From NCBI GenBank assembly GCA_001512665.1, contig LFSF01000029.1:1-33217 (forward strand): a DNA stretch of 33,217 nucleotides, given 5' to 3'. The notes beneath the pieces were generated by a model. The model ran no database searches. It worked only from the letters and a program-made list of their open reading frames with translations, and was not told the DNA's origin. Below, piece by piece: positions 1 to 33,217 of the stretch; position 1 is the first letter of the stretch, and every line of letters begins with the position of its first letter. The position numbers were made by a program, and so were the translations under genes. The stretch comes from Clostridiales bacterium DTU073. Lineage in GTDB: Bacteria; Bacillota; Peptococcia; DRI-13; DTU073.

Positions 1-22
1 TGGGAGAGTATGTCGTTGCCAG
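1..22 (+). rRNA. rrf: 5S rRNA, 3' end only
   Basis: The first bases match the conserved 3' tail of bacterial 5S rRNA (a GGGAGAGTA stretch followed by GTCGTTGCCAG). The 5' part lies outside the window. A terminator follows within 20 bases, as expected at the end of an rRNA operon. Only about 22 bases are available, so the call rests on this short match and its position. Confidence 0.75.
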
Positions 23-41
23 TAATTATTTTTTTAAAAAG

Positions 42-72
42 CAGCTTCGTTTTAGGATGAAGCTGTTTTTTT
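42..72 (+). terminator. Terminator of the rRNA operon
   Basis: A 9-bp stem (42-50 with 57-65, one G-U pair) with a 6-base loop is followed by seven T residues at 66-72. This is a typical Rho-independent terminator directly after the 5S rRNA tail. Confidence 0.85.
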
Positions 73-157
73 AATTTAAGTATTGCATTATGTGAAAATA
101 AACGTTAAAATGAAAAATGTAGTTTTTTTGTACTATTATGTATTTTTGTAAAATTTA
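73..157. other. AT-rich gap, first part of the 73-356 intergenic region
   Basis: Between the rRNA terminator and the first gene lie about 280 very AT-rich bases without a credible coding region. The second part holds a candidate promoter (158-186) and a terminator-like hairpin (276-297), listed separately. In 73-157 I see no gene, RNA or repeat. Confidence 0.5.
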
Positions 158-186
158 TTGAAGGAATATTTTGATTTGATTAGAAT
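158..186 (+). promoter_or_regulatory. Candidate sigma-A promoter for the unknown gene pair
   Basis: TTGAAG at 158-163 and TAGAAT at 181-186 are separated by 17 bases, close to the sigma-A consensus. It would start a leader of about 165 bases before the first unknown gene. The region is so AT-rich that a chance match is quite possible. Confidence 0.35.
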
Positions 187-275
187 TTTGCTTAAAGATA
201 TTTGTTAAACAGCCATAAAATTATTAGAATATTAGACTATTTAATCAAATTTTCAACATACAATAGCACAGTCTT

Positions 276-297
276 AAAAAGCTTGATTAGCTTTTTT
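276..297 (+). terminator. Small terminator-like hairpin in the leader (possible attenuator)
   Basis: An 8-bp stem (276-283 with 289-296) with a 5-base loop ends in a run of T. It has only two G-C pairs, so it is weak. It lies between the candidate promoter at 158-186 and the start codon at 357, so it could be an attenuator, a small-RNA end or chance. Confidence 0.3.
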
Positions 298-356
298 GTG
301 GGTAAAAAGCAGATATAAATAATTATTAAAGTATATCTTTAGAAAGGTGGAGACGA

Positions 357-1283
357 ATGTTAAAACAAATGTATAATGCTGAATTAAACAAATTGCAAAA
401 AAAAATAGAGGACGAAATTATGGAAACGTTTTATTGTTGGGAATTATTGGATGAACATGGGGCATTGGTTAAAAAAGAAGATATTTATAAATTAGCCATT
501 ATGGAAGATAGAATGAGGTATTATGAGGAAAAGGGAATATTGGTTTATGATGAAAACGTCCCGATATTGGAAAGAATAACAGATGATTCAAGATTAGGAA
601 ATGATTTGCCAGAAGCTCCCTTAAGAATAAGTTATATGAGACATCCGGAATTTCCGCGTTATAATGTAACTCCTGAAGATTGGAGAGAATTTAGACTTAG
701 TTTTGATAAAGAATCTTTTCTTTTTAGAATGACGTTGCCATTGAGAAATGCTGCTCTAAAGGAAAAAATTGAAAAAGAAACCGCTCTGATGGAAAAGTTA
801 TTTCTAGAAGGTGATCGTAGTAATACTGATAAATGTATGGACGAATATATGCTTACAAAAAGTATGGAAATACTGGCGCCTTTAATTAAAGAACGTGAAG
901 AATTGTATGAAATAATTCGGAGAGAAATGGGGTTTGATTATCATGATTTAATGAGGTTGAGAGAGCTTGAAAAAATGCGGGACAAACTGTTGGAACTGGA
1001 GTCAAATAAAGAAAGATTAGAATTTTTAGAGAGATATGAACAATATAGGCCTGAGATATTTAAAGAATTTGAAGAATCAAGGAAAGAGATAGATTATATG
1101 TTATCCAGGTTAGAGCAATGTAATGACAACAATAAAAATAAAAATAATGATAAAGTATTCGATATACAACACTTTCTTGAGAATGTTAAGAATAATACAA
1201 TATTCAAAGATGATAGAGATAAAAAAGAAAAGGTCCCGGTTGAAAGGCCCAAAATTCCGGCATCCCCTTGGGGAAGATTTTAG
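357..1283 (+). CDS. Protein of unknown function, first of a tandem paralogous pair
   Basis: I do not recognise this 308-residue protein. It is rich in Lys and Glu, looks mostly helical and probably forms coiled coils at about 130-255, with no signal peptide or membrane segment, so it is likely cytoplasmic. A strong ribosome site (AAAGGTGG, 343-350) sets the ATG start. It shares three blocks with the next gene: LRISYMRHP (89-97), FRLSFDKESF (112-121) and a short C-terminal motif, KVFDIQHFLENV (266-277). That motif follows an Asn/Lys-rich linker and precedes a charged, Pro-containing tail ending in PWGRF, so it may be a docking peptide. The 25-base gap to the paralogue implies one transcript. 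No function is inferred. Confidence 0.8.
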   Translation: MLKQMYNAELNKLQKKIEDEIMETFYCWELLDEHGALVKKEDIYKLAIMEDRMRYYEEKGILVYDENVPILERITDDSRLGNDLPEAPLRISYMRHPEFPRYNVTPEDWREFRLSFDKESFLFRMTLPLRNAALKEKIEKETALMEKLFLEGDRSNTDKCMDEYMLTKSMEILAPLIKEREELYEIIRREMGFDYHDLMRLRELEKMRDKLLELESNKERLEFLERYEQYRPEIFKEFEESRKEIDYMLSRLEQCNDNNKNKNNDKVFDIQHFLENVKNNTIFKDDRDKKEKVPVERPKIPASPWGRF

Positions 1284-1308
1284 GTAAGAATTAAAAGGAG
1301 TTGATAAA

Positions 1309-2343
1309 ATGGATATTAATGCAAAAAAGCTTGAAAGAAAAATTAAGCAAGACCTTTCCAGATGGGAGAAATTATGGCATAAAGTTGACTATCATGGAAA
1401 AAAGGTTACGGATCAGGAGGTTAATGAATTAAATATTCTTAATCAATATATAGCTGATTACAAGAGACAGGGTAAATTGGAGGACATTTCCGATAAGTGG
1501 ATCGTTGGCAGGTACTTACATAAAATAAAAGAAGTATTTGCAAGAAGAAATATGGATGTTGATACCTTAAAAGTGAGTTATATGGAACGACCTATGCTTG
1601 ATCGTGAATTATATGAGCAAGATGGAATAAATGAGGATGATTTGCGGGTTTTGAGGTTATCCTACCAAGGTAATTCTTTCATTATTGGACCAATACTGCA
1701 TAGAATTAAAAATTGGCGTTTCGAGAGGAAGGTCAACAAAGAGTTTGCGCTAGTTAAGGATATCTATGATCGATATTACGTAAATAAATATGATCGCAGC
1801 TTTAATAATAGAATGATTGAAAACTGTATGGAAAATCTTGAACCGCTGCTTGCTAAGCGGCTTGAAATTAAGGAAATAATTAACCGCAATGGGAAATGGC
1901 ATATAGCAGTAACGTATTTCAAACCTCCTCTTATTCCTATACCGATTCCTATTTTATACCCTAAAAGGCATCAGGTTCCCGTAGATGAAAAAGATATTAG
2001 TGACTTGGCCGAACTTAATGTAATTCGCAATGGGATTGTTCAGCCCAACTCCTTGGAAGAGAGAAAATATTTTATGAATATGTATGATGATCTTTATAAG
2101 GATGAACTAACATGGAGGGCGAGAGAGCTTGGCATCGAAATGGAAAATGATCGTCATCAAAAAGTAAATGACAGTCCGGAAAAAGTAAACGATGGTGGTA
2201 AGATTTATAATTTACAGGCATTTATGGACGGAGTAGAGGAAGAAAAAAGAGCTAAGCAAGAGGAAAAAGCAGCCACTAATACTAATGAAAAAGCGGAGAA
2301 TTCAAGGAACCAGTCTGAAAAGATAGCTGGCATGGATAGATAA
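1309..2343 (+). CDS. Protein of unknown function, second of a tandem paralogous pair
   Basis: This 344-residue protein is a diverged paralogue of its upstream neighbour. Matching blocks are LKVSYMERP (87-95), LRLSYQGNSF (115-124), a Glu/Leu-rich helix around 140-190 that includes NLEPLLAKR, and a C-terminal KIYNLQAFMDGV (298-309). Unlike the first copy it carries a proline-rich stretch at about 206-224 (PPLIPIPIPILYP), which could be a loop or a partner-binding segment. The last 35 residues are charged and probably disordered. There is no signal peptide and no clear membrane helix. A ribosome site (AAGGAG) precedes the ATG, and the gene ends at a strong terminator. The family is unknown to me; duplication followed by divergence is the only firm conclusion. 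Confidence 0.8.
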   Translation: MDINAKKLERKIKQDLSRWEKLWHKVDYHGKKVTDQEVNELNILNQYIADYKRQGKLEDISDKWIVGRYLHKIKEVFARRNMDVDTLKVSYMERPMLDRELYEQDGINEDDLRVLRLSYQGNSFIIGPILHRIKNWRFERKVNKEFALVKDIYDRYYVNKYDRSFNNRMIENCMENLEPLLAKRLEIKEIINRNGKWHIAVTYFKPPLIPIPIPILYPKRHQVPVDEKDISDLAELNVIRNGIVQPNSLEERKYFMNMYDDLYKDELTWRARELGIEMENDRHQKVNDSPEKVNDGGKIYNLQAFMDGVEEEKRAKQEEKAATNTNEKAENSRNQSEKIAGMDR

Positions 2344-2361
2344 GTTAATTAATTGCTTTTT

Positions 2362-2404
2362 AAGTATAAGCTCCCCTTTTATACGGGGAGCTTATACTTT
2401 TTAT
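2362..2404 (+). terminator. Strong Rho-independent terminator
   Basis: A perfect 15-bp stem (2362-2376 with 2385-2399) with an 8-base loop is followed by T-rich sequence. It closes the unknown gene pair and separates it from the cell-wall gene downstream. Confidence 0.9.
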
Positions 2405-2452
2405 TGTAGTGTTTGTTTTTTATTCTCTATAATATAATAGTATTAGTAAAAT

Positions 2453-2481
2453 TTGACAAAAGGAAAGAAATAGAGGAAAAT
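2453..2481 (+). promoter_or_regulatory. Candidate promoter of the 3D-domain gene
   Basis: A perfect -35 box TTGACA (2453-2458) is followed after 17 bases by GAAAAT (2476-2481), a weak -10. A TATAAT at 2428-2433 with a poor -35 is an alternative just upstream. The segment lies between a terminator and the gene start, where a promoter is expected. Confidence 0.4.
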
Positions 2482-2524
2482 AATATTTGTTTGTTGAATG
2501 TATAGTTTTATGGAGGTGCGAAGT

Positions 2525-3373
2525 GTGAAAAAGCATAAAAATTTTCTTCAGTTTATCACTCTTGTTATTCTGGTGCTTGCCTTCCTGATAGTTGCAGTAC
2601 CCCAAGAGAAGATTTCTGAAGAAAAGCATGCCTTTAGAACAATACAGCAAAGCAGCAATTTAATAAATCAAAGAGTTTTCCTAATAAATGTTGATGGTCA
2701 GGAAGTATTCGTGAGGACAGATAAAGAAACAGTCGCGGATATTCTTGCTGAAGCTCCGGTTGTCATAAATCCTGATGATAAAACCCTTCCTGCTCTTGAG
2801 GCAATTGCTGAAGAAAAAATTCAGGTCATTCGTGTTACTAAAAAAAGGGTAGAGGAAAAAAGTATGCTTGCTTATAGTACGGAAGAAAGACCTTCCGAAG
2901 AACTTTTTAAGGGAGAAACACGGATTTTGCAAAAAGGGGAAAAGGGCATAGAAAAAAGCATTTATGAAATAATTTTAGAGGATGGGAAAGAGGTCGCCCG
3001 CAATTTTGTAGAGAAGGTTTTAGTTAAAGAACCGGTTACTCAGATTGTAGCTATGGGGACTCGGCAAGTAGTTTCCAGAGGTGGGAATACTTTGGAGTTT
3101 ACAGAAGCTCGTACGATGACAGCGACCGCTTATACACATACAGGGAATAAGACCTATACCGGTGTTTGGCCAAGTGTTGGTACTGTTGCTGTAGATCCTA
3201 AAGTTATTCCTCTAGGTACAAGGTTGTATATTGATGGATACGGATATGGCACAGCGATGGATATAGGAAGTAGTATTAAAGGAAATCGTATTGACGTTTT
3301 TATGGATACAAAAGAAGAAGCACTGCGTTGGGGGCGACGTCAGGTAAAGGTATTTGTTTTATCTAATAAGTAA
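2525..3373 (+). CDS. G5 and 3D domain cell-wall protein (YabE-like)
   Basis: The 282-residue product resembles YabE-type proteins, wall-acting factors related to resuscitation-promoting factors. It has an N-terminal membrane anchor or signal (about 8-27), one DUF348-like ubiquitin-fold segment (VFLINVDGQEVFVRTDK), a G5 domain, and a C-terminal 3D domain with its three conserved aspartates (AVDPKVIPLGT, AMDIGSS, GNRIDVF). The 3D fold is shared with lytic transglycosylases, so peptidoglycan cleavage outside the membrane is likely. I chose the GTG start at 2525 because GGAGGTG lies at 2512-2518 with a 6-base spacer; the upstream ATG at 2498 has no such site. B. subtilis YabE carries more DUF348 copies, so this is a short version. 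Confidence 0.85.
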   Translation: MKKHKNFLQFITLVILVLAFLIVAVPQEKISEEKHAFRTIQQSSNLINQRVFLINVDGQEVFVRTDKETVADILAEAPVVINPDDKTLPALEAIAEEKIQVIRVTKKRVEEKSMLAYSTEERPSEELFKGETRILQKGEKGIEKSIYEIILEDGKEVARNFVEKVLVKEPVTQIVAMGTRQVVSRGGNTLEFTEARTMTATAYTHTGNKTYTGVWPSVGTVAVDPKVIPLGTRLYIDGYGYGTAMDIGSSIKGNRIDVFMDTKEEALRWGRRQVKVFVLSNK

Positions 3374-3432
3374 TAGCAGACAAGTGATTTGTTTTACCCT
3401 CTAAAATATGATAAGATTATATAAGAAGTTTT

Positions 3433-3456
3433 AGCACAGGTAACACCTGTGCTTTT
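3433..3456 (+). terminator. Terminator after the 3D-domain gene
   Basis: GCACAGGT (3434-3441) pairs perfectly with ACCTGTGC (3445-3452) around a 3-base loop, followed by TTTTC. Flanking ATAAGAA and TTCTTAT can extend the stem. Confidence 0.75.
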
Positions 3457-3487
3457 CTTATAAGAATGACAGGAGGAGGTAGTTGTT

Positions 3488-4246
3488 ATGGCCGGACACT
3501 CTAAATGGGCTAATATTAAACACAAAAAAGGTAAACAAGATGCAATCAAAGGGAAGTTGTTTACTAAAGTTGGCAGAGAGTTAATTGTTGCTGCGAGAAT
3601 GGGCGGAGGCAATCCCGATACCAACTTCCGTCTTAAAGTAGCTATTCAGAAAGCTAAATCCGTTAATATGCCTAATGATAATATTCAAAGAGCTATTCAA
3701 AAAGGGATCGGAGCAACAGATAGTGATAATTTTGAAGAATTAACATATGAAGGTTATGGACCAGGTGGGTCTGCGATTATGATTAATGTGCTTACAGACA
3801 ATCGGAACAGGACAGCCGGTGAAATCAGGCATATTTTTTCTAAGAATGGTGGAAATATGGGTGAAACCGGATGTGTTAGTTGGATGTTTAAACAGAAAGG
3901 TCTGCTTGTATTAAATCGTGAAGACATAAAAATAAGTGAGGATGATTTAATCCTTTTGGCTTTGGATAAAGGGGCTGAGGATGTTAATTTTGATGATGAT
4001 GAAGAAATAGAAATTTATACTGATCCTAGTGATTTCCAAAATGTTAAGGAAGGGTTGGAAGAAGAAGGATTGGAATTCGCCAGTGCTGAAATTTCTATGA
4101 TCCCTGATACTACTGTGCAAATTACTGATCCTGAACAGGCCAGATTGCTTTTACGTTTGCTTAATACTTTAGAAGAACATGATGATGTGCAAAACACCTT
4201 TACTAATTTAGAAATACCGGAAGAGATTATGGAAAAACTAGAGTAA
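3488..4246 (+). CDS. yebC: YebC/TACO1 family protein
   Basis: The 252-residue protein has the hallmark YebC N-terminus (MAGHSKWANIKHKKG) and the usual family length. Other conserved parts are the Lys-rich first domain with NMPNDNIQRAI, the EGYGPGGSAI block and the C-terminal DDVQNTFTNLEIP segment. Family members act in the cytoplasm. They have been described as transcriptional regulators, notably next to ruvC, and more recently as factors that help ribosomes through difficult sequences such as polyproline. A very strong site (AGGAGGAGGT) sits 7 bases before the ATG. It is separated from ruvC by a terminator, so the pair is adjacent but probably not obligately co-transcribed. Confidence 0.95.
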   Translation: MAGHSKWANIKHKKGKQDAIKGKLFTKVGRELIVAARMGGGNPDTNFRLKVAIQKAKSVNMPNDNIQRAIQKGIGATDSDNFEELTYEGYGPGGSAIMINVLTDNRNRTAGEIRHIFSKNGGNMGETGCVSWMFKQKGLLVLNREDIKISEDDLILLALDKGAEDVNFDDDEEIEIYTDPSDFQNVKEGLEEEGLEFASAEISMIPDTTVQITDPEQARLLLRLLNTLEEHDDVQNTFTNLEIPEEIMEKLE

Positions 4247-4298
4247 ATTCATCTACAATTTCAAAGAGTATTAAAAGAATATTATAATACCATTATTA

Positions 4299-4320
4299 CC
4301 CGCCTTCTGGCGGGCTTTTT
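4299..4320 (+). terminator. Terminator after yebC
   Basis: CCCGCC (4299-4304) pairs with GGCGGG (4309-4314) around TTCT, followed by CTTTTT. It is a compact GC-rich terminator between yebC and ruvC. Confidence 0.85.
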
Positions 4321-4374
4321 GTAACAGCAGGATTATCAGTTGTTGTAGAGAAATATAGTAACGGGGTGAAAAGA

Positions 4375-4878
4375 TTGATTATTTTAGGGATAGACCCAGG
4401 TATAGCAATTACCGGCTATGGGGTAATCAAAACACAGGGTAATAGTTTTAAAATATTAGAGTATGGTGTAATTCGCAGTAGTAAACAAATGGAGACAGCG
4501 AAACGTCTACAGGAGATTTATCAAGGTGTTAGTCAAATAATTGATCTTTATAAACCCGAAACTATGGCTATTGAGGAATTGTTTTTTAATAAGAATGCAA
4601 AAACAGCTCTGATAGTAGGTCAGGCTCGTGGCGTAGCAATGTTAGCGGCGTGTCAGCGGGGGGTTTCAGTTTATGAATATACTCCTCTGCAAGTAAAGCA
4701 GGCTGTTGTAGGCTATGGGAGGGCAGAAAAGCAACAGGTTCAGTTCATGATTAAAGCAATTCTAAATTTACAAGAGATTCCGCGACCTGATGACGCTGCT
4801 GATGCACTGGCTATTGCTGTTTGTCATGGTCACTATTGTACTTCTGGACTATCGGGAAGGAGCGAGAGTGTTGATTGA
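4375..4878 (+). CDS. ruvC: Holliday junction endonuclease RuvC
   Basis: RuvC cuts Holliday junctions after RuvAB branch migration. The 167-residue protein shows the acidic active site of the RNase H fold: ILGIDPG near the N-terminus, AIEELFF in the middle and [14 protein letters not shown] near the C-terminus. I place the start at TTG 4375, because GGGGTGA (4363-4369) stands five bases before it and the protein then begins MIILGIDPG as in relatives; a GTG at 4366 lies inside that site. The gene overlaps the start of ruvA by 8 bases, consistent with translational coupling. Confidence 0.95.
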
Positions 4879-5473
4879 ATTTATCCAGGGTGAATTACAA
4901 ATAAAGGGCCCTAATTATATTGTTATTCAAGTAGGTGGAATTGGGTATAGATTGTTTACTTCTTCCTTTACGCTTGCTAAACTGCCGCCTGTTAAAGAGG
5001 AAGTAACAGTTTTTACTTATTTACATGTTCGAGAAGATGAATTAAGCTTATATGGGTTTTTATCTAATGAAGAAAAAAAGATTTTTGTTACGCTTTTACA
5101 GGTTTCAGGAATTGGACCAAAGCTGGCTTTGGCTATTTTGTCACACTTATCAGGTTCTGAGCTGTGTAGAGCAATTGTACATGGTGATACCCAAACCTTG
5201 TTGACTATTCCGGGTGTTGGGAAGAAGACTGCGGGAAGAATAGTGCTCGAGTTAAAGGATAAATTACAGAAAGAAGTTCTCCCGGAAGAGGAACTTTCAG
5301 AAATAGGGTCGGTGACAATGAATACTGATGCACGTAGTGAGGCTATTTCTGCTTTATTAGCTTTAGGTTATAGTGTAGCGGAAGCACAAAAAGCTGTTCC
5401 TGTTAGCAAAGAGGGGCAGGATTATTCTGTAGAAGATTTGATCCGGATGGCCTTGAAGCAGATAGGGAAATAA
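4871..5473 (+). CDS. ruvA: Holliday junction branch-migration subunit RuvA
   Basis: RuvA binds four-way junctions and loads the RuvB motor. At about 200 residues it has the usual length, with an N-terminal OB fold (starting MIEFIQGEL), a helix-hairpin-helix region ([16 protein letters not shown], then [16 protein letters not shown]) and a small C-terminal domain that contacts RuvB ([13 protein letters not shown]). The start is TTG 4871 or GTG 4868, both a suitable distance from AAGGAG at 4857-4862. I prefer the first since the family normally begins Met-Ile. It overlaps the ruvC stop and is followed by ruvB. Confidence 0.95.
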
Positions 5474-5527
5474 TATCGGCAATAATTAAAGGAATTATAA
5501 ACTGGGAGAATAAACGGGGGAAAGCAA

Positions 5528-6568
5528 ATGAGTGAGGAGAGAATTGTATCACCGAGTTTGATTAGGGAAGAAAAAGAGGAATTAAATATACGTCCTACAT
5601 CTCTGGATGAATATATTGGGCAGGATAAGATTAAAGAGAATCTACGTGTTTTTATTACGGCGGCTAAGCAGAGAAAGGAAGCGTTAGATCACGTTCTTCT
5701 TTATGGTCCGCCAGGTTTAGGCAAAACAACTTTAGCTAATATTATTGCCAATGAAATGCAGGCGCAAATCCGGGCTACATCCGGTCCGGCCATTGAAAGA
5801 CCTGGAGATTTGGCGGCGATTTTGACTAATTTACAACCGCATGATGTTTTGTTTATTGATGAGATCCATCGTTTAAATCGAACTGTGGAAGAAATTCTTT
5901 ATCCGGCGATGGAGGATTTTTGTTTAGATATTATTATCGGGAAAGGACCGAGTGCACGTTCGATTCGTTTGGATTTACCTCCTTTTACTTTAGTGGGAGC
6001 AACAACCAGGGCCGGTAATTTAACGGCTCCGCTGCGTGACCGGTTTGGGGTAGTAGGCCGTTTAGAGTTTTATAATACCGAAGACTTGGTAATCATTGTG
6101 GAAAGGGCGGCAAATATTCTTAATGTCACTATTAATCGGGAAGGCGCTGTGGAAATAGGGAAAAGGTCACGAGGCACACCGCGTATTGCCAATCGTTTAT
6201 TAAAAAGGGTGCGTGATTTTGCTCAGGTTGAAGGTTGTAAGATTATAGACAGAGAGGTAGCAGATAAGGCATTAAATTTGTTAGAAGTGGATCAACTGGG
6301 TTTAGATGCTATAGATCGTAAAATGTTACAAATTATTATTGAGAAATTTGGGGGAGGCCCTGTGGGGGTGGAAACTTTAGCTGCTTCCATTAGTGAGGAA
6401 ACCAGTACCATCGAAGATGTTTATGAGCCATATTTACTGCAGTTAGGGTTTATTCAGAGAACGCCCCGGGGTAGAATGGCTACACCTTTAGCCTATCAGC
6501 ATTTGGGGATACCGTATGTTACCGATAACCAGGAAGAAAAAGAAGAAGAACAGTCAACTTTGTGGTAG
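5528..6568 (+). CDS. ruvB: Holliday junction DNA helicase RuvB
   Basis: RuvB is the AAA+ motor that drives branch migration with RuvA. The 346 residues include the [11 protein letters not shown] start motif, Walker [10 protein letters not shown], Walker [10 protein letters not shown], sensor [19 protein letters not shown], the arginine-finger region and a C-terminal winged helix ending with RTPRGRMAT. Its length matches the family. A G-rich ribosome site (GGGGG at 5516-5520) precedes the ATG by seven bases. It is the last of the ruvCAB set, and queH begins 34 bases after its stop. Confidence 0.97.
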
Positions 6569-6602
6569 AATGAGTGAACAAGCAATCAAGGGGAGAAAGT
6601 TA

Positions 6603-7148
6603 ATGAAAATTTTATTACATGTATGTTGTGGACCGTGTAGTATTTATCCTATCGACAGTTTACGTAAAGCAGGGCATGAAATCAGGGGGTATTTTTATAA
6701 TCCCAATATCCATCCCTTTACGGAGTTTAAGAAAAGACTGGATACATTTACGGAATATGCTCAAAAAATCGATCTTCCGGTAATTGTGGATGAGCAGTAT
6801 GAATTGGAAAACTTTTTACGCGGCGTAGTTTTCCGCGAAGGTGAACGCTGCCGCATTTGTTATAGTATACGTTTGCAAAAAGCTGCACAAATCGCCAGGA
6901 AAGGGAAATTTGATGCTTTTACAACTACGCTTTTAGTTAGCCCTTTTCAGAAACACGAATTGATTAAAGAAATAGCTACTTCTGTTTCCCAAGAAACCGG
7001 AGTACCTTTTTTTTATCAGGATTTTCGTACTGGATTTAAAGAAGGCGTAATGCAATCAAAAGAGGAAAAGATGTATCGACAGCAGTATTGCGGGTGTGTT
7101 TTTAGTGAGAAGGAGAGGTATGCGCAAGTTAAAAAGAGTAAAAAATGA
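6603..7148 (+). CDS. queH: Epoxyqueuosine reductase QueH
   Basis: QueH performs the last step of queuosine synthesis in tRNA, reducing epoxyqueuosine, and is a non-homologous replacement for the cobalamin enzyme QueG. The 181-residue protein has the characteristic cysteines: HVCCGPC at 6-12, GERCRICY in the middle and YCGC near the C-terminus, thought to hold a 4Fe-4S cluster and a further metal site. The start is ATG 6603, seven bases after AAGGGGAG; an in-frame ATG at 6570 lacks a ribosome site. It lies just behind ruvB and upstream of queA and tgt of the same pathway, separated from them by sigI, rsgI and a SpoIID-like gene. Confidence 0.9.
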   Translation: MKILLHVCCGPCSIYPIDSLRKAGHEIRGYFYNPNIHPFTEFKKRLDTFTEYAQKIDLPVIVDEQYELENFLRGVVFREGERCRICYSIRLQKAAQIARKGKFDAFTTTLLVSPFQKHELIKEIATSVSQETGVPFFYQDFRTGFKEGVMQSKEEKMYRQQYCGCVFSEKERYAQVKKSKK

Positions 7149-7161
7149 GATTTAATTTTGG

Positions 7162-7193
7162 AAACCCCCATAAAGTTTGGACTTGGAATCGAA
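7162..7193 (+). promoter_or_regulatory. Candidate SigI-type autoregulatory promoter
   Basis: AAACCCCCA (7162-7170) and CGAA (7190-7193) resemble the C-rich -35 and CGAA -10 elements reported for SigI-dependent promoters, which usually precede sigI itself. The gap of 20 bases between the C run and CGAA looks longer than typical. A weak sigma-A alternative is TTGGAC at 7177 with TATAAA at 7197, only 14 bases apart. Confidence 0.4.
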
Positions 7194-7220
7194 TTCTATA
7201 AATAGATGTGAGGGGTGATA

Positions 7221-7955
7221 GTGTTGGACTTAGATATCGACCGCGGTATTCTTCTAGTCCAGCAGGGGGAGGAAGACGCGAGAGAGGGTCTGATCAAAAA
7301 ATATCTTCCTTTTATTCTTAAGGTGACGGCGCGTACTTGTAAGCGGTTTGTTTATTTGGAAGATGATGATGAGGTCAGTATAGCTTTAATGGCTTTTAAT
7401 GAGGCCTTGACTAAATATAATGTAAACCAAAAGACTTCATTTTTTTCTTTTGCGGAGCTGGTAATCAGAAATCGTTTAATTGACTATTTTCGTCAAATGG
7501 AACAAGGTACACAGGATATCCCGTGGTCTTCCTTGTCCCGAGAGGAAGATGAGCAAGATTCTTTTACTGCTCCGATAGATAAATTAACTTGGCAAAAAGC
7601 AGTTGATCAACATTATGAACAAGAAATAGCTGAAATGCGGCGTGAGGAGATAAGGGAATATTCGGAGAAATTAAAGGAGTTTGGGATAGAGTTTAAAGAT
7701 TTAGTTAAAGAATCTCCCAAACATCAGGATGCCAGAATATCGGCCTATCAGGTGGCGAAGCTGATTTTTGAAAAAGAAAGTTATCGTGAATATTTATTAA
7801 GAACAAAAACGCTTCCTTTAAAAAATTTGGAACATGAGGTACAGGTCAGTCGTAAAACGTTAGAAAGACGACGAAAATATATCATAGCTTTGGTAATTAT
7901 TTTTGGGGGAGAATTTTATTTTCTGCAAGATTATTTGGAAGGATTGGAGGGTTGA
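7221..7955 (+). CDS. sigI: RNA polymerase sigma factor SigI
   Basis: This 244-residue protein is a sigma-70 family factor of the SigI type, known from heat and envelope stress in Bacillus and polysaccharide sensing in cellulolytic clostridia. Region 2 is visible (LIKKYLPFILKV, then TSFFSFAELVIRNRLIDYFRQ), followed by the SigI-specific C-terminal domain with a helix-turn-helix at VSRKTLERRRKYIIALVII. There is no ordinary region 4. GAGGGG at 7210-7215 supports GTG 7221, while TTG 7224 is also possible. rsgI follows after 6 bases, the normal sigma/anti-sigma arrangement. It probably controls its own operon through the C-rich promoter at 7162-7193. Confidence 0.9.
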   Translation: MLDLDIDRGILLVQQGEEDAREGLIKKYLPFILKVTARTCKRFVYLEDDDEVSIALMAFNEALTKYNVNQKTSFFSFAELVIRNRLIDYFRQMEQGTQDIPWSSLSREEDEQDSFTAPIDKLTWQKAVDQHYEQEIAEMRREEIREYSEKLKEFGIEFKDLVKESPKHQDARISAYQVAKLIFEKESYREYLLRTKTLPLKNLEHEVQVSRKTLERRRKYIIALVIIFGGEFYFLQDYLEGLEG

Positions 7956-7961
7956 AGCATA

Positions 7962-9260
7962 ATGTTGAAAAAGTGCAAAGGATTGGTAATGGAAGCAACT
8001 TTTGAAACATTAGTGGTAATGACTCCTACAGGTGAATTTATTAGTGTACCTTGGCAGAAAGAGGAAATTCCTGCTTTAGGCAGTGAGATTGAAGTTATTC
8101 TTCCCAAGACCGGTCTTAGTTTTTTCTCCTTAAAAAAGCTGGCAGTTATAGCAGCAAGTTTTGTTTTGCTCTTTTTAGGAATCTTTTTTGTTTCGGAATA
8201 TCTTTTTTTCCAAGAACAGCAGATAGTAGCTTATGTAGGAATTGATATCAATCCCAGTTTGGAATTAGGGGTCGATAAAGATGGTTTTGTTAAAGAAGCC
8301 ATAGGATTGAATGAAGACGGTAAGGGTTTGCTGGCCGGTTTAAATTTCGAAAATCATACTGTTGATCAAGCAGTTAAACTAATCACACAGGAAGCGGTAA
8401 CTAAACAGTATCTTGCTGCAGATAAAGAAAATAATATTATCTTAACTCTATGTACTCAGGAAGAACGGAATATAAAAACTGATAAAAGTAATACGGAAGA
8501 GCAATTGGGAGCCACGACAGAAGTTTTTAATAAAATTAAAAATGATTTAATCTCGGAGATTAAAGATGAATTGAACAAACAGAACATTGAGGCTCAGGTG
8601 GAATTGTTAGAAATTCAGCCTAAATTTTATGCTCGAGCTAAAAAAGCCGAAATCTCTCCGGGAAAATATGCAGTAGTTTTAGAAGCAATAAACGAAGGGA
8701 TTGCTGTAAGTCCTGAGGATGTGAAATTTTCAAGTGTTGTCAAGGCCATTAAAGATGCGGGAGGCAATCCCGGACAGATCATAGCGCAAACGAAAAAGAA
8801 TGAAAAACAATTGTTAAAATTGGAAAAAGAAATGAAGAAGCGACTAAAAAAACAGCAGGAAGATAATAATAACGGAGAAAATCCGGTGCAAAGAAAAGGA
8901 AATTTCTTTGATAAGGATAAATTCAGTGAAATATTCAAAGATAAGTTCAAGGATACTAATAGATCTAAGTTTAAAGACGGAAACAATGAAAATAATGAAA
9001 AGAAAGCTAGAAAAGAAAAAGATAAAAAGCGAAACGATAAATTAGATAAAAACGAAAAAAACCAAGATAAAGCAAGAGATAAGGATCAAGACCAAGCTGG
9101 AGGTAAAGTAAAAGATAAAGACAGAGAAAGTGATAGAAATAAGACTAAGCAAACTGACAGTAAGAATAAGGTTAATGTCGGTGATCATGTCAAGAACAAG
9201 GATTACGACAGTATAAAAAATAGTAGTACCAAAAATTCTGGTAATAAAAAAGCAGATTAG
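7962..9260 (+). CDS. rsgI: Anti-sigma factor RsgI with long charged tail
   Basis: RsgI holds SigI inactive at the membrane and releases it on an external signal. The 432 residues comprise a cytoplasmic SigI-binding domain (1-56), one membrane helix (about 58-82), an extracytoplasmic domain starting QIVAYVGIDINPSLEL and a tail. Asn97-Pro98 matches the conserved bond that undergoes self-cleavage in characterised clostridial RsgI proteins. From about residue 277 the protein is dominated by Lys, Asp, Asn and Glu (KDKFKD, KARDKDQDQ) and is probably disordered. In cellulolytic clostridia this place holds a carbohydrate-binding module, and none is visible here, so a wall-polymer or general envelope signal is a guess. 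GGAGG lies 11 bases before the ATG. Confidence 0.9.
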   Translation: MLKKCKGLVMEATFETLVVMTPTGEFISVPWQKEEIPALGSEIEVILPKTGLSFFSLKKLAVIAASFVLLFLGIFFVSEYLFFQEQQIVAYVGIDINPSLELGVDKDGFVKEAIGLNEDGKGLLAGLNFENHTVDQAVKLITQEAVTKQYLAADKENNIILTLCTQEERNIKTDKSNTEEQLGATTEVFNKIKNDLISEIKDELNKQNIEAQVELLEIQPKFYARAKKAEISPGKYAVVLEAINEGIAVSPEDVKFSSVVKAIKDAGGNPGQIIAQTKKNEKQLLKLEKEMKKRLKKQQEDNNNGENPVQRKGNFFDKDKFSEIFKDKFKDTNRSKFKDGNNENNEKKARKEKDKKRNDKLDKNEKNQDKARDKDQDQAGGKVKDKDRESDRNKTKQTDSKNKVNVGDHVKNKDYDSIKNSSTKNSGNKKAD

Positions 9261-9286
9261 AGGGAATGAAAAATCGGAGAAGGAAT

Positions 9287-9323
9287 GTCCTGCTCTTTTG
9301 TCGAAAAAAGAGTAGGACGTTTT
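9287..9323 (+). terminator. Terminator after rsgI
   Basis: GTCCTGCTCTTTT (9287-9299) pairs with 9306-9318 (13 bp, one G-U) around a 6-base loop, then GTTTTGTTGTTG. It closes the sigI-rsgI operon. Confidence 0.85.
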
Positions 9324-9367
9324 GTTGTTGCATGTACATACCGGTAATCTTGTACGGAGGTTAGAAT

Positions 9368-10849
9368 ATGAGCTTTCAGGGAAGGGCGCTAAAACCTTGT
9401 TTACATAAAGTGTTCCTTGCAGTAATAATTATTCTGTCTATATTGATCTTTCCTGTAAAAATACCGGCAGCTGCGTATATAGATACTACTCCTACGACGG
9501 TTAGGGTTGCTTTAGGTATTAATTTGGCATCTGTGGAATTTTCGGTCAGTGAAGGCAATTATGAATTAGTTGATTGTTTAACGCAAAGAGTTGTCAGTAC
9601 AGCTTCATTTAAGGGTAAATGGGTTGTAGCACCGGCAGGTAGTACAAATCTGCAAATTTATCATAATGGACAACCTTTACAAGGGATCAGCAGTTCTCTT
9701 TTGCTTTTACGTCAGGTAAATGATCAGGAATTGAATGTTTTTAGTTTTGAACAGAAAAAATACCGCGGAAACTTGCTTTTGGAAAATTTTCGCGGCAAAA
9801 TCCAGGCAATCAATTATCTGGATATGGAACAATATCTTTATGGGGTTGTAGGGGCTGAAATGGGGTTGGGTGCTCCGGAAGAGGCTTACAAAGCTCAGGC
9901 TGTTGTTTCTAGAACTTATGCGCTTTATCATAAACAGCATCCGCAATTAAATTATGATTTAGGGATTAACACTCAATGGCAAGTTTATGGTGGTTATGAT
10001 AGTGAAATTGCCAGTGGCTCAATAGTGAAAAAAGCTGTAGATGAGACTCGTGGTCAGGTAATTTATTATGATCAGGAGTTAATCCAAGCCTTTTTTCATA
10101 GTAATTCCGGCGGATATTCTGAAGCATGTGAAAATGTATGGTCTGCTTCTTTGCCTTATATCCAGCCGGTGGCCACACCGGAGGATGCTGTGGCTGTTCA
10201 AGTTTCCTCTAAGTTATCCTGGTCAGCCGAAACTTATCATTGGGAGAAAACCTATAATAAACAAGAGCTTATGAATCAATTAATCCAATGGAACAGAGCT
10301 CATCCTGATAATGCGGTTAATGTTGGAGAAATCTTAGAAATATCGGTGAAACGTTGGGCAGTTGACCCGCAAACAAAAGAGTTTTTGGCCAAAGAAACTG
10401 ATTCCGGTAGGGTTACGCAATTAGATATTAAGGGAACGAGGGGTGTAAAGAGTTTTTATCGTGATACCATTCGTTCCGTATTAGGTTTGAGAAGTACTTT
10501 ATTTGAAGTCATCTGTGATTCTACCGTAAAAATATGGAATGCATTTGGGAGTTTGTATATACTTAATAATACAGAAAATCTAAAGGCGATAAATGTAGAT
10601 GGATACATTAGTAAACTTAACGGTAATAAGGATAAATATTATGTCTTAAGTGCGGAAGGTTTGAAAACGATTCCCAAAGATTTCTCGGCGGTTACTTTTA
10701 AAGGCAAAGGCAATGGCCATGGTCTGGGTATGAGTCAATGGGGAGCTTGGGGTATGGCTTTGAGAGGTTCAAAGTATACGGAAATTATTGAGCATTTTTA
10801 TAATCAGGATAAAAACGACGGGCGATTACGTATTCAAACCTATTTTTAA
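9368..10849 (+). CDS. Exported SpoIID/LytB domain protein
   Basis: The 493-residue protein belongs to the SpoIID/LytB family, which includes the sporulation lytic transglycosylase SpoIID and the amidase enhancer LytB. It starts with a signal sequence or anchor (about 14-36, ending AAA). The family core is clear: YLYGVVGAEMG with Glu164 at the catalytic position, AYKAQAVVSRTYAL, FFHSNSGGYSEACENVW (242-258) and a C-terminal GKGNGHGLGMSQWGAWGMA. It is longer than B. subtilis SpoIID (about 340 residues), having an N-terminal extension of some 100 residues. GGAGG stands 7 bases before the ATG. I cannot tell whether it is the true engulfment SpoIID or a vegetative wall enzyme, and no sporulation promoter could be read upstream. 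Confidence 0.85.
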   Translation: MSFQGRALKPCLHKVFLAVIIILSILIFPVKIPAAAYIDTTPTTVRVALGINLASVEFSVSEGNYELVDCLTQRVVSTASFKGKWVVAPAGSTNLQIYHNGQPLQGISSSLLLLRQVNDQELNVFSFEQKKYRGNLLLENFRGKIQAINYLDMEQYLYGVVGAEMGLGAPEEAYKAQAVVSRTYALYHKQHPQLNYDLGINTQWQVYGGYDSEIASGSIVKKAVDETRGQVIYYDQELIQAFFHSNSGGYSEACENVWSASLPYIQPVATPEDAVAVQVSSKLSWSAETYHWEKTYNKQELMNQLIQWNRAHPDNAVNVGEILEISVKRWAVDPQTKEFLAKETDSGRVTQLDIKGTRGVKSFYRDTIRSVLGLRSTLFEVICDSTVKIWNAFGSLYILNNTENLKAINVDGYISKLNGNKDKYYVLSAEGLKTIPKDFSAVTFKGKGNGHGLGMSQWGAWGMALRGSKYTEIIEHFYNQDKNDGRLRIQTYF

Positions 10850-10874
10850 ATTTTAGATATTAAGGAGTAATTTG

Positions 10875-13075
<2,201 letters not shown>

Positions 13076-13158
13076 ACAGGGAAAAGGTTAAGATAGATAG
13101 TAAATAAATATAACAAATTTTTCATTTTAACTTTAATTATGTTTAAGGGGGAATTTTA

Positions 13159-13425
13159 GTGCAGGCTTATTCTGGTGTTCTTGTTTGGGTGTTAGTTATT
13201 GTTTTAATTTACTTTATGATAATTAAACCGCAGAGGAAGCAACAAAAATTACGTCAAGAAATGTTATCTAATTTAAAAGTTGGCGATAATGTGGTAACCC
13301 TTGGCGGAATTCATGGAAAAATAGTCAGAATCACTGATGATATAATTAAATTAGAAGTTGCGGAAAATGTTAGGCTGAAAATGCAACGTGAAGCAGTAAA
13401 TTTTGTTGTGGAGGATGAAGACTAA
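13159..13425 (+). CDS. yajC: Preprotein translocase accessory subunit YajC
   Basis: YajC is a small single-span membrane protein that associates with SecDF. The 88-residue protein has one N-terminal membrane helix (about 5-22), then the conserved IIKPQRKQQK and a cytoplasmic domain with LKVGDNVVTLGGIHGKI. The GTG start has AAGGGGGA six bases upstream. It follows tgt as in many bacteria, but here a terminator and a separate strong promoter stand between it and secD. Confidence 0.95.
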   Translation: MQAYSGVLVWVLVIVLIYFMIIKPQRKQQKLRQEMLSNLKVGDNVVTLGGIHGKIVRITDDIIKLEVAENVRLKMQREAVNFVVEDED

Positions 13426-13467
13426 CTAATAGCACTCGGAATTAAACCATTTCTTAATGAGTAGCGT

Positions 13468-13505
13468 AAAAGGGCTGTTAATTGCAAGGCTGACAGCTCT
13501 TTTCT
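13468..13505 (+). terminator. Terminator between yajC and secD
   Basis: AAAAGGGCTGTTA (13468-13480) can pair with TGACAGCTCTTTT (13491-13503), 13 bp with two G-U pairs and a 10-base loop, ending in a short T run. It lies just upstream of the consensus promoter for secD. Confidence 0.65.
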
Positions 13506-13509
13506 ATAT

Positions 13510-13538
13510 TTGACAGCCTTTGTTTAGAGGAATATAAT
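13510..13538 (+). promoter_or_regulatory. Consensus sigma-A promoter for secD-secF
   Basis: TTGACA (13510-13515), a 17-base spacer and TATAAT (13533-13538) match the sigma-A consensus at every position. Transcription would begin near 13545, about 45 bases before the secD start. It is the best promoter in the window. Confidence 0.88.
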
Positions 13539-13588
13539 AATTCAGTATGATATTATTATTTGGACAAGTAAGGAGGAGAAGCCGCAAG

Positions 13589-14824
13589 ATGAGATGGGAG
13601 AAAATTTTTATTCTAATCATTATTACAGCCTTGATTATTGGCGGGGCTTTTTGGTCCGTCGATCCAATTCGGGACAATCTTAAATTGGGTTTAGATCTTA
13701 AGGGCGGGGTTATGGTTAGACTACAGGCACAAGGGTCTGCTACAGATAGAGATATAGCTCAAGTTATTGAAATCATGCGTACTCGTGTAGATTCTTTGGG
13801 TGTTACGGAGCCGGTAATACAACGAGAAGGATCTGATCGTATTTTGATTGAAATACCTGGGATTGAGGATCCGGAAAGTGCAATTAATTTGATTGGGAAA
13901 ACAGCTTTATTAGAGTTTAAAACAATGGACGGGGAAGTAATTCTCACCGGTAAAGATTTAGTCGAAGCTCAAGAAGCGAAAGACCCACAATCAGGAAAAG
14001 CTTATGTAGGTTTAAAATTTAATGCCGAAGGGACAAAAAAATTCGCTGAAGCTACAGCTCGTTTAGTGAATGAGTATCCGGACGAGGACGGGCAGAGAAG
14101 TGAAGGTAGGCATATAGCCATTTATTTAGATGGGCAAATGATTCAGAATCCATATGTTCAGGAGTCGATTCCCAGTGGTGAGGCCAGTATTAGCGGTGGA
14201 TTTGAAACTCTTGAGGATGCGCGTAGTATTGCCTTGCTTTTACGTTCCGGAGCTTTGCCTGTTCCGGTAGAGATTATCGAAAATAGGTCAGTAGGCCCGA
14301 CTTTAGGTGCGGAATCTATTACTAAAAGTTTACAGGCAGCAATTTGGGGGTTAGCTGCGATTATGCTGTTTATGCTTTTCTTTTATCGGGTACCGGGAAT
14401 TATTGCTAATTTATCTCTGGTGCTGTATGCCTTACTCTTATTAGGTATTCTTTTAGCGATAAAGGCAACGTTGACCTTGCCGGGAATTGCCGGATTCCTA
14501 TTGTCGATAGGGATGTGTGTAGATGCTAATATCCTTATTTATGAAAGGATTAAAGAAGAATTGAGAAATGGGAAGAGTTTGCGTGCGGCCATTGATGCCG
14601 GCTTCTCCAGAGCTTTTACGACAATATTTGATTCTAATGTGACGACACTGATTGCGGCAGCGGTTCTTTTCTTTGTTGGCAGCGGAACAATTAAGGGTTT
14701 TGCCGTTACTTTGAGTATAGGTATCCTTTGTAGTATGTTTACGGCAATTACTTTCACCAGATTTGTGTTAAAGGCACTTGTTGATTCTGGATTGGTGAAA
14801 AACACCAAATTATACGGAGCATAA
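13589..14824 (+). CDS. secD: Protein translocase subunit SecD
   Basis: SecD works with SecF behind the SecYEG channel, using the proton gradient to complete export. The 411-residue protein has an N-terminal membrane helix, the D1 motif LGLDLKGGVMV, a large extracytoplasmic domain with VDSLGVTEPVIQREG and IEIPGI, and five C-terminal membrane helices including the MCVDANILIYERIKEELR motif. I take ATG 13589, preceded by AGGAGGAG. Earlier in-frame codons would add a non-conserved extension overlapping the likely transcription start. SecF follows as a separate gene, unlike the fused SecDF of B. subtilis. Confidence 0.96.
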   Translation: MRWEKIFILIIITALIIGGAFWSVDPIRDNLKLGLDLKGGVMVRLQAQGSATDRDIAQVIEIMRTRVDSLGVTEPVIQREGSDRILIEIPGIEDPESAINLIGKTALLEFKTMDGEVILTGKDLVEAQEAKDPQSGKAYVGLKFNAEGTKKFAEATARLVNEYPDEDGQRSEGRHIAIYLDGQMIQNPYVQESIPSGEASISGGFETLEDARSIALLLRSGALPVPVEIIENRSVGPTLGAESITKSLQAAIWGLAAIMLFMLFFYRVPGIIANLSLVLYALLLLGILLAIKATLTLPGIAGFLLSIGMCVDANILIYERIKEELRNGKSLRAAIDAGFSRAFTTIFDSNVTTLIAAAVLFFVGSGTIKGFAVTLSIGILCSMFTAITFTRFVLKALVDSGLVKNTKLYGA

Positions 14825-14837
14825 GGAGGGGATAAAT

Positions 14838-15707
14838 ATGGATATTATTGGAAAAAGAAAAGTATGGTATATTCTCACGCTGATTCTTCTTTTAACTGCA
14901 ATAATCTCCCTTTTTGTGCAAGGTTTAAATTTTGGTATTGATTTTCAGGGGGGAACATTACTTCAGTTGAAGTTTGAGAAAGCTGATGTTACCGATACAG
15001 AAATTCGTGAAGCTTTAAAAGAATTTGGTTTGGAAAAGAGTGTTTTACAAAGATCTGAGGATTCTTTTATTCTAAAAACACCAGAATTAGGACAGGAGAA
15101 ACAAAATGAAGTTTTAAAGACGATAGAGACAGAGACAGGAAAGTTTGAATTATTACGGAGTGAAAATGTAGGACCTGTTATTGGGGAAGAATTAAGACGA
15201 GCCGGTATTTTGGCATTAGTTATCGCGGGCATATTGCAGGTATTATATATTACCTTCCGTTTTGAGTTTAGGTTTGCCATTGCCGCTATTTTAGCCCTAA
15301 TTCAAGATGCGATTATTACCGTCGGTCTTTTCTCTGTATTGCAGTACGAAGTTGATATTACCTTTATTGCCGCTATTTTAACTGTTATCGGATATTCAAT
15401 TAATAATACCATTGTTATCTTTGACCGGATTCGGGAAAATCTAAAGCTAAAACGTAAAGAAAACTTGGCGACACTAGTGAATGCCAGTATAAAACAAAAC
15501 ATTGTACGTTCTATCAATACAACTTTAACGGTGGCGTTTATGTTAGTTGCTTTACTGGTTTTAGGAGGAGAGACTACGCGTTATTTTGCAATGGCTATGT
15601 TGACTGGAATTATTGCAGGTCTATACTCTTCCGTTTTCCTTTCTGGAGCGTTATGGTACGATTTTGTTCCGGTAGTAAATGGACAGAAAAAAATTATAAA
15701 GCTCTAA
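14838..15707 (+). CDS. secF: Protein translocase subunit SecF
   Basis: The partner of SecD. The 289 residues begin MDIIGKRKVWY and include the first membrane helix, the D1 motif NFGIDFQGGTLLQLKF, a short periplasmic domain ending NVGPVIGEELRRAG and five further membrane helices with VIGYSINNTIVIFDRIREN and SINTTLTVAFML. AAGGAGGGG stands before the ATG, and only 13 bases separate it from secD, so the two are co-translated from one message. A strong terminator follows. Confidence 0.96.
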   Translation: MDIIGKRKVWYILTLILLLTAIISLFVQGLNFGIDFQGGTLLQLKFEKADVTDTEIREALKEFGLEKSVLQRSEDSFILKTPELGQEKQNEVLKTIETETGKFELLRSENVGPVIGEELRRAGILALVIAGILQVLYITFRFEFRFAIAAILALIQDAIITVGLFSVLQYEVDITFIAAILTVIGYSINNTIVIFDRIRENLKLKRKENLATLVNASIKQNIVRSINTTLTVAFMLVALLVLGGETTRYFAMAMLTGIIAGLYSSVFLSGALWYDFVPVVNGQKKIIKL

Positions 15708-15736
15708 GTATTTGTTTACTCTTAAGTTAAATTATG

Positions 15737-15776
15737 ACCCCCTTTATTAATTGCGTATTTAATAAAGGGGGTTTTA
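15737..15776 (+). terminator. Terminator after secF
   Basis: A perfect 14-bp stem (15737-15750 with 15759-15772) with an 8-base loop and a short T run. It ends the secDF transcript, so the recJ fusion gene should have its own promoter or depend on read-through. Confidence 0.9.
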
Positions 15777-15802
15777 ATAAATAACAAACAGGAGAGAAGG
15801 TA

Positions 15803-18800
15803 ATGACTGGAAAACGTAGTATCTGGCAGGTAAAAAAGGCAGATCAGGATAAAAGCAGGCAGTTGGCAGCTGCTTTAGGTGTTTTACCTGTGACGGCTTC
15901 TATTCTACTGAATAAAGGGATTACAACTCCTGAAGAGGCACAGAAATTCCTGTCTGCTTCCTTAGCAGATTTGCAAAATCCTAATGAATTACCGAATCTG
16001 CGAGCAGGTGCGCGAAGGATTAAGCAAGCAATTGTTAATGGTGAGAACATCTTAATTTATGGTGATTATGATGTTGACGGCATTACGGGTACAGTTTTGC
16101 TTGCTGATTTATTACGTCGTTTGGGCGGTAAGGTTAATTATTATATTCCTAATAGAATGGAAGAAGGATATGGGTTAAACAAAGAAGCACTTGTTTATGC
16201 TAAGGAGACCAGCACAGATCTTATAGTTACTGTTGATTGTGGTATTTCTTCTGTGGCTGAAGCAGCTTTGATCATAGAAATGGGCATGGATTTAGTGATT
16301 ACTGACCACCATCAATTACCGGAGCAATTACCTACTGCACTGGCTGTGATTAATCCTAAGCTGGCTGAGGAAAATAAGCCTTGGTATGATCTATCTGGGG
16401 TAGGAGTAGCTTTTAAAGTTGGACAAGCCGTCGCTTCTTTATTCTCACAAGAGAGTATCGGTGAAGAGTATTTAGATTTAGTAGCTTTGGGGACTATAGC
16501 GGATATAGTGCCTTTACGTGATGAGAACAGGATTTTGGCTAAGGCCGGTCTGGAACGTATTAATAATAATCAATGCAGACCGGGACTTCAGGGCTTGCTT
16601 AAGCAGACCGGTTTAAAAGGAAAAGAGCTTACTTCCGGTCATGTCGGTTTTATTCTGGCTCCTCGTTTAAATGCCTGTGGCCGCTTAGGAAAAGCTGATT
16701 TAGCAGTGCGCTTATTTTTGAGTAACGATCTTCACGAAATAGAGGATATTTGCAGAATTTTAGAAGAAGAAAATATAACACGGCGTCAGGTAGAAGAGAA
16801 AATATATCAGGAAGCCTTAGAACGTCTCGCCCAAGAGGAAGAGTCCGAGGAAAATAAATTAATTTTCTTATCTGCTCCCAATTGGCATCCCGGGGTTATT
16901 GGGATTGTCGCTTCTCGGTTAACTGAGAAATATTATCGTCCCACAATTCTTTTAAATCTGGAAGAGGGAATAGGTCGAGGTTCTGCCCGGAGTATTCCCG
17001 GATTCGATTTATATCAAGCATTAGAACAGGTAAAAGAGGACCTTTGTAAATTTGGCGGACATGAAATGGCGGCGGGTTTAACCTTGTCTGAGGAAAAGAT
17101 ACCCGTGGTGCAAAAAAGTTTGCAGGAATATGCCTGTGCAGTCTTGGATGAAAAAAGTCTTACGCCTAAACTACATATAGATGCGGAAGTAGCGATAGAA
17201 GAAATCAATGAGCAATTGGTTGAGGAAATTCAACTTTTAGGTCCATTTGGTCATGGAAATCCCGCTCCGCTTTTTGTCTTGCGCAATGGTTGCTTAGCAG
17301 AAGTAAGAAAAGTAGGACAAGAGGGCAAACATTTGAAATTAAAAGTTCGTGCTAAAAACAAACAGATCGATGCAATTGCTTTTAATTGTGGAGAAATATA
17401 TGAAGAAGTAGGGGAATGGATCAGGTGTGATCTGGTTTTTCAACCACAGCTTAATACATATAAAGGTGTAACGAGAGTACAAATGCAGTTGCAAGACCTG
17501 AAAAACTCTGTACAACCGGATGACCCATATGCAACCTTATCTTTTTTAGAACAGCTTTATTTAGATGGTGAAATTTGGTTGGAAGATGACAGCTATCGGG
17601 ATATTCTTACTCAGGAACAGTTTTACACTAAAGTGGTAGGGGTTACTTATGAAGATAGACAAAAGCTGATCCGAGAAATAACTGTCGGGGAGAGTGTAGA
17701 ATTAAGACGAGAACCACACAATCCTTATGACCGTAATGCAATAGCGGTATATTTTCAAAAGCAAATGATCGGGTATTTAAAGGCACCTTTGGCTAGAAAT
17801 CTGGCGCCTGCCTTAGATCAGGGCAGTAAGTATGAGGCGGTAGTGACGCAAATTACCGGTCGTGATCAAGACTGTCTGGGAGTAAATATTTGTCTGCGTA
17901 AAATTGCTGAGGACAACAAATCTACAGAAAAAAAAGAAGCAGAATTTTTTTGCCGAGAACAGTTGGCTGACTATAGTTTTGCACAAATAGAGGAGAAAAT
18001 AAGACAGACAATTTTGGGCTCAGCAGAATATTATGAAAAACAAAAAGAAGCATTGGAATTTCTTCAAGCGGGAGAGAATACACTGCTTATCCTTGCTACC
18101 GGACGAGGCAAATCGGCTGTTTTTCAGTCCATGGCCGCCAGGTTAGCTCTCTTACAAAACAAAGCAACGATTATTGTTTATCCTTTACGGTCTTTAGTTA
18201 ATGACCAATATCATCGTCTTTGTGAAAAAATGTCTTTATTGGGTGTGCAGGTGTCTGCAGTAAATGGCTCACTGAGTAGACCGGAGCGGGAACAGTTTTT
18301 TGCTGATTTACAGCAGGGAAAGGTAGAAATAATCTTAACCACACCGGAGTTTTTAGCTTTTCATATAGAAAAGTTTAAGGCGATTAAGGATAAAATAGGT
18401 TTGCTTGTGGTGGATGAAGCACATCATTTAGCCAAGAGTAAGCGCAAGGGGTATCGCCTCTTGGGAAAAAACTGGGCACAATTAGGAAACCCGTTGGTTC
18501 TTGCGGTAACGGCAACAGCAAATAACGAGACTGCCCAACATATATCTGATGTTTTATGTTGCAAGAAAATGGTTGTAGAGAATTATGTACGTAAGAATTT
18601 GCAAGTAGTTGACCAAAGAACTGAGAAAGATAAACTCAAATATTTATTGGAATTGGTTGCTTCAGGGGAACGTATTGTTATTTATGTTAATAGTCGTAAA
18701 CAAGCATATCAGTTGGCCAGTGATTTACGCTTATATTATCCTGCAGCACGAGATGAAATCGGTTTTTATCATGGTGGTTTGTACAGTGAGTATCGGACAA

Positions 18801-19429
18801 TTTTAGAAAGAATGTTTCGTGAGGGAGAATTACGGGTTATGGTTACCACCAGTGCTTTCGGGGAGGGTATTGATATTCCCGATATCAAACATGTAGTGCT
18901 TTACCATTTATGCTTTTCCTTAACGGAGTTTAATCAGTTGTCAGGAAGGGCCGGTCGGAATAACGAAGAGGCGAAAATTCATCTACTTTTTAATGAAAGT
19001 GATCGAAAACTAAATGAACTGATTTTAGAAAGTGCCGCTCCTTCTCGGGCTGTTTTGGGTAAGTTTTATCTTTATTTGCGAGAGGAATGTGAGAAAAAAG
19101 GGAATCCCCTATTAGCAACTAATGAAGAGTTAGCGCAAGCGATGTTGAAATTTGGATTAAAAAATTTGAAGCAACAAACGGTCTCAGTGTGTCTGGGTAT
19201 CTTAGAAGATATAGGTTTACTCCGACGGGAAACTGAGGGTAAACAAAGATGTATCTATCTGCTTCCACCTCCGTCTCAGAAACTGAATTTAGCGGATTCT
19301 CTACGTTATTTGGAAGGACAGGATGAATGGGAAGAATTTCGGTATTTTGCTGAGTTTGCTTTAAAAGAAGAGAAGGAAGTTATTCTGGAAAGAATCAACA
19401 GGCCTCTTGTCCCTGTTGAGGCTGTTTAG
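15803..19429 (+). CDS. recJ: RecJ exonuclease fused to HIRAN domain and RecQ-like helicase
   Basis: This 1208-residue protein joins three modules in one uninterrupted reading frame. Residues 1 to about 570 are RecJ, the 5'-3' single-strand DNA exonuclease: DYDVDG (88-93), VDCG (144-147), the DHH motif (168-170), GGHEMAAG (418-425) and an OB-fold region. Residues about 605-695 match a HIRAN domain (FYTKVVGV at 607-614, EPHNPYDRNAI at 637-647), which in eukaryotic HLTF/Rad5 binds 3' DNA ends at stalled forks. Residues about 735-1090 are an SF2 helicase: motif I ATGRGKS (765-771), DEAH (871-874), TSAFGEGIDIP, and QLSGRAGR (1045-1052). The zinc-binding cysteines of RecQ are not visible. AGGAGA precedes the ATG. 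RecJ and RecQ normally cooperate as separate proteins, so the fusion suggests a single unwinding-and-degrading machine (inference). Confidence 0.9.
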   Translation: MTGKRSIWQVKKADQDKSRQLAAALGVLPVTASILLNKGITTPEEAQKFLSASLADLQNPNELPNLRAGARRIKQAIVNGENILIYGDYDVDGITGTVLLADLLRRLGGKVNYYIPNRMEEGYGLNKEALVYAKETSTDLIVTVDCGISSVAEAALIIEMGMDLVITDHHQLPEQLPTALAVINPKLAEENKPWYDLSGVGVAFKVGQAVASLFSQESIGEEYLDLVALGTIADIVPLRDENRILAKAGLERINNNQCRPGLQGLLKQTGLKGKELTSGHVGFILAPRLNACGRLGKADLAVRLFLSNDLHEIEDICRILEEENITRRQVEEKIYQEALERLAQEEESEENKLIFLSAPNWHPGVIGIVASRLTEKYYRPTILLNLEEGIGRGSARSIPGFDLYQALEQVKEDLCKFGGHEMAAGLTLSEEKIPVVQKSLQEYACAVLDEKSLTPKLHIDAEVAIEEINEQLVEEIQLLGPFGHGNPAPLFVLRNGCLAEVRKVGQEGKHLKLKVRAKNKQIDAIAFNCGEIYEEVGEWIRCDLVFQPQLNTYKGVTRVQMQLQDLKNSVQPDDPYATLSFLEQLYLDGEIWLEDDSYRDILTQEQFYTKVVGVTYEDRQKLIREITVGESVELRREPHNPYDRNAIAVYFQKQMIGYLKAPLARNLAPALDQGSKYEAVVTQITGRDQDCLGVNICLRKIAEDNKSTEKKEAEFFCREQLADYSFAQIEEKIRQTILGSAEYYEKQKEALEFLQAGENTLLILATGRGKSAVFQSMAARLALLQNKATIIVYPLRSLVNDQYHRLCEKMSLLGVQVSAVNGSLSRPEREQFFADLQQGKVEIILTTPEFLAFHIEKFKAIKDKIGLLVVDEAHHLAKSKRKGYRLLGKNWAQLGNPLVLAVTATANNETAQHISDVLCCKKMVVENYVRKNLQVVDQRTEKDKLKYLLELVASGERIVIYVNSRKQAYQLASDLRLYYPAARDEIGFYHGGLYSEYRTILERMFREGELRVMVTTSAFGEGIDIPDIKHVVLYHLCFSLTEFNQLSGRAGRNNEEAKIHLLFNESDRKLNELILESAAPSRAVLGKFYLYLREECEKKGNPLLATNEELAQAMLKFGLKNLKQQTVSVCLGILEDIGLLRRETEGKQRCIYLLPPPSQKLNLADSLRYLEGQDEWEEFRYFAEFALKEEKEVILERINRPLVPVEAV

Positions 19430-19468
19430 TTATAATTATAATGTTAATGATAAGTGGTAGGTGGAAGA

Positions 19469-21658
19469 ATGTCTTGCGATGATCTTTTTAAAGAACTAGT
19501 GGAAAAAGTAAAATATCAAAATCCCGAGGAATTAGAAATAGTAAAAGCCGCCTATGCTTTTGCCAAAAAGGCTCATACCAAGCAAAAAAGGATCTCCGGA
19601 GAGCCTTATATCTGTCATCCTTTAGCTGTCGCCCAAATTTTGAATAGTTTAGAATTGGACATGGCGACTATCGCTGCAGGGTTGCTTCATGACGTAGTAG
19701 AGGATACACCTGTTGTTTTATCAGAAATTGAAGAAAAATTTGGTGCGGAAATTGCTCTATTAGTTGATGGAGTTACGAAGTTAACTAGATTGGAATCCCG
19801 CTCTAAAGAGGAACAACAGGTAGAAAATTTACGTAAGATGTTTGTAGCTATGGCTAAAGATATTCGGGTAATCATGATTAAATTAGCCGATCGCCTGCAT
19901 AATATGCGCACCTTAAATCATCAACCTGAACACAAACAGAAAGAAATTGCCAGGGAGACATTGGAGATTTTTGCGCCGCTGGCTGATCGTTTGGGGATAT
20001 TTACGATCAAATGGGAGTTGGAGGATATAGCTTTTCGCTACTTAAATAAAGAAGAATACCACGGCTTAGTTAAAAAAATTTCCATGAAAAGACGGGAACG
20101 GGAAGCTTATATCGAACATGTTATCAACATCTTAAGGGATAAATTAAATGAAGCAAAGATAAAGGCAGACATTCAAGGAAGACCAAAGCACTTTTATAGT
20201 ATTTATAAAAAGATGAAGGATAAGGAAAAAGATTTAAACGAAATTTATGATCTAATTGCCGTCAGAGTTATTGTCGATACAGTAAGAGATTGTTATGAAG
20301 TTCTGGGTATAATTCACACTCTCTGGACACCTATCCCCGGAAGATTTAAAGATTATATTGCTATGCCTAAACCTAATATGTATCAGTCTTTACACACCAC
20401 CGTAATGGGTTTGTCCGGGGAACCTTTTGAGATTCAAATTCGCACCGTGGAAATGCATCGGACCGCTGAGTTTGGCATTGCCGCTCATTGGCGTTATAAA
20501 GAAGGAACAAAAGCCGGAAACAAGGATTTAGATCGACGTTTATCTTGGTTGAGAAAGATTTTAGAATGGCAAAAGGAAGTTAAAGATACTAAGGAATTTA
20601 TGGAGACCCTGAAAATTGATGTTTTCTCCGATGTAGTTTTTGTTTTTACCCCTAAAGGGGAGGTTAAGGAGCTTCCAGCGGGTTCTATACCTCTCGATTT
20701 TGCTTATCGTATTCATTCTGATGTCGGCAATCGTTGTGTAGGCTGTAGGGTTAACGGAAAAATGGTTCCTTTGGATTATGTTTTAAAAAATGGTGATATT
20801 GTCGAGATCATTACCACTAAACAGGCGAATGGACCTAGCCGAGATTGGTTAAAGATGGTGAAGACCTCTCAGGCTAAGAATAAAATTAGGCAATGGTTTA
20901 AGAAAGAAAAACGCGAGGAAAATCTGCTGTTGGGGCGTGATAGCCTGGAGAGGGAAGTGAGAAAGCAGGGTCTGGATCCAGCGGAAGTATTTAAAACTGA
21001 CAAAATGATGGAAACAGCCAAGCGTTTCGGGATGAATCATTATGAAAACTTGTATGTGGCTATTGGTGAAGGTGCACTTACAGCTTTACAGGTTTGTACT
21101 AGAATCAGGGATGATTTTTACCCTGAAAAGAAACCGGAACAGTCAGTTTCTTTAGCCGAAATTAAGGCAAAGACTCAAAAAAAGAAACAGAATTTAAGGA
21201 CGACACATGGAATTAAGGTTAAAGGAGAAGAGGATGTTTTAGTAAGATTGGCACGTTGTTGTAATCCTTTACCCGGTGACGAGATCGTCGGTTATATTAC
21301 CAGAGGACGAGGAATTTCTGTACATCGGAATGATTGTGCCAATGTCCAGAATTTAAGTGAAGAAGAGCAGGCCAGAATTGTTGAGGTAGCTTGGGATGAA
21401 GATTATGAGAGTGAATATCAGGTAGAGTTAGAGATATATGCATTAGACAGAACACGTTTGGCCTTAGATATTATGAGTACTTTAGCGGAGATGAAAATAC
21501 ACATTAATACTATTAACGTGCGAACCATTAAACTTGGGCATGCTATGATTAATCTTAAAGTTGATATCCGTACAATTAATCAATTGAAAATATTGCTGAT
21601 GAAGATTAGGAGAATCAAAGATGTCATAGATGTCTATAGAGTAGTTCCGAAAAAATAA
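19469..21658 (+). CDS. relA: Bifunctional (p)ppGpp synthetase/hydrolase RelA/SpoT
   Basis: Makes and degrades the alarmone (p)ppGpp in the stringent response. The 729 residues hold an HD hydrolase domain with intact motif ([21 protein letters not shown]), the synthetase domain ([38 protein letters not shown]), a TGS domain ([12 protein letters not shown]), a C-terminal region with conserved cysteines ([19 protein letters not shown]) and an ACT domain. Both catalytic halves appear functional. ATG 19469 with AGGTGG four bases before it is chosen over GTG 19454. In B. subtilis apt lies between recJ and relA; here it is missing. Confidence 0.95.
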
Positions 21659-21684
21659 GCTATAAGCTAGTGGAAGGATGGTGG

Positions 21685-22140
21685 ATGGAGATTAGAGCAG
21701 TAGTACAGCGGGTTAAATCAGGTTCAGTTCTAGTTGGGGAAGAAACAGTGGGGAAAATTGGCCGGGGTTTAGTGGTTTTTTTAGGTGTAGGGCAAAATGA
21801 TCAAGAAGCAGACGTTGATTATCTGGCAAATAAAATTATTAATCTACGAATTTTTGAGGATGATGCCGGGAAATTAAATCTTTCTTTAAAGGATATTAAC
21901 GGTGAGATTCTAGTAGTATCTCAATTTACTCTTTATGGAGATTGTCGGAATGGGAGAAGACCTAGTTTTACGGAAGCGGCCGCTCCGGAAGTAGCCAATG
22001 CTCTTTATCAGTTATTCATAAAAAAGATTCTGGAACAGGGGATTACAGTAGCTACCGGTATCTTTCAGGCAGAGATGTTAGTGAAGATTGAAAATGATGG
22101 TCCTGTCACCATGCTTTTAGATAGTAACAAGTTATTTTAA
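21685..22140 (+). CDS. dtd: D-aminoacyl-tRNA deacylase
   Basis: Dtd removes D-amino acids (and glycine from tRNA-Ala) mischarged onto tRNA. The 151-residue protein has the usual length and the two active-site motifs, [10 protein letters not shown] and ENDGPVTM, the second holding the Gly-cisPro pair. The ATG at 21685 follows a GGA-rich stretch; the in-frame GTG at 21670 is less likely because family members begin Met-(R/E)-x-V-x-QRV. It sits 26 bases after relA, the order seen in most Firmicutes. Confidence 0.95.
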
Positions 22141-22179
22141 AGTAATTTAATGTTATATAAAACAGAGGAGTGATGTTAG

Positions 22180-22803
22180 ATGAAAATAAGTATAGTTACG
22201 GTAGGACCTATTCAGGCTAATTGTTATCTGGTTTATGATGAGCAAACTAAAGAAACATTAGTTGTTGATCCCGGGGCAGAAGGTGCGCGTATTCATAAGG
22301 AAATTGAAAGCTTAGAGCTTAAAGTTAAATATATTGTGAATACTCATGGACACCATGACCATATCGGAGGTAATCAGTATCTGCGTGAAGCTACCGGTGC
22401 CCCGCTTTGTCTTCATAAGGCTGATAGTTTTATGCTTTCTTTTCCTAAAAAGAATCTTTCCTTTTTCTTTGTCGAACAGCAAGTGAGTAGTCCGGAGCCT
22501 GATCAATATCTAGAGGATGGAGATATCTTAGAATTTGGAGACTTGAGTTTTAAGGTTCTCCATACCCCGGGACATAGCCCGGGTGGGATTTGCTTAGTAG
22601 GTCATGGAGTTTGCTTCAGTGGAGATACTCTTTTTGCCCAATCAATTGGCCGAACAGATTTACCGGGTGGTTCTACAGAGGAGTTGTTTAATTCGATTAG
22701 AACAAAATTATTGGTTCTGGCTGATGAGACTGTTGTCTATCCCGGACATGGACAGCAGACCACCATCGGGTACGAGAAAAAAGCTAATCCATATCTTAGC
22801 TAG
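22180..22803 (+). CDS. Metallo-beta-lactamase-fold hydrolase (glyoxalase II-like)
   Basis: The 207-residue cytoplasmic protein has the metal-binding signature of the fold, THGHHDHIGG, with further ligands in HTPGHSPGG, FSGDTLF and VYPGHG. Its short, single-domain form resembles the YqgX-type family (glyoxalase II-like hydrolases), which lack the substrate-binding C-terminal domain of true glyoxalase II, so the substrate is open. It begins about 40 bases after dtd and ends shortly before hemZ, and belongs to the same clostridial relA-dtd-hemZ neighbourhood. Confidence 0.88.
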   Translation: MKISIVTVGPIQANCYLVYDEQTKETLVVDPGAEGARIHKEIESLELKVKYIVNTHGHHDHIGGNQYLREATGAPLCLHKADSFMLSFPKKNLSFFFVEQQVSSPEPDQYLEDGDILEFGDLSFKVLHTPGHSPGGICLVGHGVCFSGDTLFAQSIGRTDLPGGSTEELFNSIRTKLLVLADETVVYPGHGQQTTIGYEKKANPYLS

Positions 22804-22871
22804 CTTAGTAGTACGCTTTGATGGTGCAGGGTATGATAGTTCATTTAGATGAGGAAAGGTATTAAATAAAA

Positions 22872-24362
22872 ATGAAGGTAAAGGTAGTTTCTGCTGATCC
22901 CCAAGATATCCGGGTGATTAGTGACTTAATGCGGATATATTTTCCCGATTTGAGCAGCAATGAGGAGAATAGTGAACTAATCACAAATAAAATCTTACCG
23001 CAGGAAGAGGTAATACTTAAGGTTAAGAAAAACGGGATTCCTCAAGAGCTTGAGGCCATCCTGAAGATCAAGGGGCAAAAATACCGGCAAAAGGAAGGAG
23101 TACAAAACGAGACCTTTTGTGAGGAAAAGACCAATCGGGAAAAACGGTTATTACGCTTAGCTATACATAAATTAATGGTACGGGTTTTTGGGGTAGAACC
23201 CAGCCCGTGGGGTATTCTTACCGGAGTAAGACCGACGAAAATTGTGCATCGTTTTATTGATGAAGGCTTAATGAAGGAAAGGGTTATACTTCATTTAACC
23301 AGAGATTATGGGATTAGTTCGGAGCGGGCCAATCTTCTGTGGCAAGTGGCAAGTTTTCAGCATCCAATTTTGCTGAATAAAGAAGATGTGCCTAAATTGG
23401 TCAGTCTTTATTTAGGGATCCCTTTTTGTCCGACCAGGTGTCACTATTGTTCTTTTCCGGCATTTTCCTTAAAACAATGGGGACATAAGTTAGAGGATTA
23501 TTTGTCTGGGTTAGATAGAGAGCTTAAAACAGTAGGGAAGTTTTTAACGGAAAAGCAGGTAAAGGTGCAGTCAGTCTATATCGGTGGGGGTACTCCCACC
23601 ATTCTTTCCGAGAGGCAAATGGAAAGCCTATTAAAGTCACTTACGGAAAATTTTCGTTTTGTGGAAGACCGCGAATTAACCGTGGAGGGTGGTCGACCGG
23701 ATACTCTAACCAGAGAAAAGCTGCGAGTATTAAAGGAGTACGGCGTAAACCGTTTAAGTATTAACCCTCAGTCAATGAGAGAAGAAACCCTGGTGGCTAT
23801 TGGCCGAAAACATTCGGTACAAGAGATTATATCTGCTTATGAACTGGCCAGAGCAGAGGGTATTCCTATTATAAATACGGATTTAATCATCGGTTTACCT
23901 GGAGAGAATTGCTCTGTTTTAGAAAACACCTTGCAAGAAGTATTAAAACTGGGACCGGAGAATATTACCTTGCATGCTCTGGCCATGAAAAGGGCAGCAT
24001 ATTATCGTCAGGAAAAGATAAATTTACCGCTTCCCGCCGAAGGAAAAGCCATGATGGATTTTGCTCATGATATCTTGCAGGATGCCGGCTATTTTCCTTA
24101 TTATCTATATCGACAAAGGGAGATTTTTGCTCATGGGGAAAATGTGGGTTACAGTTTACCGGGTAGAGCCTGTCTTTATAATATTCAAATGATGGAGGAG
24201 CGGCAGACCATTTTAGGCTTTGGCGTAGGTTCGGGGAGTAAGTTTGTCAATAAAGATGATTGGACGTTAGAGAATTTGTATAATCCCAAGGATATTATTT
24301 ATTATTTGGAAAGATTGGATGAGATTATCGGGAAGAAAGTTGACAAGTTACAGTCGATTTAA
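22872..24362 (+). CDS. hemZ: Radical SAM coproporphyrinogen dehydrogenase-like protein HemZ
   Basis: HemZ is a radical S-adenosylmethionine protein of the oxygen-independent coproporphyrinogen oxidase family. The 496 residues start with a HemZ-specific N-terminal region containing WGILTGVRPTK, followed by the radical SAM domain: GIPFCPTRCHYCSF supplies the three cluster cysteines (CX3CX2C), then YIGGGTPT, TVEGGRPDT, RLSINPQSM and INTDLIIGLPGE. No other haem genes are nearby, so its role in haem synthesis cannot be confirmed; anaerobic relatives are often annotated this way without proof. The final 23 bases carry the -35 box of the hisS promoter. Confidence 0.9.
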   Translation: MKVKVVSADPQDIRVISDLMRIYFPDLSSNEENSELITNKILPQEEVILKVKKNGIPQELEAILKIKGQKYRQKEGVQNETFCEEKTNREKRLLRLAIHKLMVRVFGVEPSPWGILTGVRPTKIVHRFIDEGLMKERVILHLTRDYGISSERANLLWQVASFQHPILLNKEDVPKLVSLYLGIPFCPTRCHYCSFPAFSLKQWGHKLEDYLSGLDRELKTVGKFLTEKQVKVQSVYIGGGTPTILSERQMESLLKSLTENFRFVEDRELTVEGGRPDTLTREKLRVLKEYGVNRLSINPQSMREETLVAIGRKHSVQEIISAYELARAEGIPIINTDLIIGLPGENCSVLENTLQEVLKLGPENITLHALAMKRAAYYRQEKINLPLPAEGKAMMDFAHDILQDAGYFPYYLYRQREIFAHGENVGYSLPGRACLYNIQMMEERQTILGFGVGSGSKFVNKDDWTLENLYNPKDIIYYLERLDEIIGKKVDKLQSI

Positions 24363-24368
24363 TAAAAT
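24340..24368 (+). promoter_or_regulatory. Sigma-A promoter of the hisS-aspS operon
   Basis: TTGACA (24340-24345), a 17-base spacer and TAAAAT (24363-24368) form a near-consensus promoter overlapping the last codons of hemZ. Transcription would start near 24375, a few bases before the T-box stem I. Confidence 0.8.
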
Positions 24369-24395
24369 TACTTAAGTAATATGGAGATATTAATG

Positions 24396-24650
24396 AATAA
24401 CCATGAAGGAGAGAGTAGTTGATTTTTTTCTATACAGGAAAGCAGACCGTGACTGAGAGTACTGCTTAGAAAGATCAATGAAGGACGCTCCGGAGTTGAG
24501 AAATACAGAATAACAGCTTAGCTGCTCAGATAAGGTTCTGTATTTGTCCGGTTTACACCGTTATTGTAAAAGTGGAACAGGAGACTGTTCAATGTGGGTG
24601 GTACCGCGGGTTAAACTCGTCCCAGCATGTAGATGTGGACGTGTTTTTTT
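24396..24650 (+). promoter_or_regulatory. T-box riboswitch, aspartate specifier, upstream of hisS-aspS
   Basis: The leader has the T-box core GGGTGGTACCGCGG (about 24597-24610), an early AGAGAGTAG element in stem I (about 24410-24418) and a terminator (stem 24615-24622 with 24637-24644, one mismatch, then T at 24644-24650). By alignment with the glyQS leader of B. subtilis, the helix TTGAT/ATCAA (24419-24423/24474-24478) precedes the specifier loop, and five bases after it stands GAC (24484-24486), an aspartate codon. GGAG/CTCC (24408-24411/24488-24491) closes the base. The bulge UGGU could pair with the ACC/GCC-type end of tRNA-Asp by G-U wobble. Uncharged tRNA-Asp should stabilise the antiterminator and allow transcription of both synthetase genes. 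No His codon lies at the specifier position. Confidence 0.92.
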
Positions 24651-24753
24651 ATGCATAAAAACATGGACCGAGGTATCCAAGCAAAAAATATAAGACAAGT
24701 TGTAACAGGCAAGTTGCCAATTAGGGAATTTAACGAAAGGGAGGTAAATTAAG

Positions 24754-26025
24754 ATGCTGACGACAAGACCAAGAGGTACAAACGACCTTTTACCGGCAGA
24801 ACTGGTTAAGTGGCATTATGTGGAGAATATTTTACATCAGGTTGCCAGTCTCTATGGTTATCAGGAAATCCGTACCCCTATCTTTGAACATACGGAGCTT
24901 TTTCAACGTGGGGTGGGAGAAAGTACAGATATCGTGGAAAAGGAAATGTACACTTTTATCGATAGAGGCGAACGCTCTCTTACTTTACGGCCGGAGGCTA
25001 CGGCTTCTACGGTACGGGCTTTTTTGGAGCATAAACTATATGCCGGTCCTTTACCGGTTAAATTATATTATATCGGTCCTATGTTCCGTTATGACCGACC
25101 ACAGGCAGGGCGTTACCGGCAGTTTCATCAATTTGGGGTGGAAGCTTTTGGGGCGCAGGATCCGAGCTTAGACGCAGAAGTGATTGCGATGGCGATGGAT
25201 ATTTATCAGCGCTTGGGATTAAAGAATCTGGTAGTGGAGTTAAATAGTGTGGGTTGCCCTAAGTGCCGTCAGGCACACCGTCAAGTTTTGCAGGAATATT
25301 TAAAAGAGAAGCTTTCAAAACTTTGTCCGACCTGTCAGGGGCGTTTTGCACGTAATCCCTTGCGTATCTTAGATTGTAAAAGTGAACATTGTCGTGAAGT
25401 TGTTGCGGAAGCACCGACAATTGATCAGATGTTATGTGCTGATTGCCGCAGTCATTTTCAGTTGGTACAGGAATATTTACAAGAATTACAAGTTGCATAT
25501 ACCTTAAATCCCCGGTTGGTGCGTGGTCTGGATTATTACACAAAAACAGCTTTTGAAATTGTCGCGCAAGGTATTGGTGCTCAGAGTTCTATTGGCGGTG
25601 GAGGAAGATATGATCATTTGATTGAAGAATGTGGGGGTCCTTCTTTACCCGGAATTGGCTATGCTATGGGGATTGAAAGGATTATTCTTACTCTGGAAGA
25701 ACAGGGGATAGAGTTACCGACGGAAATAAAAACACATGTTTTTATTGCAGCGTTAGGAGAAAAGGCGCAAAAGAAGGGTGCTAAATTAGCACAAGATTTA
25801 CGCCAAGTCGGTTTAGTTGTGGAACGGGATTATTTCGGAAAAAGTTTAAAGGCGCAGTTAAAAGCGGCTAATCGTTTGCAAGCACAAACCACCGTTATTC
25901 TAGGTGAGGAAGAATTAGCAAAGGAGCAGGCGGTAGTGCGTAAAATGGAAGAAGGTTTGCAGGAGGTTGTTCCTTTAGGGGAACTTGTCTCATACTTGGT
26001 GAAGGGAAAAAAGGAGGAAAAATAG
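24754..26025 (+). CDS. hisS: Histidyl-tRNA synthetase
   Basis: Charges tRNA-His. The 423-residue class II synthetase shows RPRGTNDLLP at the N-terminus, motif 2 FRYDRPQAGRYRQFHQFG, the histidine-specific RGLDYYTKTAFEI and SIGGGGRYDHLI, motif 3 GIGYAMGIERI and a C-terminal anticodon-binding domain. Several Cys pairs (CPKC, CPTC, C-K-S-E-H-C) between about 168 and 215 could bind zinc. AAAGGGAGG precedes the ATG. It is the first gene of a T-box-controlled operon whose specifier reads aspartate; its stop codon directly touches the aspS start. Confidence 0.97.
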   Translation: MLTTRPRGTNDLLPAELVKWHYVENILHQVASLYGYQEIRTPIFEHTELFQRGVGESTDIVEKEMYTFIDRGERSLTLRPEATASTVRAFLEHKLYAGPLPVKLYYIGPMFRYDRPQAGRYRQFHQFGVEAFGAQDPSLDAEVIAMAMDIYQRLGLKNLVVELNSVGCPKCRQAHRQVLQEYLKEKLSKLCPTCQGRFARNPLRILDCKSEHCREVVAEAPTIDQMLCADCRSHFQLVQEYLQELQVAYTLNPRLVRGLDYYTKTAFEIVAQGIGAQSSIGGGGRYDHLIEECGGPSLPGIGYAMGIERIILTLEEQGIELPTEIKTHVFIAALGEKAQKKGAKLAQDLRQVGLVVERDYFGKSLKAQLKAANRLQAQTTVILGEEELAKEQAVVRKMEEGLQEVVPLGELVSYLVKGKKEEK

Positions 26026-27816
26026 ATGAGTGAGTCTATGCAAGGTTTAAAAAGGAGTAATTATTGTGGTTTCATTAATAAAGACTATATAGGTAAAGAA
26101 GTAACCCTGATGGGTTGGGTTCATCGAAGAAGGGACCATGGTGGGGTAATCTTTGTTGATTTAAGAGATAGAGAGGGCAGAGTGCAGGTTGTTTTTAATC
26201 CCGAGATAGGACCGGAACTCTTTCAAAAGGCCGAATCAGTGAGAAATGAAGATGTCCTTGCTGTTGTGGGTGTTGTCAATGCTCGACCGGAAGGTACAGT
26301 TAACCCTAATTTAGCCACGGGGGAAATCGAAGTAATCGCTAAAGACCTGCGTATTCTTAGTTCAGCGAAAACCCCTCCCTTTTACATTGATGATGAGGTT
26401 GATGTTGATGAGACTGTGCGTTTAAAGTATCGTTATCTTGATTTAAGACGCCCGGTCATGCAGAAAGCTTTGATTTTACGGCATAAAGCGGTAAAGGTCA
26501 TCCGGGATTATTTTGCTGAAAAAGGGTTTTTGGAAATTGAAACACCGATGCTGACCAAAAGCACTCCGGAAGGGGCACGTGATTATTTGGTCCCCAGTCG
26601 TCTTCATGAGGGTGAATTCTTTGCTTTACCGCAGTCACCACAGCTTTTCAAACAGTTGTTGATGGTAGCCGGATTTGATAAGTATTATCAGATTGCCCGT
26701 TGCTTCCGCGATGAGGATTTAAGGGCTGACCGTCAACCGGAATTTACGCAATTAGATGTGGAAATGTCTTTCGTAGAACGGGAAGATGTCTTAACAGTAA
26801 TGGAAGAATTGTTCAAAAGATTATTTAAAGAATGTTTAGGTGTGGAAGTAAAAACACCTCTACCTCGTTTAAGTTATCAGGAAGCGATGGACCGTTTTGG
26901 TGTGGATAAACCGGACCTGCGTTTTGGTTTAGAATTGGTTGATGTAGGTGCTGAGGTAAAGAATAGTCAGTTTAAGGTATTTACGAATGTCTTGGAGAAA
27001 GGCGGGCAAGTGAAAGGGATTAATGCTAAAGGTTGTGCTCATTATTCCCGGAAGGATATAGATGATTTGACAAAGCTTGCCGGAATATACGGAGCGAAAG
27101 GGTTAGCCTATTTTATTTTGACTGATGAAGGTATTAAATCACCCATTACGAAGTTCTTTACTCCGGAACAACTGGAGGCTATTGTGGCGAAGCTTGCCGG
27201 TGAAAAAGGAGATTTGTTGCTTTTTGTTGCCGATGAGCCTTCCGTAGTTGCTGCTTCCTTAGGACATCTGCGCTTGGAGTTAGGGAAACGCTTAAATTTG
27301 ATTAATGAAAATGAGTTTAATTTCGTGTGGGTAGTTGATTTCCCCCTCTTTGAATACAATGCGGAAGAAAAGAGATGGGTAGCCATGCATCATCCCTTTA
27401 CCTCACCCCGGGATGAGGACTTGGTATTAATGGAAACTGAGCCATATAAAGTAAGAGCAAAGGCGTATGATCTTATTTTAAATGGGGTAGAAGTCGGAGG
27501 AGGCAGTATTAGAATTCACCAAAGAGATGTGCAGGAGTTAATGTTTAAGACTTTGGGATTATCGTCTGAAGAAGCACAAGAGAAATTCGGTTTTCTTTTA
27601 GACGCCTTTGAATATGGGGTCCCGCCTCACGGGGGAATTGCCTTTGGTATCGACCGTTTGTTAATGCTGATGGCAGGAAGAAATACAGTGAGAGATGTTA
27701 TCGCTTTTCCGAAAACACAAAGTGCCATGGATTTAATGACACAGGCTCCTTCATCGGTAGCAATGAGACAGCTAAGAGAACTGCATATAAAGATAAATAC
27801 ACGGGAAAACAAGTAA
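26026..27816 (+). CDS. aspS: Aspartyl-tRNA synthetase, probably non-discriminating (Asp/Asn)
   Basis: A bacterial-type AspRS of 596 residues with an N-terminal OB anticodon-binding domain ([16 protein letters not shown]), class II motif 2 ([21 protein letters not shown]), the GAD insertion (about 290-420) and motif 3 ([16 protein letters not shown]). His38 in RRRDHGG is the residue typical of non-discriminating AspRS, which charge both tRNA-Asp and tRNA-Asn; discriminating enzymes usually have Leu there. Asn-tRNA would then be completed by the GatCAB amidotransferase, not in this window. The ATG follows the hisS stop with no gap, and AAGGAGG lies inside the hisS end, giving tight coupling. 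Confidence 0.96.
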
Positions 27817-27856
27817 TATTTATTAATAGTTAAATTTTCCCAGAGCCCTTTTCAAC

Positions 27857-27885
27857 TTGAAATTTAATACCTAATGTGCTAAGAT
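27857..27885 (+). promoter_or_regulatory. Sigma-A promoter of the 6S RNA gene
   Basis: TTGAAA (27857-27862), a 17-base spacer and TAAGAT (27880-27885) precede the RNA by the right distance, placing the start near 27892. Confidence 0.7.
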
Positions 27886-27891
27886 AAAAGT

Positions 27892-28095
27892 ACAAAATAC
27901 TTCGGTATCGCCCTACGGTGTGCGTGAGATCAAGCCATAGTTTTGAGCCAACACATTTACTTAGGGAGTCTGGACTCTGGTTGTGGCATGCAAGCCCACA
28001 TAGATGGGAAACATAAAGCAATCAGGAGGACACCCACCTGCCGAGAGCAGGTTCAAAACAACGGCACCACGGCATAGTGGGGTACTAAAGGACAG
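27892..28095 (+). ncRNA. ssrS: 6S RNA
   Basis: 6S RNA mimics an open promoter and binds the housekeeping RNA polymerase holoenzyme in stationary phase. The roughly 200-base segment aligns by eye with 6S RNA: TTGAGCC, GGTTGTGGCATGC, AGGACACCCACCTG, GCAGGTTCAA and CACGGCAT appear in the same order as counterparts in E. coli 6S RNA (GAGCC, GGTTGGTGAGCATGC, CGACACATTCACCT, AGGGTTCAA, GGCGGCAT). The ends pair (CTTCGGTAT at 27900 with GTACTAAAG at 28082), as expected for the closing stem. It has its own promoter and terminator and lies after aspS, the position of bsrA in B. subtilis. No coding region fits here. The exact 3' end is uncertain. Confidence 0.88.
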
Positions 28096-28104
28096 TTTTA
28101 AGCT

Positions 28105-28153
28105 AATACCTTTTGTGGTTGTAAAGATTTGCAACCACAAAAGGTATTTTTTT
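28105..28153 (+). terminator. Terminator after 6S RNA
   Basis: A perfect 17-bp stem (28105-28121 with 28132-28148) with a 10-base loop is followed by a run of T to 28153. It is the longest uninterrupted stem in the window. Confidence 0.93.
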
Positions 28154-28278
28154 ATTTTAAAAATTAATTTTTAGAAGGATAATTAGGAGCAACGTGGAAT
28201 ATTCTAAACATTACTGAAATATTTGTCGTAAAAAAAAGAAAAAAGCATCTTTAAAAAACTATATGGTGGAGGTCTCAT

Positions 28279-30006
28279 ATGTCTTTTTTTTCTAAACATA
28301 AAGAGAAGGATGAATCTACGTTTGAATATAGTTATAGTAATAAGCATGCTTTAAATTATAGTCAACGTTATCAAGCAATATTTGTAGGTATTACAATTTT
28401 TGTTTGTAGTGCCTTATCGTTATATTATAGTTTGTTTTTAAAAACACCGTTTTATTATGTTGCCCTTTTTTATCTTCCTATTACTTTAGCGGGTTTTTGG
28501 TATGGAGTAAAAGCTGGTTTATGTTCAGCTTTTTATTTTAGTATATTATTGCTTCTTAATAGTTACATGGGCAGTCCGGGATTATTACTTCATGAAATAA
28601 TTCAGATTGTCATTATGATGCTCATTGGTTATGCTATAGGTATCTTAAAAGAAAAAGATCGCTATTCGGAAAGAGTTATTGAACATCAGGCCTATCACGA
28701 TTTATTAACCGGGTTGCCTAATAGATTAAGTTTTGAAGATTCTTTGCAAAAGGAAATTGAACAGGCTAAAGAAAAGAAGGAGAAGTTAGCAGTATTTTTA
28801 GTGGATATAGATCGTTTTAAATATATTAATGATATCCTTGGTCATTTAGTAGGGGATAGGTTATTGGTTCAGGTTAGTAAAAGACTAAAATTAGTATTTA
28901 GTGAAAATGCTTTGCTCGCTCGTTCAGGTGGAGATGAATTCCTTATTGTTGTTCCTCAGATCATTGATGAACAGCAAATCGCGGAAATTTCTAAGAAGAT
29001 CATATCTTGTTTTAAGAAGAGATTTCTTATTCAGGAGCGTGAAGTGTATCTTACGATAAGCATAGGAATTAGTGTTTTCCCAAATCATGGTGAAGATGCA
29101 AAAAGCTTGATTTCCAATGCGGATATTGCTATGAACATGGTAAAAGGAATCGAGATGAATGCTTATCGGTATTTTAGTACAGAAATGAATAAGGATATCT
29201 CCGAAAAACTGAATATAGCTAATAAAATGCGGCAAATCGTTGAAGAAAAAAGATTTGATGACTTTGAACTTCATTATCAACCATTGATTGAAGTTGTCAG
29301 CGGGAAAATTGTCGGTGTAGAGGCACTATTACGTTGGAATCATCCAGAGGAAGGGCTGCTGTATCCTAATAGGTTTATAAAAGTTGCGGAAGAAACAGGA
29401 TTAATTGTACCTATAGGCAAATGGGTGTTACAGACTGCTTGTGCCCAAATAAAAAAATGGCAGGAAACCTGTTACCCTTCATTAAAACTCTCCGTAAATA
29501 TCTCTGAACAACAACTACGTGATAAAGATTTCTTTAATGATGTGGTGTCGGTGTTGGATGAAACAGGCTTTGATCCTAGTAACTTGGAATTGGAAATTAC
29601 GGAAACAGTAGCAATGAATAATTCCGGCAGGAATATAGAAATTTTAGGAGAATTACGCAGAGTTGGTATTAGTATTGCCTTAGATGATTTCGGGTCCGGA
29701 TATTCTTCTCTTAATTATTTAGGTACTTTACCGATTAACATCTTGAAAGTTGATTATAATTTGGTTAAAGAAATTCCGTTTAATATTAAGAATTCTGCTA
29801 TTGCCACTTCCATTATATCTCTTGCATCTTGTTTAGATTATGAAGTAGTTGCTGAAGGAGTTGAAACAGAAGCCCAATTAATGTTCTTTCAACAGCATAG
29901 ATGTACCTATATTCAAGGATATTTCTTCAGTAAGCCGCTTCCTCCTGACGAGTTAGAAACATTACTATATGATGAACAAAGTAATGTTGCATTTGTGGAA
30001 AATTAA
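28279..30006 (+). CDS. Membrane GGDEF-EAL protein (cyclic di-GMP synthesis/breakdown)
   Basis: The 575-residue protein has an N-terminal membrane region with about four to five helices (residues 32-120), a GGDEF domain and an EAL domain. The GGDEF motif (217-221, SGGDEF) is intact, so cyclic di-GMP synthesis is possible. The RxxD inhibitory site expected five residues upstream is absent. The EAL domain keeps EAL (348-350, VEALLRW), NISEQQL, ELEITET, DDFGSGYSSL, LKVDYNLV and AEGVET, so phosphodiesterase activity is also likely. TGGAGG stands six bases before the ATG. The input domain is an unrecognised membrane sensor. The gene lies between 6S RNA and tcdA, which are neighbours in B. subtilis, so it looks inserted. 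Confidence 0.93.
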   Translation: MSFFSKHKEKDESTFEYSYSNKHALNYSQRYQAIFVGITIFVCSALSLYYSLFLKTPFYYVALFYLPITLAGFWYGVKAGLCSAFYFSILLLLNSYMGSPGLLLHEIIQIVIMMLIGYAIGILKEKDRYSERVIEHQAYHDLLTGLPNRLSFEDSLQKEIEQAKEKKEKLAVFLVDIDRFKYINDILGHLVGDRLLVQVSKRLKLVFSENALLARSGGDEFLIVVPQIIDEQQIAEISKKIISCFKKRFLIQEREVYLTISIGISVFPNHGEDAKSLISNADIAMNMVKGIEMNAYRYFSTEMNKDISEKLNIANKMRQIVEEKRFDDFELHYQPLIEVVSGKIVGVEALLRWNHPEEGLLYPNRFIKVAEETGLIVPIGKWVLQTACAQIKKWQETCYPSLKLSVNISEQQLRDKDFFNDVVSVLDETGFDPSNLELEITETVAMNNSGRNIEILGELRRVGISIALDDFGSGYSSLNYLGTLPINILKVDYNLVKEIPFNIKNSAIATSIISLASCLDYEVVAEGVETEAQLMFFQQHRCTYIQGYFFSKPLPPDELETLLYDEQSNVAFVEN

Positions 30007-30070
30007 TATTAAGCTTATTTATAGTAGAAAATAATTTTAAGGGTCTAATGAGGTATTGTTGGAGGAAAAA

Positions 30071-30781
30071 TTGGAGCAATTTACACGTACGCAGATGTTA
30101 ATAGGGCGAGAAGGTTTAGAGTGCTTACAACAAAGCAAAGTTATGATCTTTGGCGTAGGCGGCGTAGGCTCGTTTACTGTTGAAGCTTTAGCCAGAGCCG
30201 GGGTTGGCTCTTTGGTTTTAGTGGATTTTGATACAGTAGAAGCAACGAATATAAATAGACAACTACCTGCTTTGCATTCAACAATTGGGAAGTATAAAGT
30301 TGAAGTACTTGCAGAACGAATTTATGATATTAATCCACTGGCAAAGGCGATTACCTATAAAGAAAAAGTAAGTAGAGAAAATGTTAGGGCATTTTTTCGT
30401 GAGAATCCCTCTTATGTTATTGATGCGATAGACATGATTAGCGGGAAATTGGCCATTATTGAAACTGCTTTGCAATTAAAAATTCCAATAATTTCTGCAA
30501 TGGGTGCAGGAAATCGGCTGGATCCCTCGAAGATAAAGATAGGAGATATAAGTGAAACAGCAGGTTCCGGTTGTTCTTTGGCCAGAGTTATGCGGAGGGA
30601 ACTGAAAAAGAAGGGAATTACCCAAGGGGTGTCGGTGGTTTATTCTACTGAACAGATAACTAGATGTGTTGATAATCCAGTATCGCGAATCCCTGGCAGT
30701 ATATCCTTTGTACCATCAGTAGCAGGACTTTTTCTGGCAGCAAAAGTAGTAAAGGATTTATTAAAGCAAACAGAACAGTAA
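30071..30781 (+). CDS. tcdA: tRNA threonylcarbamoyladenosine dehydratase TcdA
   Basis: TcdA (YrvM, YgdL) uses ATP to cyclise t6A at position 37 of ANN-decoding tRNAs into ct6A. The E1/MoeB-like protein of about 236 residues has the nucleotide-binding GVGGVGSFTVEALARAGVG, LVDFDTVEATNINRQ, DAIDMISGK and SARVM-type C-terminal motifs (SLARVMRRELKKKG). I chose TTG 30071, five bases after GGAGG (30061-30065); earlier TTG codons at 30056 and 30059 would put that site inside the gene. The order aspS, 6S RNA, tcdA, rarA matches B. subtilis apart from interposed genes. Confidence 0.93.
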   Translation: MEQFTRTQMLIGREGLECLQQSKVMIFGVGGVGSFTVEALARAGVGSLVLVDFDTVEATNINRQLPALHSTIGKYKVEVLAERIYDINPLAKAITYKEKVSRENVRAFFRENPSYVIDAIDMISGKLAIIETALQLKIPIISAMGAGNRLDPSKIKIGDISETAGSGCSLARVMRRELKKKGITQGVSVVYSTEQITRCVDNPVSRIPGSISFVPSVAGLFLAAKVVKDLLKQTEQ

Positions 30782-30888
30782 AGTAGATGTGATATTTTAC
30801 GTCATAATAAATAAAAATTTAAAATATTAATTGAGATATGGGCTATAATAGTATAGTCATTATTTTATTAAATTGGGAGGGAAATATT

Positions 30889-31212
30889 ATGGCTAATGTC
30901 ACACATCTTTCTGACAGTACCTTTCAAAGTGAAGTTCTTGAGGCAGAGGGACTTGTTTTGGTAGATTTTTGGGCACCATGGTGTGGACCTTGTAAAATGT
31001 TAGGTCCTGTTATTGATGAATTGGGTGTGGAGTATCGGGGAAGAGTAAAGATTTGTAAGTTAGATGTTGATGAAAACAACGAAACAGCCGGAAACTATAG
31101 GATTATGAGTATACCAACGATGGTGTTATTTAAAGACGGAAAAGAAGTTAACAGATTAGTTGGTTTTGTGCCCAAAGCAAATATAGTGAAAGCACTTGAT
31201 GCTGCCCTATAA
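30889..31212 (+). CDS. trxA: Thioredoxin
   Basis: A 107-residue cytoplasmic thioredoxin with the active site WCGPCK, the preceding LVDFWAPW, the cis-proline segment SIPTMVLFKDGKEV and a C-terminal helix. The ATG at 30889 is set by GGGAGGG seven bases upstream; in-frame codons before it (from 30838) would encode an unconserved extension. A TATAAT at 30844-30849 may belong to its promoter, though no good -35 box is seen. A terminator follows, so it is probably transcribed alone. Confidence 0.96.
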   Translation: MANVTHLSDSTFQSEVLEAEGLVLVDFWAPWCGPCKMLGPVIDELGVEYRGRVKICKLDVDENNETAGNYRIMSIPTMVLFKDGKEVNRLVGFVPKANIVKALDAAL

Positions 31213-31256
31213 TGCTCAAAAGGTAAGGATTAAGAAGATACATATACAAAATTTTA

Positions 31257-31294
31257 AGGACTGTTAACATATTTGTTGACAGTCCTGATTTTTA
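31257..31294 (+). terminator. Terminator after trxA
   Basis: AGGACTGTTAAC (31257-31268) pairs with GTTGACAGTCCT (31275-31286), 12 bp with one G-U, around a 6-base loop, followed by GATTTTT. Confidence 0.85.
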
Positions 31295-31325
31295 ATAGAA
31301 ACATACAAATGGAAGGGTGATGGAG

Positions 31326-32618
31326 ATGGACCTTTTTTCCGGCGTTGGAGAGACCGCTCGTCAGGGAAGAATCCCTTTGGCTACACGGATGCGTCCGACA
31401 AGTCTAAATGAGGTTGTTGGCCAAAAACATTTGATCGGGAAAGGCAAATTATTAAGACGTGCTATCGAAGCAGATCAGTTGGGTTCGCTGATTTTTTATG
31501 GCCCACCTGGAACGGGTAAAACCACTTTAGCATATGTTATAGCTAGGACGACTAAAGCACATTTTATCAGATTGAATGCGGTTACCTCCGGTATCAGTGA
31601 TTTACGTAAGGTCGTTTTAGAAGCTGAAGAACAATTAAAATATTATCAGTTGGGGACAATTTTGTTTATTGATGAAATCCATAGATTTAATAAAGCTCAA
31701 CAAGATGCCTTGCTTCCAGCTGTGGAGGAAGGAAAACTGGTTTTAATTGGAGCAACTACAGAAAACCCATATTATAGCGTAATCTCAGCTTTGGTTTCTC
31801 GTTCCCGTATTTTTAAACTGGAACCGTTGAGTAAGGAGGATATTTTTAAATTATTACAACGAGCTGTTAAGGACCCGGAAAAGGGGTTGGGAAACTATCG
31901 CCTGCAGATTACAACGGATGCTTTAAATCATTTCGCTGAGGCGGCGCGGGGTGATGCCAGGCAAGCCTTGAATGGATTGGAATTAGCAGTTTTATCAACA
32001 TTGCCTGATCAAGATGGCTATAGAGTGATCGATTTGTCTGTAGCGGAGGAGTCTATTCAGGAAAAGGCTATTGTTTATGATAAAATGGGTGATCAGCATT
32101 ATGATGTAATTTCGGCTTTTATCAAAAGCATGCGGGGTTCTGATCCAGATGCCGTCTTGCATTACTTAGCGCGGATGCTTCATGCGGGTGAGGATCCTCG
32201 CTTTATCGCTAGGAGAATAATGATTCACGCAGCTGAGGATGTGGGGTTAGCTGACCCGATGGCTCTTGTAGTCGCTCAAGCAGCAGCAAAGGGATTGGAA
32301 ATGGTAGGTTTGCCGGAAGGAAGGTTGCTTTTAGCTGAGGCCGCTTTATATATTGCCTGTGCTCCCAAAAGCAATTCAGTATTGTCAGTAGATGCCGCAA
32401 TGGCAGATGTGCAGAACGGGAAATATGGAGCAGTACCGCTTCATTTGCGAGATGCCAGTTATCCGGGAGCAGAAAAATTGGGCCATGGGAAAGGATATCT
32501 TTATCCACATGACTTTGAGAATCACTATGTTGAGCAAGATTATTTACCGGAGGAATTGAGAGGAACAAAATATTATCAACCATCCGGTATGGGTAAGGAT
32601 ATAGGCTTTAAAAAATAA
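31326..32618 (+). CDS. rarA: Replication-associated recombination AAA+ ATPase RarA
   Basis: RarA (MgsA, YrvN) is related to clamp loaders and acts at stalled replication forks. The 430 residues include RMRPTSLNEVVGQKHL, Walker A FYGPPGTGKTTLAY, Walker [10 protein letters not shown], sensor I GATTENPYYSVISALVSRSRIF, GDARQALNGLE and the C-terminal tetramerisation region (MRGSDPDAVLHYLARML, HLRDASYPGAEKLGHGKGYLYPHD). ATG 31326 sits eight bases after AAGGG; ATG 31320 and GTG 31317 lie too close to that site. The N-terminus (DLFSGVGETARQGRIPLA) is a few residues longer than in B. subtilis, resembling the E. coli form. The redox repressor gene cymR, next in B. subtilis, is absent. Confidence 0.96.
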   Translation: MDLFSGVGETARQGRIPLATRMRPTSLNEVVGQKHLIGKGKLLRRAIEADQLGSLIFYGPPGTGKTTLAYVIARTTKAHFIRLNAVTSGISDLRKVVLEAEEQLKYYQLGTILFIDEIHRFNKAQQDALLPAVEEGKLVLIGATTENPYYSVISALVSRSRIFKLEPLSKEDIFKLLQRAVKDPEKGLGNYRLQITTDALNHFAEAARGDARQALNGLELAVLSTLPDQDGYRVIDLSVAEESIQEKAIVYDKMGDQHYDVISAFIKSMRGSDPDAVLHYLARMLHAGEDPRFIARRIMIHAAEDVGLADPMALVVAQAAAKGLEMVGLPEGRLLLAEAALYIACAPKSNSVLSVDAAMADVQNGKYGAVPLHLRDASYPGAEKLGHGKGYLYPHDFENHYVEQDYLPEELRGTKYYQPSGMGKDIGFKK

Positions 32619-32684
32619 TTATTATTAAAAATAAAATAGGTAAGAATATGGTGTAGCATAGAAAAAGGCAAGGAGTTGATTACT

Positions 32685-33217
32685 TTGCCCAGAGTTTATC
32701 TTGACCATAGTGCAACGACACCTGTGAGAGCTGAGGTTGCGCAGTTGGTTATGGAATATTTTACAACTAAATATGGCAATCCATCAACAGCTTATTTTTT
32801 GGGACGTGAAGCAAAAAAGGGAATGGAAAAAGCCAGAGAACAGGTAGCTACATTGATTAATGCCCAACCTGAAGAAATTATTTTTACCAGTGGGGGCACG
32901 GAAGCTGATAATTTAGCTATCACAGGGATAGCTTATGCCTATGCCGAGCAGGGCAAACATCTGATTACCTCGGCGATAGAACATCAGGCAGTTTTAGCTA
33001 GCTATAAGAGCTTAGAAAGACATGGTTATAAAATTACTGTTTTACCGGTTGATAAGTATGGTCTGGTGCGGATTGATGATGTAAAAAGAGCGATTAGAAA
33101 AGATACTATTTTGATCAGCATTATGCACGTCAATAACGAAGTGGGGACAATACAGCCTGTTGAGGAGATTGGGGCTATTGCCAGGGAACGGCAGATTGTT
33201 TTTCATACAGATGCTGT
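32685..33217 (+). CDS. Cysteine desulfurase (IscS/NifS type), 3' truncated by window
   Basis: A PLP-dependent enzyme that takes sulfur from cysteine for iron-sulfur clusters and tRNA thiolation. The 177 residues present show YLDHSATTPVR, YGNPSTAYFLGREAKK, FTSGGTEADNLA, the PLP-stacking histidine in SAIEHQAVL, HVNNEVGTIQP and FHTDAV. The PLP lysine and the catalytic cysteine lie beyond the window edge. The start is TTG 32685, nine bases after AGGAG. Its place behind rarA corresponds to yrvO of B. subtilis, whose product supplies sulfur for MnmA (tRNA 2-thiouridine), so the same role is a reasonable guess. Confidence 0.93.
   Translation, partial: MPRVYLDHSATTPVRAEVAQLVMEYFTTKYGNPSTAYFLGREAKKGMEKAREQVATLINAQPEEIIFTSGGTEADNLAITGIAYAYAEQGKHLITSAIEHQAVLASYKSLERHGYKITVLPVDKYGLVRIDDVKRAIRKDTILISIMHVNNEVGTIQPVEEIGAIARERQIVFHTDA

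Follow-up and report, generated by a model that had tools for sequence, protein, structure and literature searches.

A RecJ nuclease fused to a HIRAN domain and a RecQ-like helicase, and a candidate remnant of this helicase in ordinary RecJ

The fused gene and its locus

The window, i.e. the whole stretch of 33,217 nucleotides from Clostridiales bacterium DTU073 that was analysed, contains a gene in which a RecJ nuclease, a HIRAN domain, an SF2 helicase and a winged-helix domain follow one another in a single open frame (Table 1). The gene order is secD, secF, the fusion gene, relA/spoT, D-aminoacyl-tRNA deacylase, MBL-fold hydrolase, hemZ, hisS and aspS. These surroundings, with secD-secF-fusion-relA at their centre, are usual for recJ in Bacillota.

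Table 1 The fused gene, its domains and its conserved neighbours (positions in the window)
Feature	Position	Strand	Residues	Basis or remark
secD	13547..14824	+		conserved neighbour, marks canonical recJ locus; NCBIfam TIGR01129
secF	14838..15707	+		conserved neighbour; NCBIfam TIGR00966
recJ-HIRAN-helicase fusion gene	15803..19429	+	1208 aa	one unbroken open frame; matching frame in independent genomes
DHH nuclease domain	16046..16495	+	82-231	Pfam PF01368, 97 bits
DHHA1 domain	16856..17131	+	352-443	Pfam PF02272, 58 bits
RecJ OB domain (RecJ_OB)	17177..17497	+	459-565	Pfam PF17768, 112 bits
HIRAN domain	17618..17860	+	606-686	Pfam PF08797, 60.3 bits (cut-off 24.7)
SF2 helicase lobe 1 (DEAD)	18035..18535	+	745-911	Pfam PF00270, 82 bits
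SF2 helicase lobe 2 (Helicase_C)	18632..18961	+	944-1053	Pfam PF00271, 92 bits; RecQ-family fold match
C-terminal winged-helix domain (CTD) and tail helices	19013..19426	+	~1071-1208	AlphaFold2 pLDDT 93-94; profile comparison
relA/spoT	19454..21658	+		conserved neighbour; NCBIfam TIGR00691

An earlier note, made from the sequence letters, had described one 1208-residue protein with RecJ, HIRAN and helicase parts. Both the content and the order of these domains were borne out by Pfam, where DHH, DHHA1, HIRAN, DEAD and Helicase_C, and every match of the protein altogether, lie above the curated cut-offs; the conserved C-terminal winged-helix domain had been overlooked. The RecJ motifs named in the note are present (YGDYDVDG, which includes DYDVDG, at residues 86-93, DHH at 168-170 and GGHEMAAG at 418-425), and all catalytic motifs of RecJ (DxD, DHH, GGH) are complete. 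Furthermore, the protein is a member of the NCBIfam recJ family TIGR00644 (572.7 bits, cut-off 396.9), and DHH, DHHA1 and OB domains were all found. The helicase half possesses Walker A (TGRGKS, 766-771), motif II (VDEAH, 870-874), VTATA with the TATA of motif III (902-906), TSAFGEG in lobe 2 and QLSGRAGRN (1045-1053). In sequence comparisons, RecJ is the closest solved protein for residues 7-571 and RecQ for roughly residues 730-1080. The fusion is a complete RecJ together with an SF2 helicase in which every motif is intact.

The unbroken frame claimed in the note recurs end to end in independent genomes at 37-67% identity. The window belongs to a draft genome in 52 contigs, which could speak for an assembly or frame artefact; this reading, of negligible probability, was rejected because matching fused frames exist in many independent assemblies, among them the complete Collinsella stercoris chromosome and genome G007, which consists of one contig.

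The check for separate recJ and recQ genes proposed in the note gave no second RecJ, the fusion being the sole RecJ of the window's genome, and one other RecQ-family match above the cut-off, a protein of 1634 aa with RecQ-type and UvrD-type helicases. This protein adjoins two DNA methyltransferases. Of the other DHH-domain proteins in the genome, one is of the GdpP type, one is of the DHHA2/CBS/DRTGG pyrophosphatase type and a third (C27, 332-aa frame) has no match to the RecJ family model.

Distribution of the fusion and kinship of its helicase half

Among 60 genomes (the window's own and relatives) searched with the whole protein, the family, order and class of the window's genome all include carriers of a full-length fusion; one further carrier (G055) lies beyond the class. 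In addition, 84,980 species genomes were scanned with an alignment of HIRAN, helicase and CTD, which yielded 193 relatives, 80 of which were kept. RecJ is fused in one frame at 74 of these 80 loci; five others are truncated at the end of a contig, and L135 is without a RecJ core. Carriers on the Clostridia side are Peptococcaceae and other Clostridia MAGs, and Thermincola, Orenia, Anaerospora and Massilibacillus carry the fusion as well. It is also present in the Coriobacteriia Collinsella, Olsenella and Adlercreutzia, in other Actinomycetota and in one Eremiobacterota. An even draw of 399 genomes from the window's phylum contains at least 29 with the full-length fused form.

In eight of the nine genomes checked that have RecJ, the fusion is the only RecJ above the cut-off. 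A RecQ above the TIGR01389 cut-off exists in just 5 of 17 fusion genomes, and in G007 (99% complete) the fused helicase is the sole RecQ-type match at E<1e-50. Walker A (TGRGK[ST]), motif II (DE[ASC]H) and the arginine pattern of motif VI are intact in nearly all of about 100 fusions, and in the aligned set these motor motifs are retained in two phyla by proteins that are 35-69% identical to that of the window. A few fusions have a motif VI outside the search pattern used, and L219 reads TSRGKS. Trees of the RecJ core and of the helicase from the same proteins have 24 of 31 splits in common (shuffled mean 0.4), so the two halves have been inherited together. The stand-alone forms L184 and L135 fall within the fused clade with modest support. 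The fusion architecture is real, old and widespread. Searches of the open literature brought up no account of a RecJ-HIRAN or RecJ-RecQ fusion, and within that literature the fusion is undescribed. The architecture pointed out in the earlier note is no local oddity.

A phage or plasmid origin was rejected because tblastn searches there returned general RecQ/SF2 helicases only, none covering 80%. IMG/VR yielded one match, a HIRAN-helicase without RecJ that is located on a mobile island. This stand-alone form looks excised and not ancestral since it is nested in the fused clade. A role in defence was likewise rejected, as the PADLOC matches (PsyrT, DpdF) span the shared helicase core only and the gene is located at a housekeeping locus.

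The name RecQ-like given to the helicase in the note holds for sequence and fold but not for family membership. With the RecQ family model TIGR00614 the motor scores 177.1 bits, under the cut-off of 219.8, and it also falls short of the TIGR01389 cut-off. An HRDC match was not found in the Pfam scan, nor was a four-cysteine Zn subdomain, the cysteines past lobe 1 being dispersed (919, 920, 1037, 1096, 1130, 1150). An AlphaFold2 model of lobe 2 plus CTD (pLDDT 94, pTM 0.87) shows the CTD as a winged helix with two further helices behind it. When this model was used for a fold search of the PDB, all 50 matches listed were RecQ-family proteins, the best being RecQ1 D2-Zn-WH (E 2e-12). The CTD alone retrieved generic winged-helix proteins, none at E<1e-3, and the solved RecJ 8y30 was absent among the 50 matches listed for it. 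Profiles of RecG and Mfd match the motor too, but more weakly than RecQ. The motor thus resembles RecQ by sequence and predicted fold without being a RecQ by family membership, and because the RecQ cut-offs are missed and a Zn-type cysteine cluster is absent, a RecQ polarity can only be presumed.

The comparison of the HIRAN domain with that of HLTF, likewise made in the note, holds at the sequence level. With phmmer, the HIRAN domain of the fusion matches human HLTF HIRAN chains at E ~2e-5 via the stretch NPYDxNAI, whose N-P-Y-D occupies residues 640-643. Among 24 aligned fusions N640 and D643 are invariant; some relatives have H or F in place of Y642. The DNA-binding residues N91 and Y93 of HLTF (numbering of PMC4666394) align with N640 and Y642. 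In HLTF, Y72 and Y93 line the DNA cavity and N90/N91 are required for fork regression (PMC4666394). When domain models were applied to about 190 RecJs, a HIRAN domain was absent from several active fusions (Collinsella, Eggerthellaceae, family f8, L080), and it therefore cannot be essential for the core activity.

Decay of the motor and the tail of ordinary RecJ

The models applied to these RecJs were built from active fusions. Relatives of the fusion display every stage of helicase decay while RecJ remains intact: L042, L046, L185, L197 and L198 contain full-length yet dead helicases, L038-L041, L204-L206, L209, L211, L214 and L218 retain lobe 2 and CTD only, and in the remaining class the CTD alone is detectable. 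The RecJ motifs are intact in every form tabulated. On a RecJ-core tree of 64 taxa the active and non-active states change 13 times (12-14 in bootstraps); at least six changes are forced by well-supported branches, and the deep order is not settled. In the families f11 (clade support 100/98) and f50 (100/99), in f9/f10 (96/80) and in the pair L096-L045 (95/95), dead and active forms are closely related. Since the regain of lost motor motifs is very unlikely, the direction is from active to dead. Whole-gene transfer could explain some of the 13 changes. The repeated loss means that the motor is dispensable in many lineages.

Ordinary RecJs of Bacilli end in the domain PF10141, which is present in 135 of the 151 Bacilli genomes that were sampled. 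A profile of 48 Bacilli RecJ C-termini was compared by hhalign with lobe 2 plus CTD of the active fusion and gave P 98.4 (E 4.9e-15, 215 columns); against the CTD alone P was 97.5 and against lobe 2 alone 86.1 (E 5e-6). Controls were added because these P values are pairwise and not database-calibrated: lobe 1, DHH, OB and reversed profiles gave P<1. A profile of only six Bacilli sequences gave no significant match in the lobe-2 part, and the match of single Bacilli sequences to lobe 2 was weak as well. In profile-profile comparisons the region behind the OB domain aligns with lobe 2 plus CTD in nearly all sampled Bacillota RecJs, with P 99.9 (L204 group), 99.2 (L206), 98.8 (L063), 98.2 (L044 group) and 97.9 (L210), and 98.6 in the Actinomycetota L227; here the controls DHH, OB and reversed stayed at P<=1.4 and lobe 1 reached 7.5. 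Against lobe 2, the OB-CTD stretch of non-helicase RecJs gave P 99.0, 97.4, 95.8 and 95.3 in four lineages. The fusion CTD is homologous to the second half of PF10141, residues 540-756 of the solved RecJ 8y30 match the RecJ C-terminal domain, and the Pfam model of PF10141 matches one active fusion (L060) below its own cut-off.

Clear kinship to lobe 2 plus CTD was not found by profile-profile comparison for the Actinomycetota tails L235, L237 and L239/L240, and the tail region is absent from E. coli RecJ. No link to the extra C-terminal domain of Deinococcus-Thermus RecJ (PMC4663267) emerged, as neither the Bacilli nor the CTD profile matched the structures 5f54 and 2zxo. Viral contigs were searched for a C-terminal domain of the Bacilli RecJ type, and none was found.

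Judged from these profile comparisons, PF10141 of Bacilli RecJ is most plausibly a fossil helicase which was dismantled repeatedly. No account of PF10141 as a helicase was found in the open literature searched. The opposite order of events is that the winged helix is native to RecJ, that HIRAN and helicase were inserted before it later in some lineages, and that no helicase was ever part of ordinary RecJ in Bacilli. Such a late insertion would fit the CTD being the best-kept part of the remnant (P ~96-97.5) and the faint lobe-2 signal of few or single Bacilli sequences; it seems quite unlikely to us, as the OB-CTD stretch of RecJs that have no helicase is itself homologous to lobe 2 (P 95.3-99.0; Bacilli P 86), full-length dead helicases are known and dead forms are located inside active clades. 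At better than even odds, a one-piece RecJ-HIRAN-RecQ-type helicase was already present in the common ancestor of most Bacillota, perhaps one that Actinomycetota share; its motor would have been lost many times independently, and the Bacilli tail would be a fossil kept as a docking surface for DNA or SSB. The remnant in the tail suggests that the RecQ-type and RecJ partners started as one protein in Bacillus-like lineages.

Proposed role and comparison with known systems

That RecQ and RecJ cooperate in producing 3' ssDNA is established; PMC3000357 names the two as the helicase/exonuclease couple by which ssDNA is generated where DNA is damaged or forks are inactivated, and Morimatsu and Kowalczykowski 2014, cited in PMC4663267, reportedly dealt with the same partnership. 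With a probability of roughly 0.7, the fusion is the organism's housekeeping RecJ with a RecQ-type 3'-to-5' helicase and a HIRAN sensor of DNA ends or forks in cis. HIRAN and winged helix would position the enzyme on a 3'-ended single strand or a fork junction, and the motor, a predicted ATPase and helicase, would track the 3'-ended strand into the duplex. The displaced 5'-ended strand would be handed to the RecJ active site and digested by its predicted 5'-3' ssDNA exonuclease activity, leaving 3' ssDNA for RecA, so that one chain would perform the work of the RecQ and RecJ partners of other organisms. The self-contained machine of the earlier note, which finds an end, unwinds it and degrades the 5' strand, is plausible as a proposed role. 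In this reading the fusion has an ancient origin in Bacillota and Actinomycetota, its motor has decayed in place in many lineages with RecJ left intact, and the Bacillus-type PF10141 is a remnant of that motor.

The motor may instead be chiefly a fork remodeller, a dsDNA translocase like HLTF or RecG guided by HIRAN, with RecJ trimming the 5' strand of the regressed fork in place of processive RecQ-type resection. Fork regression by HLTF depends on its HIRAN domain (PMC4666394), to which that of the window is similar, and the weaker matches to RecG and Mfd point the same way. We regard this as unlikely, since the best sequence and fold matches of the motor are RecQ and not SNF2 or RecG and several active fusions have no HIRAN. 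Still less probable is a chance fusion whose two activities are independent on one chain. It would agree with the frequent loss of the motor and with the separate canonical RecQ of some fusion genomes, but it sits badly with motor motifs retained in two phyla and with the common history of both halves.

RecQ and RecJ are usually viewed as two enzymes that meet at DNA ends or gaps; here they are combined in one chain in two phyla, so that a single purified protein allows a direct test of how unwinding and digestion are coupled. Taking PF10141 for a fossil accounts for an orphan domain as a worn-out helicase lobe and predicts its fold, its sites of DNA contact and the lineages still holding the working ancestor. 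The many intermediates would form a natural series in which a motor domain decays to a binding module.

Among known proteins, RecQ (TIGR00614/TIGR01389) is the best relative of the motor in sequence and fold and a known functional partner of RecJ, whereas the fused motor, besides the family features it is missing, is placed behind a nuclease. RecJ with PF10141 (TIGR00644; Bacillus, 8y30) has the same DHH-DHHA1-OB nuclease and a C-terminal domain homologous to lobe 2 plus CTD, but lacks HIRAN, lobe 1 and the helicase motifs. The HIRAN-SNF2 proteins HLTF and Rad5 also have HIRAN beside an SF2 motor, and their N-x-Y-D stretch is retained in the fusion; theirs is, however, an SNF2 motor with a RING domain and without a nuclease. 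RecJ is a 5'-3' DHH nuclease. WRN likewise combines a nuclease and a RecQ-type helicase on one chain, but its exonuclease is 3'-5' according to the PDB description and of another fold. Staphylococcus aureus DinG with its N-terminal 3'-5' exonuclease is a further bacterial fusion of exonuclease and SF2 helicase, which belongs to another helicase family and has the opposite nuclease polarity (PMC12345164).

Active fusions without HIRAN, and a fusion with an altered Walker A motif

HIRAN is missing from a number of RecJ-helicase fusions in which the helicase motifs are kept (loci L142-L151, L032-L037 and L080), and these belong to Collinsella, Eggerthellaceae, family f8 and one Clostridia MAG. 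In a further relative (locus L219, genome G585) the Walker A motif of lobe 1, the DEAD part of the helicase, reads TSRGKS and not TGRGKS while the rest of the fusion is intact, which perhaps represents an early step of decay.

Related helicases outside the fusion

Helicase genes separate from the RecJ fusion
Feature	Location	Strand	Remark
1634-aa protein, two helicases	L052:885-5789 (G000:C47, window's genome)	-	RecQ-type and UvrD-type
HIRAN-helicase-CTD without RecJ core	L135:2334-4304	+	Eremiobacterota contig
Stand-alone HIRAN-helicase-CTD	L184:2843-4786	+	island gene; same gene in L229

The Eremiobacterota gene is directly preceded by two ORFs which by eye resemble secD and secF, and RecJ was not found in this possibly incomplete genome. 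Judged by eye, the companions of the stand-alone gene on the L184 island include SSB-like, ParM-type ATPase-like and DndC/PAPS-reductase-type-like genes; its genome (G192) encodes two RecJs, one of them fused to a dead helicase. The 1634-aa protein comprises a RecQ-type helicase (residues 296-614) and a UvrD-type helicase (1079-1505), and its gene is adjoined by two DNA methyltransferase genes. In three other genomes (G015, G023 and G436), frames about 1600 aa long likewise give a RecQ-type match.

The recJ-relA/spoT junction

In the window, relA/spoT directly follows recJ, and the gap between them (19429-19454) contains no ORF of at least 100 aa such as apt, a gene frequently located between recJ and relA/spoT in Bacillota.
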